A stretch of DNA of 64,000 nucleotides from a virus. The notes below the pieces were generated by a model. It saw only the letters and a list, made by a program, of their open reading frames with translations. It ran no database searches and was not told where the DNA came from. Positions 1 through 64,000 of this stretch are shown here, piece by piece (the stretch's first letter is position 1; each line of letters begins with the position of its first letter). The DNA lies in the IMG/VR virus record IMGVR_UViG_3300006841_000093, positions 62,001 to 126,000 of that record; one strand, written 5' to 3'. Made by a program: the position numbers and the translations under genes.

Positions 1-1
1 A

Positions 2-679
2 TTAGCGGAGTACATGAACGCCTATCAACAAAAGATGGTCATGAAACGTGAGGTCATTGCTGATACAGGAATTTGGACAGCAAAGAAACATTATATTCTG
101 AACGTTCACGATTCTGAGGGTGTTCGATATGAAGAACCAAAATTAAAGATTGTGGGTATTGAAGCAATTAAAAGTTCAACACCAGAAGCATGTAGACAAT
201 CACTTAGAGAGATTTTCAATATTATTATTTCAGGCACAGAAGATGATGTTATTGGTTATATTGAAAAGTTTAAAGAGAAGTTTTTTGGTTTGAATATGGA
301 AGCTGTAGCATTTCCAAGATCTGTTAATGGATTAAAAAAATATAAAGATTCAGCAACAATTTATAAAAAATCAACTCCAATTCATGTTAAGGGAAGTTTA
401 ATTTATAATCACATGTTGAGGACTAAGAAATTAACTAGAAGATATCCTGTTATACAAGAGGGTGAAAAGGTTAAGTTCACTTATCTCAAAGATCCAAATC
501 CAGCAGGTGATAAAGTAATTTCTGTATTAAATAGTTTACCAAAAGAATTTGAATTAGAGAAATATATAGATTATGATACCCAATTTGAGAAAGCATTTAT
601 CGAACCATTAAAAGGTGTATTAGATGTAATTGGGTGGGAAACAGAGAGAAAGTCAAGTCTTGACAATTTTTTTATATAG
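2..679 (+). CDS. 43: DNA polymerase gp43, C-terminal part (5' end outside window)
   Basis: This is the C-terminal part of a family B replicative DNA polymerase of the T4 gp43 type. The frame is open from base 2, upstream of the first Met at 14, so the gene begins outside the window. Visible landmarks match the gp43 thumb and C-terminus: TAKKHYILNVHDSEG, LKIVGIEAIKSSTP, a PFHIRG-like stretch (TPIHVKGSLIYNH), and GDKVISV. It ends in SLDNFFI, which resembles the clamp-binding tail of T4 gp43 (SLDFLFG). It would bind the gp45 sliding clamp and copy the phage genome. The replication genes uvsX and gp41 follow. Identity is confident; only about 225 residues are visible. Confidence 0.93.
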   Translation, partial: LAEYMNAYQQKMVMKREVIADTGIWTAKKHYILNVHDSEGVRYEEPKLKIVGIEAIKSSTPEACRQSLREIFNIIISGTEDDVIGYIEKFKEKFFGLNMEAVAFPRSVNGLKKYKDSATIYKKSTPIHVKGSLIYNHMLRTKKLTRRYPVIQEGEKVKFTYLKDPNPAGDKVISVLNSLPKEFELEKYIDYDTQFEKAFIEPLKGVLDVIGWETERKSSLDNFFI

Positions 680-687
680 TGTATAAT
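660..687 (+). promoter_or_regulatory. sigma70-type promoter
   Basis: TTGACA (660-665), a 16-base spacer and TATAAT (682-687) form a consensus host-type promoter over the 3' end of the polymerase gene. It would fire just before the small gene at 699 and could carry uvsX and gp41 as an early unit. Confidence 0.75.
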
Positions 688-698
688 AGGGGGTATAC

Positions 699-929
699 AT
701 GGCAGGAAGTGTAATGGTAAGATATGCAAAGAAGACTACAAAACAATTAAGAAAAGAAAATTCAGGGTCACATGCTCAAATGTCAAAACAATTAAATTAT
801 TCAATAGATATAGATCCAGATTCAATTAGTTATATGACTTTTGAAACTCAATCAGAAGCAAAGGCTTTTGCACAAAGAATGCAAGAAGATGGAAACCATA
901 TAATTGAGATAAAAGATGATTACAGATGA
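699..929 (+). CDS. small hypothetical protein (76 aa)
   Basis: I do not recognise this protein. It has a basic N-terminus (YAKKTTKQLRKE) and a C-terminal half, SYMTFETQSEAKAFAQRM, that reads like a small alpha/beta domain. The start could be the Met at 699 or the one at 714. It lies directly after the sigma70 promoter at 660-687 and overlaps the next small gene by 14 bases, so it is probably an early gene translated together with uvsX. Confidence 0.7.
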   Translation: MAGSVMVRYAKKTTKQLRKENSGSHAQMSKQLNYSIDIDPDSISYMTFETQSEAKAFAQRMQEDGNHIIEIKDDYR

Positions 930-1083
930 TTTTGGTGGTTGGCTCACAGAAGATTTGCTACTTTTATTATCAGATTTAAAATTTCAAAGAGATCGTGTGG
1001 AAACATATTCTGAACGAGTAGATATAAATCAAGAAATTAGAGCAGTTAAAACAGAACTTAGATTAAGGAAAGATAATGAGTGA
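916..1083 (+). CDS. small hypothetical protein (55 aa)
   Basis: A short frame begins at ATG 916 ([17 protein letters not shown]) and ends at TGA 1081-1083. It overlaps the gene before it by 14 bases and uvsX by 8 bases. The chain of overlaps, and the otherwise unexplained 150-base gap it fills, are the main evidence. The protein is acidic then basic, mostly helical, with no recognised domain. It may be a helper expressed with UvsX. Confidence 0.6.
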
Positions 1084-2134
1084 TTATTTAGATAATTTAG
1101 TAAAAGTGACAGGTAATGAATTCGCAACAAAAGTTTCAGATGGGGTTGAAGCTGGTGATGTTACTGGTCATGTAGATACAGGAAGTTATATTTTAAATGC
1201 ATTAGTTTCAGGAGACATTTATGGAGGAATCCCATCAAACAAAATTACAGCTCTGGCAGGAGAAACTGCAACGGGTAAAACATTTTTCGCTCTTGGTATG
1301 GTCAAACAGTTTCTTTCAGATAATCCTAGCGGCGGCGTTTTGTATTTTGAGTCTGAGTCTGCACTCACTAAAGACATGATTGAGAGTAGGGGAATCGATT
1401 CAAAACGAATGATAATTCTCCCCGTAACTACTATACAAGAATTTACTCACCAAGCAGTTAAAATAGTAGAAAATCATACAGAAGATAAACCGATAATGAT
1501 GTGTCTCGATTCACTTGGAATGTTATCAACAACAAAAGAAGTTGGTGATATTACAGAAGGTAAGGAGACTAAAGATATGACACGGGCACAACTTGTTAAA
1601 GGGTGTTTCAGGGTCTTGACATTGAAATTAGGTAAAGCAGGAATTCCATTATTAGTAACCAATCATACATACAAACAAGTTGGAACTATGTTTCCACAAG
1701 ATGTGATGGGTGGTGGTAGTGGACTACAGTATGCAGCATCTACAATTATTTTCCTTTCCAAGAGAAAAGAAAAAGAGGGCACAGATGTTGTTGGTAATGT
1801 AATACATTGTAAGAATTTTAAATCTAGATTAACGAAAGAAAATAAAAAGGTAGATGTTCTCTTGAGGTATGATCAAGGTTTGAATAGATATTATGGGTTA
1901 CTTGAATTAGCAGAAGAAGCGGGGATTTTTAAAAAGGTTTCTACAAGATATGAGATGCCGGATGGTGGTAAAATTTTTGGAAAGGCAATACTGAATGAGC
2001 CTGAAAAATATTTTACAAAGGAAATTCTTGATAAATTAAATGATTATGCAAAAACAGTATTTCTCTATGGTGGAAAAAGTGAAGAAAGAAACGAAACTGA
2101 GGATGAGACAGTCCCAGTCAACGAAACCAACTAA
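1076..2134 (+). CDS. uvsX: UvsX-type RecA-like recombinase
   Basis: This 352-residue protein is the phage strand-exchange recombinase, which coats single-stranded DNA and drives recombination-dependent replication and repair. The RecA core is visible: Walker A GETATGKT at residues 62-69, Walker [13 protein letters not shown] around 139-150, and a DNA-binding loop region with [12 protein letters not shown] near 213-224. [12 protein letters not shown] near 90 matches the UvsX family. Length is close to T4 UvsX (about 390). The C-terminal tail is acidic and rich in Glu and Thr, as in RecA proteins. It lies between the polymerase and the gp41 helicase genes. Confidence 0.95.
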
Positions 2135-2531
2135 AGATCCTTTTTTTAAAGGTACTAACGAAACTGATACAGATTTAAGGACAGTATTAAATGATCCTTA
2201 TTTTGAAACAGGTGGGGCACTTTATAAAGAATGTACTAATCCAAATGATCCGAATGATAAATCTTTGTGTATAGTAGTACAAGACGCATCACCATTTGAT
2301 GGAGCAGTGATTAGATACACTTCATTTAAATTGGTAGAACAAGAACTAGGTGGAAATGATATTGCATGTCAATATGAATATGATATTGAAGTGCCGCCAC
2401 ATGATTTGGGATATGAAATTACCGATAAGGATGGTCAAGAATTTGAAAAACGATTAGGGGAATGGGTTATAGAAATCTTACAACGACAAATGGAAAAACA
2501 TGCAGCAGAGGATAGAAACAATAATACTTAA
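2103..2531 (+). CDS. conserved-looking hypothetical protein between uvsX and gp41
   Basis: The frame is open from 2040, but the Met at 2103 ([15 protein letters not shown]) is the likelier start. It gives 142 residues and a 32-base overlap with uvsX. The protein is acidic, with [14 protein letters not shown] and an alpha/beta-looking core. I recognise no catalytic motif. Its place between uvsX and gp41, overlapping both, suggests a role in replication or recombination, possibly as a mediator. That role is inferred from context only. Confidence 0.65.
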
Positions 2532-3915
2532 AAATCTAATTCATAATGAAGAATATTCTAGGAAAGTTATACCCTTTCTTAATAAAGAATATTTTATGGA
2601 ACATACAGATAAAATATTATATACAGAAATTAATAAATTTATTGAGAAATATAATAATTTACCTACTAAAGAAGCATTAGTAATTGAATTAGATTCTTCA
2701 TCATTGAAGGAAGAAGAATTTTCTAATGTAACAGAATTATTAACTTATATAGAGGGTCAAGAAGATGAGAAATCGGACTTGGTATGGTTGTTGGAGACAA
2801 CAGAAAAGTTTTGCCAAGACAAAGCAATCTACAACGCCGTTGTCAACTCAATTAAAATATTGGATGAACCCGAAAAATCTAACGCTGACAAAGGTGCTAT
2901 TCCTGAGTTGCTTACCGATGCTCTTTCTGTTAGTTTTGATCCTCATGTCGGCCATGACTATCTTTTGGATTCTGATGATCGTTATGATTTTTATCACAAG
3001 GTTGAAAAAAAGATTCCTTTTGATCTTGACTACTTCAACAAGATAACTCAAGGTGGACTCTCTTCTAAAACTTTAAATGTAGCTCTTGCCGGAACAGGTG
3101 TTGGTAAATCATTATTTATGTGTCATGTAGCAGCTAATGCATTATCTCAAGGTAATAATGTTTTGTATATTACATTGGAGATGGCAGAAGAACGTATAGC
3201 AGAACGTATTGATGCAAATTTAATGAACATTAGATTAGATGATTTGATTAGTTTACCCAAAAAAATGTATGAGAAGAAAATTAATGATCTCAAGAATACA
3301 GTTAAAGGTAGATTAATCGTTAAAGAATATCCTACTGCTGCAGCGAATACAAATCATTTTAGGGCATTATTGAATGAATTAAATCTTAAGAGAAATTTTA
3401 AAGCTGATATGATTCTAGTCGATTATATCAATATATGTTCTTCTTCACGAATTAGACCAGGACAATATGTAAATTCTTATAGTTATGTGAAATCTATTGC
3501 CGAAGAACTTAGGGGATTGGCAGTAGAGTTTGATGTTCCAATTTTATCGGCCACTCAAACCAATAGACAAGGATTTCAAAATACAGATGTGGGTCTTGAA
3601 GATACAAGTGAAAGTTTCGGACTTCCTGCAACAGCAGATTTTATGTTTGCGATTATTAGTAATGAAAACTTGGAAGAAGCGGGACAAATATTAATCAAAC
3701 AGTTAAAAAATCGATATAGTGATCCTACCACAAATAAGAAATTTTTAGTGGGAGTAGATAGAGCAAAGATGAGACTTTCCGATTTAGGGGAAGAATCACA
3801 AAAGGGATTAGTTGATACTGGAGGAAAAGAAGAAAAAGAAGATGTTCCACTATTTGATGCATCTACTGGTGGTAGGATGAAGAGTAAAAAAGATTTTGGG
3901 GAGTTTAAATTTTGA
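2500..3915 (+). CDS. 41: DnaB-like replicative helicase, T4 gp41 type
   Basis: This 471-residue protein is the replicative hexameric helicase that unwinds DNA ahead of the polymerase with primase gp61. The N-terminal domain (about 1-150) is helical. The RecA-like core has Walker A AGTGVGKS at 197-204, the DnaB-type ITLEMAEERIAERI at 224-237, and Walker B MILVDYINI near 304-312. The SATQTNRQG motif follows near 345. Length matches T4 gp41 (475). It overlaps its upstream neighbour by 32 bases. Codon use within about 2770-3060 looks more C-ending than the rest of the gene. Confidence 0.95.
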   Translation: MQQRIETIILKNLIHNEEYSRKVIPFLNKEYFMEHTDKILYTEINKFIEKYNNLPTKEALVIELDSSSLKEEEFSNVTELLTYIEGQEDEKSDLVWLLETTEKFCQDKAIYNAVVNSIKILDEPEKSNADKGAIPELLTDALSVSFDPHVGHDYLLDSDDRYDFYHKVEKKIPFDLDYFNKITQGGLSSKTLNVALAGTGVGKSLFMCHVAANALSQGNNVLYITLEMAEERIAERIDANLMNIRLDDLISLPKKMYEKKINDLKNTVKGRLIVKEYPTAAANTNHFRALLNELNLKRNFKADMILVDYINICSSSRIRPGQYVNSYSYVKSIAEELRGLAVEFDVPILSATQTNRQGFQNTDVGLEDTSESFGLPATADFMFAIISNENLEEAGQILIKQLKNRYSDPTTNKKFLVGVDRAKMRLSDLGEESQKGLVDTGGKEEKEDVPLFDASTGGRMKSKKDFGEFKF

Positions 3916-4244
3916 GTGATGATAATATAGTAGATTTAGATGAATATAGAAAGGAAAAACATAAGGTAGACGCAAAACCTATTTCCAACCTCAAGACATT
4001 TGTGCCAGATCAATACTACATTTACCCTGACATGGGGATAATGATCCACGTATTGTTTATTACAGATCAAAGTATACATTTCGGAGAAGCAGTTTATATA
4101 ATGGAAGACCAATATGGGAATTTCTTTGCAGATATTGTCGAAGAAGAGACTTGTGAAGGTTGGCATTTACTACATAAAGATGTTTTTCTAAAAGCTGTTG
4201 AAAATAATAGACCCCCAGATCCCCCAGAGCCACAAGTTGGATGA
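3912..4244 (+). CDS. hypothetical protein (110 aa, TTG start)
   Basis: The frame starts at TTG 3912, overlapping the TGA of gp41 (TTGA arrangement), which implies translational coupling. The protein opens with SDDNIVDLDEYRKEK, a motif seen at the start of many small bacterial and phage proteins. It is acidic and ends in a proline run (RPPDPPEPQ). I do not recognise a function. It is the last gene before the late promoter at 4253. Confidence 0.7.
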   Translation: MSDDNIVDLDEYRKEKHKVDAKPISNLKTFVPDQYYIYPDMGIMIHVLFITDQSIHFGEAVYIMEDQYGNFFADIVEEETCEGWHLLHKDVFLKAVENNRPPDPPEPQVG

Positions 4245-4252
4245 CTTGTTAT

Positions 4253-4260
4253 TATAAATA
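4253..4260 (+). promoter_or_regulatory. T4-type late promoter TATAAATA
   Basis: A perfect T4 late -10 element, TATAAATA, lies in the only gap between gp41 and the next gene, 34 bases before the ATG at 4294. A GGAG ribosome-binding site follows near 4287. In T4 such boxes are read by RNA polymerase carrying gp55 and gp33. It is well placed to drive the internal-protein genes from 4294 onward. Confidence 0.8.
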
Positions 4261-4293
4261 TATCAGTAAAGTGTATTTTAATGCTAGGAGAAA

Positions 4294-6063
4294 ATGAAAC
4301 GTTTTAAACAAATTACTGCAGATTTATATGATGCCTCTAAATCAGAGAAACTTGCTCATGATTTAGCACTTATTACCGAAAAGGGTGAAGATATATGTGC
4401 AGTAGACATAACTCAGTTAAGGTCTAAAGTTTTACGTGACAGACACGCAAAAATGTGTAAGCCTGAGCCAAAACATTGGAGTAATACAAAGAAAAAACTT
4501 AAAGATACACCTATACAACGAGCAGCAAAACGTGCCGGAATGCAAACAAAAGCACGAAAAGGATTATATAATCAAAAACAACATGATTTTAAAGATTTTT
4601 TAATAGAAGATATTCTCAATGAAGGCCGGAAAGAAATCCAAGCTCAAATAATCTCCGCTGGGAAAGCCGCAGGATTAGAAAAACATTCTAATCTCGCAAG
4701 AGTTTACAATCCTAAAGGAATGAAAAATGGTGATTTTGTTAAACTGATTAAACAAACATTTGAAGTGGATGATGTTGTAGTTCTTGCTCCCAAAGATCAA
4801 GGTAATCCTAGTTCTTCATTTTATACTTTCCTATGGAACGAAAATCAAATAACTCTTGCAGGAGCAGTTAAAGGTAGAGGTAGTAGACAAACAGAAGAAC
4901 AAGAAATATCTTGGCTTTTAGTATTAAGTGGTTATCATCAAGGTTATGGTGAATTAGTAGATGATGAATTTTTAGAAAAATTGTCGGGTGAAGCAAAAGT
5001 ATATTCAAAAATCACTAATTCAAAGGGAAAATTCTTAGGAGAAAGTGACGCACAAGGTTTAGTTTTTTGGTTATCTAATAATAATGATTGGTTACAATCT
5101 CATAGAAAACAGGCAAATAAGTTCATTAAAAGTGTTTCATCAGCACCATTAAGATATGTTAAAGATTATTCTAAACTTGATATAGTTCAACATGCAAAAG
5201 CACTTTTTCCGAAAGCTGTCCCTGGACAAATATTTGATAAAGATAAATGGAATCCAGCAGATGTTTGGCTCTATTATGAAGATTTAACAGAACAAGCAAG
5301 TTTAGCAGACTTAAATAACTATCTCTTAGCTTCTATAGAAGGTGGTAAAGGTATCATAGGTATATCTTTAAAATTAGGTGGAGGTAACGTAAATACAATA
5401 AATGCCAGAAAACGTCCAGTTTATGTTGTTGATGATTTTGATATGAAATTTGGTGATTTATTTGCCCAAAATGTTAATACAGAATATGGTGGAATGGGAA
5501 TGGAAGGCTATTCTGTTATGTATAGACTGTTTAGCCCAAAAATTGGAGAACTTATTAGGGGAGAAGCACAACAGAAAGCGGCTCTAGCGGCACAAGGGAA
5601 AGTTTATTTAAAATATATTGATCATTTAACGGGAGGGGCGCAAGCATCAAAAGCTGTTGCAGGTGTAGCAAAGAAAATTGTAGAGAAAGATAAAAAAACA
5701 GGAGTTTATAAATTTACAACAGATGGTGCAAGGACATTTAATAAAGTCAAGAGAGCATGGCCACTTGTAAGAGATAATAATATAATTGAGTGGGCATCAA
5801 CTGCAAATCCTGCCAATTATGATAGACTTGTAGATTCTAAAACATTTTTAGAATATGTTAATGAATATGCAATAAAAAAGAAGTTGAGAGAAAGTGAAAT
5901 GCAAGTAAGAGTTATGGCACGATTTCAAACTATTATGTTAGGAGCGGTGTTTTCTTCTATAAAACGAAAAAGTGTAGACAAATTACATGAAATTGTATTA
6001 GGTATGTTACTATTTGCTAAATCAGAATCAGTTTGGTCTGCACCACACATGAAGGCACAATAA
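4294..6063 (+). CDS. large phage protein with capsid-targeting-like N-terminus (589 aa)
   Basis: I do not recognise a catalytic family. The protein begins MKRFKQITADLYD, resembling the T4 capsid-targeting peptide (MKTYQEFIAE). A second such stretch, HDFKDFLIEDILNEG, occurs near residue 98 and could be a true processing site. The middle carries GGKGIIGISLKLGGGNVNTIN near 350-370 and a long helical C-terminus. A perfect late promoter and a GGAG ribosome site precede it, and it overlaps the next gene as TAATG. Late timing plus the leader suggest a head-packaged or virion protein; this is inferred. Confidence 0.7.
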   Translation: MKRFKQITADLYDASKSEKLAHDLALITEKGEDICAVDITQLRSKVLRDRHAKMCKPEPKHWSNTKKKLKDTPIQRAAKRAGMQTKARKGLYNQKQHDFKDFLIEDILNEGRKEIQAQIISAGKAAGLEKHSNLARVYNPKGMKNGDFVKLIKQTFEVDDVVVLAPKDQGNPSSSFYTFLWNENQITLAGAVKGRGSRQTEEQEISWLLVLSGYHQGYGELVDDEFLEKLSGEAKVYSKITNSKGKFLGESDAQGLVFWLSNNNDWLQSHRKQANKFIKSVSSAPLRYVKDYSKLDIVQHAKALFPKAVPGQIFDKDKWNPADVWLYYEDLTEQASLADLNNYLLASIEGGKGIIGISLKLGGGNVNTINARKRPVYVVDDFDMKFGDLFAQNVNTEYGGMGMEGYSVMYRLFSPKIGELIRGEAQQKAALAAQGKVYLKYIDHLTGGAQASKAVAGVAKKIVEKDKKTGVYKFTTDGARTFNKVKRAWPLVRDNNIIEWASTANPANYDRLVDSKTFLEYVNEYAIKKKLRESEMQVRVMARFQTIMLGAVFSSIKRKSVDKLHEIVLGMLLFAKSESVWSAPHMKAQ

Positions 6064-7280
6064 TGTTCGCATTTGCTTCATTTTTAACTGAACAAAAGAA
6101 TCTCCACATGGAACACCTTGAAGATGAGGTGTTAAATGGTGGAGTAGAAGGAACTAGGGGAGCAATAAATTTCCTTCAAGGATTGAGGGATATGTTAGCA
6201 GGAAGTTCAGCTTCTTCTGTAGATGTTACAGTAAAATGGGATGGAGCACCCGCAGTGTTTGCAGGAATTAATCCTGAGAATGATCAATTCTTTGTAGGAA
6301 CAAAAGGTGTATTCGCTAAGAATGCAAAGATAAATTATACTGATACAGATATAGATAATAATCATTCAGGAGGATTAGCAGAGAAACTTAAAGTTGCACT
6401 TAAAGAATTATCCAAAGTAAACATACAAGGTGTTTTACAGGGTGATATGATGTATACTCATAATGATATTACAAAAGAAACGATTGATGGTGAACCTTAT
6501 ATTACTTTTCAACCAAATACTATCGTTTATGCAATACCAGTGAAATCAAAGTTGGCGGCTAAAATCCTGTCCTCTAATATGGGAATCGTATGGCACACCA
6601 CTTATAGTGGAGATACGATGGAGGACATGACCGCCTCCTTTGGTGTTAGTTCGGGGGCGTTTAGTGAAAGTAGTTCAGTATGGCAAGCAGATGCATCATT
6701 CAAAGATCATTCTGGAAGTGCCACTATGACAAGTAAAGAGACTGGTGATGTTACTAAAATATTAAGTCAAGCTGGTAAACTGTTTAGAGAAATAGACTCT
6801 AATACTCTGGCTATGGTAGCGGGAGATCCTACACCAAAAGAATTGATAAAGACGTATAACAATAAAATGGTGAGAGAAGGACAGAAGATTTCAAATCCTA
6901 AAAGACATACTGCAGGAGTGATTAAATTTGTATATGATAAGTTGAAAGCAGATGTAGATAAGGTAAAAAGAGAAAATACGAAAAAAGAGAAACAACGTAA
7001 GATGGATTTATATGTTGACTTTTTCAGAAAACATTCTTCAGATTTAGTCAAGATATTTGCATTACAAAATTTACTTATTGATGCAAAATTAATAATTCTT
7101 AGAAAATTAGAACAAGTTAAATCTATCAAAACGTTAATGAAAACATCTACAGGATTTAAAGTTACTTCTCCAGAGGGGTTCGTTGCTATAGACAAACTCA
7201 AAGGTGGTGCAGTCAAGTTGGTTGATCGAATGGAATTTTCAATGCAAAACTTCAACGCAGCAAAGAATTGGGATAAATGA
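6063..7280 (+). CDS. nucleotidyltransferase/ligase-like protein (DUF6267-like) with capsid-targeting-like leader
   Basis: The best start is ATG 6063 (TAATG overlap with the previous stop), giving 405 residues beginning MFAFASFLTEQ. This leader contains LTE, the consensus cut by the T4 gp21 protease. The body holds VKWDGAPAVFAG at 57-68, a KxDG motif like motif I of RNA/DNA ligases and capping enzymes. QGDMMY follows near 126-131 (motif III-like), then EGFV near 371-374 and KLVDR near 385-389 (motif IV- and V-like). From memory the KWDGAP family in cyanophages is called DUF6267. Nucleotidyl transfer is inferred from the motifs; about 300 residues separate motifs I and IV, longer than usual. 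Confidence 0.75.
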   Translation: MFAFASFLTEQKNLHMEHLEDEVLNGGVEGTRGAINFLQGLRDMLAGSSASSVDVTVKWDGAPAVFAGINPENDQFFVGTKGVFAKNAKINYTDTDIDNNHSGGLAEKLKVALKELSKVNIQGVLQGDMMYTHNDITKETIDGEPYITFQPNTIVYAIPVKSKLAAKILSSNMGIVWHTTYSGDTMEDMTASFGVSSGAFSESSSVWQADASFKDHSGSATMTSKETGDVTKILSQAGKLFREIDSNTLAMVAGDPTPKELIKTYNNKMVREGQKISNPKRHTAGVIKFVYDKLKADVDKVKRENTKKEKQRKMDLYVDFFRKHSSDLVKIFALQNLLIDAKLIILRKLEQVKSIKTLMKTSTGFKVTSPEGFVAIDKLKGGAVKLVDRMEFSMQNFNAAKNWDK

Positions 7281-7489
7281 AAACATTTTCAAAGTATCTA
7301 GAAGAAAATTCCAAGTATATTGTTTCCAAGAACCCAAGCGACAAGAAATGGTATGTAATGGGTCATGTGGGAAGAAACAAATGGATGCCGGTTTCTAGTG
7401 GATTTAAAAACAAAGCCCAAGCTCAGAAGTGGGCAAAGAGTCAAGATAAGGTGGATGACGCGGCTCGCGGAGAAATAGGTGGTGTATAA
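7277..7489 (+). CDS. small head-targeted-like protein (70 aa)
   Basis: It starts MKTFSKYLEEN, a close match to the T4 capsid-targeting leader with a possible cut after LEE. The remaining 60 residues are basic (KNPSDKKWYVMGHVGRNKW, then KNKAQAQKWAKSQ). The fold looks like a small beta-hairpin plus helix of about 50 residues. A related pattern (NWAVIDTADKNRVQALTS) recurs in the 913-residue protein at 13940. The ATGA overlap with the gene upstream indicates coupling. Function unknown; probably packaged with DNA. Confidence 0.7.
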   Translation: MKTFSKYLEENSKYIVSKNPSDKKWYVMGHVGRNKWMPVSSGFKNKAQAQKWAKSQDKVDDAARGEIGGV

Positions 7490-7490
7490 G

Positions 7491-7661
7491 ATGAAAAAAG
7501 TTATAATACCACATATAGACCACGGTGTTGATATTATTGGTGATGAATGGGAAGATGAAGAAGATGAATCTGAGATGTATGAACAACGAGAAGATCCAGA
7601 TCATCCATACTGTACAAATTGGCCAGTAAATAAAAAAAAGGAAAAACATGGAAACATTTAA
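7491..7661 (+). CDS. small acidic hypothetical protein (56 aa)
   Basis: Likely start ATG 7491 (MKKVIIPHIDHGVDII). An in-frame Met four codons upstream at 7479 is less likely because it overlaps the previous gene. The protein has a very acidic middle (DEWEDEEDESEMYEQRED) and a Lys-rich end. No known domain. It overlaps the next gene by 14 bases, which supports it as real. Confidence 0.55.
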   Translation: MKKVIIPHIDHGVDIIGDEWEDEEDESEMYEQREDPDHPYCTNWPVNKKKEKHGNI

Positions 7662-7926
7662 AGAATTTTTTGGTAAAAAGGCTGTAATCGATAAAGATCA
7701 AGAAGAATTAGAAAAACTTGGTTTGAAAGCTGCTGGTAGAGGTGGTTGGTCTAAAAAAGAACAAGATCGATATAATGATCTTTGGATGAAGATGCACAAA
7801 AAGGGTCAAACTCCATTAATGACACCACCAAGTGTATATGATGATGATTCGTGGGGAACTAAAACTACAAAACTTCATAAGAAGTTAAGATTAACTAAAA
7901 AAGATCATTCAAGTGTATTAGCATGA
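7648..7926 (+). CDS. small protein with capsid-targeting-like leader (92 aa)
   Basis: The N-terminus METFKEFFGKK fits the M(K/E)TFKEF pattern shared by many proteins of this region. The body is basic with GRGGWSKKEQDRYNDLWMK and a Lys-rich C-terminus (TKLHKKLRLTKKDH). It overlaps both neighbours, the downstream one as ATGA. The basic character and leader suggest an internal, DNA-associated head protein. No catalytic motif is seen. Confidence 0.65.
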   Translation: METFKEFFGKKAVIDKDQEELEKLGLKAAGRGGWSKKEQDRYNDLWMKMHKKGQTPLMTPPSVYDDDSWGTKTTKLHKKLRLTKKDHSSVLA

Positions 7927-8951
7927 GTACAGCTGTATTTGCTTTTGGGAGATTTAATCCTCCTACTATCGGACATGAAAAGTTGATAAACGCAGTAATT
8001 GCTACTAATCAACGTGAGGGTGGAACTGCCTACATTTATGGAAGTCATTCACAAGATAGTAGAAAAAATCCCCTTTCACATTCAGAAAAAATGGGATATT
8101 TACAAAAAATGTTCCCACGAATTAAAAAGTCGATACAAACTAAAGCAAAAGAACGAAATGTACTACAAATCGCACATACATTAAATGAAAAATATGATAA
8201 ATTAATATTAGTAGTGGGTAGTGATAGAGTCGATGACTTTACCTCTTTACTAAATAGTTACAATGGGATAAAGTCTAAACATGGATTTTATGAATATAAA
8301 GAAATAAAAGTATATAGTGCAGGTGAAAGAGACCCAGATGCAGATGGTGCTTCTGGAATGTCAGCATCTAAGATGAGATCAGCCGCAACAAAGGGTGATT
8401 TTGAGTCGTTTATATCAGGCGCATCAAGTGAATTAACTATAAAAGAAAAGAGAAATCTAATGAATGATGTACGAAAAGGATTGAAATTAGATTCATTACG
8501 TGAAGCAATGAAACGCCGAAGAGGTTATGAGAAACCTGTTATAGTTGAACATAAAGATAATATTGAAACAAAAGAACTATCTTGGCAAGGTTATGATACT
8601 GTAAATTTATCTACTTGTGTAGAGGCGTTTGAATTATTTGATGAAATAGTTAATAGTGTCGGTGATGGAACGTTTACTGCCCCAGAAAAGGGGTATCTTA
8701 AAGAAGCACTAATGTTGACAGATAAATGTCTTTGTATTTCACAAGTACCAGAAGAAGAAATAACAGAAGAAGATGAAGTGAATTACATAAAAAGTTCAGA
8801 GAAAGCAATAAAACTTTTGGAGACTGTTAAAAAACGAACAGGCATACCATTTGAATATTCGTTTTTGAATGATCTTCAAGTAAAAGTTGCACCTAATGCA
8901 CAACCACGAAAAACATTTACACAATTTTCAGGAGAAATGTATGGCCTCTGA
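7923..8951 (+). CDS. nucleotidyltransferase of the NMNAT/cytidylyltransferase superfamily
   Basis: This 342-residue protein starts with an HxGH-type nucleotide-binding site: GRFNPPTIGHEKLI at 9-22. A second signature, GMSASKMRSAA, lies near 143-153 and corresponds to the ISxTxxR motif. LILVVGSDRVDDF near 94-106 matches the Rossmann-like core. Known family members (NMN adenylyltransferase, NadR-like and related) transfer AMP or CMP to a phosphorylated substrate; the substrate here cannot be read. The N-terminal 190 residues are the enzyme; the rest is unknown. The C-terminus reads RKTFTQFSGEMYGL, which looks like a capsid-targeting peptide placed at the wrong end. Confidence 0.8.
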   Translation: MSTAVFAFGRFNPPTIGHEKLINAVIATNQREGGTAYIYGSHSQDSRKNPLSHSEKMGYLQKMFPRIKKSIQTKAKERNVLQIAHTLNEKYDKLILVVGSDRVDDFTSLLNSYNGIKSKHGFYEYKEIKVYSAGERDPDADGASGMSASKMRSAATKGDFESFISGASSELTIKEKRNLMNDVRKGLKLDSLREAMKRRRGYEKPVIVEHKDNIETKELSWQGYDTVNLSTCVEAFELFDEIVNSVGDGTFTAPEKGYLKEALMLTDKCLCISQVPEEEITEEDEVNYIKSSEKAIKLLETVKKRTGIPFEYSFLNDLQVKVAPNAQPRKTFTQFSGEMYGL

Positions 8952-10077
8952 TAGCCTATTAACAGTAATTCAAGGACTAGTCAAGAGAGATGGTCGAATT
9001 GCAAAAGAAGACGCCAAGAAAGCTAAAGAAGCAGTAAAGGCGCAAAAAGAACAAGAAGATGAAGAAGATGAGGATGAAGAACCAGTAGGAGAACCTGCTG
9101 ATAATCAACCGCCTGCAGATGAGCCACCACCTGAAGAGGGTGAAGATGAAGAAGGTGAAGAAGAGGACGAAGAAGAGGGTGATTATGATAATAAAGTTTC
9201 TGGACCCGATCCTGCATTAGTTCAACAAGTTTCCCAAATAGTTATGCAACAAATACAAGATATGTTGCAGGCAGCAGACGATGCTCAAAAAGATAGAACA
9301 AAAGACGATATTAAACTTTCTGGTAAGAAAGAAAAAATAGATACTAAACCCAAAATGGAACAAATAGTAACAAGGAGAGAAAGAATGAATTTCCAAGAAG
9401 CAATCCGTTTGGCCGTCACGGACACACATCTAGAAGAAGGTTATGAATCTGTTGTCCTTGATATTCTAGAAGATGAAGGTATAGATGGCCCTTTAGGTTA
9501 TGAACCATTTTTTGAAAAAGGTAAATTATATGTAGAAAAAGGTTCAGAAAAGAAAGCCGCAAAGGTACTTAAAAACTCTAAAGATATTCGAAAAGTTCCT
9601 AAAATTGTAGGAGAAGAATTATCAGAAGAAGAGTATCTTCAAATGGAATCAGTAGCCGTTGATGGTAGACTAAAAGGATTTAGAGAAGCCCTTAAACGTT
9701 TAACTTATGAAAAAATTAAAGCAATGAAGGCTAAAGAAGAAGTCAAAAAAGAACATTTGAATGCAGGTCTTGGAAAAGAAGGTGTTGAAAAAGATACTAA
9801 AGGTGATGGAGATGAATATCAAAAGTTCTTCAAAGCAGCACTCAAGAAGTTTGGGGTAGATGAGCCTGATCAACTAGAAGGTGATAAGAAAAAAGAATTC
9901 TTTGATTATGTTGATAAAAATTGGAAGGCCGATAATGAAAAGCCTGAGCCAGAAGATAAAAAAGAAGAAGTTGATATCGAAGAAATGAGAAATATTCTTC
10001 AAAATATGGATATTGATCAACTAACTGATGATATCATTGAGAAAGCCACAAAACTTGTCCAAAAGGCAAAAAAATGA
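8941..10077 (+). CDS. acidic, coiled-coil-rich phage protein, probably structural or head-internal (378 aa)
   Basis: The start at ATG 8941 is preferred because AGGAG lies just upstream; it overlaps the previous gene by 11 bases. Residues about 35-85 are an almost pure Asp/Glu/Pro tract. A conserved-looking module near 280-330 reads YQKFFKAALKKFGVDEP and KKEFFDYVDKNWKADNE. From memory this module is common in marine T4-like virion or prohead-core proteins. The acidic low-complexity composition resembles prohead scaffold. The assignment is inferred from composition and position among late genes. Confidence 0.65.
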   Translation: MASDSLLTVIQGLVKRDGRIAKEDAKKAKEAVKAQKEQEDEEDEDEEPVGEPADNQPPADEPPPEEGEDEEGEEEDEEEGDYDNKVSGPDPALVQQVSQIVMQQIQDMLQAADDAQKDRTKDDIKLSGKKEKIDTKPKMEQIVTRRERMNFQEAIRLAVTDTHLEEGYESVVLDILEDEGIDGPLGYEPFFEKGKLYVEKGSEKKAAKVLKNSKDIRKVPKIVGEELSEEEYLQMESVAVDGRLKGFREALKRLTYEKIKAMKAKEEVKKEHLNAGLGKEGVEKDTKGDGDEYQKFFKAALKKFGVDEPDQLEGDKKKEFFDYVDKNWKADNEKPEPEDKKEEVDIEEMRNILQNMDIDQLTDDIIEKATKLVQKAKK

Positions 10078-11285
10078 AGAGATTTGGAGAGTACATCTCA
10101 AACCAAGATGAAAAAGTAGCTCCATCAATAGAAAAGACAGTAGAAAAGAAATCTATTGATGAAGCTGCTTCTCTTGGAGATTTATTAATTGGTTTAGCTG
10201 CTGCGGGTGGAGCCGCGGGTTTTAAAGCTGCTTGGAATAAATGGGCTCCAACTAAGGGAGCAAGGGCAAAGAGAAAAGAAAAAGCCGATGATAAAGAGGA
10301 ACGAAGACAAGAAAAAATTGCAAAGGCAAAGAAGAAGGGGAACGAAAAGAAGTTAAAAAAATTAATGTCTCCTGATGAATATAAGAAATATGGTGATGAA
10401 AAAACACAAAAGAAAAAAGATGATCAAAAAGCCAAGTTAGATAAAAAGGGTGAAAAAGAAAGAGGTGGAATTGAAGATCCTAAAGATGCTGAAGCATATT
10501 TCAAAAAACATGGTGAGGCGCCAAGAGGATGGAGAAACGCCGCTGCAGATGGTGAAGCTCCAGAGTTGATGACAAGAGCCGATTATGCAAAAGAATTAAA
10601 ACGGCGAAGGAAAATTAACACAAAACAAGAACCAGACAAGAAACCTGAACCAAAAGATAATACTAATGATTCATTTAAACCGGAGGGGGATATGGCTCTA
10701 AAAGAAAGTCCAGAACTTCAAGCAATTATGTCTTTAGATGATGAAGGAATAAAAGCCGATATCAATCGTAAAGGTCAAGTGGTTGTTAAGAAAAAAGATT
10801 TAAAGAAAGCCGAAAAGAAACTGAAAAAAGAATTTGGTGGTAAATTCAAATCATTATTACCAAAACTTGTAGGTGAAGAAGTTCTAGAAGATGGAACTGA
10901 TGCAATGATAAATCAATATAAAAAAGATACTCCAGGACAGAGAACTGCATGGGAAGTAGTATCTAAAGCTCGTGCAAAAATAATTGAAGCGGTTGACGCC
11001 GAGGCAGCAAGAGAATTATACTTATTCATGCAAAATGAAAGATCTTTAATGAGACAAAAAGACTCTATCATTAAGAATATTTCAAATAAAATGAAGAGTG
11101 GTAAATATGATCATAAACAAGCACCTAAACTATGGATGTATTGGGTAGATAATGGCGCAAAAGAATATGATAAATTGTACAGCTCTCCAGGCGTGAAAAC
11201 TTTTGATAAAGATACAAAGATGTCGGTGGCTATTCAGCTAGGTGATGAATATAAAGCCGAAATCGAATTAGGAAATTACAGTTAA
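10074..11285 (+). CDS. Lys-rich internal-virion-like protein (403 aa)
   Basis: It begins MKRFGEYISNQ, a capsid-targeting-like leader, and overlaps the gene before it as ATGA. A hydrophobic Ala/Gly segment (LGDLLIGLAAAGGAAGF) lies at about 34-50. It is followed by a very Lys-rich stretch to about residue 200 and a compact C-terminal domain (ELYLFMQNERSLMRQK, KLWMYWVDNGAKEYD). The composition suits a DNA-binding protein packed with the genome, and the hydrophobic segment could contact membrane on ejection. No enzyme motif is recognised. Confidence 0.65.
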   Translation: MKRFGEYISNQDEKVAPSIEKTVEKKSIDEAASLGDLLIGLAAAGGAAGFKAAWNKWAPTKGARAKRKEKADDKEERRQEKIAKAKKKGNEKKLKKLMSPDEYKKYGDEKTQKKKDDQKAKLDKKGEKERGGIEDPKDAEAYFKKHGEAPRGWRNAAADGEAPELMTRADYAKELKRRRKINTKQEPDKKPEPKDNTNDSFKPEGDMALKESPELQAIMSLDDEGIKADINRKGQVVVKKKDLKKAEKKLKKEFGGKFKSLLPKLVGEEVLEDGTDAMINQYKKDTPGQRTAWEVVSKARAKIIEAVDAEAARELYLFMQNERSLMRQKDSIIKNISNKMKSGKYDHKQAPKLWMYWVDNGAKEYDKLYSSPGVKTFDKDTKMSVAIQLGDEYKAEIELGNYS

Positions 11286-11293
11286 GGAATCTA

Positions 11294-11548
11294 ATGGAAA
11301 AAAATGATAATTACTTTGATAATAAATCAGAGGCCGAGAAGTTAAGAAATGTTGCATCTATGGTCAATGATATTGTAAATACTAAACCTGATGATTCACT
11401 TGAAGTAAAAGAGTCAGATACCGAAACTAAAGAAGAATTGCCTGAAGTAGATCCTGTAGTAGATTTAGTAGGTAAAGCAATATCTACACATAATCCAAAT
11501 AGAGGAGCATTCTTTCAAGGGGTACAAAAACAAGGAACAACGAAATGA
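11294..11548 (+). CDS. small hypothetical protein (84 aa)
   Basis: An acidic 84-residue protein (NKSEAEKLRNVASMVNDIV, then SLEVKESDTETKEELPEVD) with a Gly/Gln tail. No domain recognised. It sits in the late region and overlaps the next gene by 4 bases (ATGA). It may be a virion component; nothing in the sequence decides this. Confidence 0.6.
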   Translation: MEKNDNYFDNKSEAEKLRNVASMVNDIVNTKPDDSLEVKESDTETKEELPEVDPVVDLVGKAISTHNPNRGAFFQGVQKQGTTK

Positions 11549-11727
11549 CACAGTATAATTATGAATTAGATCTCGTTAATGAGCGTCTAAAACAGATTGA
11601 TGACATCATGGAAAAGTTTTCGGGGTTTCCTGAAGTTAAACAAAAATTACAAGGTGCGAGAGACGCATTAGTAGAAAGCGAAGAAGAAATTATGACATAT
11701 TATGATCTTACAAGTTTAGAGAAGTAA
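11545..11727 (+). CDS. small coiled-coil protein (60 aa)
   Basis: A 60-residue, mostly helical protein (YELDLVNERLKQIDDIMEKF) ending in SLEK. The heptad-like spacing of Leu and Ile suggests a coiled coil. It is coupled to the upstream gene by ATGA and is the last gene before the late promoter at 11734. Function unknown. Confidence 0.6.
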   Translation: MTQYNYELDLVNERLKQIDDIMEKFSGFPEVKQKLQGARDALVESEEEIMTYYDLTSLEK

Positions 11728-11733
11728 ATAAGT

Positions 11734-11741
11734 CATAAATA
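11734..11741 (+). promoter_or_regulatory. late promoter-like CATAAATA
   Basis: CATAAATA differs from the T4 late consensus by one base and lies 34 bases before the structural gene at 11776, the same spacing as at 4253. TAGGAG near 11763 serves as the ribosome site. Confidence 0.6.
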
Positions 11742-11775
11742 TTATAATAACAACTCAATTTAATAGGAGAAAAAC

Positions 11776-12399
11776 ATGCCTTTATGGGGAACAGCTCATG
11801 CATCGGCAACAAACAAACCCAAGTTTTTGCCAACTGATGAGGATTCAGATTATGCCAGAGCAGACAGCTATGCAACACAAGCTGGATGGGTAATGCAACC
11901 AGGACACGTTTCATCTGGAAATGACAATACAGCTGCAGATCCGGAAGTTTTAGTTGCAAGTGGTGGTCTTGCAGGAGCAGACGCGACTAGTGGTCTTAGA
12001 GCACCAACTATTACATCAATGAGATTTGTCAAAGGAACAACTGCTACTACAGATTTAACTGCCGCTGATTCAACAGCAAGAGTTCGTGTTGAAATCACAT
12101 GGGATGAGGAAGTAACTGTTGCAGGTACACCACAAGTTGTAGTTGCTAATAGTAACGCCTCAGGTGGTGGATTTGGTAACTATACACTTAGTTATATTGC
12201 ATCTGGTTCAACTGCAAATAGAAAACTATTTGAAGCAACAAGTCAAAGTTTGGGTAATACTGATGTTCTGACATTAGGTGGATCAAACATTACACTTAAT
12301 GGTGGAACAATTTCTGATACAGTAGTAGGTGGAACAACTCTTGCTGCATCATTAGTACTTTCCGGTCTTTCAGCAGTTGCAGTAACAATTGCATCATAA
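11776..12399 (+). CDS. virion surface-type protein with Ig-like fold (207 aa)
   Basis: The protein is Ala-, Thr-, Gly- and Ser-rich with almost no Cys, and alternating beta patterns: ARVRVEITWDEEVTVAGTPQ, LSYIASGSTANR, SNITLNGGTISDT. It opens MPLWGTAHASATNKPKFLP, a start that from memory recurs in marine T4-like structural proteins. These traits suit a beta-sandwich decoration or tail-surface protein displayed in many copies. It has its own late promoter and a strong TAGGAG site. No enzymatic motif is present. Confidence 0.7.
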   Translation: MPLWGTAHASATNKPKFLPTDEDSDYARADSYATQAGWVMQPGHVSSGNDNTAADPEVLVASGGLAGADATSGLRAPTITSMRFVKGTTATTDLTAADSTARVRVEITWDEEVTVAGTPQVVVANSNASGGGFGNYTLSYIASGSTANRKLFEATSQSLGNTDVLTLGGSNITLNGGTISDTVVGGTTLAASLVLSGLSAVAVTIAS

Positions 12400-12420
12400 T
12401 AATTAATGTTTGGAGTTAAA

Positions 12421-12666
12421 ATGGCAAAAAGTTTATTAAAGAAGGCTAAGAAAGCCTCTAAAAGTGTGAAGAAGGAAGTTAAAAAGGAAGTACACAAACT
12501 TACTAATAAGCCCTCTTCTGCCAGAGATCATATAGAATCCCTTTCAAAACAACGCAGAGATGCGGCAGTTATATGGGGGATGATTCAAAATGGAAACCAT
12601 AGTGATTCAGAGATCAAAAAAATGGTTGAAGAAAAAGGTTTTCATACACTATTAGGTGAATTGTAG
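12421..12666 (+). CDS. small basic hypothetical protein (81 aa)
   Basis: ATG 12421 is the preferred start because GGAG lies 6 bases upstream; the Met at 12406 precedes that site. The first half is very Lys-rich (KKAKKASKSVKKEVKKE) and would bind nucleic acid or amphipathically touch membrane. The second half is SLSKQRRDAAVIWGMIQNG and SDSEIKKMVEEKG. No known domain. It lies between two structural genes. Confidence 0.6.
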   Translation: MAKSLLKKAKKASKSVKKEVKKEVHKLTNKPSSARDHIESLSKQRRDAAVIWGMIQNGNHSDSEIKKMVEEKGFHTLLGEL

Positions 12667-12693
12667 TCTAATAGTTTTTTTACAGAGTTACGT

Positions 12694-12730
12694 CTAGAGC
12701 ATTCCCTTCCGCAAGAATGTGGAGCTCTAG
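12694..12730 (+). promoter_or_regulatory. RNA hairpin in the leader of the 12782 gene
   Basis: CTAGAGC (12694-12700) pairs with GCTCTAG (12724-12730), and ATTC with GAAT can extend the stem inside. It lies in a 115-base gap with above-average GC, ahead of the gene at 12782. No U-run follows, so it is more likely an mRNA leader or processing structure than a terminator. Confidence 0.45.
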
Positions 12731-12781
12731 CGTAATGTCTTTAACGGTGGCGAGTCCCGTCACATAGCCGTAGGAGAAAAA

Positions 12782-13225
12782 ATGGCTGATAAGAAAATTA
12801 CCGCACTTAATGCTTCAACCGCATTAAGTACTGATGATCTTTTACACGTAGTTGATGATCCAAGTGGATCACCTACTAACAAGAAGATCACCGCCGCGAA
12901 TGTGTTCAACAAGATCCCAACATGGATCGCATTTGCTGGAACACCTCAAGCACTTTCCGGTGCTGGAGCCGCAAATCTCACCACAGCAATTACTAACTGT
13001 ACCTCTACTGGTGCAGCACAAGTAGTTAGCCTTGCTGACTCAACACAAGCAGGTCAAGTTAAAATCATCACACATACTGTTGATGGTGGAGATGTGAGAG
13101 TTACACCAACTACTTTAGATGGTGGAACTTATGCAACTCTTGATGCTGTTGGTGATACTGTTGTTCTACTTTGGAACGATAGTGCATGGCAGATTATCGG
13201 TGGAAATGGTTACGCAGTAACTTAA
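12782..13225 (+). CDS. structural protein, tail-fibre or capsid-decoration type (147 aa)
   Basis: The N-terminus ([20 protein letters not shown], then [13 protein letters not shown]) is the short repeat motif typical of phage tail-fibre and spike N-terminal regions. The remainder is beta-rich, Thr/Ala/Gly-rich and Cys-poor apart from one residue, ending [20 protein letters not shown], like a trimeric fibre end. It sits between an RNA hairpin and a strong terminator, so it may be transcribed as a single, heavily expressed gene. AGGAG is at 12772-12776. Confidence 0.7.
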
Positions 13226-13244
13226 TCCATAGTTTTTTAATGTG

Positions 13245-13271
13245 GAGTAGGTCGAAAGACCTACTCTTTTT
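13245..13271 (+). terminator. rho-independent terminator
   Basis: GAGTAGGTC (13245-13253), a GAAA tetraloop and GACCTACTC (13258-13266) form a perfect 9-bp stem followed by TTTTT. It lies 20 bases after the structural gene and before the next start. Confidence 0.9.
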
Positions 13272-13286
13272 GATGATAGGTTTATT

Positions 13287-13544
13287 ATGGCAAAAGAAAT
13301 GACAATTAGTATTACAGAATTAAAAGCAGAAAAAGCAAAACTTGAAGGAGATCGTGCAGTTCTAGGTGAAAGAGTTGTAGCACTTAATGCAGAACGAGAT
13401 AAATCTCAACAACAATTAATAATGATTGCAGGAGCAATTCAAGCAATCAATCAACTTATTGAGAGACATGATCCAGAAGTAGTCGAGCTTGGTAGTGATT
13501 TATCAGATGAAAACCACGGACCTGGCCCCGATGAAGAAAAATGA
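13287..13544 (+). CDS. coiled-coil protein (85 aa)
   Basis: After a short N-terminus the protein is one long heptad-like helix (ELKAEKAKLEGDRAVLGERV, then LNAERDKSQQQLIMIAGA) and ends in an acidic Pro/Gly tail. It overlaps the next gene by 4 bases. It may be a chaperone or an assembly protein; no domain is recognised. Confidence 0.65.
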   Translation: MAKEMTISITELKAEKAKLEGDRAVLGERVVALNAERDKSQQQLIMIAGAIQAINQLIERHDPEVVELGSDLSDENHGPGPDEEK

Positions 13545-13939
13545 TATTTGATGATCTAAATGATGATAATTTCCTCATGTATGCCATGAAGGAATATAAT
13601 GATGTACAATGTACAGATATTGAAGAATTTTATGATGACTTAAAGAAAATTAAGTATATCAAGAGACTCTTTAATATTTACAAAAATAATGGTCAATTAA
13701 AGGAACGATTAATTCTTAATCACCTTATAGTATTTTACAATGTTTTTTCAGTACAGGCAGGCACACGAATATTGTTTTATAAGATTGAAAAAGACTTTTG
13801 GCCAATGTTAAAAACATTCTTAATTTTCTTGGATCGAATGCCTGAAAAGATAGATTCGATTAGGGGTGAAACAATACTAACATCCAATATTAAACTGGAC
13901 GATGGTATTGTTACTCGATTAAGATCAATAAAGGTTTAA
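13541..13939 (+). CDS. conserved phage protein, DUF7207-like (132 aa)
   Basis: The protein is helical with a distinctive signature: QCTDIEEFYDDLKKIKYIKR, GQLKERLILNHLIVFYNVF and KDFWPMLKTFLIFLDRMP. From memory this matches a family found in most marine T4-like phages, named DUF7207 in recent Pfam, of unknown role. It is coupled to the upstream gene by ATGA and abuts the large protein at 13940. The family name needs an HMM check. Confidence 0.65.
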   Translation: MIFDDLNDDNFLMYAMKEYNDVQCTDIEEFYDDLKKIKYIKRLFNIYKNNGQLKERLILNHLIVFYNVFSVQAGTRILFYKIEKDFWPMLKTFLIFLDRMPEKIDSIRGETILTSNIKLDDGIVTRLRSIKV

Positions 13940-16681
13940 ATGGGCGTAATCACTGGAGCAGCAAATTTATATTTTATCTATAAATTTATAAGGATTCTTA
14001 CTACTCCTTTTAATAAGACTGATGCGTTTAAATTGGGAATTGTAGATGAAAATGGTAAAATTCTCAAGAAAAAGGCAAAATTAAAAACTGATGAAGAAAA
14101 AGATGCCTATACCATGATGCATCGATTGGTATGGAAACTAAAACGATTAATGGAGAAAATTCCATTTGGTAAATCACGTTTAGCATCTTACGCCGCCGCT
14201 CTTTGGTTGATTAAAGAAAACAAAGAAGATAATATTTCAGAAGAAGAATTACAAGAATCATTTTTGTCCTTCTTAGAAACTGATTGGGAAAATGATGCAC
14301 TCATTCTCAAAGAAAACTACGAAGGTGATTTAGATAAAAAAACATTTGAAGATTTAAAAGAAGGTCATAAGAAGGTAAAATTACCACCACACCTCGCAAA
14401 ATTCTTTGACAAAAAAGGTAATCTAAAAAAGGATGCAGCAGATCGTGTCCAAAAAGGTAGAGCACAAAGAGGTGTAAAAATAACAGATAGAACTCCCGAT
14501 TGGATGTTTGAAATAGCACCGCCTGGTTGGGAAGGTACTGTTAAAGCAATGAAAAAGAAAAAAGGAATAGATAATCCTTATGCACTCGCATGGCATATGC
14601 ATAATAAAGGAATGAAACCACACATACCAGAAGAATTGGGAGGAATAATGGGTCAAGCTTTTCAAACCTATCTTGATGAAAAACGAAAATCTTTAAAAAA
14701 TACAAAAGATGTTGGAATGGAATGTCAAGAATGTGGTAAAAAATTTAGAGCCAAATTATCTACATTAGAATATGGTAAAACTAAATGTCCAAAATGTAAG
14801 AGTACAGATCTAGATTTTCAATTTGGTGAGCAAGTAGTAGAGGGGTGGAAAATAGTAGAACATAAGGGTACTAAACCCCATAAACATCCACATGAAGATG
14901 ATGAAGAAATGGATGAAAAGAAAATAATGAAATTAAAAATTAAACCAAAGAAGATTAAAAAGATGAAGGACTTGAGACTTTATGCCCCCTCTAAGAAGAA
15001 AAGTAGTTCACCTTCTTCATCTCCCCACACTCCAGCGTATGGTATATCAAGAAAAGGTGGATTTGGTGCTGGTAAAGGATATGGCACAACTTTCTCAGGA
15101 AAAACACGTTCACCTATTATGTTTGGTGAAGAAGAAATTAATGAAAAGGAAGTAGCAGTACAACCAACAGTAGATAATCTTAAACAGATTGTAAAGGACA
15201 AACAGAATGCAGTGTTCATGTTTAAGGATGGTAAAGCAAGAGTTGATCTTTTCTCTGCATCTGCTTTAATGGGAGTATATAATGCATTAAAACCCGCCAC
15301 AAGAAAGAAGTTTGAAACAATGATTAAGACCAAAGGTGGTTTTATGAAATCGGCAGAATTTGCATTCAAGATGGCGAAAGAAGAAGTAGATCCTCACGCA
15401 AAAGTAATGGCGAAAAAAGGAGATAGTCCAGAAAAGATTAAAGACATGCATCCAGAAATTACGGATGATGAACTAGAAAAACTGTTTAAAGAGGAATTTA
15501 ATATTAAACCTGAAATACCAAAATTTAGTCAATTCTTAAAAGAAGGACGACCATCATTAGATCCCGATTATGTACCTTCGGCCACTTTAACTGATAAAAT
15601 GAGAGCAAAGCTATTATCTACACAGAAAAAGCTTTATTCATCAAAAGACATCGAATCAATGGCCCGGAAGTATAAACAAAAACTTGTCGGAGATCCTGTT
15701 GGTGGAAAATCATGGGGAGGAGATTGGGAAATCGTATTAAGAAATGGTGTAAGTTTATCGTATGAATACGGTCCAAATTCTACTTATATTAAAGGGTGGA
15801 AGTTTGATAGAAAAGCAATACAGAAGTATATTGGTAAATATGCAAATGAGCATGAAACTCCAAGAGACTATGCACCAATGGGAGGAAAAGTTCTAGTCGG
15901 TGGTCTTGAAGCGGCTTTTGAAGTAATTTCTGAGGCAGCAGGGTTTCATAATTATCCAAAAAGAAATAAAGTGGGTGATGAAATAGAAAAACTTGCAAGT
16001 AAAGGTGGAGCGGAAGCAGATAAACTTTTCGTAATAGCTACTGCATTACAGAAAGGTAGAATTCCAAATAAATTTATTAAAGAACTTAGCCCTAAGAGGA
16101 AAAAAGAAGTTCATGCTATTATGAAAGATTTTAAATGGAAAATATTACCAGAAGAAGATGAACTTAATGAACGGAAATATAACTGGGCCGTTATTGATAC
16201 CGCAGATAAAAATAGAGTTCAAGCACTCACAAGTGATGAGAAAGGAGCCCGTGATTCTGTCAAATCTTCTACTATTTCAAAACATGATTATCATTATGGG
16301 AAAGATCCTAAAACTCTGAAGGTTGTTAAACTTAAAAAGGCACATAAAGATAATGATATTGGAGATCCATTAAAAGAAGAAGCACCCGCAAATAGTGTAG
16401 CAGGTGGAAACGTTAATTTAGATCCCTTTAAGAAGAAAAGGAAAAACGCAAAAGTAGAAACAGAATCTTTTGCAGGACAAAAGGTATTCGTAGTTACTCC
16501 AGATGTATATTATCAATCACGATTGGGAAAATCTAGATATTTGAGATATGAAAAATTCGTTGGAAACGATAAATTAGGAGAAGCAATCCGTCAATACGGA
16601 AGAGAAAATCCTAAAGCAGCAATTATTTTAAAGAATTCAGTAAACGGAGCTATGTTATATTTAAAATATGGAAAGAAATAG
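13940..16681 (+). CDS. large multidomain internal-virion-like protein (913 aa)
   Basis: The N-terminal module (TDAFKLGIVDENGKILKKK, then FHRLV-like MMHRLVWKLKRLMEKIPFG) is one I associate with marine T4-like virion proteins. Next comes PPGWEGTVKAMKKKKGIDNP with YALAWHMHNKG near 195-230. A four-Cys zinc ribbon (CQECGKKF...CPKCKSTD) lies near 260-285. Internal leader-like stretches SFLSFLETDWEND (about 110) and IPKFSQFLKEGRPSLD (about 525) resemble prohead-protease sites, so the product may be cut into several proteins. Lys-rich linkers join the modules. It is likely packaged with DNA; role unknown. Confidence 0.7.
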   Translation: MGVITGAANLYFIYKFIRILTTPFNKTDAFKLGIVDENGKILKKKAKLKTDEEKDAYTMMHRLVWKLKRLMEKIPFGKSRLASYAAALWLIKENKEDNISEEELQESFLSFLETDWENDALILKENYEGDLDKKTFEDLKEGHKKVKLPPHLAKFFDKKGNLKKDAADRVQKGRAQRGVKITDRTPDWMFEIAPPGWEGTVKAMKKKKGIDNPYALAWHMHNKGMKPHIPEELGGIMGQAFQTYLDEKRKSLKNTKDVGMECQECGKKFRAKLSTLEYGKTKCPKCKSTDLDFQFGEQVVEGWKIVEHKGTKPHKHPHEDDEEMDEKKIMKLKIKPKKIKKMKDLRLYAPSKKKSSSPSSSPHTPAYGISRKGGFGAGKGYGTTFSGKTRSPIMFGEEEINEKEVAVQPTVDNLKQIVKDKQNAVFMFKDGKARVDLFSASALMGVYNALKPATRKKFETMIKTKGGFMKSAEFAFKMAKEEVDPHAKVMAKKGDSPEKIKDMHPEITDDELEKLFKEEFNIKPEIPKFSQFLKEGRPSLDPDYVPSATLTDKMRAKLLSTQKKLYSSKDIESMARKYKQKLVGDPVGGKSWGGDWEIVLRNGVSLSYEYGPNSTYIKGWKFDRKAIQKYIGKYANEHETPRDYAPMGGKVLVGGLEAAFEVISEAAGFHNYPKRNKVGDEIEKLASKGGAEADKLFVIATALQKGRIPNKFIKELSPKRKKEVHAIMKDFKWKILPEEDELNERKYNWAVIDTADKNRVQALTSDEKGARDSVKSSTISKHDYHYGKDPKTLKVVKLKKAHKDNDIGDPLKEEAPANSVAGGNVNLDPFKKKRKNAKVETESFAGQKVFVVTPDVYYQSRLGKSRYLRYEKFVGNDKLGEAIRQYGRENPKAAIILKNSVNGAMLYLKYGKK

Positions 16682-16691
16682 GAAATAAAAT

Positions 16692-17075
16692 ATGGCAGAA
16701 GGGAAGGAGCTCCAAGATGTTAAGCTCGAAGTCGGTCTGTTAAAAAATGAGGTCGAAGCCAGAGGAAAACAAACAGAGGTTCTTCTTTCTAAACTTGATC
16801 TCACCACAGACAAACTTCAACAGCTTACAGTACAAATAATAAAGTTAAATACTCGACAGGAAGATCATCTCAAACATGATACTACTGTGCGTGATGAACT
16901 AAAAATTCTTCATACAAGAATTGGTGATCTTCATGATAAGCAATTATCTGCACAGAAAGAAATAGAACACAGACTTGATCGTTTAGATCAATATAAATCA
17001 AAACTTATGGGTATGATTGTTGTAGTGGGAGGTGCACTTGGTGTAACTGTTACACTTGCACTACATTTTCTATAA
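16692..17075 (+). CDS. coiled-coil protein with C-terminal membrane anchor (127 aa)
   Basis: Residues about 5-100 form a long coiled coil (VKLEVGLLKNEVEARGKQTE, then HRLDRLDQYKSK). A single hydrophobic segment, MGMIVVVGGALGVTVTLALHFL, ends the protein (written here as its first 22 residues in two parts: MGMIVVVGGALG and VTVTLALHFL). This layout matches XhlA-like, holin-associated proteins, and some tail or spanin-like proteins. No start ambiguity: GGAAATAAA precedes the ATG. A lysis-accessory role is possible but not shown. Confidence 0.6.
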   Translation: MAEGKELQDVKLEVGLLKNEVEARGKQTEVLLSKLDLTTDKLQQLTVQIIKLNTRQEDHLKHDTTVRDELKILHTRIGDLHDKQLSAQKEIEHRLDRLDQYKSKLMGMIVVVGGALGVTVTLALHFL

Positions 17076-17086
17076 AGAAAGGTAAT

Positions 17087-17365
17087 ATGAAAACTTTTAA
17101 AGAATTAACAGATGAATTAATTTCACGTTGGAGTGAGGCCGTAAAGAGAAAGGTAGTATTCAGAGGTGGAAAACGACAGGTGAAAAAAGTTACCGATAAA
17201 GCGGGATTTAAAATGGTAGGTGGTAAAGAAGTTAAAATGGATGCTAAAGAAAAAATGAAACGTAAAAAGGGTGCCAAAATTGCTGCAAGAAAAGCAAAAA
17301 GTAAAAAAGGAGTAGCAGCAAAGAAGCGTCTTAAGTCATTGAAAAAAGGTGGACATATAAAATGA
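17087..17365 (+). CDS. small very basic head-internal-like protein (92 aa)
   Basis: It starts MKTFKELTDEL, one of the best matches to the T4 capsid-targeting leader in the window. The rest is almost entirely basic: KRKVVFRGGKRQVKKV, KEKMKRKKGAKIAARKAKS and KKRLKSLKKGG. The VFRGGKRQ...GFKMVGGKEVKM pattern recurs in marine T4-like phages from memory. A short basic protein with such a leader is what the T4 internal proteins look like, so it is probably packed with the genome. It overlaps the next gene by 4 bases. Confidence 0.75.
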   Translation: MKTFKELTDELISRWSEAVKRKVVFRGGKRQVKKVTDKAGFKMVGGKEVKMDAKEKMKRKKGAKIAARKAKSKKGVAAKKRLKSLKKGGHIK

Positions 17366-17619
17366 AAACGTATTCAAGGTTTAAAGAAGGTTCATTAGAC
17401 GACAAACTTGATAAGTACGTTAGTAACGAAATCAAGAAAAGGAAACTCGCAAGATTTCCTGTGAATGCTACTGATGACTACCAAATGAAAAAGAAGAAAC
17501 CTGCGTTTACTTTTCCATCACCAACAGGCGAAATGATAATTAAAGTGTGGTTAAGACCTATGGCAAAACCCGCAAAGAGCCATACAAAAGCATTTAATTA
17601 CGAATTGGATGATAAGTAA
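17362..17619 (+). CDS. small head-targeted-like protein (85 aa)
   Basis: It begins MKTYSRFKEGS, close to the T4 leader MKTYQEF. The body is basic at first (NEIKKRKLARFP) and then beta-like (FTFPSPTGEMIIKVWLRP). Both ends overlap their neighbours. No domain is recognised. Its place in a run of leader-bearing genes suggests a packaged protein. Confidence 0.65.
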   Translation: MKTYSRFKEGSLDDKLDKYVSNEIKKRKLARFPVNATDDYQMKKKKPAFTFPSPTGEMIIKVWLRPMAKPAKSHTKAFNYELDDK

Positions 17620-18473
17620 TGTTAACCCTAAAAGAATATGCTGTATACAGTACTTCAGATTATGTATTCACATGGGATGATCACATACCGATATCTGGTC
17701 CTATGTTAAAAAGAATCTGGCCAAATTCAATTCGTGCCACAGTCTTTCATGCTACTGATTTAAAAGGACTTCATTCATTGATAAGAATGGAAGGAAGTAA
17801 AAAAACTATTTCTGCATTTTTCTCAATGATGGGAAAATATATGGGAACTGGTGTAGCTACAGGAGGGGGTATCGTTGCAGAGTTAGAAGCCGATGTTCTT
17901 GTATCTGCAAGAGATGATATAATGAGTAAAGTAGATAAAACGGGTAGAAGATGGGTTACATTAGATTTCTTTTCATCTGCCGCAAGAAACTACTTAGGTC
18001 GTGACCGATTCGCTATGGTAGAAAAAGAGTTTTTATCATTAAAACAATACTTAGTTTCTAAACATGTAGATAAAAATCTTTATAATCAAAATATGTGGAA
18101 AGATGTCTGGAAAGAAATGAAAGATTATCTAAAATATGATGGTAGAAAAATAGCTGCGGTGATAAAAGATTATTTTGATGGTGTAGAGAAAATTCTTAAA
18201 AGACATGAAGATATAATGGGTAGTATTATGTATGGTTATGCAAGATCAAAAAGACAAACTGATAATTCATGGGATGAACAAATAGTCAATAACTTCACGA
18301 TTAAGAAAATTCATGTTCTTGAAGTAAAAGGCTATGAAGATGCAGATTATGTATATCATGATGAAATAAAAGATATTGGAAGACCAATTAAGAAATGGGA
18401 TTCTGATGTAGATTTGGAAATGTATACAAGACAAGTCGTTGCAAAAGAAGTACCAGCAAGGAAAAAGAGATGA
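17619..18473 (+). CDS. ADP-ribosyltransferase-like protein, paralogue A (284 aa)
   Basis: This protein and the one at 19657 are paralogues. Shared blocks are LKRIWP, TVFHATDLKGL (H44), KKTISAFF (S65), VAELEADVL (about 87-95), DDIMSKVDKTGRRWVTL and a late WDEQIVNNFTIKKIHVLE. The order H in a first strand, S-A-F in a second, and a Glu before a final strand is what an ADP-ribosyltransferase fold would show. T4 Alt, a head-injected ADP-ribosyltransferase, is a functional parallel. The leader MLTLKEYAVYS is a weaker capsid-targeting match. The enzyme class is inferred, not established. Confidence 0.6.
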   Translation: MLTLKEYAVYSTSDYVFTWDDHIPISGPMLKRIWPNSIRATVFHATDLKGLHSLIRMEGSKKTISAFFSMMGKYMGTGVATGGGIVAELEADVLVSARDDIMSKVDKTGRRWVTLDFFSSAARNYLGRDRFAMVEKEFLSLKQYLVSKHVDKNLYNQNMWKDVWKEMKDYLKYDGRKIAAVIKDYFDGVEKILKRHEDIMGSIMYGYARSKRQTDNSWDEQIVNNFTIKKIHVLEVKGYEDADYVYHDEIKDIGRPIKKWDSDVDLEMYTRQVVAKEVPARKKR

Positions 18474-19042
18474 TATCTTTCAAAAAATATTCAGATATTT
18501 CAACTAAGGTAGCAAAGAAATTAAAACTTTCAAAAGATAAGGCTCTTGAACTTATTGTGAAAGCACAACAAAAAGGTTATGATCCTTTAAAGTGGCAAAG
18601 AAATCTATCAATATTAACCACTATGTCTGCTGAATATGATCCAGAGATAAAGGAAAAAACAATGTCATCAAGACAAAAACTTCAACAGATGCAACACTAT
18701 TGGGATAATCTTTGGCACATGGCATCAGATGTAGTAAAAAAGAAAAACATGTTTATGAGATTTGGTATTAAAAATATTAAATTGGGTAAGGGTGGAAGAA
18801 AGATATTATCATTTGATGAAGATAGAGATTATAAAGCAGAATATAAAAAATTCCAATCATCTAAAAAGATGAAGAAATATAGAGCAGAATTAAATAAATA
18901 CAATCGAGATAAGGGAACTTATGGAAATGGTGATGGTAAAGATGCATCTCATAAAGGCGGAAAGATTGTGGGAATGGAAGACCAAAGTGTTAATAGGGGT
19001 AGAGCAGAAAAAAGTAGATTAGTAGGATCAAAGAGAAAATGA
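18470..19042 (+). CDS. internal-type protein with HNH-like C-terminal motif (190 aa)
   Basis: The N-terminus MISFKKYSDIS resembles the leader of neighbouring genes. The C-terminal 50 residues carry a strong signature: GTYGNGDGKDASHKGGKI followed by VGMEDQSVNRGRAEKSRL and GSKRK. The DASH...N...R arrangement resembles an HNH-type or related nucleic-acid-binding fold, and from memory it is widespread in T4-like phages. Nuclease activity cannot be claimed from this alone. It is coupled to the preceding gene by ATGA, next to ADP-ribosyltransferase-like genes. Confidence 0.6.
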   Translation: MISFKKYSDISTKVAKKLKLSKDKALELIVKAQQKGYDPLKWQRNLSILTTMSAEYDPEIKEKTMSSRQKLQQMQHYWDNLWHMASDVVKKKNMFMRFGIKNIKLGKGGRKILSFDEDRDYKAEYKKFQSSKKMKKYRAELNKYNRDKGTYGNGDGKDASHKGGKIVGMEDQSVNRGRAEKSRLVGSKRK

Positions 19043-19097
19043 TGGGGCTGACTTACCAAAGGCCAACCCCTGACAGTTTTTCATGCCATAGGTATTT

Positions 19098-19274
19098 ATG
19101 AAAGAAGAAAGATTAATTTCAAGTATAGTTATGATAACTTTTTTAGGATTGTGGTTTATAGTTTTATTTACATTTGGATTACTTGTATATCAAACATCAT
19201 CATATCAAGGTCAAGTTGATGAACTTATAAAAGAAAATGCCAAGATAACAACATTATGGATGGAAAAAAATTAA
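19098..19274 (+). CDS. small single-pass membrane protein (58 aa)
   Basis: ATG 19098 opens a 58-residue frame ending at TAA 19272-19274, which overlaps the next ATG (TAATG). It has one hydrophobic segment (SIVMITFLGLWFIVLFTFG) at about 9-31 and a short helical tail (GQVDELIKENAKITTLW). The layout suits a small inner-membrane or accessory lysis protein. The upstream 55 bases contain a weak GGGG/CCCC hairpin with a T-run. Confidence 0.55.
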   Translation: MKEERLISSIVMITFLGLWFIVLFTFGLLVYQTSSYQGQVDELIKENAKITTLWMEKN

Positions 19275-19660
19275 TGAAAACATTTTCTACATATATCTTT
19301 GAAAGAATATCAAAGTCAGATTTAGATCAAGTAGAAAAATATGCAGATAGATTATTTGCAGCAGTTGGAATAGATGTTGAATTTACTAGACATTTTCATG
19401 ATAGAGTGAACGATGAACGAAATAAGAAACCAATCAATTCAGCGGAGTTGGTTAGATTATTTCGTTTAACATACAAGAAGTATGGTAAGAAAATTGCACA
19501 GATGAATCCAGATGCAGAAGCAGTCATTACAGATATGGAAACAGATGTTAATATGCCATTTGTAATCAATCTTGATAAAGGTGGAATGTTAGATCTCGTT
19601 GCAAAAACAGTAATGAGAAAGAAAGATTTTAAAACTAGTAGTCAGAAATTAAGGGTATGA
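19274..19660 (+). CDS. leader-bearing protein with HFHDRV motif (128 aa)
   Basis: ATG 19274 is preferred over 19256 because it restores the leader MKTFSTYIFER and gives a TAATG overlap. The body has FTRHFHDRVNDERNKKPI, ELVRLFRLTYKKYGKKI, and a closing DLVAKTVMRKKDFKTS. The H-F-x-x-R-x-x-x-R pattern recalls BrnT/DUF4258-type small toxin or RNase folds, and this protein is common in marine T4-like phages as I recall. Enzymatic activity is unproven. It overlaps paralogue B downstream. Confidence 0.65.
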   Translation: MKTFSTYIFERISKSDLDQVEKYADRLFAAVGIDVEFTRHFHDRVNDERNKKPINSAELVRLFRLTYKKYGKKIAQMNPDAEAVITDMETDVNMPFVINLDKGGMLDLVAKTVMRKKDFKTSSQKLRV

Positions 19661-20547
19661 AATCATTTAGAGGATATTTACAAGAACGTGCACCGGCGTG
19701 GACAGAAAGTTTGTCTACTGCGTTGTTTGATCTTACACGAACACACTACATGATACCATTATCACCTTCAATCTTGAAGAGGATATGGCCTAAACTGCCT
19801 CGTACAACTGTATTTCATTTAACAGATCGAGTTGGTGTTCAACATTTAAAAAAGATGCAGGGGGGCAAAAGATCAATTTCAGCATTTTGGAATATAACTG
19901 CTAGAGCCATTGATGATGGAATCAGAACAGATGGTGGTTATGTTGTAGAATTAGAAGGAGATATTCTTGCGGCGAATCCCGATGATATAATGAGTCAACC
20001 GGATAAAACAGGAAGAAGGTGGTTAACTTTAAGTACATTACTTGATCCTGTTGATAAACATGGTATGGGTGGTGGAGTAAAACTCAAGAGAATGGAAAAT
20101 GATATAGAAGAAATGATGATAGAAATTATTATGAAATATGCAGATGATCCGATACACATGCCGAATGTTAAGAATTCTTGGATTGCTCTTGGTAAAGAAT
20201 ATGGAAGCAGAAGTCCAGAAGATAATAAAATTAAAGGTCAGATCATAGGAGATTATATCGATGGTATGGAAGGTGTTATGAAAAAGCACTCTAAACAATT
20301 AAAATCGGTACTTTTAGATTACTCTAAGAAAAAAATACAAGAACCGGATGAAGATAGTGGAGATACACCAGAATGGGATGAAGTAGTGGTTAATAATTTT
20401 AAAATTCAAAGGATTCATGTTACTCCCGAATTTTCATTAGACTTTGAGGGTGATAAAGATATATATGGATTTCCATTTGAACTATATCATGAAACAGAAG
20501 AAATGGTAGATTACATCAATAGAACAGTACAACCTATAAAGATATGA
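19657..20547 (+). CDS. ADP-ribosyltransferase-like protein, paralogue B (296 aa)
   Basis: This is the second copy of the family at 17619. It has a clearer leader, MKSFRGYLQERAP, where a cut after LQE would match prohead-protease specificity. Conserved blocks are LKRIWP, TVFHLTDRVGV (H54), KRSISAFW (S75), VVELEGDIL (about 96-104), DDIMSQPDKTGRRWLTL and WDEVVVNNFKIQRIHV. The conserved H, S and the final WDE/VVNNF Glu are the candidate active-site residues. The pair may be injected effectors acting on host proteins, by analogy to T4 Alt. This is inferred. Confidence 0.6.
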   Translation: MKSFRGYLQERAPAWTESLSTALFDLTRTHYMIPLSPSILKRIWPKLPRTTVFHLTDRVGVQHLKKMQGGKRSISAFWNITARAIDDGIRTDGGYVVELEGDILAANPDDIMSQPDKTGRRWLTLSTLLDPVDKHGMGGGVKLKRMENDIEEMMIEIIMKYADDPIHMPNVKNSWIALGKEYGSRSPEDNKIKGQIIGDYIDGMEGVMKKHSKQLKSVLLDYSKKKIQEPDEDSGDTPEWDEVVVNNFKIQRIHVTPEFSLDFEGDKDIYGFPFELYHETEEMVDYINRTVQPIKI

Positions 20548-20553
20548 TAAAAG

Positions 20554-20916
20554 ATGATCTCATTTACTGAAAAAGCCGCTAGTAAAGTATTAAGTATTAT
20601 GGATGAACAAAAAGTAGATGATGACACAAGAGTACGAGTTGGTGTTAAGGGTGGTGGTTGTTCGGGATTTACTTATACAGTAGATTTCGATAGTAGGAAG
20701 AATAGGTTTGATTTAGAATTTGAATCTTTTGGACTTAATGTATTAGTAGATAAAAAAAGTCATTTATATATTAAAGGTACAGAAATTGATTGGTCTAATG
20801 AATTAAATGATCGTGGATTAAAATTTAATAATCCATCTGCAAAAGGTAGTTGTGGATGTAGAACATCATTTATGCACGAAGGAGTAAATGGAGCAAAAGA
20901 GCCAAGTTGGTTGTGA
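20554..20916 (+). CDS. A-type iron-sulfur cluster carrier, IscA/HesB family (first copy)
   Basis: This 120-residue protein is an Fe-S carrier that would accept or deliver clusters during maturation of host or phage proteins. The family signature is complete: GVKGGGCSGFTYTVDF with C36, and GSCGCRTSF with C100 and C102, the three Cys ligands. ISFTEKAASKVLSIM at the N-terminus matches the IscA start. It lies 6 bases after the paralogue B gene and overlaps the second carrier by 29 bases. A-type carriers are known in T4-like marine phages; two copies plus IscU is less usual. Confidence 0.92.
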   Translation: MISFTEKAASKVLSIMDEQKVDDDTRVRVGVKGGGCSGFTYTVDFDSRKNRFDLEFESFGLNVLVDKKSHLYIKGTEIDWSNELNDRGLKFNNPSAKGSCGCRTSFMHEGVNGAKEPSWL

Positions 20917-21298
20917 ACTTAAAATAACAGAAAAAGCCGCTGTAGAATTTAAACAAATGTGTATTGGTGAAGATAAACATTGGGCGGATTCATATTTAAG
21001 GATAGGAGCAAATTCAGGCGGATGTTCTGGTTGGAAGTATAGTTTAGATTATGAAGATACAGTAGATGATTCTACTGACTTGATTTTTGAACAATATGGT
21101 GTTAAACTAGTAGTTGATGAATACATACTTAACGATATAATTGGTGATGTAGAAGTAGATTATAAAATAGGAAATTTAGTAGAACAAGGATTTATATTTA
21201 AAAGACTTAAATATGAACATGTCTGCGGGTGTGGAGAAAGCTTCACACCAATAAAGGATATTCCTGCAGATGGTAAGCAGAATTTAGGTTGGAAATAA
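20888..21298 (+). CDS. A-type iron-sulfur cluster carrier, IscA/HesB family (second copy)
   Basis: A diverged paralogue of the previous gene. It starts at ATG 20888 behind GGAG, inside the end of its neighbour. The Cys triad is kept: NSGGCSGWKYSLDY (C46) and HVCGCGESF (C113, C115). KITEKAAVEFKQM matches the family N-terminus. Divergence between the two copies suggests they could work as a heterodimer or serve different targets. The IscU gene follows after one base. Confidence 0.92.
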   Translation: MEQKSQVGCELKITEKAAVEFKQMCIGEDKHWADSYLRIGANSGGCSGWKYSLDYEDTVDDSTDLIFEQYGVKLVVDEYILNDIIGDVEVDYKIGNLVEQGFIFKRLKYEHVCGCGESFTPIKDIPADGKQNLGWK

Positions 21299-21299
21299 A

Positions 21300-21692
21300 A
21301 TGGCATATTCAGATAAGGTATTAAAGCATTATGAACGACCAAGTAATGTTGGTAGTTTGGATAGTGGGAGTAATTCTGTGGGCACTGGCCTTGTGGGTGC
21401 TCCAGAGTGTGGTGATGTAATGAAACTCCAAATCCAAGTAGACGATAAAGGAACAATAGTTGATGCCAAGTTTAAAACATTTGGTTGTGGGTCGGCTATT
21501 GCTGCGAGTTCATTAGCAACAGAGTGGATTAAAGATAAACCACTTGATGAAGCAGAAACAATTAAAAACACAGAGATAGTTAATGAACTATCTTTACCTC
21601 CAGTTAAAATACATTGTAGTGTTCTTGCTGAAGATGCAATTAAAGCTGCAATCAAAGACTATAAGAGTAAAAATGGCTATGAGAACGTTTAA
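21300..21692 (+). CDS. iscU: IscU-type iron-sulfur cluster scaffold protein
   Basis: This 130-residue protein is a full-length IscU, the scaffold on which a [2Fe-2S] cluster is built with IscS. All key residues are visible: C37 and D39 in GAPECGDVMK, C63 in FKTFGCGSAIAASS, and H105-C106 in KIHCSVLAEDAI. The LPPVK motif at 99-103, which the host chaperone HscA recognises, is intact. The start YSDKVLKHYERPSNVG is typical of alphaproteobacterial IscU. No IscS, HscA, HscB or ferredoxin gene is in the window, so it would plug into host machinery. Confidence 0.93.
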   Translation: MAYSDKVLKHYERPSNVGSLDSGSNSVGTGLVGAPECGDVMKLQIQVDDKGTIVDAKFKTFGCGSAIAASSLATEWIKDKPLDEAETIKNTEIVNELSLPPVKIHCSVLAEDAIKAAIKDYKSKNGYENV

Positions 21693-22317
21693 ATCATTCT
21701 TGACAGAAGACATATCAGCAGTAACAAAAGAATTTACAGAACTTTTAGTTGATAATGTATATTCTCAATATGTAAAACAATATAGTAAACATTCAGAAAA
21801 ATGTGTAGGTTGGTTAGATGGAGAAGAAAATTCTCAATTAAGACTTCAAAAAATATATGAAGGTGGAATCGGTGACAATGATTCTATTTTAGATGTAGGT
21901 TGTGGAGTGGGTCATCTTCATAGATACTTAAAAGAACAGGGGTGGAACGGAAAATATTTAGGATTTGATCCAAATAAAAAAGCAATTGATTTGATTGATG
22001 AAAGTATCAATGCAATACATGGTACAATAGAAGATTTGGATGAAACAAAATATGATTGGGCTATTTCAAATGGTGTTTTTAATTTAGGATTAAAAGAATC
22101 ACATACATTTTGGATTATTGAAAATATGGTAAGACTTACCAATAAAGGAATTATATTCAATATGTTACAAGCACCATACGAAGATTCACAATATGAGGCA
22201 TATAATCCAATGTGGATTCATTATAGATTACAAGAACATAATCACAAAAGAATAGAAATTGTTCAAAATTATATGGATAAGGATCAAGAATTTACTGTTT
22301 ATTTTTATAAGGTATAA
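21673..22317 (+). CDS. SAM-dependent methyltransferase with capsid-targeting-like leader
   Basis: The start is ATG 21673 (MAMRTF) or 21679 (MRTFKSFLTED); either gives a leader with a consensus LTE cut site. The class I methyltransferase fold is shown by SILDVGCGVGHLHRYL (SAM-binding motif I), KYLGFDPNKKAIDL (acidic residue after strand 2) and YDWAISNGVFNLG. About 212 residues. The substrate cannot be told. Carrying a head-targeting leader suggests a methyltransferase that travels in the virion, which would be unusual. It overlaps the end of iscU. Confidence 0.78.
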   Translation: MAMRTFKSFLTEDISAVTKEFTELLVDNVYSQYVKQYSKHSEKCVGWLDGEENSQLRLQKIYEGGIGDNDSILDVGCGVGHLHRYLKEQGWNGKYLGFDPNKKAIDLIDESINAIHGTIEDLDETKYDWAISNGVFNLGLKESHTFWIIENMVRLTNKGIIFNMLQAPYEDSQYEAYNPMWIHYRLQEHNHKRIEIVQNYMDKDQEFTVYFYKV

Positions 22318-22833
22318 ATGGATAAAAAATTTAAACATTATATAGTAGAATTCGATACACCACAAATTTATTGTGATATGGATGGAGTGTTAGCAGATTT
22401 TGAAAAGGGAGTAAAAAATATGATTGGGGGCAAATTTTCTGATGCTAGATGGGCAGAATTACCAGATGATTTTTTCTTACAATTAGAACCAATGAAAGAC
22501 GCACAAAAATTGTGGGATTTTATTGGAAAATATGATCCACTTATTTTAACTGCCGTTCCAAGATCCTCTAGAGGACCTATTGCGGCAAGGGCAACAGAAG
22601 ATAAAACTAGATTTATGAAAAGGTGGTTTGGTGTTTCTCCCAATAGGATGTATCCTGTCATGAGAGCGGATAAAATGAGATTCGCAAAAGATGGTAGAGA
22701 TGGAAGACCCAATTTACTCATTGATGATCACTCTAAGAATATTGCACAATTTAGGGCCGCTGGGGGTATAGGAGTACATCATCTAAGTGCAAGTGGAAGT
22801 ATTAAACAACTGAAAGACATTGGTTATAAGTGA
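22318..22833 (+). CDS. HAD-superfamily phosphatase, 5'-nucleotidase-like
   Basis: Motif I is DMDGVLADFE at about 20-29, with both Asp nucleophile residues. Thr in LILTAVPRS (about 75-83) is motif II. A Lys-Arg region follows, and motif IV is PNLLIDDHSKN near 136-146. The length of 171 residues and the motif spacing fit the NT5C-like small nucleotidases/phosphatases. Possible work is dephosphorylating nucleotides. The start MDKKFKHYIVEFD is weakly leader-like. It abuts the methyltransferase gene with no gap. Confidence 0.8.
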   Translation: MDKKFKHYIVEFDTPQIYCDMDGVLADFEKGVKNMIGGKFSDARWAELPDDFFLQLEPMKDAQKLWDFIGKYDPLILTAVPRSSRGPIAARATEDKTRFMKRWFGVSPNRMYPVMRADKMRFAKDGRDGRPNLLIDDHSKNIAQFRAAGGIGVHHLSASGSIKQLKDIGYK

Positions 22834-22839
22834 GGTGAA

Positions 22840-23676
22840 ATGATATCTTGTTCTGCAAGAAAGATGGTCCAATTTCATATTAGAGATTGGTTGGATTTAC
22901 AACGTAGTTATGCAAAAATACATGGTGGAATAGAGTTTGAATTTGAAGACATAGATTATGCATTCGGTGTAGTGGAAGGATTTTCTACACTATGGGGAGG
23001 CAGAGCACAAATGGCCGGGCACGGCGATTTGGAACTTACTAAGGTAGATGAATATTGGTTATATGATCATAATATTGGTGTAAAGTTACCTTTCACCACA
23101 AAAGTATTTAGTGATGAATTGTACAATAAAAGTCTAGATATCCTGAAATGGTATCATCGAAAAGGTAACGCAATCATTACTTACCACGATGAACTTGGAA
23201 GAAGAATTAAGGAAGATTTTCCAGATTATAAAATAGAAGCAAGTTGTATACAAGATATTAATAATATTGAAAAATGGAATGAAAAGATTTCATTAGGAAT
23301 TTATGATGAGATTGTTTTACCTATACATTTAAATGATGATATAGAATTTCTTAAAAGTATTAAAGAGAAGGAAAAACTCAGACTATTTCTTAATGTAGAA
23401 TGTTCTTATAATTGTCCACAAAAAGTTTGTTATGGTGTGACCTCAAAAATTAATGCAGGTCTACGAGAACAGGGTACCATGTTGTGCAGTCTTTTGGATT
23501 TTGGTATGCCACGTACATTTTATAATGATGAAATTGATTGGAGCACTTTTTATTTTGATAAACAACTATTTGATGGGATGGGTATTGATAAATACAAATT
23601 AGTTCCCCCTATTGAAAATGCACAAAGAATACCTCTTATGTTAGAAAAAAATAAGGATATGAGGCGTGGGGATTAA
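22840..23676 (+). CDS. unrecognised protein with Cys motif, possibly TIM-barrel (278 aa)
   Basis: I cannot name this family. Alternating strand-helix patterns (GNAIITYHDELGRRI, YKIEASCIQDINNIEKW, YDEIVLPIHLNDDIEFL, LRLFLNVECSYNCPQKVC) suggest a TIM barrel. The ECSYNCPQKVC cluster at the end of a strand recalls U32-peptidase-like or metal-binding sites. The N-terminus also has HGGIEFEFEDIDYAFG. The start at 22840 follows a GAGG ribosome site. Function unknown. Confidence 0.65.
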   Translation: MISCSARKMVQFHIRDWLDLQRSYAKIHGGIEFEFEDIDYAFGVVEGFSTLWGGRAQMAGHGDLELTKVDEYWLYDHNIGVKLPFTTKVFSDELYNKSLDILKWYHRKGNAIITYHDELGRRIKEDFPDYKIEASCIQDINNIEKWNEKISLGIYDEIVLPIHLNDDIEFLKSIKEKEKLRLFLNVECSYNCPQKVCYGVTSKINAGLREQGTMLCSLLDFGMPRTFYNDEIDWSTFYFDKQLFDGMGIDKYKLVPPIENAQRIPLMLEKNKDMRRGD

Positions 23677-23700
23677 ACAAATAGATAATTAAGGATTTCA

Positions 23701-24045
23701 ATGGAACATTTATTTACGTTTGATGAATTAATGATGATGGGGCTTGTCGTTTTTTCTTCATTTTGGATCTTTCTATTTAATTATAGACAAGACAACAAAG
23801 ACAAATATGCGGGGGCTAAATCATTAATCGTATTAGACTTATTCATTAATATGGGAATGTCTGTTACGGGGTACTTATTGGTATCAGTAGTATTCAAAAA
23901 TGTTCCGCAACTCGCACAATATGAAAGTTATAGATATCCGATTGGATATTTGTTTGGACTCACTTCTAATGTAAGTATACCAATAGTTTTAAAGTGGTTT
24001 CAAGAACAAATAACTAAAAAACTTAGAGAAGCAGGAAAAAAGTGA
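23701..24045 (+). CDS. small multi-pass membrane protein, possible holin
   Basis: The 114-residue protein has three hydrophobic segments, near 11-27 (MMGLVVFSSFWIFLFNY), 42-64 (LIVLDLFINMGMSVTGYLLV) and 82-100. A charged C-terminus follows (EQITKKLREAGKK). Size, segment number and tail suit a class I holin or LydA-like holin. Two more small membrane proteins and a lipase are nearby, which supports a lysis or envelope module. Family membership is not certain. Confidence 0.6.
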   Translation: MEHLFTFDELMMMGLVVFSSFWIFLFNYRQDNKDKYAGAKSLIVLDLFINMGMSVTGYLLVSVVFKNVPQLAQYESYRYPIGYLFGLTSNVSIPIVLKWFQEQITKKLREAGKK

Positions 24046-24053
24046 GGTAGATT

Positions 24054-24491
24054 ATGGCAAAACAAGACAAAGAACATCAACATGAAGAAACCTTAGTAGA
24101 GTTAGAACCAGTAAAAGCGATTGAGAGAGAAACTAAGAATCTAGTTGCATCTAGTAAGGTTTTTATTTACTTAATTATTGGACTATTAGCATATTTAATA
24201 TTCTTGGTTATTCCATCTATTGAAGAAAAAGTTACATGGATGGAGAAAGACTTAAATTCTGTTTTAGTACAATCAGAACGATTTAAGAAATCTACTAGAG
24301 TATTTGCAAGAGATAATCAATGTGCATCTTGTCATTTAAGCCCCGATTATCTACTCCACAACTTACTCACCAAATATCCTAGTTTTTCTGATATTAAAGC
24401 TTTCATGCAAGTAGGACATCAAAGGTATTATACAATGCAAACTCCGATTCCAGATGATGAATTACTAGAAATATATCGGGCACTACAATGA
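24054..24491 (+). CDS. membrane-anchored c-type cytochrome
   Basis: This 145-residue protein has a cytoplasmic charged N-terminus, one membrane helix (SKVFIYLIIGLLAYLIFLVI) near 34-53, and a short periplasmic domain. The domain carries a haem-attachment motif CASCH at 90-94. After it come a helical stretch and YYTMQTPIPDDELLEIYRAL, where M128 is positioned as the second axial ligand, as in class I cytochromes. It would pass electrons at the inner membrane if the host's haem-lyase system attaches haem. It overlaps the next gene by 4 bases. A phage cytochrome c is rare; the motif evidence is strong. Confidence 0.85.
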   Translation: MAKQDKEHQHEETLVELEPVKAIERETKNLVASSKVFIYLIIGLLAYLIFLVIPSIEEKVTWMEKDLNSVLVQSERFKKSTRVFARDNQCASCHLSPDYLLHNLLTKYPSFSDIKAFMQVGHQRYYTMQTPIPDDELLEIYRALQ

Positions 24492-25579
24492 TAATGTTTG
24501 GAAAAGTAATTGTATCATTAGTATGGGTAGTATGGATAGTTATAGTTGGTTCTACTGCTGAAGGACAAAATGTAAGTCCAGAATATATTCCCACATATAG
24601 TACAACTTACGATAGGGTAAAGGCAAGAGGATATGTCATTTGTGGAACTAATGATGAGTTTCCAGGCTTTTCTCAAGAAATGATACTTGGTGGTGGTGGT
24701 GAAGAAAGGTGGGAAGGTTTTGATGTTGATCTTTGTCGAGCAATTGCAGCAGGAATATTTGGAGATCCAGATGCTATAGAATTTGAAATAGTCAATGGAA
24801 AAACTAGATTTGAATTTTTGTTAGATGGAACGATAGATGTACTTTCAGCAGCAACGACATATACCTATACAAGAAATGTACAGAAAAAATTAGAATTCAT
24901 GCCCACAACCTATTACGATGGTCAAGGATTCATTGTAAGAAAAACTCTTGGTGTATCTTCTGCGAAACAGATGGAAGGTGCAAGAATATGTTTTAGTTCA
25001 TCTGGAACTGCTGCAAAAAACATAAAAGATTTCTTTAAATTACATGAAATAAATTACATACCAGTCCCCGTTCCCTCAAATGAAAAAACAAGAAACGTTT
25101 ACAAGAGGGGTGACTGTGATATGTATGGAACAGATAGATCAGGATTAGCATCAAATAGATTAAGTTTTAGTGATCCTGACAGACATTTGATTTTACCAGA
25201 GATAATTTCAAAAGAACCTCTTGGTATGGTAGTTCGTTATGGAGATCAGAAATGGTCAGATATAGTTCGATGGACAGTTTATGTATTGTTCATTGCAGAA
25301 GAAATTGGATTAAATTCAAATAATATTGATGATTTTGAAAACAATAGTGATCCAAATGTACAACGATTTATGGGTGAATTAAATGGAACAGATCATCCTC
25401 ATCTTGGATCTAAACTCGGTTTGGGCAAAAACTGGTCATATAATATTATTAAGTTAGTAGGAAATTACAAAGAAATATATGAACGAAATGTGGGGGTAAA
25501 TACTCCTATTGGACTAGAACGTGGTTTGAATAAATTATATACTCATGGAGGATTATTGTACGCCCCGCCTCTTAAGTAA
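24488..25579 (+). CDS. periplasmic amino-acid-binding protein, AapJ-like (ABC transporter)
   Basis: A signal peptide (VIVSLVWVVWIVIVGSTAEG) leads a 340-residue family 3 solute-binding protein. Family blocks are very clear: GYVICGTNDEFPGFSQ, WEGFDVDLCRAIAAGIFG, IDVLSAATTYTYTRN, YYDGQGFIVRKTLGV, LPEIISKEPLGMVV and VGNYKEIYERNVG. This matches AapJ, the binding component of the general L-amino-acid ABC transporter of alphaproteobacteria. No permease or ATPase is nearby, so it would use host AapQMP. It could raise amino-acid uptake during infection or occupy the host transporter. Start may be 24488 or 24494. Confidence 0.92.
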   Translation: MIMFGKVIVSLVWVVWIVIVGSTAEGQNVSPEYIPTYSTTYDRVKARGYVICGTNDEFPGFSQEMILGGGGEERWEGFDVDLCRAIAAGIFGDPDAIEFEIVNGKTRFEFLLDGTIDVLSAATTYTYTRNVQKKLEFMPTTYYDGQGFIVRKTLGVSSAKQMEGARICFSSSGTAAKNIKDFFKLHEINYIPVPVPSNEKTRNVYKRGDCDMYGTDRSGLASNRLSFSDPDRHLILPEIISKEPLGMVVRYGDQKWSDIVRWTVYVLFIAEEIGLNSNNIDDFENNSDPNVQRFMGELNGTDHPHLGSKLGLGKNWSYNIIKLVGNYKEIYERNVGVNTPIGLERGLNKLYTHGGLLYAPPLK

Positions 25580-25590
25580 AGGAATAACAC

Positions 25591-26184
25591 ATGGGCCACG
25601 TTACCCGCTTTTCTAAACCAGAATACGGAACTGGAAGAAAAAAACATTTCGAAGATGTTCCAGAAAATAGAACAGCAGTAGATAACATTCTGCGAGTCAA
25701 TCATGGTAATCAAATGAGACTAGGATTGATGGCAGATGCAAAAGCTAATATTATGATTACTGTTGCATCGATAGTATTTTCAATAACTATTGCAAATTTA
25801 GATAATGAAGTAATGCGTTATACTCTTCTAACATTTGCCGTTGGTAGTTTTTTCTCTTTGTTATTTGCTATATTTGCAATTATACCAAATACAGACTATC
25901 CTAGAGTAAAATGGTCTAAGGAAATTGATAGAGATTCACCTATATTCAATCCGTTGTTCTTTGGTCACTTTGCACATTTGGATATAGATGAATATAAAGA
26001 AGATTACGCAGAAATTTTAAGTACTGATGACAGTATATATGATTCAATGGCAGGAGATATCTATGGTCAAGGAAAGATACTTGCATTAAAGAAATATAAG
26101 TATTTGAAATGGTCATATAACTGTTTTCTCACAGGAATGTCATGTGCAATTATAACATTTGTAGTACAACATGTAATTTTATAA
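25591..26184 (+). CDS. DUF5706 membrane protein, Pycsar effector (PycTM)-like
   Basis: The 197-residue protein has the hallmark of the DUF5706/Pycsar effector domain: RVNHGNQMRLGLMADAKANI followed by MITVASIVFSITIANL, a paired helix entering the membrane. A second membrane segment (YTLLTFAVGSFFSLLFAIFA) follows, and a C-terminal one (GMSCAIITFVVQHVIL) ends it. In bacteria, PycTM damages the inner membrane when cUMP or cCMP from a PycC cyclase binds. No cyclase gene is seen here. It may be a phage-borne exclusion factor, a decoy or a lysis helper. Family call is from the motif. Confidence 0.75.
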   Translation: MGHVTRFSKPEYGTGRKKHFEDVPENRTAVDNILRVNHGNQMRLGLMADAKANIMITVASIVFSITIANLDNEVMRYTLLTFAVGSFFSLLFAIFAIIPNTDYPRVKWSKEIDRDSPIFNPLFFGHFAHLDIDEYKEDYAEILSTDDSIYDSMAGDIYGQGKILALKKYKYLKWSYNCFLTGMSCAIITFVVQHVIL

Positions 26185-26191
26185 AAATGAA

Positions 26192-26515
26192 ATGAAATTA
26201 GGTATCAATAAAACGATTAATAGACATTGGAGAGATTGGGCAGGATTAGTTTATCTATTCATTTGCCTGATAGATTTTTTTGTTGCTCCTTTGATATGGA
26301 ATCTTAAAATGGAAGCTTATTGTTATGATATAAAGATGACAGCACTTGAAAAAGGTTTGGATGGTAGTGAATGTGATATTACTAGGTGGACTCCTTTAAC
26401 ATTAGGAGCAGGGGCAATGTTTCACTTATCATTCGGAGCTATATTAGGTGCAACTGCTTGGAAGAAAAAAGAAGAACTGGAAGCTCATCATAATAATAAG
26501 TCTGATACTACTTAG
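26192..26515 (+). CDS. two-pass membrane protein, putative holin
   Basis: The 107-residue protein has a first membrane segment, WAGLVYLFICLIDFFVAPLI, and a second, TPLTLGAGAMFHLSFGAILG, joined by a short charged loop. The WTPLTLGAG...FHLSFGAILGATAW pattern is one I recall in many marine phage holin-like proteins. The C-terminus is charged (KKKEELEAHHNN). It lies between the DUF5706 protein and the lipase, which suggests an envelope or lysis cluster. Holin function is inferred. Confidence 0.6.
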   Translation: MKLGINKTINRHWRDWAGLVYLFICLIDFFVAPLIWNLKMEAYCYDIKMTALEKGLDGSECDITRWTPLTLGAGAMFHLSFGAILGATAWKKKEELEAHHNNKSDTT

Positions 26516-27317
26516 TGGATGTTCGATAACGAATTGGTTTATATATAAAGATGGAGAAAGTGGAAATCGAGATACATTACCAGTAACATTAGATTCCCTT
26601 ATTGAAATGGGTGAATATTCTAAACTGATTTATACAAATAAGGGAATATTTGCTGATGGTACAGTATCGCCTGAAGAACCAGAATTCTATGGTTTGAATA
26701 GGATGATCGCAGATCAACACCGCGTTAAAAAAGATCAATTTTCTTATTTTGTAATACAAGAGGATGGTGTTACTATTCTCATCTTTAGAGGAACATCAAA
26801 TTGGAAAAATGTATTATCGGATCTTGATGCAAGACCATTTATTGATGACAATTTAGATACAAAACTTCATAGAGGTTTTAGAGATGCGGCTGAATCTATT
26901 TATAGTGACATTAAAAGAAATTATGAATTAGATCACACAGTATTTTTGACAGGACATTCACTAGGTGGTGCAATAGCACAAATCATAGGATTATGGTTAC
27001 ATTCGACAGGGAGTCACAATGTTCAAATTTATACTTTCGGAAGCCCAAAAGTCAGTACTACATTTACTTTTAACGAACCCAATCATTGGCGGGTGGTTGA
27101 TAGGAGCGATCCTGTGCCTTTTCTGCCTACTCTTCCTTATGTTCATTCAGGCGTGGTGATTGATATTGATACATTATCATGGAGTGAAAATCATGAGGAA
27201 AGAGGAATTTTACAGACAGATGCTTTAGAACATTCTGTTAAGGACTACCTTGATATACTATATAATCATTCAGAATGTGATGCTGAATGTAGAGGCTCTA
27301 GGGACATAAGAGAATAA
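26448..27317 (+). CDS. class 3 lipase, predicted outer or inner membrane lipoprotein
   Basis: A GTG start at 26448 gives a lipoprotein signal: basic RKKKNWK, hydrophobic LIIIISLILL and lipobox LSGC. The hydrolase domain has FRGTSNWKNVLSDL, the nucleophile elbow TGHSLGGAIAQ, Asp in VVDRSDPVPFLP and His in LEHSVKDYLDIL. These are the Ser-Asp-His triad and spacing of fungal-type class 3 lipases. A lipid-attached periplasmic lipase could attack phospholipids to help lysis or release. The gene overlaps the one upstream by 68 bases; no later ATG keeps the signal peptide. Confidence 0.88.
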   Translation: MQLLGRKKKNWKLIIIISLILLSGCSITNWFIYKDGESGNRDTLPVTLDSLIEMGEYSKLIYTNKGIFADGTVSPEEPEFYGLNRMIADQHRVKKDQFSYFVIQEDGVTILIFRGTSNWKNVLSDLDARPFIDDNLDTKLHRGFRDAAESIYSDIKRNYELDHTVFLTGHSLGGAIAQIIGLWLHSTGSHNVQIYTFGSPKVSTTFTFNEPNHWRVVDRSDPVPFLPTLPYVHSGVVIDIDTLSWSENHEERGILQTDALEHSVKDYLDILYNHSECDAECRGSRDIRE

Positions 27318-27320
27318 ATA
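27313..27320 (+). promoter_or_regulatory. late promoter-like AATAAATA
   Basis: AATAAATA at the end of the lipase gene lies 28 bases before the ATG at 27348, with AGGGG in between. It fits T4 late -10 boxes at one mismatch and precedes a structural-type gene. Confidence 0.5.
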
Positions 27321-27347
27321 TTACAAAAATAAACAAAAGGGGAAAAA

Positions 27348-28220
27348 ATGGCAGAAGAAATGATGGATTTCGGATTTAGTGCCGTAACCGCAGATGAATA
27401 TGAAAAAGACCAGACAGATGGTGAAAATACTGGACTTGGAGGGGCTGCCAGTCCTGAAGCACTTGCTGCATTAGATTATAAGATTGAACAAATTATAGGT
27501 CATTTATCAACTAAAGCAGATGAATCAAGTAGTAGTGATTTTGGATTTACTCAAGAGGATAAAGATAAACAAGAGGGAAAATTACAAGATATTGAAGAAA
27601 AAATTGATAAGATTCTTTCATTAGAATTAGATGAAGAACGAGCACAAACTACAGCAGATATTCTTTCACAATTAAATGATGCAACTGGAGATTCTAGAAC
27701 AGCTTCAGCAGAAGCAAAGAAGTCAGTAGGAAAACAAGATGAGATCATGAAGTTCCTACAAGATATGTCACCAAAGGTTGATAAGATTCTTAAACTAGAG
27801 AGTCTTGAAAGTCTTCTAGAAGGTACTTCAGGTAAGTTAGATAGTTTATCAGAAGTCGCAGGAGCAGTACAAACTGTTTCGGCTGATCCTCCCGATTTAT
27901 CACCAATCGTAGAAAAATTAGAATTCATGGATAAAGATATCCAAAAGATTCTAAAGATGGAACAGTTAGAAGCTGTTACTGCACTACAAAAATCCTCTCA
28001 TGATATGACATCATTAGCAAAAGAACTCGAAGAAAGAAAAAAGGATATAGATATTAAATATAAAGCTCGTATGTTAGCAGTAGAAAAGTTAATTCTTCCT
28101 TTGATAGAGAACCTTCAAAAAGATGGAAATACAAAAGAATATATTAGATGGCCAAATAGAATACCTATCTTAGAAGCTCAAAAACAAAAAATTATACAAG
28201 TTACAAGGTCTGAACTATGA
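27348..28220 (+). CDS. coiled-coil protein of marine T4-like phages (290 aa)
   Basis: An acidic N-terminus (MMDFGFSAVTADEYEKDQ) leads long predicted coiled coils with regular IEEKIDKILSLE, SPKVDKILKLES and MDKDIQKILKMEQ repeats spaced by about 60 residues. The tail is compact: NTKEYIRWPNRIPILEAQKQ. From memory the DFGF(S/T)AVT start and KEYI(R/K)WPNR end are hallmarks of a conserved T4-like cyanophage/pelagiphage protein of unknown role. A late promoter-like box precedes it, and it overlaps the kinase gene by 4 bases. Confidence 0.7.
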   Translation: MAEEMMDFGFSAVTADEYEKDQTDGENTGLGGAASPEALAALDYKIEQIIGHLSTKADESSSSDFGFTQEDKDKQEGKLQDIEEKIDKILSLELDEERAQTTADILSQLNDATGDSRTASAEAKKSVGKQDEIMKFLQDMSPKVDKILKLESLESLLEGTSGKLDSLSEVAGAVQTVSADPPDLSPIVEKLEFMDKDIQKILKMEQLEAVTALQKSSHDMTSLAKELEERKKDIDIKYKARMLAVEKLILPLIENLQKDGNTKEYIRWPNRIPILEAQKQKIIQVTRSEL

Positions 28221-28960
28221 GATTTGGAGATTTAAAACAAGAACTTTTAGAAGGTGTATATGATCCTGGCATTTTTAAAGCATTCTTCTTAGCAGGAGGT
28301 GCGGGAAGTGGTAAGTCATATTCAGCAGAAAAAGCAACTGGATCAGCTGCAGGAAAATTTTCTTGGGATTCTTCTATGGAGAAGATTACTCCTGGTAAGG
28401 TCGGTCCTTTTGGATTGAAAGTAGTCAACTCTGATGAACAATTAGAATATGGTTTGATGAAAGCAAAGATGTCTTCTAATATGAAGGCATATACTGATGA
28501 TGATACTACAAGAAAAGAACTGATTAGAGCAAAAGCCAAAAAGAAGACAGCAAAAAAAGAACAGTTATGGGTCAATGGAAGATTAGGATTAATCATTGAT
28601 GGTACTGCTAAAGATATAACTAAACTTAGTATAAAGAAAAAAGCACTAGAAGATGTTGGTTATGATACTCACATGATATTTGTTAATACTTCCCTTGATG
28701 TTGCAATTCAACAAAATAATTCAAGAAAAAGAAAACTTCCTGATGAAATTATTAGACAAACATGGAATGAAGTTCAAGGAATTAAAAATGAACTTGCTAA
28801 TCTATTTGCTGGAGGATTTGTTGAAATTGTTAATAATAGAGCAGGAGAAGATGTATTTCGAAAATCATTTGTCGAAGTAGGTAAACTTATAAAACGCCCA
28901 CCAACTAAACCTGCCGCAAAAATGTGGATCGCTCAAGAACTAGAACAGAAAAAGAGGTAA
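28217..28960 (+). CDS. P-loop kinase-like protein, zeta-toxin-like (247 aa)
   Basis: Walker A is AGGAGSGKSYSAEKAT at about 26-41. LGLIIDGTAKDI near 133-144 resembles the Walker B and substrate region of zeta-type/AAA kinases. THMIFVNTSLDVAIQQNNSR near 150-170 gives the arginine-bearing lid. The N-terminus MRFGDLKQELLEG is weakly leader-like. Substrate unknown; zeta toxins phosphorylate UDP-sugars, but the similarity here is only at fold level. It is coupled to the coiled-coil gene upstream. Confidence 0.7.
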   Translation: MRFGDLKQELLEGVYDPGIFKAFFLAGGAGSGKSYSAEKATGSAAGKFSWDSSMEKITPGKVGPFGLKVVNSDEQLEYGLMKAKMSSNMKAYTDDDTTRKELIRAKAKKKTAKKEQLWVNGRLGLIIDGTAKDITKLSIKKKALEDVGYDTHMIFVNTSLDVAIQQNNSRKRKLPDEIIRQTWNEVQGIKNELANLFAGGFVEIVNNRAGEDVFRKSFVEVGKLIKRPPTKPAAKMWIAQELEQKKR

Positions 28961-28966
28961 TTGCCT

Positions 28967-29569
28967 ATGGTAGCCTTCTCACATTTGTCTATGGTTGCAT
29001 TTGTGATTTTGGGTTTGTCTATGGTTCGATTGATGATAAATTATAGTTCGTTATTAGCAAAAAATTACAATGATAGTCCAGATGATGATGTGTTCTTTTA
29101 CTGGCCACATACAGCAATGAGTCTTATAACTTTTTTTACTATTATATTATTTTGGTGGACTTCATATCCTTTAAGAGATTTGACTTATTATCCAAACGAA
29201 GGATGGAATTTATTCACGTTTATATTGTATCTTTCTGTACCATTTTTGTTTTTTATGGTTACTGAAATAATTGCTCCACAACCTGACACATATAAAGATA
29301 TAGAAGTTGATTTAAAAAAATATTATTATGACAATCATAAAGTTATATTAGGCTTGGCAGTAGTATTACAAGTTTGTCTCCTTGCGAATCTTTTTGTATT
29401 CTTTAAAGGAGAATTAATGTCAATGAAAGTAATAGGAAGAGTTATTATGTTATGTATTATGACTCCAATGGTATTCATTAATAATAAAAGATTACATGAA
29501 ATTGGTATGACTATATTCTTTTTAGGATTCATTTATACCATAATAAAGTATCATATCTTTATGGTATAA
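28967..29569 (+). CDS. polytopic membrane protein (200 aa)
   Basis: At least five hydrophobic segments are visible, including MVAFVILGLSMVRLMI, MSLITFFTIILFWW, LFTFILYLSVPFLFFMV, VILGLAVVLQVCLLANLFVF and GMTIFFLGFIYTIIKY. A start at TTG 28961 is also possible; ATG 28967 has an AGAGG site at better spacing. No transport motif is recognised. Its nearness to other envelope proteins suggests an inner-membrane role during infection. Confidence 0.65.
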   Translation: MVAFSHLSMVAFVILGLSMVRLMINYSSLLAKNYNDSPDDDVFFYWPHTAMSLITFFTIILFWWTSYPLRDLTYYPNEGWNLFTFILYLSVPFLFFMVTEIIAPQPDTYKDIEVDLKKYYYDNHKVILGLAVVLQVCLLANLFVFFKGELMSMKVIGRVIMLCIMTPMVFINNKRLHEIGMTIFFLGFIYTIIKYHIFMV

Positions 29570-29572
29570 CCT

Positions 29573-29818
29573 ATGGTTTACATTGTACGCAAATGGACTG
29601 TTGCTACTGTTCAAGTTATATATTACATTCCCGATTATCTACATATCCTCAATGAATTCGCTTGGCAAACTGAAGATCGCCTTCCCGAATATCCACGTAT
29701 AACCCAATTTTTAGATTATTGGGATAAACACATTGACGGCCCAATCAAAGAAGCATACATTTATGATCATGATGAATCAAAAATAAGGCATGTAGATAGA
29801 AGATACAAAATCAACTGA
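29573..29818 (+). CDS. small hypothetical protein (81 aa)
   Basis: Aromatic-rich N-terminus (TVATVQVIYYIPDYLHILNE) that could be an amphipathic or membrane-associated helix, then a polar region (PRITQFLDYWDKHIDGP) and a charged tail. No domain recognised. It is the last gene before the sigma70 promoter at 29820. Confidence 0.6.
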   Translation: MVYIVRKWTVATVQVIYYIPDYLHILNEFAWQTEDRLPEYPRITQFLDYWDKHIDGPIKEAYIYDHDESKIRHVDRRYKIN

Positions 29819-29819
29819 C

Positions 29820-29847
29820 TTGACTTATCATCATTTCGTGGTATAAT
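29820..29847 (+). promoter_or_regulatory. sigma70-type promoter for the primase gene
   Basis: TTGACT (29820-29825), a 16-base spacer and TATAAT (29842-29847). The ATG of the primase gene lies only 6 bases after the -10 box, so the transcript would start at or within a base or two of the start codon. Confidence 0.75.
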
Positions 29848-29853
29848 TATAGT

Positions 29854-30879
29854 ATGAGTTTATACACAGATCAAAAATACGTGGGATTACTCTCACCTCG
29901 CCTAGACTTATTCAAACAAGTACGCCAAAATTTGTGGAATTCTCGATGTCCTATTTGTGGTGATTCCTCAAAAAATAAATCCAAAAAAAGACTGTATATT
30001 TATGAAAAGAAACAGAGCTTATTTGTAAAATGTCATAATTGTGGTTATGGATCTAATCTTGGAAATTTTATAAAGGAACTTGATCCTCATTTACATGGTC
30101 AATATGTAGTAGAAAGATATGGTGAAGGAACTAAACACATGGTATTTGGTAAAAAGGAAAAAATACCAGAATTTAATTTTGAGAAACCAAAGTTCAAACC
30201 ACAACCTACAAAGATAAATTTACCCTCAATAGATGAACTTGATGGAGAACATTTTGCTCGTAAATATTTTGAGAGTAGAAAAATTCCAGAAAGTTTTAAG
30301 GATAAAGTTTACTTTGCTGAAGACTTTAGAGAATGGGCACAAGAGATATCCAAAATAGATTATTCTAATTTGGGTAAAGATGAACCAAGAATGGTTATTC
30401 CTTTTTTTGATATGGAAGGAAAACTCATCGCAGCTCAAGGTAGAGCATTAGGTAAATCTGAACTTAGATATATCACAGTTAAGGTTGAAGAAAGCTATCG
30501 TAAAATTTATGGACTCGATAGATGGAATCCTGAAGACACTACATATATTACAGAGGGGCCAATAGATTCTATGTTTCTTCCAAATTGTTTAGCGGTTGCC
30601 GGAGGTGATCTACAAACAATAAAAATGGATAAGGAACAGACTGTATTAATATTCGATAATGAGCCAAGAAACGAACATACTGTTAAAAAATTAATGAAAG
30701 CAATTGATGATGGTTGGTCTGTTGTCATTTGGGGTAAGGAAAGAAAATTCAAAGATATTAATGATTTAATTATGAGTGGGCTGTTAACTGATGAAATCTT
30801 GTTTATAATAAATAAAAGAACGATGAGGGGATTAGAAGCAGATTGGGCAGCTAGAGAGTGGAGAAATGTCCAATACTGA
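29854..30879 (+). CDS. 61: DNA primase, T4 gp61 type
   Basis: The 341-residue primase makes RNA primers for lagging-strand synthesis with gp41. The zinc finger is CPICGDSS (C32, C35) and CHNCGYGS (C60, C63). The TOPRIM part has TYITEGPIDSMFLPN (catalytic Glu) and TVLIFDNEPRNEH (Asp pair), then KDINDLIMSG. Length equals T4 gp61 (342). It probably starts as a leaderless or near-leaderless message because the sigma70 -10 box is six bases upstream. It overlaps thyX by 14 bases. Confidence 0.93.
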   Translation: MSLYTDQKYVGLLSPRLDLFKQVRQNLWNSRCPICGDSSKNKSKKRLYIYEKKQSLFVKCHNCGYGSNLGNFIKELDPHLHGQYVVERYGEGTKHMVFGKKEKIPEFNFEKPKFKPQPTKINLPSIDELDGEHFARKYFESRKIPESFKDKVYFAEDFREWAQEISKIDYSNLGKDEPRMVIPFFDMEGKLIAAQGRALGKSELRYITVKVEESYRKIYGLDRWNPEDTTYITEGPIDSMFLPNCLAVAGGDLQTIKMDKEQTVLIFDNEPRNEHTVKKLMKAIDDGWSVVIWGKERKFKDINDLIMSGLLTDEILFIINKRTMRGLEADWAAREWRNVQY

Positions 30880-31696
30880 AACTATTACGATTGATGAAAG
30901 TGGTGAACTCCATGAGGAAATCCAAGTACACGAACATGGATTTGTAAAACTCTTGGATGTAATGGGGAATGATGAAGTAGAGAACGCCGCAAGAATTAGT
31001 TATGGAGAAGGAACAAGAAAAACAAGTCAGACACGTAATCTAATACGTTACTTGATGAGACACAAACACACCTCACCCTTTGAGATGTGCGAGGTCAAGT
31101 TCCATTTGAAACTCCCAATATTTGTTATGCGCCAGTTAGTCCGTCATAGGACGGCAAATCTGAACGAGTACTCTGGAAGATACTCAGTCATGTCAGATGA
31201 CTTTTATTTCCCCAAAGGGAAAGAATTAAAACCTCAATCAACATCGAATAAACAAGGTAGAGAAGATGGCGAATTACGCAATCCAGGAGAAATTCAATTT
31301 GAAATATTTCGAATTTTTGATGGTGCGAAGAACGCCTACCACAATCTATTAGATTGGGATCTATCAAGAGAGTTAGCACGAATAGTACTTCCCGTGGCTA
31401 ACTATACTGAAGTTATATGGAAAATAGATTTACATAATTTTTTCCATTTTTATCGCTTGAGGGGTGATGACCATGCTCAAGATGAAATACAACATTTTGC
31501 AGATGCTATGTGGCAATTAGTTGAACCACATTTCCCTATATGTTGTGAAGCATTTACAGATTATGTGTTAGAAGCAAAGACCTTTTCTAAGAAAGAAATG
31601 GCAATAATAAAGGACAATCTAAATGGAAGCTGGGTGATGTCAAAGTATGGATTGTCAGAACGAGAATCAAGAGAATTTTTAGACAAATTAAAATAG
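30866..31696 (+). CDS. thyX: flavin-dependent thymidylate synthase ThyX
   Basis: ThyX converts dUMP to dTMP using FAD, NADPH and methylene-tetrahydrofolate. The signature RHRTANLNEYSGRYS at 93-107 is exact (RHRxxxxNExSxRYS). Folate- and flavin-site blocks HTSPFEMCEVKFHLKLPIF and SRELARIVLPVANYTE also match. At 276 residues it is full length. It stands between the primase and the reductase gene, forming a nucleotide-supply unit. Confidence 0.96.
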   Translation: MSNTETITIDESGELHEEIQVHEHGFVKLLDVMGNDEVENAARISYGEGTRKTSQTRNLIRYLMRHKHTSPFEMCEVKFHLKLPIFVMRQLVRHRTANLNEYSGRYSVMSDDFYFPKGKELKPQSTSNKQGREDGELRNPGEIQFEIFRIFDGAKNAYHNLLDWDLSRELARIVLPVANYTEVIWKIDLHNFFHFYRLRGDDHAQDEIQHFADAMWQLVEPHFPICCEAFTDYVLEAKTFSKKEMAIIKDNLNGSWVMSKYGLSERESREFLDKLK

Positions 31697-31709
31697 AAAG
31701 AAAGTAATC

Positions 31710-33674
31710 ATGCTACCTACCGAATACCAACAATTTATTCACTTATCAAGATATGCACGATGGGATTATATCAAAGGAAGAAGAGAAACATGGGATGAGA
31801 CTGTTGAACGTTACTTTGATTTTTTTAAAGGACATTTGAAAGAAACGTGTGGTTATGATCTAGAAAATGGTGAAAGAGTAGAGTTGGAAAATGCAGTCAA
31901 GGAATTAAAAGTAATGCCTTCAATGAGATGTTTAATGACAGCTGGACCAGCGTTGGAGAAAGAAAACGTTGCGGGCTACAACTGTAGCTATGTTAAGATA
32001 GACAACTTACGTTCATTTGATGAAATACTCTATGTACTGATGAATGGTACGGGTGTGGGATTTTCAGTAGAAGAAGAATATTGTAATAAACTACCACAAG
32101 TTCCTGATGAACTATACGAAACAGAAACTACTATAGTTGTAGCAGATTCTAAGTTAGGTTGGGCGAGAGCATTTAAAGAACTGATTTCATTACTGTATGG
32201 TGGACATATACCTAAGTGGGATATAAGTAAAGTTAGAGAGGCGGGAGCACCATTAAAGACTTTTGGAGGTAGAGCTTCAGGACCTGAACCCCTTGTAGAC
32301 CTTTTTAATTTCACAACTAGTACAATTAAAAACGCATTAGGAAGAAAACTTAAACCAGTAGAATGTCATGATATAGTTTGTAAGATAGCAGAAATTGTTG
32401 TAGTAGGTGGTGTACGAAGATCGGCTCTCATTAGTCTTTCAAATCTTAATGATAGAGAAATGAGATTCGCCAAACATGGTGAATGGTACAAAGATAACGT
32501 ACAGAGAGCACTCGCAAACAACTCAGTTAATTATAAAGAGAAACCAGATGTAGGAACTTTCATGAGAGAGTGGTTATCACTCTACGATAGTAAGTCTGGA
32601 GAGCGTGGTATTTACAGTAGTTTAGCAAGCAAATCCCATGTAAGTGAACTAAATAATAGAGAAAAGGATAAAGATGGCACATACATTCAAAGAAGATTGG
32701 CAAGAGATGATTTTGGCACAAATCCTTGCAGCGAGATCATTTTACGATCCCGAGAATTCTGCAACTTGTCCGAAGTCGTCCTCAGATCCAACGATAATTT
32801 GCAGTCTATCAAAGACAAAGTTAGGGTTGCAACTATCCTTGGCACATTCCAATCTACTCTCACAAACTTCAAATACCTCTCTAGAGAGTGGCAACGAAAT
32901 TGTGAAGAAGAACGATTACTTGGAGTTAGTCTCACCGGAATCATGGATAATTCCTTAACGAATGGGTCAAAAGATAATATAAAAAAGACATTAAATGAAC
33001 TTAGAGATATCGCAGTAGAAACAAATAAAGAATATGCGAAAAAACTTGGAATCGAAAGAGCCGCCGCCATTACGTGTGTCAAACCTAGTGGTACTGTATC
33101 TCAGCTCGTTGATTCTGCTTCTGGTATTCATGCCCGCCATAATCCTTATTATATTAGGACAGTAAGGGCCGATAATAAAGACCCACTCTGTAAAATGATG
33201 AAAGCAGAGGGGTTTCCACATGAGCCTGATGTAAGTAAGCCTGAACATACTACTGTCTTTTCATTTCCACAAAAAAGCCCAGAAGGGGCGGTTTGTAGAA
33301 CAGAAATGACTGCATGGAAGCAGTTATCCTTATGGCACACCTACGCCAAAGAATGGTGTGAACATAAACCAAGTGTTACTGTCTCTATCAAGGAAGATGA
33401 GTGGGTAAATACAGCGGCTTGGGTATATGAAAATTTTGATGACATAAGTGGTATTAGTTTTTTACCATTTAGTGATCATACATATAGACAAGCACCGTAC
33501 CAAGATTGTACAGAAAAAGAGTATAAAGAACTATTAGATCAGATGCCAAAAGATGTAAATTGGGCATCTTTAGCAGATTACGAAACTCAAGACTATACTA
33601 GTGCTAGTCAAGAGTTTGCGTGTACTTCAGAGAAAGGTTGTGAAATAGTAGATATTTCACCTGCAGTCTCATAA
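31710..33674 (+). CDS. nrdJ: class II (adenosylcobalamin-dependent) ribonucleotide reductase
   Basis: The 654-residue monomeric reductase makes deoxyribonucleotides using B12. The active site NPCSEI at 338-343 has C340 and E342, the partner Cys in AGYNCSYVKID is C92, and the second active-site Cys is C351 in REFCNLSEV. The C-terminal CTSEKGCEIVD supplies the redox Cys pair. Length and the MRCLMTAGPAL block fit Lactobacillus-type RTPR/NrdJ. Use of a B12 enzyme implies a host that makes or imports cobalamin. Codon use between about 32680 and 32900 shifts toward C-ending codons. Confidence 0.94.
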   Translation: MLPTEYQQFIHLSRYARWDYIKGRRETWDETVERYFDFFKGHLKETCGYDLENGERVELENAVKELKVMPSMRCLMTAGPALEKENVAGYNCSYVKIDNLRSFDEILYVLMNGTGVGFSVEEEYCNKLPQVPDELYETETTIVVADSKLGWARAFKELISLLYGGHIPKWDISKVREAGAPLKTFGGRASGPEPLVDLFNFTTSTIKNALGRKLKPVECHDIVCKIAEIVVVGGVRRSALISLSNLNDREMRFAKHGEWYKDNVQRALANNSVNYKEKPDVGTFMREWLSLYDSKSGERGIYSSLASKSHVSELNNREKDKDGTYIQRRLARDDFGTNPCSEIILRSREFCNLSEVVLRSNDNLQSIKDKVRVATILGTFQSTLTNFKYLSREWQRNCEEERLLGVSLTGIMDNSLTNGSKDNIKKTLNELRDIAVETNKEYAKKLGIERAAAITCVKPSGTVSQLVDSASGIHARHNPYYIRTVRADNKDPLCKMMKAEGFPHEPDVSKPEHTTVFSFPQKSPEGAVCRTEMTAWKQLSLWHTYAKEWCEHKPSVTVSIKEDEWVNTAAWVYENFDDISGISFLPFSDHTYRQAPYQDCTEKEYKELLDQMPKDVNWASLADYETQDYTSASQEFACTSEKGCEIVDISPAVS

Positions 33675-33693
33675 CAATTAATAGGGGGTTCAC

Positions 33694-33882
33694 ATGTCAC
33701 TTAAAGATAAATTTGATGTGTGGTATGAGGATGTTAAAGATAAAGTATATTTTACTTTTCACAGAGACAAATTAGAGAAAGATCAACTCTATGAGACTAG
33801 GTGGGTATGGTATCATACTGTGCTAGTCGTAGAGTTAGCTATAATAATACTGTTATTGCTTTATATTGGATTTGCGATATGA
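33694..33882 (+). CDS. small membrane protein (62 aa)
   Basis: A charged N-terminal helix (KDKFDVWYEDVKDKVYFTFH) is followed by one C-terminal membrane segment, VLVVELAIIILLLLYIGFA. AGGGGG precedes the ATG. It overlaps the secreted protein downstream as ATGA. Function unknown; a tail-anchored accessory protein is plausible. Confidence 0.65.
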   Translation: MSLKDKFDVWYEDVKDKVYFTFHRDKLEKDQLYETRWVWYHTVLVVELAIIILLLLYIGFAI

Positions 33883-34451
33883 AAAAGATTTTGATGATGT
33901 TTATTATTGTATTTTTGTTTATGTTCCTACCTTTTATATGGGCAGAACATGGAACAAAACATATTAGTGATTTTGATAAAGTACCTGATGATGGTTGGCC
34001 AAGTCAAGTCATTTATGACACTACAAACGTATGTTACAATGGAACATTAAGGTGGGTTGCGATGGGAAATCCTAACCTTTTAAATCAACCGCCACCTTAT
34101 CACATTGCACGTATGATGTTGGTTCATTGTTTTTGTGTAATAGATAAAGTTAGAACAGAGTATAAGTACAAAGCGTATGTTGATTTTATCGCAGAAGATA
34201 ATAAACTCGCACCAACACTTATACCAAAATTGTTTATGGGAAAATCATTAGAGTGTATAAGAGATTTTGGCACTCTACAAGGATTAGTTATTTTAGATGA
34301 AGACGCTCTAAAAGCGTTTGATGAGTACGCGGAAGATAATGTAACAAAAGTTGAAAAGAAGGATGATTCATCTGTCAATTCCGGGAAGTCAGACTCACCA
34401 GAGCAACCAGAGGAAGTACCTACAGGGGATTCGCCTATAATAAGTTTTTAA
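33879..34451 (+). CDS. secreted Cys-containing protein (190 aa)
   Basis: The start at 33879 (ATGA overlap) gives a clear signal peptide, KKILMMFIIVFLFMFLPFIW, with cleavage likely near AEHG. The mature part has NVCYNGTLRWVAMGNP, HCFCVIDKVRTEY and SLECIRDFGTLQG, with four Cys that could pair in the periplasm. The family is one I recall from marine phages without a function. A Pro/Ser/Glu-rich tail ends it. It sits directly before the periplasmic protease gene. Confidence 0.7.
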   Translation: MKKILMMFIIVFLFMFLPFIWAEHGTKHISDFDKVPDDGWPSQVIYDTTNVCYNGTLRWVAMGNPNLLNQPPPYHIARMMLVHCFCVIDKVRTEYKYKAYVDFIAEDNKLAPTLIPKLFMGKSLECIRDFGTLQGLVILDEDALKAFDEYAEDNVTKVEKKDDSSVNSGKSDSPEQPEEVPTGDSPIISF

Positions 34452-34459
34452 AGGAAAAA

Positions 34460-35527
34460 ATGGAAAAGTTTAAATTATTTGCGTTATTATGCTTTTCTAT
34501 ATTAGTATTCTTTTTCAATCCGGCACAAGCTATTGAGAAAGAAATAATCGAAAGGGTGAAAAAATCGGTAGTATTGCTATCGGTAAACAAACTAAAAGAT
34601 CCATCACCAACTTCACCAAATTCATTGTGCTCTGGCACTTCCATCAATGAAAAAGGTAATATACTAACCAACTTTCATTGTGTGTATGGTCAGAAAACAA
34701 TCAATTTATATTATTGGGATGAAGATGATTGGACAGAATATCAAGTAAAAGTAATAGGGGAAGATCCATTAGCCGATCTTGCTGTACTTGAAGTAATTGG
34801 ACTTAAAAGAAAAGTTCCATACTTAGAATTTATAGATTCTGAAGAGATATATACAGGACTAGAAGTATATGCTTTTGGACACCCTATGGGAATGGCATGG
34901 AGTCTGTCAAAAGGTATTATTTCTAATAATGATAGATATGCCAGACACCCCTACATCAAATCTATCCAAGTAGATGCCGCAATAAATAAAGGAAACTCAG
35001 GCGGTCCTCTAATTAATGAAAAAGGTGAAATCGTAGGAGTTGCTACTTTGATGGTATCTAGAACAAACTCAAATGCAGGAGTCGGTCTAGGAGTCAGAGC
35101 CGATATTGCAGAAAAATCACTCGCTGAAATGTTATTGTCGGGAAAAGTAGATCGCCCAGCACTAGGTGTTATGGTTATTGCATTAAATGGTAAAGACAAT
35201 CAACGAAAAGAACTTTTGAAAAAACATCCTAATATAAATACCACAATCCCAAACAGTTTCGGATTAATGATAAGTAATGAAAATAAACCAACTAATCCGA
35301 TACCGGAGGGGTTAAAGCCGTGGGATACTATTATAGGAATTAATGATGTTCCTATTAATACTGATGTTGAATTGGCAGATCAATTAATAAAAAACAAAAT
35401 TGGTGAAAAAATTATTATCAATATTATTAGGGATAAACGTTTTATGAAGATTGGTAACATTACTTTAAAAGTATTTCCTGTTCCAACAGATAAAATGTAT
35501 AAAGATCATGTTATTAACGGAAACTAG
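34460..35527 (+). CDS. periplasmic trypsin-like serine protease, HtrA/DegP family with PDZ domain
   Basis: A signal peptide (KLFALLCFSILVFFFNPAQA) leads a chymotrypsin-fold protease. The triad is H73 (LTNFHCVYG), D106 (PLADLAVLEV) and S180 (NKGNSGGPLINEKG). A C-terminal PDZ-like domain follows from about 215, with LKPWDTIIGINDVPI. At 355 residues it matches short HtrA/DegS-type proteases. In the periplasm it could remove damaged proteins, mature virion-related secreted proteins, or trigger an envelope response. An HtrA in a phage is uncommon. Confidence 0.9.
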   Translation: MEKFKLFALLCFSILVFFFNPAQAIEKEIIERVKKSVVLLSVNKLKDPSPTSPNSLCSGTSINEKGNILTNFHCVYGQKTINLYYWDEDDWTEYQVKVIGEDPLADLAVLEVIGLKRKVPYLEFIDSEEIYTGLEVYAFGHPMGMAWSLSKGIISNNDRYARHPYIKSIQVDAAINKGNSGGPLINEKGEIVGVATLMVSRTNSNAGVGLGVRADIAEKSLAEMLLSGKVDRPALGVMVIALNGKDNQRKELLKKHPNINTTIPNSFGLMISNENKPTNPIPEGLKPWDTIIGINDVPINTDVELADQLIKNKIGEKIIINIIRDKRFMKIGNITLKVFPVPTDKMYKDHVINGN

Positions 35528-35545
35528 GAGAAAGGCGTTGGAGAT

Positions 35546-35731
35546 ATGCCAGTAGACATAATCTGGGAAGATGGAAATGCAACAATAGTAATACAATGTG
35601 ATGGATGTGATAAAGAATATGAAATTTTTACAAGTGATACAGAAGGATTAGAAGTATGTTCTTTTTGTGGACACTACCTTGAAATAGATAGTGAATCAGG
35701 AGAAACAGATGATGAAGATAGCTGGGATTGA
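35546..35731 (+). CDS. small zinc-ribbon protein (61 aa)
   Basis: Four Cys in two pairs, CDGCDKEY and VCSFCGHY, form a zinc ribbon of the size used by small phage transcription or assembly factors. The C-terminus is very acidic (DSESGETDDEDSWD). It overlaps the RuvC-like gene by 20 bases. Its role is unknown; T4 late or middle regulators are also small, but there is no specific match. Confidence 0.65.
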   Translation: MPVDIIWEDGNATIVIQCDGCDKEYEIFTSDTEGLEVCSFCGHYLEIDSESGETDDEDSWD

Positions 35732-36290
35732 TTATTCATTAACTTCACCAGCGATTTGTGTATATAAGGATGAAAATGGTGGACATTTTGACTTTGATAG
35801 GTGTGTGTTTCATTATCTATCTAATAATGAAAAACAACAACAACTTGCCGCCAGGACTGGGTTAAAAAACTTAAGAGTTGATTCCTATCCTGAATGGCAA
35901 TCTGAAGAAGAACGACATGAAAAACTCGCAACTTGGGCATATAACATTGTTCAAGGTTGCGAGGAAGTGTTTCTTGAAGGATATGCGTTTGCTACTTCAG
36001 TACAAGCCGGTGTTCGTTCAATGGCAGAGAATACAGGATTGTTAAAACATAAAATGTGGAAAAATAAACTTAAATTTCAAACATATCCCCCCACAGTTAT
36101 CAAGAAGTTTGCTACAGGCAAAGGTAATTCTAATAAAGAAAAAATGTATGAAGCCTTTGTCGATGAACTTCTTACCCCCACAGATCTAAAAGAACAATTA
36201 ACTCCTAAAGCAAAGAAAATAATCAATCCTATTAGTGATATAGTGGATTCTTATTTTATAGCAAAAGCGGGAGCTGAAGGTTTAATATGA
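35712..36290 (+). CDS. RuvC-like / RNase H-fold nuclease
   Basis: The likely start is ATG 35712 (MKIAGIDYSLTSP). The RNase H-fold catalytic positions are D in IAGIDYSLTSPAICVY, E in VFLEGYAFATS (about 90) and paired D in PISDIVDSYFIAKAG (about 175-185). At 192 residues it resembles Holliday-junction resolvases of the RuvC group. It would resolve recombination or packaging intermediates. Overlaps both neighbours. Confidence 0.78.
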   Translation: MKIAGIDYSLTSPAICVYKDENGGHFDFDRCVFHYLSNNEKQQQLAARTGLKNLRVDSYPEWQSEEERHEKLATWAYNIVQGCEEVFLEGYAFATSVQAGVRSMAENTGLLKHKMWKNKLKFQTYPPTVIKKFATGKGNSNKEKMYEAFVDELLTPTDLKEQLTPKAKKIINPISDIVDSYFIAKAGAEGLI

Positions 36291-36547
36291 CCGATAAAGA
36301 AAGAAAAAGAATTGCCAATCGGAAATATTACGAAAAGAACAAAGATCGTCTTGCCGAGAAATGGAAACATGATGACAAACGAAAAGAGTATCTAAAAGAG
36401 TATTATGTAAGGAATAAAGATACTATTCTAAAAAGAGCAAAAGATTGGAATGAACGTAACAAAGAAGCAAGGAAATTAATTACAGAAAGAGATAAAAGAA
36501 ATAAATTAAAAACTCTTTGGGAAATTGAAAAACGTGAAAGGTTATAA
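36287..36547 (+). CDS. small basic protein with repeated RNKD-type helices (86 aa)
   Basis: The protein consists of Lys/Arg/Glu/Tyr-rich helical repeats, NRKYYEKNKDRLAEKW, EYYVRNKDTILKRA and KDWNERNKEARKL. Similar repeats occur at the ends of HNH endonucleases and small DNA-binding proteins, but no nuclease domain is present. It is coupled by ATGA upstream and TAATG downstream. Possibly a truncated remnant of such a nuclease or a stand-alone nucleic-acid binder. Confidence 0.6.
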   Translation: MTDKERKRIANRKYYEKNKDRLAEKWKHDDKRKEYLKEYYVRNKDTILKRAKDWNERNKEARKLITERDKRNKLKTLWEIEKRERL

Positions 36548-37203
36548 TGGAATGGAACTCAAAAGAATTTTTCCCTACTTTATTTTATGAATTTAATTTT
36601 AGTGAAGAGGAAATTCAACCTTTACTAGATGAAATGGAGGAAAAGAAAAAGATAATAAAATACAAGTATATTCATGAATATGCAGTAGATCGTGAAGATA
36701 GAGTAATAGACTATTGGACAGATCACGCAGGACCCTGTATTATTGATGGATTTGAAAATATAATTAAACCCGCCATTGAAAACGTATTTCATCCACATAT
36801 AAAAGCTCACATGATAGCATATTGGACTGCAATATATGCTGAACAAGGTTATCATGCAACACATCAACATGTGGCACACCCCTGGGAATCCATTGGACCG
36901 AATATGTCTTCAGTCTTTTACTTATCAGATATTGGAGTAACACAATTTTATAATCCTGATCAAAATAGCAATGATCCTGACATTTTTATGCAATCTAAAA
37001 TAGGAAAATTAGTAATGTTTCCGGCTCACATTTTACATAGAGCGCCCCCACATATGAATCCTGATGAAGAAAGAATAGTAATGTCAGCTAATTGGAGAGT
37101 GTCGGAAGCATATATGGGAGGATATTGGAAGGCAAGAGATTTGGTAGTTCCTTTAAATGCACAACATAAAGAATTTAGAACTAAGGAAAAGCCTTTTACA
37201 TAA
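36547..37203 (+). CDS. 2-oxoglutarate/Fe(II) dioxygenase
   Basis: The double-stranded beta-helix iron site is visible: HATHQHVAHPW (first His and partner near 115-123), MFPAHILHRAPPH (second His near 160-172) and an Arg in DEERIVMSANWRV binding 2-oxoglutarate. The PF13759-like 2OG-Fe(II) family is common in marine phages. Substrate unknown, possibly protein or amino acid. It belongs to a set of at least five such enzymes in this window (others at 53063 and 54485-56439). Confidence 0.8.
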   Translation: MEWNSKEFFPTLFYEFNFSEEEIQPLLDEMEEKKKIIKYKYIHEYAVDREDRVIDYWTDHAGPCIIDGFENIIKPAIENVFHPHIKAHMIAYWTAIYAEQGYHATHQHVAHPWESIGPNMSSVFYLSDIGVTQFYNPDQNSNDPDIFMQSKIGKLVMFPAHILHRAPPHMNPDEERIVMSANWRVSEAYMGGYWKARDLVVPLNAQHKEFRTKEKPFT

Positions 37204-37212
37204 TAAATATCA

Positions 37213-37437
37213 ATGAATGTAAAAAAGTTTAAAGAACTTATTGAAACAACAGAATTTGTTGGAAGTACAGATGATTATCTCATCCACAAATTTACAGATG
37301 GTGGAAACTATTTAATTATAGATATCTATGGAGACTTTCTAATCTTAGAGAGAGATAAAATAGAAAGTGTATTTACAAAAATTTGGGATGACCTTTACGG
37401 GCCAATAACGGAGGAAGTTCCACACATACTAAATTAA
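37213..37437 (+). CDS. hypothetical protein (74 aa)
   Basis: A small alpha/beta protein (FVGSTDDYLIHKFTDGGNYL, then IDIYGDFLILERDKIESVF). No family recognised. The N-terminus NVKKFKELIETTE lacks the full leader pattern. It lies after the oxygenase with a 9-base gap. Confidence 0.6.
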   Translation: MNVKKFKELIETTEFVGSTDDYLIHKFTDGGNYLIIDIYGDFLILERDKIESVFTKIWDDLYGPITEEVPHILN

Positions 37438-37448
37438 AGGGGGAATAC

Positions 37449-37637
37449 GTGGGGTGGAAACATGAATATACATGGGAGACATTGTTTCATTTCATTTGTG
37501 GAGAATGTAAGAACTGGTGGAGTTACGCGGGAATTATAGAGAAAAAAATAAATGGTAGACCAACATCAATGACTTGTCCACATTGTGGATATAAAACAGA
37601 TATTAAAATGAAAGAGGGGTTTAAACATAATGGCTAA
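37449..37637 (+). CDS. small zinc-ribbon protein (62 aa, GTG start)
   Basis: GTG at 37449, behind AAAGGGGG, starts a protein with two Cys pairs: FICGECKNWWSY and MTCPHCGYKTD. Spacing is that of a zinc ribbon. The Trp-rich first part could bind another protein. It overlaps the next gene by 8 bases. Confidence 0.65.
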   Translation: MGWKHEYTWETLFHFICGECKNWWSYAGIIEKKINGRPTSMTCPHCGYKTDIKMKEGFKHNG

Positions 37638-37779
37638 AAAAGCAAGAGGATGGTCGGCTGTTGAATATAAAAAAAAGAATACCAGCAAGAAGAGAACTAG
37701 TATAGGAAGATCTACAAGTTCCAGACCAAAAAACAAATATAAGAAAAGGGGATGGAAGAAATATCGTGGTCAAGGATGA
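37630..37779 (+). CDS. very small basic protein (49 aa)
   Basis: ATG 37630 to TGA 37777-37779 encodes a Lys/Arg/Ser-rich peptide (KKARGWSAVEYKKKNTSKKR, ending GWKKYRGQG). It overlaps the zinc-ribbon gene by 8 bases and the next frame by 14. The composition suggests a nucleic-acid-binding peptide. Confidence 0.5.
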   Translation: MAKKARGWSAVEYKKKNTSKKRTSIGRSTSSRPKNKYKKRGWKKYRGQG

Positions 37780-37909
37780 AGATGGAAAATATCATTATAT
37801 ACCACCAGATTCTTTTGAAATAGTAACAACATTAATACGTAAATATAAAGATGAAAACGGAATGGGATGGACTCAATACACAGTAAAAATAAAATCAAAA
37901 AAGAAATAA
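37766..37909 (+). CDS. very small protein (47 aa, GTG start)
   Basis: GTG 37766 starts KDEDGKYHYIPPDSFEIV and continues TTLIRKYKDENGMGWTQYTV to a Lys tail. It fills the space between two overlapping genes and reads like a small beta-hairpin protein. Evidence is limited to position and coding-like composition. Confidence 0.4.
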   Translation: MVKDEDGKYHYIPPDSFEIVTTLIRKYKDENGMGWTQYTVKIKSKKK

Positions 37910-38217
37910 TAATTCTGAATTTAGTTTGTCTTAATTTAATCCAAATAATATTATGTGTTACTATATTCTTATTGATGACTTCTTGTGCTGTAGAACCTGA
38001 AGACTGGACCAAAGTTAAGCCTCCCCCACAGACACTAGGATTAGAACGGGCAGGATTTTTCAATATTGGTGATTCATTATATTCTCAACATTGTGATCCT
38101 AAAGGTAATCAAATTTGGATGAGATGGGATGAAAATAAAGAATTGTGGAAAAAAGTAAAATATAATACTTTAGGATGTAGAGATGGCGAAAGTGCAACAG
38201 GACCAGACTCCTCCTGA
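37867..38217 (+). CDS. lipoprotein (116 aa)
   Basis: A basic N-terminus (KNKIKKE) is followed by a long hydrophobic segment (IQIILCVTIFLLMTSC) with lipobox LMTSC, so lipidation at about Cys40 is expected. The mature part is small and polar with Cys in SQHCDPKG and TLGCRDGE. The start could be 37867; there is no better one downstream that keeps the signal. It overlaps clpS by 35 bases. A related lipoprotein lies at 40463. Confidence 0.65.
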   Translation: MDSIHSKNKIKKEIIILNLVCLNLIQIILCVTIFLLMTSCAVEPEDWTKVKPPPQTLGLERAGFFNIGDSLYSQHCDPKGNQIWMRWDENKELWKKVKYNTLGCRDGESATGPDSS

Positions 38218-38545
38218 AGAAGGTGGTGTAGTAGAAAAAGCAAGAAAAGGTGCTACGGGTCGTGGACTCAAGAGAGTAAGAGAACCTAATAAACCAAGTA
38301 AGTTTGCTGTAATCTTACATAATGATGATTATACACCAATGGAATTTGTAGTATTTGTTCTACAAGAAGTATTTCATCATCCATTTGACCGAGCTGAAAG
38401 AATAATGTTAAGTGTACACAATGATGGTATGGGAGTTGCAGGAATATATCATTTTGAAATAGCAGAACAAAAAGCGTATGATACAGCTTTAGAAGCAAAA
38501 GATAATCAATATCCATTAAAAGTAACCGTTGAGGAGATACAATGA
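38183..38545 (+). CDS. clpS: ClpS-like Clp protease adaptor
   Basis: The 120-residue protein has the ClpS core: KFAVILHNDDYTPMEFVVFVLQEVF (quoted as KFAVILHNDDYTPMEF and VVFVLQEVF), AERIMLSVHNDGMGVAGIY and YPLKVTVEE. N47, D48, D49 and H79 match the N-degron pocket. ClpS brings proteins with destabilising N-termini to ClpAP. An unstructured Pro/Gly-rich N-terminus of 40 residues precedes the domain. The phage also encodes a ClpP-like protein at 53813. Either could redirect host proteolysis. Confidence 0.93.
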   Translation: MAKVQQDQTPPEEGGVVEKARKGATGRGLKRVREPNKPSKFAVILHNDDYTPMEFVVFVLQEVFHHPFDRAERIMLSVHNDGMGVAGIYHFEIAEQKAYDTALEAKDNQYPLKVTVEEIQ

Positions 38546-38736
38546 TTGACTATATTATAAACATTCTAAAAGGAATATTTAAAAAAGAGAATAAAGATTA
38601 TGTCTTAGAAGAAAAAACTGTGGAAAGGAAGCCCAAAGAAATTAAAGTTGGAAAGAAAAAACAACAAGCAAAAAAGAAAACCACAAAAAAGAAGACCACT
38701 AATAAATCCAAGAAAAAAGGAATGAATTTTACATAG
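38542..38736 (+). CDS. small basic protein (64 aa)
   Basis: Short helix IDYIINILKGIFKKE then an almost pure Lys/Thr tail (KKTTKKKTTNKSKKKG). It resembles histone-tail-like DNA binders. Coupled to clpS by ATGA. Confidence 0.6.
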   Translation: MIDYIINILKGIFKKENKDYVLEEKTVERKPKEIKVGKKKQQAKKKTTKKKTTNKSKKKGMNFT

Positions 38737-38754
38737 TGGATTCAGAAAGGTAAA

Positions 38755-39138
38755 ATGCCAAACGTTGTTCACAAGCATATGATTATGAGAGCAGAAGTGA
38801 ACGAACCATTAATTACTCCAACTGAAACTAAAAAATGGCTACGCGATTTGGTGAAAAAAATAGACATGAATATCTTAGGAGGTCCATATTCATCTTATGT
38901 GACTAAAGAAGGTAATCGTGGTGTAACTGGAATAGTGATGATAGAAACATCACATATAGCAATACACATTTGGGATGAAGAAAGACCCGCCTTAGTACAA
39001 TGTGATGTTTATTCTTGTGCAGATTTTTCTCATGTTGAAGTTGTACAATCATTGGCTCAAATGGAGCCCACAAAAGTTGATTATTTACTACTTGATAGAG
39101 AACCAAATATGAAATGGAGTGGATCATGGCAATGGTAA
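38755..39138 (+). CDS. speD: S-adenosylmethionine decarboxylase-like protein
   Basis: The 127-residue protein matches SpeD/SpeH, which forms decarboxylated SAM for spermidine synthesis. The self-cleaving Ser that becomes the pyruvoyl group is S66 in MIETSHIAIHIWDEERP, and C88 in CDVYSCADF is the conserved catalytic Cys. The Ile-His-Ile-Trp block is typical. Known cyanophages carry speD too. Polyamines neutralise packaged DNA, a plausible reason for it here. AGAAAGG precedes the ATG. Confidence 0.88.
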   Translation: MPNVVHKHMIMRAEVNEPLITPTETKKWLRDLVKKIDMNILGGPYSSYVTKEGNRGVTGIVMIETSHIAIHIWDEERPALVQCDVYSCADFSHVEVVQSLAQMEPTKVDYLLLDREPNMKWSGSWQW

Positions 39139-39275
39139 AAAAGCAAAGCTCTTTTGGAGATTATTTTGATGCTCAATATGATAGATTGAGAAAAATGTTG
39201 GACAATAAGAATGCTCAACAACAAACAGAATGGTTAGAAGATTGGGTAAAGAGACAAGAAGAAAAAGATGGATGA
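39126..39275 (+). CDS. very small protein (49 aa)
   Basis: ATG 39126 begins MAMVKKQSSFGDYFDAQYDR and ends at TGA 39273-39275. It overlaps speD by 13 bases and the next gene by 8. Polar, helical composition; no domain. Confidence 0.5.
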   Translation: MAMVKKQSSFGDYFDAQYDRLRKMLDNKNAQQQTEWLEDWVKRQEEKDG

Positions 39276-39696
39276 AAAAACTCTTCTTGAAATACGTGAA
39301 GCTATGAACATTCAGTTTCGTTATAAACTTTATAGATCTCCTGAATTTCCCTTCCTAGCATCTATGGGTATAAATCATATCATACAAGGATTTGAAGCAC
39401 CAGACGAAAAAGAATTTGTTGGAATACTACACCTATGGTATGAAAACAATTCTGGAGAAATATCTTATCAAACTAAAGATCAACATTTTTTAGCCGGATA
39501 TTGGAAACACGAATGGTATGATCATCCTCAAGATGCAATCAAATTAGCAATGTATATTTCTAAAGCTAAACCTTACGATGAAAATAAACTTGTACAAATA
39601 CACATGAATTATACCAAAGAAATAGCAGATAGAGTAAGTGAAAAAGCAAGAATGAAAATATTAGAAGAAGAATCTAATGATTTTTGGTTAAATTAA
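39268..39696 (+). CDS. hypothetical protein (142 aa)
   Basis: A mixed alpha/beta protein: FRYKLYRSPEFPFLASMGIN, KEFVGILHLWYENNSG and DHPQDAIKLAMYISKA. No family is recognised. It starts inside the previous gene's last codons and ends just before the sigma70 promoter at 39704. Confidence 0.65.
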   Translation: MDEKTLLEIREAMNIQFRYKLYRSPEFPFLASMGINHIIQGFEAPDEKEFVGILHLWYENNSGEISYQTKDQHFLAGYWKHEWYDHPQDAIKLAMYISKAKPYDENKLVQIHMNYTKEIADRVSEKARMKILEEESNDFWLN

Positions 39697-39703
39697 TAAA
39701 CAC

Positions 39704-39732
39704 TTGACTTTTCTACAATTATCATGTATAAT
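39704..39732 (+). promoter_or_regulatory. sigma70-type promoter (module with AATAAACAC flank)
   Basis: TTGACT (39704-39709), 17-base spacer, TATAAT (39727-39732). It is preceded by TTAATAAACAC, the same flank seen at 57195, 57781 and 58775. Confidence 0.75.
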
Positions 39733-39755
39733 AGTGGTAATATTAAATAAATAAT

Positions 39756-40010
39756 ATGAGTAAGTATAGAGTATGGGATGATATCCCTAGAGATGTAGTT
39801 TGTTGTAACAACTGTCATCATATACAATGGCTCGTAGATATAGGTGGAGGTATTAGATGCACTCACCCAAAAAACGAGTATAGATTCTTTCGTGAAGCGA
39901 GATGGGGAAAACCTGATTTGATCAACGACAAGACAAGACCACGAAAACCTGTAATTCCAGGCATCGGAGAGTCTTGTGAGAATTTTATACACAAGGACGA
40001 TTTTGGGTAG
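39756..40010 (+). CDS. small Cys-rich protein (84 aa)
   Basis: The pattern VVCCNNCHHIQW, GIRCTHPK and GESCENFIH gives five Cys and several His, enough for a small zinc site. The family is not recognised. It is the first gene after the promoter at 39704, so it is probably early. Confidence 0.65.
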   Translation: MSKYRVWDDIPRDVVCCNNCHHIQWLVDIGGGIRCTHPKNEYRFFREARWGKPDLINDKTRPRKPVIPGIGESCENFIHKDDFG

Positions 40011-40098
40011 AGATAATACAACTAAATGGTTTATATTTTTGTCAGCAATAGCTGCTGGCTTAATTCTTGGTCAAGTATTGGCCGTTTATACATTATGA
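40003..40098 (+). CDS. tiny membrane peptide (31 aa, TTG start)
   Basis: TTG 40003 reads GRDNTTKWFIFLSAIAAGL then ILGQVLAVYTL and stops at TGA 40096-40098. One membrane segment. It overlaps the Cys-rich gene by 8 bases. Weak evidence: only coding-like composition and fit. Confidence 0.35.
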   Translation: MGRDNTTKWFIFLSAIAAGLILGQVLAVYTL

Positions 40099-40105
40099 GG
40101 AAAAT

Positions 40106-40270
40106 ATGGCAAGTATAACAGAGATCCGAGCAATGGGATCGATATTAGAAAGAAAGAGTAGAGGTAGAATTTGGAATAATGATGCTTCCTCTAGTCAACA
40201 GAAGAAAAAGAAACACAAGAAGTCAAAAGAACATTATCGCAAGGATTGGGATAAAGATCTTTGGGATTGA
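40106..40270 (+). CDS. small basic protein (54 aa)
   Basis: ATG 40106, behind GAGGAAA, is the best start. The protein is ASITEIRAMGSILERKSRGR then KKKKHKKSKEHYRKDWDK. Helical start and basic tail suggest nucleic-acid binding. No domain known. Confidence 0.6.
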   Translation: MASITEIRAMGSILERKSRGRIWNNDASSSQQKKKKHKKSKEHYRKDWDKDLWD

Positions 40271-40291
40271 TATCTCAGAAAGGGGGGTTTT

Positions 40292-40384
40292 TTGAGAGGA
40301 AAACTTTTCGGACATTGGATGCAGATAGAATGGATCGCTTTAGTGTGTTTATTCTATTATGTTTTCTATTTAATTTTTTGGTAA
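40292..40384 (+). CDS. tiny membrane peptide (30 aa, TTG start)
   Basis: TTG 40292 follows a very G-rich AAGGGGGG site and encodes RGKLFGHWMQIEWIALVCLF then YYVFYLIFW. One membrane segment. The strong upstream site supports translation, but it may equally be a terminator-like hairpin region. Confidence 0.35.
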   Translation: MRGKLFGHWMQIEWIALVCLFYYVFYLIFW

Positions 40385-40462
40385 TCTTTTTATTTTCAAT
40401 TACCTTACTTCTTTTAATTTGACCGGTGTTACACCCGTATTTATACAATTGCGTTTTTAAGA

Positions 40463-40864
40463 ATGAAGTATCTAATTATATTAACATTAGTAATTACTGG
40501 ATGTGTAGGATATTTTAAACTGCCTGATGACTGGGAGTGGAGTGATCCTTTAAGGCAAAATGTTAAATGTGGTAAAGATGAACATTGTTTAGATTTGACA
40601 GAGAGAATGGGCGGATTTGAAGGAACAATCTTCAAAGAATTAGAGCCTATAAAGGGATGGAGACAAATAGGATGTATTCACTCTAAGCAATTAGATCCTA
40701 CAACAATAATTGAACAAATGTACTGTGAATATTGTAATAAGGAAGATCATCAAATGTGGATGGTCTATGATTACAAACTTGAAGAGTGGACTATGGATGA
40801 CCAAGAATGGCTTAATGTTTGTGGTACTCCTCATCCAACATTTAACAAAGAAATTAATAGATGA
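40463..40864 (+). CDS. lipoprotein (133 aa)
   Basis: Signal KYLIILTLVITGC with lipobox ITGC. The mature part is Cys- and Trp-rich: VKCGKDEHCLDLTER, IGCIHSK, QMYCEYCNKEDHQMWMVYD and LNVCGTPHP. Seven Cys could pair in the periplasm. The QMWM.YD and NVCG ends resemble the lipoprotein at 37867 (IWMRWDE, LGCRDG), so the two are probably related. A role in superinfection exclusion is possible but unproven. Confidence 0.7.
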   Translation: MKYLIILTLVITGCVGYFKLPDDWEWSDPLRQNVKCGKDEHCLDLTERMGGFEGTIFKELEPIKGWRQIGCIHSKQLDPTTIIEQMYCEYCNKEDHQMWMVYDYKLEEWTMDDQEWLNVCGTPHPTFNKEINR

Positions 40865-41025
40865 TTGAAGCTATAGTATGGTTTCTACCATGGCTTACAG
40901 AAGCATGGTTGTGGGAGAACTCAGTAAAAATTGCAATAGTAGGTACATTAATATTTCAGAAACCTCGTAACTGGTGTGTTGATTATGATTCACAAGGTTA
41001 CGATACTTTATTTTATTGTTTGTAA
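40861..41025 (+). CDS. small hydrophobic protein (54 aa)
   Basis: ATG 40861 overlaps the previous stop (ATGA). The protein is EAIVWFLPWLTEAWLWENSV then KIAIVGTLIFQKPRNWC and a polar end. One or two membrane-associated segments. It ends two bases before the halogenase ATG. Confidence 0.55.
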   Translation: MIEAIVWFLPWLTEAWLWENSVKIAIVGTLIFQKPRNWCVDYDSQGYDTLFYCL

Positions 41026-41026
41026 T

Positions 41027-42637
41027 ATGAATATTATTATAGTAGGTGGTGGTACTGCAGGATGGATGACAGCAACCACACTATTAAGTGAATTTCCTAA
41101 CAAAAAAATTACACTTGTAGAATCCCCAAATATTTCTAATATAGGTGTAGGAGAAAGTACTGTTGCGGGTGGTCAAAGTGGTTTTCAAGGTATTGCTAAT
41201 TGGTTAAATTTGGTAGGAATTAATGATCTTGATTTTATGCCACATTGTGATTCTATCTACAAATTAAGTATAGCATTTAAAGATTGGTATCGTAAAGATT
41301 CGGGGACATTTCATTATCCTTTTGGTCAGCCAAGAGTTCTACCTAATATTGGATTGGATGATTGGTATTTTAAAAAAATATTTTTCCCCCAAGCTTCCCC
41401 CACAAGTGATTATGCAAATAATTTTTTCCCAGGCATGGTACTTGTAAATCAAAACAAATCCCTCTTTACTGATAGTTTCAATTCTAATTCTGATCATTCA
41501 GAACTAAATGAAATAAACGATGAAGTTCAATTACATTCAAGATATTCTTATCAATTTGACGCCACTAAATTCGGTATATGGTTAAAAGACAATTACTGTA
41601 ACAAATTCAGTAACTTTACACATATTCTAGGAGAAGTAGAAAAGGCTTCTTTGGATGATAATGGAATTAAATATCTAATATTAGATGATGGACGAAGACT
41701 TAAAGCAGATTTATTTATAGATTGTACTGGATTTAAATCTTTATTATTAAAAGAATTTGATGTTCCATTTATACACATTGATAATTATCTTACAAATAAT
41801 TTGGCATGGGCCACAAAAATTCCCTATAAAGATCCTGAAACTCAAATTGTAAATTATACAAATTGTACAGCTATAGACAATGGATGGGTATGGGAAATAC
41901 CTTTATGGTCTAGAATGGGGGCGGGTTATGTGTTTTCTGATGAATTCGTTACTAAAGGACACGCTTTATGTGAGTTTAAAGCAGAACTACAGAAAAAGGG
42001 ATATGAAGATGTCGAAGAATTAGATTATCACCTGATTTCAATGCGATGTGGCATTCATTCAAAATTATGGGTTAAAAATACATGTGCAATTGGTTTGTCT
42101 GCTGGGTTTATTGAACCATTACAATCTAATGGACTACATTGTACATATCAATTTCTATTTAACTTATGTCGTATATTAGAAAGAGATCATGTAAGTGAAT
42201 GGGATAGAAAAGAATTTACTACCAAGTGTCATGATGACTATTATGGATTTGCGGCAACAGTAGTAACTAATTATGCCCTTTCCCATAGAGATGATTCTAA
42301 ATATTGGAGAGAAATACAAAATAAAAAATGGCCAGAAGAACTTTTTTCTCCTAATTGTAATGATTTATCGGGAAAATTTCATCAGGCATATAGAGATAGA
42401 CAATTTAATAATCAATTCAATTCATATAGTCCTGTTCATATACTAGCGGCTGGCATGAATTGGAATCCTACAGATGTACATTCAATAAAATATGGTGGTG
42501 GTAACTTAGATATTATGAAAAAAATAGCTTTTATTCATGCCATGAAACTTGAGGAAAGACAAAAAAATTGGAGAAATCAAATTAAAGATTTTCCAAGCCC
42601 TTATCAATATTTAAAGAAAAATATCCATGAAAGTTAA
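41027..42637 (+). CDS. flavin-dependent halogenase (tryptophan-halogenase family)
   Basis: Starting at ATG 41027, the 536-residue protein opens with MNIIIVGGGTAGWMTATTLL (FAD site GxGxxG). K79 in SIYKLSIAFKDW stands where PrnA has its catalytic Lys79, and the halogenase motif WxWxIP is WVWEIP at 287-292. AGFIEPLQSNGLH near 370 is also a family block. Such enzymes use reduced FAD, O2 and halide to halogenate substrates. A viral member, VirX1 from cyanophage Syn10, is known. A flavin reductase is not in the window. Confidence 0.92.
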   Translation: MNIIIVGGGTAGWMTATTLLSEFPNKKITLVESPNISNIGVGESTVAGGQSGFQGIANWLNLVGINDLDFMPHCDSIYKLSIAFKDWYRKDSGTFHYPFGQPRVLPNIGLDDWYFKKIFFPQASPTSDYANNFFPGMVLVNQNKSLFTDSFNSNSDHSELNEINDEVQLHSRYSYQFDATKFGIWLKDNYCNKFSNFTHILGEVEKASLDDNGIKYLILDDGRRLKADLFIDCTGFKSLLLKEFDVPFIHIDNYLTNNLAWATKIPYKDPETQIVNYTNCTAIDNGWVWEIPLWSRMGAGYVFSDEFVTKGHALCEFKAELQKKGYEDVEELDYHLISMRCGIHSKLWVKNTCAIGLSAGFIEPLQSNGLHCTYQFLFNLCRILERDHVSEWDRKEFTTKCHDDYYGFAATVVTNYALSHRDDSKYWREIQNKKWPEELFSPNCNDLSGKFHQAYRDRQFNNQFNSYSPVHILAAGMNWNPTDVHSIKYGGGNLDIMKKIAFIHAMKLEERQKNWRNQIKDFPSPYQYLKKNIHES

Positions 42638-42899
42638 AATAATTAAATTATCAACTGGAGAAGAATTAGTATCTAGATGTGTAGAAAAAGAAGATGAAGT
42701 TATTTTAAATAAACCTATGACTTTACAAGCTGTCCAAACTAACCAAGCTAATCAAGTGGGAATGGCACTCATGCCTTGGCTGATGGCAGGAAAATGTGAA
42801 GAAGTGGTTATTAAAAAGAGTTTGATTATTGCAGTAGATGAACCCAAAGATCAAGCTGAAAAGAATTACTTATCAAATGTGACAGGATTATCATTATAG
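42627..42899 (+). CDS. Sm-like small phage protein (90 aa)
   Basis: The pattern KVKIIKLSTGEELVSRC, EVILNKPMTLQAVQ, MALMPWLMAGK and KNYLSNVTG is that of a small beta-barrel protein widespread in marine phages, possibly LSm-like. RNA binding is inferred. It overlaps the halogenase by 11 bases and directly abuts the kinase gene. Confidence 0.6.
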   Translation: MKVKIIKLSTGEELVSRCVEKEDEVILNKPMTLQAVQTNQANQVGMALMPWLMAGKCEEVVIKKSLIIAVDEPKDQAEKNYLSNVTGLSL

Positions 42900-43313
42900 A
42901 TGAAAATTTTAATAATGGGAATGCCCGAAACAGGGAAGAGTACATTAGCAAACCAGATATGTCTTGAACTAAAAGCAAAACTTCTCAATGCAGATCAAAT
43001 AAGAGAAAAATTTGACGATTGGGATTTTACTGAAAGGGGTAGAATAAGACAAGCATATCGTATGAGAGATTTAGCAATCTTCTGTGATACAAAAGATGGT
43101 TATGTTGTATGTGATTTTATTTGTCCAACTCCTGAGACAAGGAAGATTTTCAATGCCGATTTTACTGTATGGGTAGATACTAAAGGTACAGATAAATATG
43201 ATGATACTAATAGATTATTTACTCAACCAGAGACTTATGATTTCCGCGTGACAACCAAAGATGCACAATTTTGGACTCCAAAAATATGCCGATTGATAGA
43301 GAAAACAAAGTAA
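42900..43313 (+). CDS. adenylylsulfate-kinase-like P-loop protein
   Basis: Walker A is GMPETGKSTLANQI at 6-19. LLNADQIREKFDDWDFTERG then RIRQAYRMRDLAIF is characteristic of APS kinases (CysC) and close phage relatives. DFICPTPETRKIF and VWVDTKGTDKYDDTN follow. APS kinase makes PAPS, the sulfate donor of the sulfotransferase encoded right after it. With 137 residues it is shorter than CysC (about 200), so the substrate may differ. Confidence 0.8.
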   Translation: MKILIMGMPETGKSTLANQICLELKAKLLNADQIREKFDDWDFTERGRIRQAYRMRDLAIFCDTKDGYVVCDFICPTPETRKIFNADFTVWVDTKGTDKYDDTNRLFTQPETYDFRVTTKDAQFWTPKICRLIEKTK

Positions 43314-43870
43314 TTTTTATTCATGTTCCTAGATGTGCAGGAACTTCTATAATTAAAGCAGTCAATAATGAATTTGGAAAGATGGATCATATTGGTCATC
43401 ACTTTTGGGAAGATTATAAACCTTACCTAAGTGAATGGGATTGGAATGATTACACTAAGTTTTGTGTATTTCGTGACCCCTTAGAAAGATTCCTATCTGC
43501 ATATCGATATGCCCAAATGGAGAGATCTTTTTGGCACGACAGAGACACACAGAAACATCATGATTATGATATATGTAAATCGGTTGACATTAATGTGTTA
43601 GCTAGATTACTAGAAAAAGGAACATCACTATGGCATGAGTCTTGGGCTCCTCAATCATCTTGGATAAATGGATTAAGAGATAAGATAATTTTAAAATTTG
43701 AAAATATTCAACAAGAAATTAAAAAGATTTATCCTAATCTTGAAGTTCTTTGGAAAGTAAATTCTTCAAACAAATACGCCATGACTATACACCCCAATGA
43801 TTATACTAAAAATTTCCTTAGAGAGTATTATCAAAAAGATTATAAAATATGGGAAAATCTTAAAAAATAA
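43286..43870 (+). CDS. sulfotransferase family protein
   Basis: ATG 43286 (TTG 43271 is upstream) begins MPIDRENKVIFIHVPRCAGT, the 5'-phosphosulfate loop of PAPS-dependent sulfotransferases. FCVFRDPLERFLSAYRYAQ near 60-78 is the 3'-phosphate-binding motif with Arg and Ser. At 194 residues it is a compact sulfotransferase of the Sulfotransfer_2 type. A likely substrate is a surface polysaccharide or glycan. It follows the APS-kinase-like gene, an arrangement that makes donor and transferase together. Confidence 0.85.
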   Translation: MPIDRENKVIFIHVPRCAGTSIIKAVNNEFGKMDHIGHHFWEDYKPYLSEWDWNDYTKFCVFRDPLERFLSAYRYAQMERSFWHDRDTQKHHDYDICKSVDINVLARLLEKGTSLWHESWAPQSSWINGLRDKIILKFENIQQEIKKIYPNLEVLWKVNSSNKYAMTIHPNDYTKNFLREYYQKDYKIWENLKK

Positions 43871-43878
43871 ATATTATT

Positions 43879-44340
43879 ATGAAAAAAAAACTTTATGTAG
43901 ATATAGATGGTACGATATGTACTTTACACAAATCCTTTGATATAAAAGATTACACAAAAGGTGTGAATGTGCCCCGTGCCGATACGGGTCAAATAGCAGC
44001 ATTCGATTTTGAAGATTTACTAAACATCTATAAAGATATAAAACCTTATTATGATAGAATTGAACATATTAATTCTCTATATGATGATGGTAAACATAAT
44101 ATTACTTATTGGACTGCTAGAGGATATAGACATACACAATTAATGAAACGTGCTGGTAGTGGATCAACAGATCATATAGCAGAAAAGGCTGCTTTTTATG
44201 AACTTACTGAAAAACAACTTAAAGAGTGGGGTTGTAAGTATCATGAACTTCAAGTTGCTACTAAGCCTGTTTGGGATTTATATATTTGTGATAAATCTAT
44301 ACACTCAGATGATTATTTTTCAAAAGTATTGAATGGGTGA
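43879..44340 (+). CDS. HAD-superfamily phosphatase-like protein (153 aa)
   Basis: YVDIDGTICTL at 5-15 is HAD motif I with its two Asp; NITYWTARGYRHTQL near 75-90 is motif II; KPVWDLYICDKSIHSDD near 132-147 is motif IV. The long cap between motifs I and II is acidic. Possible 5'-nucleotidase, polynucleotide or sugar phosphatase. The ribosome site is poor: only A/T-rich sequence precedes the ATG. It overlaps the next gene by 8 bases. Confidence 0.75.
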   Translation: MKKKLYVDIDGTICTLHKSFDIKDYTKGVNVPRADTGQIAAFDFEDLLNIYKDIKPYYDRIEHINSLYDDGKHNITYWTARGYRHTQLMKRAGSGSTDHIAEKAAFYELTEKQLKEWGCKYHELQVATKPVWDLYICDKSIHSDDYFSKVLNG

Positions 44341-44737
44341 AAAGAATATAGTATGGAAGGGTGATTTCGAAATAGACCTTGTTAAACAAGATAGTTTAAC
44401 AGTAATGAGACATCACGCAGATCAACAAATAAAGAAACTTCAAGAACACGCAGTTCTATTGGTTGATCAAGTAAAAGAAATTATTGAAAGAGTGAGGTTA
44501 GCAGAACTCATAGCAACAGCAGAGTATGGATTTAAACCTATACCTCTAAAAGAATATTATCTCTATGAAAAGGATGATAAGTTGGTACTAACATTAATCA
44601 GCCCAGATGAATGGGATTCACCTTATGGAGAATGTATTGCTACAGTAAGACAACTAGGAGATTCAACATGGGAACAGATAACATCAGAAGTCACAGAGAC
44701 ACAGCAGCAACAATCGAAGTACTCAGAGAACAAATAG
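44333..44737 (+). CDS. DUF2452-like protein (134 aa)
   Basis: The C-terminal half FKPIPLKEYYLYEKDDKLVL, TLISPDEWDSPYGE and RQLGDSTWEQI matches the pattern of the DUF2452 family (YhLY...LSmlsPeEW...L..DsSW), of unknown role. A helical N-terminal half precedes it. Family assignment is by recall of the pattern. It is followed by overlapping small coiled-coil genes. Confidence 0.6.
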   Translation: MGEKNIVWKGDFEIDLVKQDSLTVMRHHADQQIKKLQEHAVLLVDQVKEIIERVRLAELIATAEYGFKPIPLKEYYLYEKDDKLVLTLISPDEWDSPYGECIATVRQLGDSTWEQITSEVTETQQQQSKYSENK

Positions 44738-44877
44738 AAGTTTTCAGATCGAGAATTGAAGAACATGATACGGGTCATTTGTACACTACAATTTCGACCC
44801 TAGAACACAGAATTGAAGAATTAGAAAAAGAATCAAAAGAACTAATCAACAAAGGATATATGTCGAGTTATGAATAA
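44668..44877 (+). CDS. small coiled-coil protein (69 aa)
   Basis: ATG 44668 is the plausible start, 20 codons into a frame open from 44611. The protein is one long coiled coil (TIEVLREQIEVFRSRIEEHD, then STLEHRIEELEKESKEL). It overlaps its predecessor by 70 bases and the selenoprotein gene by 8. A similar short coiled coil lies at 45728. Confidence 0.6.
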   Translation: MGTDNIRSHRDTAATIEVLREQIEVFRSRIEEHDTGHLYTTISTLEHRIEELEKESKELINKGYMSSYE

Positions 44878-45148
44878 AGACCCAAAATACCCAGCTTGGT
44901 TGATTAAGTATTGTGGATCTTGAAACTATAAACCTCAGGCGGAAAGTCTTTCTGCTGAAATGAAGGCATTAGGTTTCAATGTCATAATACAAGAAGGTGA
45001 TACTGGACAGTTTGAACTGTTTAGTCATAAGGGAACGAATTATAATTATAACGCCGAGAACTGGATTTCGTATATGAAAGAAGGTGATGGTGTTCCAAAG
45101 TTTTTTACATTACGTGATGTGGAAAAGAAATTATCTAATCTGATATAA
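44870..45148 (+). CDS. SelW/Rdx-family selenoprotein with in-frame UGA (Sec18)
   Basis: Read from ATG 44870 through TGA 44921-44923 the frame stays open to 45148, giving 92 residues. It starts MNKDPKYPAWLIKYCGSU, continues NYKPQAESLSAEMKALGFNV, and has GQFELFSHKG and MKEGDGVPKF. SelW proteins show YCGxUGYKPKAexLaxel, then a FEV strand and KxGDG; all are here at the right spacing. C15 and U18 form the CxxU redox site. The alternative, a 62-residue protein from ATG 44960, would lack the active site and first strand. A SECIS-like hairpin follows the UGA. Neighbours are bS21 and glutaredoxin, so a thiol-redox role fits. Sec insertion is inferred and needs host SelA/B/C/D. Confidence 0.87.
44935..44958 (+). 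promoter_or_regulatory. bacterial SECIS-like hairpin after the UGA codon
   Basis: TCAG (44935-44938), a bulged G, and CGGAAA pair with TTTCTGCTGA to give about ten base pairs capped by a GTC loop at 44946-44948. The loop lies 22 bases after the UGA. The E. coli fdhF SECIS has an AGGUCU apical loop at a similar distance; here the top reads AAGTCTT. The stem is within the reading frame, as bacterial SECIS elements are. Confidence 0.75.
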
Positions 45149-45154
45149 AATAAT

Positions 45155-45388
45155 ATGATTACAATAAACATAGGACCAAAACAAGACCCCAAACGGGCAA
45201 TACAAAAATTAAAGAATAAAGTAATAACAGAAGAGCTTTTTATTGAACTCAAACGCAGAAGACACTATCTTAAACCCTCTGCCCGAAAGAAACTTAAGAG
45301 AGAAGAAGCTGCTAAACAAAGAGTTAAAGATCAAAATAAGGCTCTCCGTAGAGCAGAACAACAATACAACGAAAACTTACAACGATGA
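45155..45388 (+). CDS. rpsU: ribosomal protein bS21
   Basis: The 77-residue basic protein matches bS21: RAIQKLKNKVITEELFIELK, RRRHYLKPSARKKLKREEAA, then KQRVKDQNKAL. bS21 sits near the anti-Shine-Dalgarno region of the 30S subunit, so a phage copy could favour phage messages. Phage-encoded bS21 is documented in marine phages including a SAR11 phage. It follows the selenoprotein gene after 6 bases and overlaps the next small frame. Confidence 0.92.
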   Translation: MITINIGPKQDPKRAIQKLKNKVITEELFIELKRRRHYLKPSARKKLKREEAAKQRVKDQNKALRRAEQQYNENLQR

Positions 45389-45483
45389 AACATCATAATA
45401 TAATAATAGTTACCTTGATATTGATATGTTTTTCTCTTGTGGTAACGTGTTCACATTTATTAGTAGATTCTTATGGTATATAA
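45385..45483 (+). CDS. tiny membrane or secreted peptide (32 aa)
   Basis: ATG 45385 overlaps the bS21 stop (ATGA) and encodes KHHNIIIVTLILICFSLVVT then CSHLLVDSYGI. Hydrophobic core of a signal or membrane segment; VVTC is close to but not a standard lipobox. The coupling supports translation. Confidence 0.45.
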   Translation: MKHHNIIIVTLILICFSLVVTCSHLLVDSYGI

Positions 45484-45492
45484 AAGGAGGAT

Positions 45493-45726
45493 ATGACAGC
45501 AATAGTATATTCAGGCACTAACTGTGTTTGGTGTGATAGAGTAGTAAATTTATTAAAAGAATATGGCGAAGAGATTACTAAAATTGATCTTGATAGCAAA
45601 GAAAAAGTAAAGGAAATGCAAGAAGCATGTGGAAAGAAAGTCAATACTGTACCTCAAGTAATCATCGATGGAGCACATATAGGTGGTTACACAGAAACAG
45701 AACGATACATTAACCAACGGAAATAG
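45493..45726 (+). CDS. grx: glutaredoxin
   Basis: A 77-residue thioredoxin-fold glutaredoxin: CVWC active site at 11-14, NTVPQVIIDGAHIGGY with the cis-Pro TVP motif and glutathione-binding GG near 51-66. It starts behind a perfect AGGAGG. It could reduce ribonucleotide reductase or other phage proteins and may reduce the neighbouring SelW-like protein. T4-like phages often carry a glutaredoxin. Confidence 0.93.
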   Translation: MTAIVYSGTNCVWCDRVVNLLKEYGEEITKIDLDSKEKVKEMQEACGKKVNTVPQVIIDGAHIGGYTETERYINQRK

Positions 45727-45727
45727 A

Positions 45728-45883
45728 ATGGATAAAGCGATACAGACATACATTTCGGTACTCAAGGCCGAGATAGCACATTTGAAAACACTACTTGAAC
45801 CAACTGAAGATAAACGATTAACAGGAATTCCTGATACGATTGTCACACTACAACGGCGTGTCAAGGAGTTAGAAAATGGATAA
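45728..45883 (+). CDS. small coiled-coil protein (51 aa)
   Basis: ATG 45728 is the likely start, one base after the glutaredoxin stop. The protein reads MDKAIQTYISVLKAEIAHLK, then TIVTLQRRVKELENG, two helices that could coil. It resembles the protein at 44668 in layout. Overlaps the next gene by 8 bases. Confidence 0.55.
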   Translation: MDKAIQTYISVLKAEIAHLKTLLEPTEDKRLTGIPDTIVTLQRRVKELENG

Positions 45884-46064
45884 AAATGTAGAGAATGTGG
45901 TGTCTCAATTACGAGCACGAGAAGAACGTGGACTAAGTAAATATGGTGTGAATACTGAAAGAACTGATCTTTCTACCCTAGAATGGTTACAACACCTACA
46001 AGAAGAGCTCATGGATGGAGCAGTATATGTAGAGAAAATTAAACAAGAACTCCTTGAAAAATGA
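45876..46064 (+). CDS. MazG-like small protein (62 aa)
   Basis: The pattern RGLSKYGVNTERTDLSTLEW then LQHLQEELMDGAVYVEKI resembles the EWLQHxxEE...D motif of small phage proteins related to all-alpha NTP pyrophosphohydrolases. Metal-binding Glu/Asp positions are present. It may hydrolyse nucleotides or be a truncated relative. ATGA coupling on the 3' side. Confidence 0.6.
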   Translation: MDKNVENVVSQLRAREERGLSKYGVNTERTDLSTLEWLQHLQEELMDGAVYVEKIKQELLEK

Positions 46065-46462
46065 GTAAAATTACTGGATTTGGTATGTTACATGTATCAT
46101 TAATAGATTCAAAAAAACCTACTACACAACTGTTAGGGAGATTTCAGCCCTGGCATGATGGACACACAGAACTCTTCAAAAAAGCACTTTCCTATACTGG
46201 ACAAGTTGCTATTTTGCTCAGAGAGCTGGATAAAAACGAAGACAATCCATACTCATTAGAAGACAGAATAGTACAAATCAATGAAGCCCTCAAAGACTAC
46301 ATAGGACAATATGAGATATATCCTATGCCTAATATTACACATATCACCTATGGTAGAGATGTCGGTTACACCATAAAAGAAGAAGTATTACCCCAAAATA
46401 TACAAGATATATCAGCCTCTAAAATACGTAAAAAAAGAAAGATGTGGAGGGCATCTTGTTAA
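46061..46462 (+). CDS. nucleotidyltransferase-like protein (HxGH family)
   Basis: LLGRFQPWHDGHTELFKKAL near 24-43 is the HxGH-type site, here HDGH, and DISASKIRKKR near 119-129 matches ISxTxxR. YPMPNITHITYGRDVGY lies between. At 133 residues it is a minimal cytidylyl/adenylyltransferase domain. Substrate unknown; nucleotidyl transfer to a small phosphorylated compound is the family reaction. This is the second such enzyme in the window (other at 7923). Confidence 0.8.
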   Translation: MSKITGFGMLHVSLIDSKKPTTQLLGRFQPWHDGHTELFKKALSYTGQVAILLRELDKNEDNPYSLEDRIVQINEALKDYIGQYEIYPMPNITHITYGRDVGYTIKEEVLPQNIQDISASKIRKKRKMWRASC

Positions 46463-46746
46463 AACCCTTTCAGATAATATGGGAACTGATAGAGTTTGGA
46501 CTACAAGCTTTGTTCTTGTGGGTACTAGCAATTATCTTGTGTGTGGGGTTAATAGCGGGTGTAATATATAACAAAAAACAACAAGAACCTCAAGTAGAAT
46601 ACATCTATGAGAAGGTGGAAATAATAAAAGAAATAGAGAAAACTCTAGAAGATAGAGAATTAATATGTACTAGAATTGAAGGTTGTGAAACCTTTAAAAA
46701 TGCCAAAACCCCAGAAGAATACTGTCCAACGTGTGAATACAAATGA
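46456..46746 (+). CDS. single-pass membrane protein with coiled coil (96 aa)
   Basis: TTG 46456 is preferred because GGAGG lies 5 bases upstream; GTG 46444 is the other option. LQALFLWVLAIILCVGLIAGVIY forms one membrane segment (quoted as LQALFLWVLAIIL and CVGLIAGVIY). A coiled-coil tail (YIYEKVEIIKEIEKTLEDRE) and two Cys pairs (ICTRIEGC, YCPTCEYK) follow. The layout recalls spanin-like proteins, without proof. Overlaps the SET gene as ATGA. Confidence 0.55.
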   Translation: MLKPFQIIWELIEFGLQALFLWVLAIILCVGLIAGVIYNKKQQEPQVEYIYEKVEIIKEIEKTLEDRELICTRIEGCETFKNAKTPEEYCPTCEYK

Positions 46747-47042
46747 GCTATAGACCATTACCAGAATACCTAACAATAGAAAATTCTCCGATACAGGGAT
46801 TAGGAGTGTTCGTAAAAGAATCTATCAATCAGGGTGTCATGATAGGTAAGATACACATACCAGACCCCAATCAAGAGGGTGAATATATAAGGACTCCATT
46901 AGGTGGTTTCGGTAATCATTCTGATGATCCTAATTGTAGCAAAGTACTAATGGAAGATGGTTCATGGTGGATATTCGCCAATAGGGATATAGTAGGTGGT
47001 GAAGAATTAACATGGAGTTATACTCTATATGAAATCACATGA
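46743..47042 (+). CDS. SET-domain-like protein (99 aa)
   Basis: The protein has the core SET signature: SPIQGLGVFVKESINQG at the start, GGFGNHSDDPNCSKVL near 58-73 (NHSxxPN motif) and ANRDIVGGEELTWSYT near 78-93 (GEELTxxY motif). SET enzymes methylate protein lysines with SAM. With 99 residues it is a minimal SET, lacking pre- and post-SET parts. A phage SET protein might modify host ribosomal proteins or RNA polymerase. Overlaps pyrD by 14 bases. Confidence 0.8.
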   Translation: MSYRPLPEYLTIENSPIQGLGVFVKESINQGVMIGKIHIPDPNQEGEYIRTPLGGFGNHSDDPNCSKVLMEDGSWWIFANRDIVGGEELTWSYTLYEIT

Positions 47043-47751
47043 TCCAACCATTTTCATCGCAGCTCCGTTTGGTAATTACCTTAGAACAAGACATACAACT
47101 TCAGTACATGGTACATTTACCTTAAATCCTCAAGGAAATAGATTCTGGGCAGTCCTGAAGTCTCTCAGATATACAAAAGAGGGGTGGACTAACAAACTTG
47201 GTCTACCTAATCCTGGTCTTGTCAAAGGTCTATATAACGCCTCTAGAAATGACGTAATTTCTATTGCAGAAGTCAATAGAAACGAGTTTCAAGAGATGAA
47301 TAAAATCATCCCCCAAGCAACCTCAATAGAACTAAATCTTTCGTGTCCTAACTCCAAGTTCTTACCGTGGGATTTCATCAATCAATGGCCTAATAAGGAT
47401 CGTAGATGGTGTATCGCCAAGATGTCTCCACTCACCACTCCAGAAGAGATCGAATACGTAGTAAATCAAGGATTCAGACAACTACATTTCTCAAATACCT
47501 TACCACATAAGAAGGGTGGACTCTCAGGAAAGACTCTCATTTCATATACCAAGAGACTAATCAATCTAGTGAGAACAGACTTCAAATCAATAAATATAGA
47601 GATAATTGCGGGTGGTGGAGTGACCACAATTCAAGATATAGAAGAATATCTAAATGAAGGAGCTGACCATATCTCAATAGGATCTGGTTGGTTCAGACCC
47701 TTAAAAATGAGAAAACTAGTTAATGAAACTTATAGTATCTTTAGAGGATGA
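47029..47751 (+). CDS. pyrD: dihydroorotate-dehydrogenase-like enzyme
   Basis: The 240-residue TIM-barrel protein keeps the family blocks: TNKLGLPNPGL, TSIELNLSCPNSKFL (substrate Asn and Ser/Cys site), CIAKMSPLTTPEEIEYV, IIAGGGVTTIQDIEEYLNEG and DHISIGSGWFR. It is shorter than cellular PyrD (about 300 or more) but has the FMN phosphate loop GGGV...GS. With pyrF next to it, it implies phage-driven pyrimidine synthesis. Its electron acceptor cannot be told. Overlaps pyrF by 29 bases. Confidence 0.87.
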   Translation: MKSHDPTIFIAAPFGNYLRTRHTTSVHGTFTLNPQGNRFWAVLKSLRYTKEGWTNKLGLPNPGLVKGLYNASRNDVISIAEVNRNEFQEMNKIIPQATSIELNLSCPNSKFLPWDFINQWPNKDRRWCIAKMSPLTTPEEIEYVVNQGFRQLHFSNTLPHKKGGLSGKTLISYTKRLINLVRTDFKSINIEIIAGGGVTTIQDIEEYLNEGADHISIGSGWFRPLKMRKLVNETYSIFRG

Positions 47752-48385
47752 AGAGTCATTCAAACTAGCAAAAAAGCTAGCAGATTATGTAGATGGATTC
47801 AAATTGAACCATATACTGTGGGAAAGATTAAAATACAGAGGATGGAAGAAGAAAGAAATATTCATTGATTTCAAACTCTGGGACACACCTAATACAGTAG
47901 TCTCCGTTGTGGAAAGATTGATCGAAAGCTCAGTCACCATGACAACCATTTCCACGTTCAACAACGATGTCGTTTTCGATAATCTACAGCAGTTCAAATC
48001 TGAGATAAAACTACTAGGTGTTACCTACCTTACTTCATGGACTCCACAAGACCAATATGCAATATGCAGACAGATGCCAGATCCTATGTGGGAACAATCA
48101 CTCAGAAGAATCGAAGGTTTCTATGGACTAGTCTGTTCTCCGAAAGATCTCCCAGATATCGATTACATAGATTTCGAACATAACTTCCAACGAGTCTGTC
48201 CAGGCATAGGTCATAACAATACTGGTCAACACCGTACAACTACTCCACGACAAGCTTTTCAATTAGGCGCAGATTATATCATACTAGGGCGCACTGTGAC
48301 CAATTCACCGAATCCCATACAAACAATACAAAACATTACAAAGGAAATCGATGAGTCTCAAAAAACTCAAACAACTAACAATTAG
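47723..48385 (+). CDS. pyrF: orotidine 5'-phosphate decarboxylase
   Basis: The 220-residue protein has the OMP decarboxylase active site FIDFKLWDTPNTV (DxKxxDxxxT), starts KLIVSLEDEESFKLAKKL with the substrate Asp/Lys region, and ends with RVCPGIGHNNTGQHR then ADYIILGRTVTNSPNP (CPG and GR phosphate loops). It converts OMP to UMP, the last step of UMP synthesis. PyrE is not in the window. Overlaps pyrD. Confidence 0.92.
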   Translation: MKLIVSLEDEESFKLAKKLADYVDGFKLNHILWERLKYRGWKKKEIFIDFKLWDTPNTVVSVVERLIESSVTMTTISTFNNDVVFDNLQQFKSEIKLLGVTYLTSWTPQDQYAICRQMPDPMWEQSLRRIEGFYGLVCSPKDLPDIDYIDFEHNFQRVCPGIGHNNTGQHRTTTPRQAFQLGADYIILGRTVTNSPNPIQTIQNITKEIDESQKTQTTNN

Positions 48386-48464
48386 AGGAATAGTAATGCA
48401 CCTCCCAATACTCATAATTACAGCATTTTTCACTTACATAACCATAGACCTAATATTACGATGA
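48351..48464 (+). CDS. tiny membrane peptide (37 aa)
   Basis: ATG 48351 encodes SLKKLKQLTIRGIVMHLPIL then IITAFFTYITIDLILR, ending at TGA 48462-48464, which overlaps the next ATG. A basic start and one membrane segment. It overlaps pyrF by 35 bases. Confidence 0.45.
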   Translation: MSLKKLKQLTIRGIVMHLPILIITAFFTYITIDLILR

Positions 48465-48736
48465 AATACAAATATAACTACGAAAACGCAACAGAGAAGA
48501 GAGAATCACAAGCCAAGTATGGACGAATGGATGATATACCACACGATTCTCCAGAGAAACACCCTGAACATCTTAATGAACACCAATTACTCCAAGAAAT
48601 ACAACACGAAGCACTGTATGGAGAGGCTAAAAAAGTACAAGAATTACTACTCAAATGGCCGGAATATAAACGAGAAGATCTCAGAAAAATGTTAATAGGC
48701 TCCGTAGAAGAACATGGAAGGACACTATTGATATGA
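48461..48736 (+). CDS. hypothetical protein (91 aa)
   Basis: Polar and helical: NATEKRESQAKYGRMDDIPH then HQLLQEIQHEALYGEAKKVQ and LLKWPEYKREDLRKML. No domain recognised. Coupled to both neighbours by 4-base overlaps. Confidence 0.6.
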   Translation: MKYKYNYENATEKRESQAKYGRMDDIPHDSPEKHPEHLNEHQLLQEIQHEALYGEAKKVQELLLKWPEYKREDLRKMLIGSVEEHGRTLLI

Positions 48737-48933
48737 TACTAATTCCACAGACATACATCATCGCCATAGGACTCTCACTCATGGGGTACTTTGCCATCAC
48801 CTACCCAGAACTGTGTCCAGAAGAGTATGCCACTAAAGGTGAAACCCTCACAAAATACTGTAGATTCGACCATCATCATAAAGAATGGATACTGAAAGAA
48901 GGAGTAAAATATGAAGAAAAAGAAGACGGGTAA
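48733..48933 (+). CDS. small membrane protein (66 aa)
   Basis: One N-terminal membrane or signal segment (PQTYIIAIGLSLMGYFAI) and a polar tail with Cys in PELCPEEYA and KYCRFDHHHKEWILKEG. Similar short tail motifs (HHKEWILKEG) occur in the lipoproteins of this window in looser form (HQMWMVYD). Overlaps the next gene by 23 bases. Confidence 0.55.
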   Translation: MILIPQTYIIAIGLSLMGYFAITYPELCPEEYATKGETLTKYCRFDHHHKEWILKEGVKYEEKEDG

Positions 48934-49060
48934 ACGCAAGTCTAAATCTTGGCGTAGACGAATTCCAAGATGTACACTATGTACACCTTTCCGATGGATG
49001 GGTAATACCAAGACACGATTTAGACATTCAACTAGGAAACAAATGTTAAAAGGTACATGA
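48911..49060 (+). CDS. very small basic protein with CxxC (49 aa)
   Basis: ATG 48911 encodes KKKKTGKRKSKSWRRRIPRC then TLCTPFRWMGNTKTRFRHST. One CxxC and high Arg/Lys content suggest nucleic-acid binding. It overlaps both neighbours and ends in ATGA with the ParB-like gene. Confidence 0.5.
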   Translation: MKKKKTGKRKSKSWRRRIPRCTLCTPFRWMGNTKTRFRHSTRKQMLKGT

Positions 49061-49440
49061 TAGATTATACTAAGACTTCCTCTAAATTATATCATATCAA
49101 TCCACATTATCTCCGTAAGTTAGGATTGGAACGATATGGTAAAGGGGGAGTAGGAAGACATAGGGATAATGCCTATGATGGTAAGGAAGAAACATCCCAT
49201 TTGACTAGGGAAGAAAGAGAAGCAAGGTATGATGAATTAAAAGAGAGTATAGAGACTTGTGGTTTTAACGAAGAATACCCTATACTGATTATGTTAAGGA
49301 GAGAGGGTGGTGAAGACCGAATATTCGAAGGTCATCATAGACTGAATATAGCTATAGAGTTGGGATTAGAGACTGTTCCTGTGAGGTTTATTGAGTGGCA
49401 GAAGGAATATAACGCAAAAGGTAGGTGGGTGGATAAATGA
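49057..49440 (+). CDS. ParB/Srx-fold nuclease-like protein (127 aa)
   Basis: YDELKESIETCGFNEEYPIL, DRIFEGHHRLNIAIELGLE and TVPVRFIEW follow the ParB-type pattern of a small partition/nuclease fold, including the GHHRL site. There is no HTH region, so it is a stand-alone domain. It ends the long operon that starts near 42627 and precedes the RNA region. Confidence 0.7.
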   Translation: MIDYTKTSSKLYHINPHYLRKLGLERYGKGGVGRHRDNAYDGKEETSHLTREEREARYDELKESIETCGFNEEYPILIMLRREGGEDRIFEGHHRLNIAIELGLETVPVRFIEWQKEYNAKGRWVDK

Positions 49441-49517
49441 CATTTAAATCGGGTGGCACTAGTCGTCTTAGGGGGTTATTTTTGGAGCAAAATTTTTTGA
49501 CACCCCTACGAAATGAC

Positions 49518-49546
49518 TTGACATTGACCTAAGTGTGTGATATAAT
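49518..49546 (+). promoter_or_regulatory. sigma70-type promoter P1 of the RNA region
   Basis: TTGACA (49518-49523), 17-base spacer, TATAAT (49541-49546). It is consensus-perfect. Transcription would start near 49553, exactly at the first structured RNA. Confidence 0.85.
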
Positions 49547-49552
49547 AGAGAG

Positions 49553-49668
49553 ATGACGATACTATATAGAGACAGAGAAGGCCTATGGTGTGTAACGTGT
49601 CATAGACAGACTGTGAGTGGATCAGACCGAAGGCAGATCCCCATAGGACACCCGCTAGCGCCTTCTCG
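49553..49668 (+). ncRNA. candidate structured small RNA A
   Basis: Directly after promoter P1 the transcript can close on itself: GAGAAGGC (49575-49582) pairs perfectly with GCCTTCTC (49660-49667), and CTATGG (49583-49588) with CCATAG (49641-49646). GGATC/GATCC makes an inner hairpin near 49619-49640. A 48-codon frame from 49553 crosses the same bases, but it has no ribosome site and its composition is not like the phage genes. GC is far higher than in the coding regions. I recognise no known RNA family. Confidence 0.6.
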
Positions 49669-49675
49669 ACCCCTC

Positions 49676-49703
49676 TTGACATTTCAGGAAAGGGTGGTAT
49701 AAT
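49676..49703 (+). promoter_or_regulatory. sigma70-type promoter P2 of the RNA region
   Basis: TTGACA (49676-49681), 16-base spacer, TATAAT (49698-49703). It starts a short stretch of about 90 bases before the next promoter, with only a weak 33-codon frame from about 49727. Confidence 0.8.
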
Positions 49704-49759
49704 GAGGTGTGAAGCCGAAAAGATTAATGAAGACACATAAAAAAAGATTGAATAAACTC

Positions 49760-49788
49760 TTGACAAATCCCACTCTCTGTGGTATAAT
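49760..49788 (+). promoter_or_regulatory. sigma70-type promoter P3 of the RNA region
   Basis: TTGACA (49760-49765), 17-base spacer, TATAAT (49783-49788), preceded by AATAAACTC. The downstream ACCTGAGAATGAGAGAGGATCA is shared with the leader of the gene at 57262 (quoted in two parts: ACCTGA and TGAGAGAG.ATCA), but here no long frame follows. Confidence 0.8.
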
Positions 49789-49794
49789 AGTACC

Positions 49795-50218
49795 TGAGAA
49801 TGAGAGAGGATCAAATGAAATGACATAGATTGACCATTAGAAATAGAGGGTAGGGATTCTCTGGCTACCCTCCGCTAGTCACCTACAGAGTACCCGTTGT
49901 GGTGTGTGTTCGACTAAGGGACACACGTAAGACACAGAGTAATGGGGGTGTAGACGGCCGATGTGACGGCGCTGAAGATGAGTGTCAGGGATCAGAGAGT
50001 GGGAACAAGCCACTCAGACAGACTCTACGAGATGTTTCTTCCTTGATTGTCTGTCGAACAGATCAGGGTACGGCCTACCCTGTGAGGTGGGAATGTCCTA
50101 GTACATGACTCCCGGAGACCTGCGACATCACTGCAGAGCCCGCATAACAAAAACTGTACTACTTAAATCTTTATTCTTATTGTTTCCCCTGTGTCAGAGA
50201 TGGCATGGGGGTTTTCTT
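49795..50218 (+). ncRNA. candidate large structured RNA B (about 420 nt)
   Basis: Between promoter P3 and a terminator lies a GC-richer stretch full of perfect hairpins: GAGGGTAG/CTACCCTC (49846-49872), GTGTGTTC/GGACACAC (49907-49926 region, 7-base loop), GAGTGG/CCACTC (near 49996-50014) and CAGGGTA/TACCCTG (50064-50082). CTACA/TGTAG with ACCCGTT/AATGGG encloses the second. A 69-codon frame from 49899 crosses it but has odd composition and no ribosome site. I tested it by eye against tmRNA, RNase P and group I intron signatures and found none. Function unknown. Confidence 0.6.
50186..50218 (+). terminator. rho-independent terminator of RNA B
   Basis: CCCCTGTGTC (50186-50195) pairs through ten positions, three of them G-U, with GGCATGGGGG (50202-50211) around the loop AGAGAT. 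TTTTCTT follows. Confidence 0.75.
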
Positions 50219-50232
50219 ATATGGAGTGACTA

Positions 50233-50412
50233 ATGAAAAGAAAGAACGAAGAAGACTGGGATGATATCCAAGAAGCTCTAGGCAAGGTTTCGTATGACTT
50301 TGTGCCAGAGCAAGAGAGGAACTTTGATGCACAGTACAGCCCATCACCTTCCACGCACAGATACGTGGGTGAGGAGTGTATAGGGGGTGTGTGGTATAAG
50401 GTGTACCAGTAG
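50233..50412 (+). CDS. small hypothetical protein (59 aa)
   Basis: ATG 50233 with GGAG 7 bases upstream encodes KRKNEEDWDDIQEALGKVSY, then FVPEQERNFDAQYSPSPSTH and GEECIGGVWYKVYQ. It directly follows the RNA B terminator, so it may be read by readthrough or its own promoter. No domain is recognised. The codon use is C/G-richer than most genes here. Confidence 0.55.
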   Translation: MKRKNEEDWDDIQEALGKVSYDFVPEQERNFDAQYSPSPSTHRYVGEECIGGVWYKVYQ

Positions 50413-50743
50413 GGACTGAAGGGAGTTTCTGGAGCAGTTGACCACCAATCGCAGTGTTGGTGGGGTGTGTGGTGTTGGGGTGGTGGATCTTTAGCGGTTG
50501 TTTTATAACAGATTAAAAAGCACCCTTGAGGACTCCAAGACGGGTTTACCCGATGGTCGTTTTATCTGGAGGTGAAATGTTTTTCTAACGGTCCACCCCA
50601 CAAATTAATCGGACCCATATATATTAATAATGGGTCAAGTGAGAGTATACTAGTTTAAACTCAAATGGGCTGCTGACCCTTGACCTAAACCGGTTACTAG
50701 GTATATCCAGCCGCTTGACCCACTTTATCACAAGAAAGGAATA
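50413..50743 (+). promoter_or_regulatory. 331-base non-coding leader with G-rich tract and alternative hairpins
   Basis: No convincing gene. CCACCAA (50442-50448) pairs with TTGGTGG (50457-50463), which opens a G-rich tract to about 50488 with two GGGG runs and several GG runs. GACCCAT (50612-50618) pairs with ATGGGTC (50630-50636). The latter region can instead form TGGGTCAAG (50631-50639) with CTTGACCCA (50714-50722), just upstream of the ribosome site AAGAAAGGA of the gene at 50744. The mutually exclusive pairings look like a translation-control leader. Confidence 0.45.
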
Positions 50744-50992
50744 ATGTCACAATACAGAAAATGGGATGAGTCTCGTTCACCACAATGGAAGTACCTATTA
50801 CAGAAGGAATCAGAGAAAAGGAGAAAGACACGAAAAGAGATTGAGATGGAACGAAGGGAGAAAGAAAAGAGTGAACATTCTAAGCCAAAGAAACATTCCG
50901 AATATAGGAAAGAAAGAATAAAAGAGAATATAAGAAAAGTTTCTAAACAAGAATTAGAAAGAAAATTATTAGGGGCACAGAAAAAATCATGA
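50744..50992 (+). CDS. small basic helical protein (82 aa)
   Basis: Highly charged throughout: SRSPQWKYLLQKESEKRRKT, KEIEMERREKEKSEHSKPKK and SKQELERKLLGAQKKS. It may bind RNA or DNA as an extended helix. It has a long foldable leader and overlaps the glycosyltransferase by 4 bases. Confidence 0.6.
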   Translation: MSQYRKWDESRSPQWKYLLQKESEKRRKTRKEIEMERREKEKSEHSKPKKHSEYRKERIKENIRKVSKQELERKLLGAQKKS

Positions 50993-52071
50993 CTAGTGAA
51001 GAATTACATACCTACCTAATGGAACTTAAGAATAAGAATGTTCAGAGTCCAGATATTGTAACCTACAAAGAAACAATAAGAGAAGCCCTAGACCAGTACA
51101 GGACTACGATTCCACGCACTAACCTAATGTTGAATGAACAGGGTGGAGTAAACAAGAATGTAGTCTTTTATTCTTTTATGGAAGCTCCAAATAAGCCAGC
51201 TATAGGAGATCATGAATTAAAAAGAATGAGGATATCCTGGAGAAGTCTGAGGAAGTTTAATAAAGATATTGAAGTTCGATTCTGCTATGATGGAGATGAT
51301 GTACGTTGGACAGAATTATGTGATGAGTTTGATATTAAGATGTTTGGTTTCTCTGATACTTTTAAAGGTACTGAACCTAATGCATGGTGTATTCATCGAT
51401 GGTATAATATGTCACAATGGGCGGATGAAGACTTGAATCTATTGTATATGGATGCCGACACATACTGTCATGGAGATATTGGACTGTTATTCGACATATA
51501 CAAACGTGATCCCGTATACGGACGAGAGGAACTTGGATTTCGACATGATCCGAATCTTGGATGTGCCGGAGAAGACCCACGATTCTATTTGGATTTGTTG
51601 GATGCTTCTATTATGTCTCAAGGTGGTAAGACAGAGGTACAGAAGTATTGTTTAGGTGTGATATTACTGAATCAGAGTGTACACAAGTTGTTTACGCCAG
51701 AAGTTATGGAATATTACACAGATTTATTGGAACGGATTCGTACATTCAAAGTATTTTACAGTATTCCCAATTACAGGATAATGGATGAGTTCGCTTTTTG
51801 GATTCTGATGAGTAGGTGGAGTATTAGGACTAGTTTATTTGGGGATCAAGATGTTTCTCAAACCTTCTTGGAAAAGAAACATGAGAACCATTTTAATCCG
51901 ATTGTTCTCCATTATACAACATACGCCGAGGAGAAGTTTGCTGATTGGGCACCAGAGTTCTATTGTCTGAGTAGGAGTCTTGAAGAAAGGGAGTTTGCTG
52001 ATGTTGCTGCGGGTGGTATCTATAATGTAACTCCTCTTATGAGGGAAGAATTGGCTATGTCCATGTGGTAA
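50989..52071 (+). CDS. GT-A fold glycosyltransferase-like protein (360 aa)
   Basis: RISWRSLRKFNKDIEVRFCY and NLLYMDADTYCHGDIGLLFD contain the strand and the DxD-type metal site (DAD) of GT-A/GT8-like glycosyltransferases. NRxIPxYR-like SIPNYRIMDEFAFWIL near 255 suits the acceptor side. It would transfer a sugar from a nucleotide-sugar donor, perhaps onto host surface glycans or phage DNA. The start at ATG 50989 couples to the upstream gene. Confidence 0.75.
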   Translation: MTSEELHTYLMELKNKNVQSPDIVTYKETIREALDQYRTTIPRTNLMLNEQGGVNKNVVFYSFMEAPNKPAIGDHELKRMRISWRSLRKFNKDIEVRFCYDGDDVRWTELCDEFDIKMFGFSDTFKGTEPNAWCIHRWYNMSQWADEDLNLLYMDADTYCHGDIGLLFDIYKRDPVYGREELGFRHDPNLGCAGEDPRFYLDLLDASIMSQGGKTEVQKYCLGVILLNQSVHKLFTPEVMEYYTDLLERIRTFKVFYSIPNYRIMDEFAFWILMSRWSIRTSLFGDQDVSQTFLEKKHENHFNPIVLHYTTYAEEKFADWAPEFYCLSRSLEEREFADVAAGGIYNVTPLMREELAMSMW

Positions 52072-52072
52072 A

Positions 52073-52234
52073 ATGACCGAAACTGAAAAAAATTTAAAAT
52101 TTAAAATTGAAAAGATAGAAAAACGCTTGGAAGAATTAGAGAGAAGAGTAAATGAATTAAAATGGCTATGGGATGTAAAAGAAATAGAAGATAGAGGCAA
52201 AGAACGAGTGCAAACAATCTATATTGAGAAATAA
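52073..52234 (+). CDS. small coiled-coil protein (53 aa)
   Basis: ATG 52073 to TAA 52232-52234 encodes TETEKNLKFKIEKIEKRLEE then LERRVNELKWLWDVKEIEDR, an ideal coiled coil. One base separates it from the next start on either side. No domain beyond that. Confidence 0.55.
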   Translation: MTETEKNLKFKIEKIEKRLEELERRVNELKWLWDVKEIEDRGKERVQTIYIEK

Positions 52235-52235
52235 T

Positions 52236-53081
52236 ATGACTTATGAATATGAAGGTGACGGTCCAGTAGAAAATAAAGTAAAATTTTGGTCTGTAGTGCC
52301 TGGTGTTGAGGAATGGGCGCCTATTGAACCGGCAAGTAAATTTATTCCCAAATGGTGGAAAGGAGTTCCAGCTCATTCTGATACTTCTGGTGTTCCGGCT
52401 ATAAATGGTCCTCAATATTCCGATTCCGGAACGCCTCAATTTGAAACCAATCTACAAACAAGAGCTGATGGTACAATAAAACTTTGTCCTGCTATTCACG
52501 ATTGGTTTAATACAGGTTGGGTACTTCCAATGTGGTGTGATCTTCATATAGAACTTTTCGAAGATGGAGCTCTTGGTGCACCTGGAGGTAAACAGTATAC
52601 CTTTAGAACACCTCATCCAGATTTTCAAGGTGGACTGATGGACAACATTACATATATCACATGGTTGCCAAAAGAACAACAAGAAAATGGAGCAGTTGGA
52701 TTTGTAAACCTTGAATGCCCATGGCGTATGAAGACACCTGCTGGAATATCTTGTTATCAGTTTCCTATGTATTATCATTTCAATCAAGATTTTGAAGTAC
52801 CGCCTGGGCCAATATGGACTGATGTCTATACACAAGTCAATCCACAAATAATACTCAAACGATATGGTAAGATTACAATTAAACGTGGTACTCCACTATG
52901 TTTGTTCATACCCTATGAAAGATGTTCTGCTGATAACCTTGAGATGGAAATAGTAAAACGTGGAGAAAAAGAAATCGAGTGGGAACATTCGACAGATAGA
53001 ATGATTCAAACTAAATTCAAGGGAGCTTATTATCAAATGCAGAAAGAAGCCAAAAAAGCAGGATGTCCATATCATCAATAG
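52236..53081 (+). CDS. DUF6065-family protein (281 aa)
   Basis: Starting at ATG 52236, the protein shows PASKFIPKWWKGVP, TIKLCPAIHDWFNTGWVLPM and HFNQDFEVPPGP. This is the DUF6065 pattern I recall from marine phages, where it often lies beside 2OG-Fe(II) oxygenases, as here. No catalytic residues are assignable. GCPYHQ with Cys near the C-terminus. It overlaps the oxygenase gene by 19 bases. Confidence 0.72.
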   Translation: MTYEYEGDGPVENKVKFWSVVPGVEEWAPIEPASKFIPKWWKGVPAHSDTSGVPAINGPQYSDSGTPQFETNLQTRADGTIKLCPAIHDWFNTGWVLPMWCDLHIELFEDGALGAPGGKQYTFRTPHPDFQGGLMDNITYITWLPKEQQENGAVGFVNLECPWRMKTPAGISCYQFPMYYHFNQDFEVPPGPIWTDVYTQVNPQIILKRYGKITIKRGTPLCLFIPYERCSADNLEMEIVKRGEKEIEWEHSTDRMIQTKFKGAYYQMQKEAKKAGCPYHQ

Positions 53082-53806
53082 ACAAACCTAAAGTTTATGA
53101 AGAAGGTCATACCCATTTAGATTATGTCAGAATGGAGACTGGCCAAACTCTTATAGTGTTTGAAGCTCCACAAGATATAGTTCTCACTATGAATAAACTT
53201 TATGAGAAATATGTATCTGAAGGAATGCTCTATAATATGAGTAATAGACTTCTAGGAAAAATTGAAGATGAATATTCCTTATATCAAAGTTCTTCTTTTT
53301 ATAAAAATGATGATACAGAGAAAGTAGATAATCATAACTTTCTACCAGAGAATGTTCATCAATGGATAAAGGATAGAATTCATGATTATCTCCATATTTT
53401 AAGAATAGACTATCAAGGAATAAAAACAAATTCCTCTTGGATCAATGATATGAAAGTGGGTGAATATAGTCCTGTACATAACCACAATGGAGGAACAGGC
53501 ACATCAAAATCACCGCTAGAGAATATGGTTCATAAAATAGGATTAATAGGTCTAATGGGACTAAAGATTCCAGATGATATGGGAGATGAGATTACAAGAG
53601 AAAATAATCCACGCAATGGATTTACTGAATTCTTTGGAGGGGGTCACGGAAAAATGTTTGCAAATTTTTCCACTCTAATAAGATTACATGAGGGGGCATT
53701 TGTTGTTCATCCTTATGATGTGATTCACACAGTATATCCTCATTTTAATAAAAACGAAACACGTAGAACATTTACTACGAATATAGATGTTTACCCTATA
53801 GGATAA
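53063..53806 (+). CDS. 2OG-Fe(II) oxygenase-like protein (247 aa)
   Basis: The iron site is YSPVHNHNGGTGTS (HxH) near 136-149, and the C-terminal FVVHPYDVIHTVYPHFNKNE with TRRTFTTNIDV supplies the distal His and the 2-oxoglutarate-binding Arg. The N-terminal 100 residues are helical. It is a distant member of the oxygenase group at 36547 and 54485-56439. The substrate is unknown. Overlaps the DUF6065 gene. Confidence 0.72.
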   Translation: MSISSIDKPKVYEEGHTHLDYVRMETGQTLIVFEAPQDIVLTMNKLYEKYVSEGMLYNMSNRLLGKIEDEYSLYQSSSFYKNDDTEKVDNHNFLPENVHQWIKDRIHDYLHILRIDYQGIKTNSSWINDMKVGEYSPVHNHNGGTGTSKSPLENMVHKIGLIGLMGLKIPDDMGDEITRENNPRNGFTEFFGGGHGKMFANFSTLIRLHEGAFVVHPYDVIHTVYPHFNKNETRRTFTTNIDVYPIG

Positions 53807-53812
53807 AATATT

Positions 53813-54430
53813 ATGATAGAATATGAAATAGAAATGGAAGATACAAATAAAGAAGTACCGCCCCCTAATGCTCCGCCACCCGTGTTACCTCCAGATGGTG
53901 AAATGTTTATGAGAGGTCATCATGTCTTTATGGGTGAGGTGACACAAGAATCAATGAAACCTTTGATTGATTGGATCATTGCCGAAAATTATAATAAACC
54001 TATAGTAAAGAAGAGAGAACTAACTTTGGGGATATGTTCTCCGGGCGGGGATCTCAATGCTTGTTTTGCTTTAGTGGATATAATGAAAGGTTCAAAGATT
54101 CCTATTAAAACAGTAGGTCTAGGAATGATAGCATCTTGTGGACTACTTATGTTTTTATCGGGCACTAAAGGCCGGAGAATACTTACCCCAAACACTTCAA
54201 TCCTTTCACATCAATATTCATGGGGAACATATGGTAAGGAACATGAACTATTTGCCGCAGTTACAGAATATGATTTGACTACAGAGAGAATACTTAATCA
54301 TTATAAAAAATGTACTGGCTTGGATGAAAAGAAAATTAGAGAGTATTTACTTCCCCCACATGATGTTTGGCTTAGTGCTCAAAAAGCAAAGAAATTAGGA
54401 TTATGTGACTCAATAAAAGCAACCTACTAA
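53813..54430 (+). CDS. clpP: ClpP-family serine protease
   Basis: A Pro-rich 30-residue N-terminus leads a ClpP fold: TLGICSPGGDLNACFALVDI, GLGMIASCGLLMFLSG with nucleophile S108, ILTPNTSILSHQYSWG with H133, and PPHDVWLSAQKAKKLGLCDS with catalytic D184. At 205 residues it is full length. Head-maturation proteases of some phages also have this fold, but T4-like phages use gp21, so a protease acting with host ClpA/ClpX and the phage ClpS at 38183 is more likely. Pro-rich N-termini are unusual for ClpP. Confidence 0.9.
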   Translation: MIEYEIEMEDTNKEVPPPNAPPPVLPPDGEMFMRGHHVFMGEVTQESMKPLIDWIIAENYNKPIVKKRELTLGICSPGGDLNACFALVDIMKGSKIPIKTVGLGMIASCGLLMFLSGTKGRRILTPNTSILSHQYSWGTYGKEHELFAAVTEYDLTTERILNHYKKCTGLDEKKIREYLLPPHDVWLSAQKAKKLGLCDSIKATY

Positions 54431-54439
54431 TGGAGATAA

Positions 54440-54447
54440 AATAAATA
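54440..54447 (+). promoter_or_regulatory. late promoter-like AATAAATA
   Basis: AATAAATA lies 38 bases before the first of three tandem oxygenase genes (ATG 54485), with GAAAGGACGAAGGA as the ribosome site. One mismatch to TATAAATA. It suggests late expression of the triplet. Confidence 0.4.
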
Positions 54448-54484
54448 TAAGTAGAACAAAAAAGCGAAAAGAAAGGACGAAGGA

Positions 54485-55180
54485 ATGAAACCAGACTACG
54501 TTGAAGATCAAGTTTCACCTGAATTTGTTGATGCAGTTATAAAATATATTGATGACTCAGAACTTGATAAAGTTTCTTACGATTACTATCTTAATATAGT
54601 AGAAGAAAAATATGGTTTGCAAGGTCAAGAAGCAAAAGACGAACTAGAAACACTTAATAGCACTTTTGAGGGTGGTGGGAGGTGTGGGAGGCCAATATCA
54701 CTAATACCTACCTTAAGATTTAAACATTGGGAGTTTCATGAAGAAGAAAATGAAATTGAAAAAATGATTTCACAAACAATGTTTAAAAAATCTGTAACTG
54801 TAAATAATGTATATGGATTTGATCTTGACTTTAATAACATGACTTGTTCCCTAGCAAAATATATGCCAGAAGAAAATGCTCATTTTGATTGGCATGTTGA
54901 TGGACACATGACATTTCAAGATCCATTCGCGAGAAAATTATCTTTTACTGTTTGCCTTCAACCTGCGAAGAAAGGTGGAAAATTTTTTCTTCAAGAGGGG
55001 TGGGAAGTCTGGCCTAAATCTACAGACATTAAAGAATTAACACTTCCTATTCAAGAGGTAGAACAAACGCCCGGCAAAGTAATAGCGTTTCCTGGTTATT
55101 ATAATCATTGTGTTACTCCAGTAGAAGAAGGTGATAGATATGCATTAATTGCGTGGACATACGGACCGGAATGGAGATAG
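54485..55180 (+). CDS. 2OG-Fe(II) oxygenase, tandem copy 1 (231 aa)
   Basis: Prolyl-4-hydroxylase-like fold: AHFDWHVDGHMTFQD gives the HxD iron ligands, LSFTVCLQPAKKGGKFFLQE is the core strand pair, and IAFPGYYNHCVTPVEEGDRY gives the distal His and the 2-oxoglutarate Arg. The C-terminus WTYGPEWR is shared by all three copies. This copy has an extra Gly-rich insert (FEGGGRCGRP) near 58-68. It would hydroxylate a small molecule or protein. Confidence 0.82.
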   Translation: MKPDYVEDQVSPEFVDAVIKYIDDSELDKVSYDYYLNIVEEKYGLQGQEAKDELETLNSTFEGGGRCGRPISLIPTLRFKHWEFHEEENEIEKMISQTMFKKSVTVNNVYGFDLDFNNMTCSLAKYMPEENAHFDWHVDGHMTFQDPFARKLSFTVCLQPAKKGGKFFLQEGWEVWPKSTDIKELTLPIQEVEQTPGKVIAFPGYYNHCVTPVEEGDRYALIAWTYGPEWR

Positions 55181-55181
55181 T

Positions 55182-55823
55182 TTGTTAAAACCTATGATAT
55201 GGGAAGATAAGGTATCTCAAGAATTTGTTGATATAACTATAAAATATCTTGAAGAAGACGCCCCTCTTGGAGACATAGATTATGATCCCTATGTAAAAAC
55301 AACTGATGAAAAATTTCGCGATGATATATCTACAGGATATAGAGATAGAAATTGTGGTATGAAATGTAAAAATCGCGTATGGCATTTTCACGAAGAAAAA
55401 AATGATACTGAAAGATATATCTCAAAGACCATGTATATGTTAACATTAAAATCTAATAATCATTTTCAGTATGATCTCGATTATAATAATATGATTATAC
55501 AATTAGCAAGGTGGGATGAGGGTGAAAGTTATTTTCATTGGCATGCAGATGGTCATATAAATTTTGAAGGAGTAAATAGAAAATTAGCTTTTAGTCTTTT
55601 TCTTAAACCTGCAGCCAAGGGTGGAAAACTTTTAGTTAATACTATAAATCAATTTATAGAAACAGAAGATGTTAGTTCACCTTCTGTATTTGTTGAAGAA
55701 ATAAAAGAAGAACCAGGAAAAGTAATTGCGTTTCCTGCATACTGTAATCATTGTGTAACTCCTGTTGAGAGGGGGGATAGGTATTCTTTGGTCGCTTGGA
55801 TTTTTGGACCGGAATGGAGATAG
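55182..55823 (+). CDS. 2OG-Fe(II) oxygenase, tandem copy 2 (213 aa, TTG start)
   Basis: By comparison with copy 3 (ATG-TTA-AAA-CCT) this copy starts at TTG 55182 (LLKPMIWEDK), one base after the stop of copy 1. Iron ligands lie in YFHWHADGHINFEG and the distal site in AFPAYCNHCVTPVERGDRY. The C-terminus WIFGPEWR matches its neighbours. Tandem duplication is clear, with the DNA around GGACCGGAATGGAGATAG nearly identical at the ends of copies 1 and 2. Confidence 0.82.
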   Translation: MLKPMIWEDKVSQEFVDITIKYLEEDAPLGDIDYDPYVKTTDEKFRDDISTGYRDRNCGMKCKNRVWHFHEEKNDTERYISKTMYMLTLKSNNHFQYDLDYNNMIIQLARWDEGESYFHWHADGHINFEGVNRKLAFSLFLKPAAKGGKLLVNTINQFIETEDVSSPSVFVEEIKEEPGKVIAFPAYCNHCVTPVERGDRYSLVAWIFGPEWR

Positions 55824-55824
55824 T

Positions 55825-56439
55825 ATGTTAAAACCTATTTTTTGGCACGATACTCTTGAAGAAGATTTTAGAAATAGAGTTATAAAATATATTGATGATG
55901 AAGTAGATCTTTATAGCTCTACTGCCGGTTATTATGATGATGGTACTCCACGTTATGACAAATGTAGTATGACCGCAAAGATTAAGATATGGAATTTTCA
56001 TGAAGATGAGAATGATATAGAAAAAGAGATTGGTAATGTTATGTTTAAATTGGCAATCAAAGCTAATGATTTCTTTGACTTTAATCTTAATTACAATAAT
56101 ATGATTTTACAATTAGCAAAATTTGAAGAAAGTGAAAACGCACATTTTGGATGGCACGCAGATGACCATATAAATTTTGAACAAGATCATAGAAAATTAT
56201 CCTTTAGTGTCTTTCTTAAACCAGCGAAAAAAGGTGGTAATCTTTTAGTTCAAGATGGATGGGAAATTTTACCAAATGAAAACAATACTGAACTACCTTA
56301 TTTACCTTCAACAAAAGTTGAAGAAACTCCTGGCAAGGTTGTAGCATTTCCAAGTTATTGTAATCATTGTGTAACCCCTGTTGAAGAGGGTGATAGGTAT
56401 TCTTTGGTTGCATGGATTTTCGGCCCAGAGTGGAGATAA
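55825..56439 (+). CDS. 2OG-Fe(II) oxygenase, tandem copy 3 (204 aa)
   Basis: ATG 55825 (MLKPIFWHDT) starts one base after copy 2. Iron ligands are in AHFGWHADDHINFEQ, the distal site in AFPSYCNHCVTPVEEGDRY, and the end is WIFGPEWR. All three copies keep the active-site residues, so none looks decayed. Expansion to three suggests a set of related substrates or a need for more enzyme. Confidence 0.82.
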   Translation: MLKPIFWHDTLEEDFRNRVIKYIDDEVDLYSSTAGYYDDGTPRYDKCSMTAKIKIWNFHEDENDIEKEIGNVMFKLAIKANDFFDFNLNYNNMILQLAKFEESENAHFGWHADDHINFEQDHRKLSFSVFLKPAKKGGNLLVQDGWEILPNENNTELPYLPSTKVEETPGKVVAFPSYCNHCVTPVEEGDRYSLVAWIFGPEWR

Positions 56440-56548
56440 CGAAAATTATATATAGAGTAATATTTGATAATTATGATCCTACCAAGTGATGACCCCTTTT
56501 GTCATTATCCTTTTAATCCCATAAGAAAGGAGATCCTTTTAAATTCCA

Positions 56549-56725
56549 ATGAGACAATTTGAGGTGGACTACGAAACCACCCTTCCGCCATGGCACACAG
56601 GTCATGAGAAGGTTGAGGCGGAAGACCTAAATTCTGTTAAAGAGAAGTTTGACAGAAAACATGAGGCGGCACGTATATACAAAATAACTGAAGTGTTATA
56701 CGATCAGAGACTTGTCGCTAGTTGA
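56549..56725 (+). CDS. small hypothetical protein (58 aa)
   Basis: ATG 56549 to TGA 56723-56725 encodes RQFEVDYETTLPPWHTGHEK, then EKFDRKHEAARIYKITEVLY. AAGGAG lies 16 bases upstream, further than usual. A small alpha/beta protein of early type, C/G-richer than its surroundings. No domain recognised. Confidence 0.5.
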   Translation: MRQFEVDYETTLPPWHTGHEKVEAEDLNSVKEKFDRKHEAARIYKITEVLYDQRLVAS

Positions 56726-56758
56726 CAACAAAATACTTGGAAGAAGTTCATTTAACAA

Positions 56759-56789
56759 GGCGCTCTCTACCATAGGAGTAGGGGGCGCC
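56759..56789 (+). promoter_or_regulatory. stable RNA hairpin between two small genes
   Basis: GGCGCTCTCTAC (56759-56770) pairs with GTAGGGGGCGCC (56778-56789), twelve pairs with two G-U, loop CATAGGA. No T-run follows, so it is more likely a message-stability or processing element than a terminator. Confidence 0.55.
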
Positions 56790-56822
56790 CTCTGCGATCA
56801 ATCCCATAGTCTAGGAGAATGA

Positions 56823-56990
56823 ATGACTAAACCTATAGAAGAAAGACATACAGAAATTTCAGAAGAAGATTATGAAAGATATGCATCTGAATATAATAAG
56901 CAAGATGCAAAATTATATAAGTGGAAAGAGAGGTATTATAAATTTGAGGAAGATTATAATCTTACAGACGAGCAAGTAGCACCAATATAA
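56823..56990 (+). CDS. small acidic helical protein (55 aa)
   Basis: ATG 56823 behind AGGAG encodes TKPIEERHTEISEEDYERYA, then KLYKWKERYYKFEEDYNLTD. Tyr- and Glu-rich, helical. No domain. A clear ribosome site follows the hairpin at 56759-56789. Confidence 0.6.
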   Translation: MTKPIEERHTEISEEDYERYASEYNKQDAKLYKWKERYYKFEEDYNLTDEQVAPI

Positions 56991-57011
56991 CTTTTATACA
57001 AGGACACTCCC

Positions 57012-57188
57012 ATGACCTTTCAAGTTAATCTGACCCGTTACCAAGTTGAAACTGCATCAGAACAGTTTGCTTCCCACATTAAAGAAAAAGTAGAAGACGT
57101 ATATCAACGATATGTCAGAGAAAATATTCCTTGTGAATTTTACGAAGATGGCATAGTGCAAAAGGAATACAAACCCAATCTCTCATAA
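57012..57188 (+). CDS. small hypothetical protein (58 aa)
   Basis: ATG 57012 to TAA 57186-57188 encodes TFQVNLTRYQVETASEQFAS, HIKEKVEDVYQRYVRENI and PCEFYEDGIVQKEYKPNL. AAGGA precedes it. It ends inside a stretch with CATAAATA, just before the next early promoter. Confidence 0.55.
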   Translation: MTFQVNLTRYQVETASEQFASHIKEKVEDVYQRYVRENIPCEFYEDGIVQKEYKPNLS

Positions 57189-57205
57189 ATATATGAAATA
57201 AACAC

Positions 57206-57235
57206 TTGACATTTGTTACCATTTCGTGTTATAAT
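57206..57235 (+). promoter_or_regulatory. sigma70-type promoter (AATAAACAC module)
   Basis: AATAAACAC then TTGACA (57206-57211), an 18-base spacer and TATAAT (57230-57235). The downstream leader ACCTGAAACTTGAGAGAG leads into the gene at 57262. Confidence 0.8.
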
Positions 57236-57261
57236 ATACCTGAAACTTGAGAGAGATCAAA

Positions 57262-57783
57262 ATGAAGATTAATATTAAAGCGAGAATGATTGACACTAAA
57301 CTCAGAGTCGCCCTCTATGCGATGACTGAGTTTGCGATGTCTAAGTTAGTTCCCTCCAATCGATTGAGAAATAATGTTTCCATCAATGTTCACCTAAAGC
57401 ATCACTGCGAAGGTGGAGAAGCTATGTTGGAAGATTATGCCAATCCCTACCGACCAAGAGATTTCAAAGTTATCATTGATCATCATCGAGCAGAGATAGA
57501 TGATTATGGTAGAGAGCGTGATGCTACTGAATGGGCACACGAAATTCTCAGAACATTAGCCCACGAAATGGTTCATGTAAAGCAATACCTTACAGGAGAA
57601 CTAATGATGAGAGCAAAGGGGCTTTGTTGGAGAAAAGATGTTTTGACAAGTGATTCAACAACCTACGAAGAATACTTTGAACTCCCCTACGAAATTGAAG
57701 CATACGGCAGAGAAAAAGGACTGTTAGCAATGTTCCTAATCAGATGGACTGAGATTGAAAAAGAATTAGGAATTAATTTCTAA
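57262..57783 (+). CDS. putative zinc metalloprotease (173 aa)
   Basis: ATG 57262 follows GAGAGAGATC; an in-frame ATG at 57247 precedes the ribosome site. The motif LAHEMVHVKQYLTGEL near 107-122 is HExxH, the gluzincin/SprT-like zinc site. A Tyr/Glu-rich stretch (YEEYFELPYEIEAYGRE) near 135-155 includes the likely third ligand Glu. The rest (NNVSINVHLKHHCEGGEAML) is beta-rich. Possibly a DNA-repair or host-protein-degrading early protease. No secretion signal. Confidence 0.72.
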   Translation: MKINIKARMIDTKLRVALYAMTEFAMSKLVPSNRLRNNVSINVHLKHHCEGGEAMLEDYANPYRPRDFKVIIDHHRAEIDDYGRERDATEWAHEILRTLAHEMVHVKQYLTGELMMRAKGLCWRKDVLTSDSTTYEEYFELPYEIEAYGREKGLLAMFLIRWTEIEKELGINF

Positions 57784-57790
57784 TAAACAC

Positions 57791-57819
57791 TTGACATCCT
57801 GACCCAGTTGTGTTATAAT
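57791..57819 (+). promoter_or_regulatory. sigma70-type promoter (AATAAACAC module)
   Basis: TTGACA (57791-57796), 17-base spacer, TATAAT (57814-57819) after the flank TAATAAACAC. GGACCTGTAAAATGAGAG follows. Confidence 0.8.
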
Positions 57820-57860
57820 GGACCTGTAAAATGAGAGATTAACTTTTAACGAGAGATATT

Positions 57861-58157
57861 ATGAGTGTAGCGAGAGAAATTCTAAATCAACTTGGCGGAA
57901 ACAAATTCCGTGTTATGACTGGCGCAAAAAACTTTATGGGTTTTTCCGAAGGTCTTGTGATGAAGATTGGACGAAACAGTTCAAATTCAAACTATCTGAA
58001 AATCACATTGAACTCGATGGATTTGTACGATATGGAATTCGCCAAAGTTTCCCGAATGGGTGAGAAAAAATCTATCACAGAATATAACAATGTTTACAAT
58101 GATTCTATGGTAGAAGTTTTTGAGAAACATACTGGAATGTACACGAAATTATTTTAG
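57861..58157 (+). CDS. conserved phage hypothetical protein (98 aa)
   Basis: AREILNQLGGNKFRVMTGAK, FSEGLVMKIGRN and LKITLNSMDLYDMEF with SITEYNNVYNDSMVEVFEKH match a small protein found in many phages and some prophages, whose function is unknown. The MTGAKNF signature is the best landmark. It has its own early promoter and GAGAG ribosome site. Confidence 0.72.
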   Translation: MSVAREILNQLGGNKFRVMTGAKNFMGFSEGLVMKIGRNSSNSNYLKITLNSMDLYDMEFAKVSRMGEKKSITEYNNVYNDSMVEVFEKHTGMYTKLF

Positions 58158-58165
58158 GAGATATT

Positions 58166-58378
58166 ATGAATAATATGAAAACCAAATTAGAAGAACTCAG
58201 AATAATTCAAGAGAGACTTGAAGAAGCTGAGAGAGTAGTTAATGACTTTAGAAGTCGCAAGTGGGATTTGGTTACTGAGCTCAAAAACTTAGGTCACGAT
58301 TTCACAGCAACAACAGAGGGTATGGATGTAGTATTGTCTGCATCACCTTCTTTTAATTGGAGTAGAGATAATGTGTAG
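58166..58378 (+). CDS. small helical protein (70 aa)
   Basis: KTKLEELRIIQERLEEAERV with VNDFRSRKWDLVTELKNL is a coiled coil; the tail is GHDFTATTEGMDVVLSASPS. No domain recognised. Overlaps the next small frame by 8 bases. Confidence 0.6.
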   Translation: MNNMKTKLEELRIIQERLEEAERVVNDFRSRKWDLVTELKNLGHDFTATTEGMDVVLSASPSFNWSRDNV

Positions 58379-58529
58379 AATAAGATGTTTTTATGAAGGA
58401 TTTGAAGAAGGCACTTATGGTTGGGCAGAAATGATTATGTCCTACGATGATGACATTGCCGGATTTATTAAACATTGGAGTTGTGGTGGCAAAAGAATGG
58501 TTATCACAGAACATATTGAGATAGGGTAA
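58371..58529 (+). CDS. small Cys-containing protein (52 aa)
   Basis: ATG 58371 to TAA 58527-58529 encodes CRIRCFYEGFEEGTYGWAEM, then MSYDDDIAGFIKHWSCGGKR and a short end. Three Cys. It overlaps the upstream gene by 8 bases (GTGTAG region) and the spacing to the next gene is 2 bases, consistent with an operon gene. Confidence 0.55.
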   Translation: MCRIRCFYEGFEEGTYGWAEMIMSYDDDIAGFIKHWSCGGKRMVITEHIEIG

Positions 58530-58531
58530 AA

Positions 58532-58786
58532 ATGGAGAATAACGAAACCTACTACATTGCAAAATTGTCTAAGAAGGGTGAACACCTTTCATCAGAAATA
58601 CATAAGACATTAGAGGCAGCAAGATTGTGGGCGATGAAAGAAACCAAGTTGTTAGTCTCAGATACTTTTCTGAGAAAATGTAAAGCTGATGATGTTGTTG
58701 TTGAAATCGATGAACACTTTTTTGGTTATGAGATTTCAGCAGAAGAATTAATTAAAAATTCAAAAAAAGTTTTAATAAACACTTGA
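58532..58786 (+). CDS. small hypothetical protein (84 aa)
   Basis: ENNETYYIAKLSKKGEHLSS, then EAARLWAMKETKLLVSDTFL and VVVEIDEHFFGYEISAEELI. An alpha/beta protein without a recognised family. It ends over the -35 region of the next promoter. Confidence 0.6.
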   Translation: MENNETYYIAKLSKKGEHLSSEIHKTLEAARLWAMKETKLLVSDTFLRKCKADDVVVEIDEHFFGYEISAEELIKNSKKVLINT

Positions 58787-58811
58787 CATTTGGACGGGTT
58801 TTTGGTATAAT
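58783..58811 (+). promoter_or_regulatory. sigma70-type promoter (AATAAACAC module)
   Basis: TTGACA (58783-58788), 17-base spacer, TATAAT (58806-58811), after the flank TTAATAAACAC. A structured leader follows. Confidence 0.8.
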
Positions 58812-58824
58812 AGTTATGTAAGAT

Positions 58825-58882
58825 GAGAGTTGGGTAGCCCCCTTCATTCCCCCTCAACGAAAGGCGCAGGAGGGAAACTCTC
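58825..58882 (+). promoter_or_regulatory. foldable 5' leader
   Basis: GAGAGTT (58825-58831) pairs with AACTCTC (58876-58882). Inside, GTTG (58829-58832) can alternatively pair with CAAC (58855-58858), so the two folds compete. The leader is C-rich in the middle and precedes the gene at 58906. Confidence 0.45.
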
Positions 58883-58905
58883 GAAACCCTTTAATGAGAG
58901 AAAAA

Positions 58906-59094
58906 ATGATTGTTGATAGAGAAAGCGAATTTGGTGGAATTGATTTGAGTCTAAACAGAAGTTTAGAAGAATTAATCAGTTCTTATTTTGAGGCTCACGG
59001 AGCCGGAATAGAGTTGGATGAAGATACTCGTCCTGAAGAATTAGATGCCTACTACGCATTAGAAAATTACCTTGCAGATATGGGGGCAATATGA
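58906..59094 (+). CDS. small acidic protein (62 aa)
   Basis: ATG 58906 with GAGAG upstream is preferred to ATG 58894, which would place the ribosome site inside the frame. IVDRESEFGGIDLSLNRSLE, then ISSYFEAHGAGIELDEDTRP and LENYLADMGAI. Acidic, of early type, without recognised domain. Overlaps the next gene as ATGA. Confidence 0.6.
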   Translation: MIVDRESEFGGIDLSLNRSLEELISSYFEAHGAGIELDEDTRPEELDAYYALENYLADMGAI

Positions 59095-59324
59095 GAATTA
59101 TCTTGAATGGAAAAGTTGCCAAGAATGTAACAGTTACAAAACATGAAGGCAAATATATTGGTTATAGTTTACGAAACAATAGCGGAAAGAAATGGTCTTT
59201 GGTTCGTAATCGTAAAGATGACAGATATCTTGGAGTTGTAAATCACGGCTCGATGTATAATCACAAGTTTCGTGGTTATGAATGGTTATCTGATGAAACT
59301 GGAGATTTAGTAGGAGTTTGTTAA
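59091..59324 (+). CDS. small beta-rich protein (77 aa)
   Basis: RIILNGKVAKNVTVTKHEGK, YIGYSLRNNSGKKWSLVRNR and YLGVVNHGSMYNHKFRGYEW suggest a small beta-barrel or SH3-like protein. Basic. Function unknown. Coupled upstream by ATGA. Confidence 0.6.
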   Translation: MRIILNGKVAKNVTVTKHEGKYIGYSLRNNSGKKWSLVRNRKDDRYLGVVNHGSMYNHKFRGYEWLSDETGDLVGVC

Positions 59325-59326
59325 TT

Positions 59327-59686
59327 ATGAGAAATGAAATTGAAGTATTATTAGAAGCAATGAGAGATGATTATAAACGATGGACTTATGCCGCTAAAGG
59401 TAGAGGATCGTTTTCTAATCCAGATATTGAAAAAGAGATGACCGAAAATTATTGTAATGGACTTGAAGTTACCGAAGGTAGTCGTTATTGGAAGATTACT
59501 GGTACAAGTGGTAGTGGAGCTCAAAGATCAGTTAAAGGTTTTATTTGTAAAGCCGGAGATAAAAAATTCCTAGAAGGCGATATGTTGAAGCCCGCAGGTT
59601 GGGCGGCACCCGCTAGAAACTTTGCCAGAGGCAATGTACTTACTGGCAAAGGTGTTAAAATGGTTCGTTGGACTGGGATAGGTTAA
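59327..59686 (+). CDS. conserved-looking phage protein (119 aa)
   Basis: ATG 59327 (MRNEIEVLLEAM) is preferred; TTG-MLI upstream adds three residues. The central GTSGSGAQRSVKGFICKAGD, then KKFLEGDMLKPAGWAAPARN and FARGNVLTGKGV is a pattern I recall from many T4-like phages, without known function. The positively charged GAQRSV and ARNFARGN regions suggest nucleic-acid contact. Confidence 0.65.
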   Translation: MRNEIEVLLEAMRDDYKRWTYAAKGRGSFSNPDIEKEMTENYCNGLEVTEGSRYWKITGTSGSGAQRSVKGFICKAGDKKFLEGDMLKPAGWAAPARNFARGNVLTGKGVKMVRWTGIG

Positions 59687-59687
59687 T

Positions 59688-59870
59688 ATGATAGGTAGTG
59701 TGAAAATTGTTGGAATAAGTTTTTTACTTTTTATGTTAGCTACTTATATCTCATTTCAAATGGGATGGAGTTTTTGGCATTACGAATTTATTAAGTTTTT
59801 AAGATATATAGAATTACCATACGAAGGTTGGTATTTTTTAGATAGATATATTTACAATGGAGCATTATAA
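59688..59870 (+). CDS. small membrane protein (60 aa)
   Basis: One hydrophobic segment (KIVGISFLLFMLATYISFQM) and an aromatic polar tail (SFWHYEFIKFLRYIELPYEG). It starts one base after the preceding gene. Function unknown. Confidence 0.55.
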   Translation: MIGSVKIVGISFLLFMLATYISFQMGWSFWHYEFIKFLRYIELPYEGWYFLDRYIYNGAL

Positions 59871-59877
59871 GCCTAAG

Positions 59878-60063
59878 CGTTCCGAGTAGGGGGTGGTGGA
59901 AATGGTTCAGAGATAGTATCCGTTAGTATACGGCTCTACTAGGGGTAACTCCCCCCAATGGTGCTCTGAGGTAGGAACGTGATGTGGATTGGTTACAATC
60001 CTTTTGAATGTGAAAACACAAGGATTGTTCACGCAGGGTAGAAATTGTCTGGTCGTGAGACAA
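59878..60063 (+). ncRNA. candidate structured RNA or long leader
   Basis: A 270-base gap before the lipoprotein gene folds well: CGTTCC (59878-59883) pairs with GGAACG (59974-59979) around a CAGAG/CTCTG stem and a GGGG/CCCC hairpin. CAATCCTT (59996-60003) pairs with AAGGATTG (60020-60027) around a TGTGAAAACACA loop, but CAATC can also pair with GATTG (59987-59991). TTGTCT (60045-60050) pairs with AGACAA (60058-60063). GC exceeds the coding average. No known family is recognised. Confidence 0.55.
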
Positions 60064-60141
60064 CAGGATTTTGTTACTATGGTGACGAAGTACAAGGATC
60101 AATCCATGGCTTCTTTTTTTAATTTTGTTATGAGAGAAACA

Positions 60142-61053
60142 ATGAAAAATATTATTTACAGTTTATTGATTACAACAATGATGGCATCTTGTGGAGATGC
60201 ACCAGAAGAATATTCTGATTCAGATACAAATTCTTCATCTTCTAACAAACTACATTATATTGATATTTCAAATGCAAGATCAGTATTCATTAGTTCTTCC
60301 AATTCTAATAGTAGATCATCTTCAAAAGAATATGGTGGTAAAGCAGAAGATAAAATATTTAAAATTACAGATGGTGGACTTGAAGAAGTTAAATTTTTAG
60401 ACTCTGACAATAAGACACATACTATTACTAAATCTCCAATAGCTATAGATGTTGTTGATGAAGATTATATAATTTTTAGTTTTGGAAGTAGTATTGATAA
60501 TCCCACATCTTGTTATCTTACCAATAAAGAAACTGGCTTAGTTTATCAATTAGGAGTATCACTCCACGAAGATACTTCAGAAGCTAAATGTCCATTACCT
60601 CAAAGTAATAATTCAAAAGATAAAAAGATTTTAACAGATAATAATAGTAATTTATATTATCGTAGTTATGGATGTGGTGATGGTTCTTGTTATATTATTA
60701 ATAAAGTAAACTATAGTGATCCTAAAAATATTGTCCACGAACAAATTACTAATAAAGAAAGTGTACATAATTTTGTAGTAGATTATAAAGGCAATATTTC
60801 ATATAATGAATTATCTTGGATAGGGTTTGATGGAGAAATTAAATATAATAATACAGATGTAAATTTAACAAGTGGTTATTATAAACTTTATCAAGAAGAT
60901 AAGTTAATACTATTTGATCCTATGGGAAATGGTAAATACTTAATTGATAATGGTAAAGAGTTAGTTACTAAAGAATTAACAAAAACTTTATTAATAAGTT
61001 TTCTTTTAGAAGTAAAATGTAAACACACTTTCGAATGTTTAACGGAGAAATAA
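60142..61053 (+). CDS. Ser-rich lipoprotein (303 aa)
   Basis: ATG 60142 (KNIIYSLLITTMMASC) with GAGAG upstream gives a short lipoprotein signal with lipobox MASC; a longer start at 60106 is unlikely. The mature protein has a Ser/Asn tract near 20-60 and then a repeated beta pattern (VDEDYIIFSFGSSIDN, NSNLYYRSYGCGDGSC, SYNELSWIGFDGEIKY) like a beta-propeller. Probably exported to the envelope; role unknown. A structured leader precedes it. Confidence 0.65.
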   Translation: MKNIIYSLLITTMMASCGDAPEEYSDSDTNSSSSNKLHYIDISNARSVFISSSNSNSRSSSKEYGGKAEDKIFKITDGGLEEVKFLDSDNKTHTITKSPIAIDVVDEDYIIFSFGSSIDNPTSCYLTNKETGLVYQLGVSLHEDTSEAKCPLPQSNNSKDKKILTDNNSNLYYRSYGCGDGSCYIINKVNYSDPKNIVHEQITNKESVHNFVVDYKGNISYNELSWIGFDGEIKYNNTDVNLTSGYYKLYQEDKLILFDPMGNGKYLIDNGKELVTKELTKTLLISFLLEVKCKHTFECLTEK

Positions 61054-61054
61054 A

Positions 61055-61648
61055 ATGGCTAGGAAAAAAATAGAAGTAAAAAGAAAACCACTTAAGGTGA
61101 AAAAGACTCGTAAACTTTCAGAAGAACATAAAGAGAAGTTACGAGCAAGACTTGCCAAAATGAGGGCAAATAAAAAACCAGCAGAGTATAAGAATATAGC
61201 AAAGTCTGTTCTCGCAAAACCCGATGATGATAAACTATCTTTGAAAAATGTTAAAGCATGGATTAAAGAAACTAAAGAAGCAGTATCATCACACTTAAAA
61301 AATTCAAGAGGTCGTAGTTTGACACCGCAAGTAAAACAACGTGAATTGAATTTAGCAGATAGTAAAAAAGCGTATATTAGATATATGGAACACTACTTGA
61401 AATCTGGAGATTGGATTTCCGATTTTATGGGGCCACAAGAAAACGAAAAGACAACATGGAAATGTGTCGCGATGGCATATCATTCAGATGGAACTCCAAA
61501 GCGTGATGTGGGTGTATTTTATCCAGATATTAATATGGTATGGAAATCAGATATGATTGAAGCAGATTATGTACCTACAAAATCTGAACTTCATCATCTA
61601 TCAAAAACAGTTGCAATAACAGATAAACAATTTACAGCAGATTTATGA
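61055..61648 (+). CDS. conserved-looking phage protein (197 aa)
   Basis: Basic N-terminus (RKPLKVKKTRKLSEEHKEKL, RARLAKMRANKKP) and a compact C-terminal part: CVAMAYHSDGTPKRDVGVFY, PDINMVW. From memory similar proteins occur in marine T4-like phages. It ends ITDKQFTADL, a tail shared with the next gene. It may bind nucleic acid. Overlaps downstream by 4 bases. Confidence 0.65.
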   Translation: MARKKIEVKRKPLKVKKTRKLSEEHKEKLRARLAKMRANKKPAEYKNIAKSVLAKPDDDKLSLKNVKAWIKETKEAVSSHLKNSRGRSLTPQVKQRELNLADSKKAYIRYMEHYLKSGDWISDFMGPQENEKTTWKCVAMAYHSDGTPKRDVGVFYPDINMVWKSDMIEADYVPTKSELHHLSKTVAITDKQFTADL

Positions 61649-61929
61649 TTTGTTCTTATTGTTATAAAACACAGATTGCAGTAAAACATGATGTTGGACA
61701 TTGGTGGAATAATCCAGAAGATTCAGTTTATGTTTGTTCAGATGATTGTTATACTAAACTAGAAAAACTTGTCAAAGATGGAACATGGATGGATCACAAG
61801 CCAGAAGCTATCTTTGGTAAGAAGAAACATAAAAGCCCTAGTTTTGATAAACCTTCTCCTAGAGATAAGGGGCCGAAGTCAGTAACAGATAAACAATTTT
61901 CAGCTGATTTGGGAAAGTTCATGACTTGA
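61645..61929 (+). CDS. small zinc-finger-like protein (94 aa)
   Basis: ICSYCYKTQIAV and VYVCSDDCYTKLEKL provide four Cys in two pairs, a treble-clef-like zinc site. The tail SVTDKQFSADLGKF repeats the end of the upstream protein. It is basic and may contact nucleic acid. It finishes over the promoter at 61926. Confidence 0.65.
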   Translation: MICSYCYKTQIAVKHDVGHWWNNPEDSVYVCSDDCYTKLEKLVKDGTWMDHKPEAIFGKKKHKSPSFDKPSPRDKGPKSVTDKQFSADLGKFMT

Positions 61930-61953
61930 CTTTTTAAATATACATGTTATAAT
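61926..61953 (+). promoter_or_regulatory. sigma70-type promoter
   Basis: TTGACT (61926-61931), 16-base spacer, TATAAT (61948-61953). It starts a transcript that would open with the structured leader at 61967. Confidence 0.75.
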
Positions 61954-61966
61954 AAAAGATATTACA

Positions 61967-62072
61967 AATACCACAGGGGTAATCGTGGGGGTTTTCTCCG
62001 CCTGATTAATATTAATTAGGTACATAGACCCGTTCTCTCACCACGAAAGCAAAGTTGCTCTCCTGTGGTATT
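61967..62072 (+). ncRNA. structured leader, multi-branch RNA (riboswitch-like)
   Basis: AATACCACAGG (61967-61977) pairs perfectly over eleven bases with CCTGTGGTATT (62062-62072). Inside, TCGTGG pairs with CCACGA, CCTGATTAA with TTAATTAGG (one G-U), and GCAA with TTGC, giving a multi-branch fold of about 106 nt. It starts 14 bases after a sigma70 -10 box and ends 36 bases before the glycosyltransferase ATG. The architecture is riboswitch- or protein-binding-like; I match it to no family. Confidence 0.65.
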
Positions 62073-62108
62073 ACTATATATAGAGAGAAATATAAAATAT
62101 GGAGAATT

Positions 62109-63260
62109 ATGGTTAAAGCAGTGAACATCGATGAAAGCCCAAATACTTTAGGAAACCCCCCAAAACAATCTAAGTCAGATCTTCAGATCGAAAACCCCGA
62201 TGCTGATGTAGAATTTGTTGTCAATACTGATAATGATAATTTACAATTAGATGCTGTATCATCTAAAGCTATTGGTGGTACAGAATTAATGAGGGATTGG
62301 TTATTTGGAGAATTAGATAAGAGAGAGCCTGGAATAAGAGATAAGTTTCAATTCATTAGTACTAGAGTTAGAAAGTTAGAACCAAATAAACAAAGAATTC
62401 TTTGGATTCATGATTTGGCAAATGATCCAGAAGTACAACTTTTAAAAGATCCAGAAAGTTGGAAACAATTTGAACGAATAGTTTTTGTCAGTCATTGGCA
62501 ACAACATCAATTTAAAGTGCTTCTAGGTTTTCCTTATGAAAAAGGTGTAGTAATTCAAAATGCAATTTATCCTATTCCAGCACATGAAAAGCCAAACGAT
62601 GGTAAGATCAATGTGTGTTATTTTTCTACACCACATAGAGGAATGGAATTACTTTTGAATGCGTGGGAGTTCATGAGGGAAGAACTTAAGGAAGGATTAA
62701 ATGCAGAGTTAAACATTTATTCAAGTTTTAAGATTTATGATCGTGGACATTTAGATGAACAGTTTAGACACATTTATAAACGTGCAAGAGAAATGGATGG
62801 TGTTAATTATCATGGTACTGTTTCTAATGATGATATTAGAAAGATGTTGCCTAGTCAACATATTATGGCATATCCAAGTATCTATGAGGAAACAAGTTGT
62901 CTTACTTTAATTGAAGCAATGAGTGCAGGATGTTTAGGTGTAGTTCCTAATCTTGGTGCATTGCCCGAAACAGGAGCAAACTTCCCGTGGATGTATGGTT
63001 ACGAAGAAGACGCAGATAAACATTGTCAAGTACATGGACATATTTTGGGAAGAGCTATTGGACATTTTTGGGATGATGATGTACAAAATCTTTTGAAGAT
63101 ACAACGAAGTTATTTTGATATGTTTTATAATTGGGATTTACGTGGTGGACAATGGTTACAATTTTTACACGCTATACAAGACACGCCTGAGGTGGAACAA
63201 CAAAAAGCAGAAATTAGAAAAGAAGTAGAAGAGGAAGCTGAGTTTGAAATAATTGAATAA
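62109..63260 (+). CDS. glycosyltransferase, GT4-like (383 aa)
   Basis: ATG 62109 with GGAG upstream is preferred to the open frame from 62055, which starts within the leader stem. VYPSIYEETSCLTLIEAMSA-type sequence (AYPSIYEETSCLTLIEAM then SAGCLGVVPNLGALPETG) is the GT4 donor-binding motif EEx7E. IGGTELMRDW and RIVFVSHWQQHQF give the N-terminal Rossmann part. It would move a sugar onto a lipid, glycan or DNA. A structured RNA leader precedes it. Confidence 0.88.
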   Translation: MVKAVNIDESPNTLGNPPKQSKSDLQIENPDADVEFVVNTDNDNLQLDAVSSKAIGGTELMRDWLFGELDKREPGIRDKFQFISTRVRKLEPNKQRILWIHDLANDPEVQLLKDPESWKQFERIVFVSHWQQHQFKVLLGFPYEKGVVIQNAIYPIPAHEKPNDGKINVCYFSTPHRGMELLLNAWEFMREELKEGLNAELNIYSSFKIYDRGHLDEQFRHIYKRAREMDGVNYHGTVSNDDIRKMLPSQHIMAYPSIYEETSCLTLIEAMSAGCLGVVPNLGALPETGANFPWMYGYEEDADKHCQVHGHILGRAIGHFWDDDVQNLLKIQRSYFDMFYNWDLRGGQWLQFLHAIQDTPEVEQQKAEIRKEVEEEAEFEIIE

Positions 63261-63261
63261 T

Positions 63262-64000
63262 ATGAAAGAACTTGCCTCTGAAGATATTTTAACGTTGTGG
63301 AGTAATACAAAGTTACAAACAGGAGTATATGTCCATAGCCCCTTTTGTAAAGAACAATGTACCTATTGTACTTATAAAGGTACTATGTTTGAAAAAGATG
63401 CTTTCCATCGTTATTATACAAAATATCTTCCTGATATGATTAAGTTTTATGAACCAATATTAAGTTCGAATCTCATCCGCAATTATTTTTGGGGTGGTGG
63501 AACTCCAACATTAATGTCTGCAGAAATAATGAATAATATATTTGAGCTTATTCCTAATTTCAAACAAACGAAAAGAAAGTTAATGGAATTCCACATGGCA
63601 GATTGGAATAAGGAACAATTAGATGTAGTAAAAGAATATAACTTCAATACAGTAGTGGCGTGTGTTCAAAGTTTTGATAAAGAGGTAGTAAAGCAACAAA
63701 AAAGAAGAACACCAAAAAATGATACTATTATTTTTGATTTTATAGACTATGCAAATTCATTAGGATTATTTACAATGTCGGATGTTATCTTTTTTTATAC
63801 AGGAAACTTAAATAAAGATTTGGATAGACTTTCTTCAGATATACAAAAATTAGCAAACCACAATATATCGGAAATAACTATACAAACAATTCATGGTGAA
63901 AAGGGTGTACATCGTGAACATGAAGGTGGACAATTTGATGCAGAAGTTTCAAAAAGAATAACTAAATTTTTAAATGATAATAATCAATATTGGGCTGCAG
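63262..64000 (+). CDS. radical SAM protein, HemN/coproporphyrinogen-oxidase-like (3' end outside window)
   Basis: The frame is open to the window end (246 residues visible). VYVHSPFCKEQCTYCTYKG near 22-40 has the CxxxCxxC cluster that binds the [4Fe-4S] and SAM, with the HemN-type YVHxPFC. WGGGTPTLMSAEIMNN is the GGGTP SAM-binding motif. Members include HemN, HemW and ligand-processing enzymes, so the substrate is open. It begins one base after the glycosyltransferase stop. It would need Fe-S clusters, which suits the IscU/IscA genes. Confidence 0.85.
   Translation, partial: MKELASEDILTLWSNTKLQTGVYVHSPFCKEQCTYCTYKGTMFEKDAFHRYYTKYLPDMIKFYEPILSSNLIRNYFWGGGTPTLMSAEIMNNIFELIPNFKQTKRKLMEFHMADWNKEQLDVVKEYNFNTVVACVQSFDKEVVKQQKRRTPKNDTIIFDFIDYANSLGLFTMSDVIFFYTGNLNKDLDRLSSDIQKLANHNISEITIQTIHGEKGVHREHEGGQFDAEVSKRITKFLNDNNQYWAA

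Follow-up and report, generated by a model that had tools for sequence, protein, structure and literature searches.

SelW-like proteins are the commonest selenoproteins in marine surveys (PMC2398784, PMC9402790), one of which found few or no viral sequences in the families it examined, a few metal-dependent ones aside. Selenoproteins have so far been catalogued as cellular genes. The bacterial SelW-like proteins (Rdx, PF10262, TIGR02174/NF041051) have a CxxU active site followed by NY[KR]PxA and a thioredoxin-like order of strands and helices. The bacterial SECIS element belonging to a selenocysteine (Sec) UGA is modeled as a hairpin with a loop of 3-9 nt, a G in the first two loop positions, a distance of 16-37 nt from the UGA and an MFE of -7.5 or below (PMC13188914). 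Among phages, a link to selenocysteine exists in huge wastewater phages with a reported tRNA-Sec (PMC10747093), and phage glutaredoxins and thioredoxins are small thioredoxin-type thiol redox proteins encoded beside nucleotide-metabolism genes. The words phage and virus are absent from the reviews of prokaryotic selenoproteins that we searched, and no phage selenoprotein family is described in the open-licence literature searched, which leaves many subscription papers and preprints outside.

Here we analyze a window of 64,000 nucleotides (bases 62001-126000 of a virus record of 134,505 bases) that very likely carries a phage-borne selenoprotein gene of the SelW type (Table 1). Sec insertion itself is inferred, and there are no expression or mass-spectrometry data. 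Translation of the frame shows exactly one in-frame TGA, at codon 18, and an ORF listing of the locus returns only the part downstream of it. Ordinary gene finders thus halve the gene, ending it at a "stop" codon that very probably encodes Sec. The initial annotation had claimed an open frame running from the ATG through the UGA to a complete SelW-like protein, of which ORF callers would report just the tail, and both claims held. Its assignment to SelW/Rdx, with a CxxU site, a bacterial-type SECIS and a location in a phage, also held, refined to a divergent subfamily. So did its remarks that SelW-like proteins are known from marine bacteria and that phage selenoproteins are little described.

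Table 1. Features at and around the SelW locus in window coordinates, with Sec-less variants on other contigs (positions prefixed by contig)
Feature	Position	Strand	Remarks
SelW-like selenoprotein gene (predicted)	44870..45148	+	ATG to TAA, 92 aa plus TAA; Sec at residue 18
In-frame UGA, predicted to be read as Sec	44921..44923	+	motif C15-G-S-U18 (KYCGSU); TGA in 46/46 records
Fragment found by standard ORF callers	44960..45148	+	62 aa; its ATG is Met31
SECIS hairpin	44935..44958	+	ten pairs; bulged G 44939; GUC loop 44946-44948
Conserved hairpin core	44939..44955	+	7 bp + 3-nt loop; UGA to loop 22 nt
Upstream ORF	44611..44877	+	88 aa (ATGAATAA); 8-nt overlap with SelW start
bS21-like ribosomal protein gene	45155..45388	+	phrog_21469, E 1.8e-6; begins 6 nt past SelW stop
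Glutaredoxin/thioredoxin-domain gene	45493..45726	+	CVWC; downstream of SelW; phrog_22, E 3e-19
Ribonucleotide reductase	31710..33674	+	phrog_367; best named tblastn relatives B12-dependent
Sec-less variant CSSYYPQA	L063:371-595, L077:4181-4405, L083		first Cys kept, no Cys gained
Sec-less variant CKNYYSQA	L084:4035-4259		first Cys kept, no Cys gained
Sec-less variant CGRKYRPQA	L069:1124-1351, L101:1484-1711		first Cys kept, no Cys gained

The protein is a divergent SelW/Rdx homologue and not a typical SelW. A profile of the phage family retrieves the SelW/Rdx structures 2fa8 (5e-11), 3dex, 2p0g and 2npb from the PDB, and Pfam Rdx recognizes 43 of the 44 aligned members at E 0.01. The window protein itself falls below the curated cut-offs, narrowly for Pfam Rdx (22.4 versus 22.6 bits) and also for NCBIfam TIGR02174 (20.4 versus 34.2); blastp to cellular SelW gives an E of about 1e-11, in a small database. 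The phage proteins share with bacterial SelW-like proteins the CxxU site, the NY[KR]PxA after Sec and, in the predicted model, the order of strands and helices. They differ in being carried by T4-like phages, in forming a separate clade and in having an EEGxxGQFELF core; the window lineage has, in addition, an insertion before the C-terminal part, and full-length identity to cellular forms is only about 27-37%. An AlphaFold model (pLDDT 85) has the order E-H-E-E-E-H (strand, helix, three strands, helix), with the CGSU redox motif at residues 15-18 following a strand at residues 10-14. Foldseek matches the model to SelW structures with probability up to 0.99, but the E values are just 0.04-0.2, the TM score is about 0.5, and complex I B8-type subunits are also returned with weak scores. 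Because these scores are weak, we regard a thioredoxin-like fold as consistent with the model, not as proven.

Conservation of the UGA is shown by two scans of public viral DNA. The first pattern allowed Sec or Cys (TGA or TGY) at the site, followed by codons of the NY[KR]PxA type, and caught 45 viral contigs; with the window, all 46 records have TGA. Three near relatives from other metagenomes retain the in-frame UGA. A version of the pattern restricted to CGN arginine codons gave no matches because these phages use AGA. The second pattern was placed on the GQFELF strand and is therefore blind to the active site. It recovered the family again, without any Cys form at the Sec position, along with three Sec-less variants in which the UGA was lost by deletion or missense, implying two losses on the tree. 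Since such variants exist, Sec is not indispensable. In cellular relatives, the position of the phage UGA aligns with Sec in 115 cases and with Cys in 3.

The codons past the UGA are under purifying selection, as shown by sequence comparison. Pooled pN/pS is 0.33 after the hairpin region and a comparable 0.24 before the UGA, values that are descriptive only, as the pooled pairs are not all independent. Over the hairpin itself, synonymous change is halved (0.25 versus 0.46-0.51).

The initial annotation had also placed a ten-pair hairpin with a GTC loop 11 bases after the UGA. This description held, as pairing begins 11 nt past the UGA, and the window hairpin meets all four of the published bacterial SECIS constraints: a 3-nt loop, G in the first position, 22-nt spacing and an MFE of -8.5 kcal/mol. 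Its stem of 7-10 bp likewise agrees with the bacterial element (PMC13188914). A caveat is that the hairpin taken alone is weak evidence, because its folding is unexceptional (z of -0.7 to -2.4 against dinucleotide shuffles) and such hairpins are common, with 90 perfect 7-bp/3-nt hairpins on the same strand of the window. We therefore rejected single-sequence folding as proof of a SECIS, and comparative data settle the matter. The main hairpin type is represented by 25 distinct sequences, and pairing in its seven-pair core holds in 174 of 175 cells; with the partner displaced, only 33-68% pair. The strongest pair links two fourfold-degenerate third codon positions, those of Ala24 and Ser28, and is A-U in 18 sequences, G-C in 3, G-U in 2, C-G in 1 and mismatched in 1; this is synonymous covariation. 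Shuffles of synonymous codons among the sequences match the full pairing with P of about 0.0003, kinship not having been removed. In two distinct members with Thr25, Leu27 changes from CTT to TTG and the hairpin re-pairs in a shifted register.

There are exceptions. In one hairpin type (L239/L244), the pair that otherwise covaries is an A-C mismatch, the short hairpins of some relatives are weaker than -7.5, and in the Sec-less L069 a hairpin pair is broken as well. The phage loops are GUC or GGC. Among 58 non-redundant cellular SelW genes, the same 7-bp/3-nt hairpin occurs at the same offset with the same kind of G[U/G] loop, with 94% of cells paired (21-52% in slides), and it is broken in the three cellular Cys forms. 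The phage hairpins differ from the cellular ones in stem sequence and have an A-U-rich upper stem. A covariance model, R1, also matches at the correct position in cellular SelW genes; we prefer the pair counts because the sequence part of R1 reflects protein homology.

The carriers are marine T4-like phages. The DnaB-type helicase, primase and ribonucleotide reductase of the record match marine phages, and the helicase relatives, at up to about 60% identity, are from Synechococcus phages and the T4-type Methylophilales phages called Melnitz. Nearly all main-clade contigs tested carry further genes of the window phage (ribonucleotide reductase, helicase and others), among which the position of SelW varies as for a cargo gene. 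In a tree with 40 cellular SelW proteins, the 25 main-clade phage proteins form one group (100/99) apart from the cellular ones. Two canonical-type phage proteins, L012 (216-kb contig) and L038 (131-kb contig), branch instead among cellular SelW, so the gene was captured by phages more than once. Canonical SelW selenoprotein genes, also with UGA, were seen on the viral contigs L012, L046, L038 and L242; the last resembles the canonical type by sequence and lies outside the tree sample.

The phage is predicted to rely on its host for decoding. No selB, selD or tRNA-Sec was found over cut-off in the window's record or in 11 other phage records, several of which are fragments, so the host must decode the UGA, although the search left out selA. 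This absence of a detected tRNA-Sec separates the SelW phages, which have a selenoprotein gene, from the wastewater phages, for which the relevant passages give the tRNA and no selenoprotein. Supply of SelA, SelB, tRNA-Sec and SelD by the host is an inference; selB is over cut-off in 11 of 12 genomes with cellular SelW relatives. Candidate tRNA-Sec genes in the phages were rejected, as they score below gathering and ARAGORN calls most of them Tyr, Gly, Arg or Cys tRNAs. We also listed mechanically the read-through frames of the record that contain CxxU or UxxC and judged none convincing besides the SelW gene.

The identity of the host is less clear. By two single genes, the nearest isolates infect different bacteria (Synechococcus, Methylophilales and Puniceispirillum). 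The ribonucleotide reductase has its best named relatives among B12-dependent enzymes from phages of Puniceispirillum and Roseobacter, which, unlike the cyanophage-like helicase, hint at an alphaproteobacterial host as a possibility. Among 399 Pseudomonadota, the nearest cellular SelW was a single weak match, also with an in-frame TGA. Assigning the host by tmRNA similarity was rejected: the 29-base match was to one 0.9-Mb genome whose selB-like matches all fall below cut-off.

We propose that a ribosome arriving at UGA18 would meet, just downstream, a hairpin that binds host SelB carrying Sec-tRNA, and that Sec would be inserted to give the full 92-residue protein. The product, a small member of the SelW/Rdx family, would be thioredoxin-like and have CxxU as its redox site. 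It would resemble the phage glutaredoxins and thioredoxins in size, chemistry and genomic company, and would differ in using Sec rather than Cys at the active site and in needing host selenium machinery. Its most likely function would be that of a glutathione- or glutaredoxin-linked oxidoreductase sustaining thiol chemistry during infection, with protein repair, peroxide defence and electron supply to the phage ribonucleotide reductase as possible uses. Family and context are the basis for inferring this particular redox role, and we would not wager on it in either direction. That the ribonucleotide reductase is the redox client is likewise an inference and no more than a possibility.

We considered four alternatives. 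The one that survives best accepts a genuine selenoprotein and gives it a mainly non-redox role, for example as a selenium-dependent switch or a host-interaction protein. In its favor, three variants keep the protein and lose Sec without Cys replacement, which would be unexpected of a selenol with a purely catalytic function. Against it, the SelW family uses CxxU as its redox motif, and SelW lies near a glutaredoxin gene in several contigs; besides the window, a homologue is found about 0.5-2.5 kb away in L022, L064/L088, L070 and L071. We consider this reading unlikely.

A second alternative is that a standard amino acid is inserted at the UGA, through a suppressor tRNA or a recoded phage genetic code. 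Phages that recode stop codons are known (PMC9523058), but a recoded code should avoid UGA as a terminator and use it frequently inside genes, a description that the window phage does not fit. As the initial annotation had stated of other genes here, UGA is a normal stop: 15 of 47 window ORFs of at least 150 aa end in TGA, and genes across the remainder of the record are terminated by it too. Moreover, L015, L021, L022, L037 and L087 have UGA both inside the SelW gene and as its own terminator, and tRNA searches of the phage reported no tRNA with a UCA anticodon. Recoding would also leave the CxxU motif and the hairpin unexplained, and we judge it very unlikely.

Also very unlikely is a true stop, with a 17-residue peptide and a separately started 62-residue tail, or a decaying gene. 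ORF callers do split the gene in this way, and there is an ATG at 44960. However, the UGA is kept in 46 records with purifying selection downstream, and the tail alone would lack the first strand and the active-site Cys. The internal start is not conserved, since several relatives (L055, L059, L065 and L067) have Ile in place of Met31.

Finally, single-base errors can produce a UGA and the record is metagenomic. In practice, however, the recurrence of the in-frame TGA in many independent metagenomes excludes a sequencing error, and a viral contig made chimeric by misassembled host DNA is all but ruled out by the window-phage genes on nearly all tested main-clade contigs and by the single phage clade apart from cellular SelW.

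The preferred reading, a phage-borne selenoprotein gene, places a known type of selenoprotein in an unrecognized genetic home, since the family is absent from PHROGs (0 of 44 members match), from 50,697 annotated phages searched with three different queries, and from the open-licence literature searched. It explains why annotation splits these genes and raises the question of how much of the marine SelW pool is viral. The phage clade keeps Sec and no Cys form was found; therefore, the fitness of these phages would hinge on SelB and on the selenium of the host. Such a dependence would act as a host filter, as the full protein could be made only in Sec-decoding hosts. The natural Sec-less relatives offer a direct route to what Sec contributes. 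A bolder reading is that phages are a standing selenoprotein reservoir, that a sizeable part of marine SelW-like genes is viral, and that phages exploit host selenium decoding for a superior redox enzyme, tying infection to host selenium status; on balance, we lean slightly against it.

Three further observations concern the phage genome. A large tryptophan-halogenase-like gene lies at window positions 40976-42637 (phrog_2928, E 1e-122). An Ocean-VII RNA, a marine RNA family, occurs inside the phage genome at window positions 49979-50019 on the + strand (68.5 bits). Outside the window, the same phage has a permuted, two-piece tmRNA gene with the tag ANNNDYTPAYAYAIAA (L009:6289-6619, corresponding to G000:C1:130289-130619), and comparable tmRNAs are known in Melnitz-like phages (PMC9004378).
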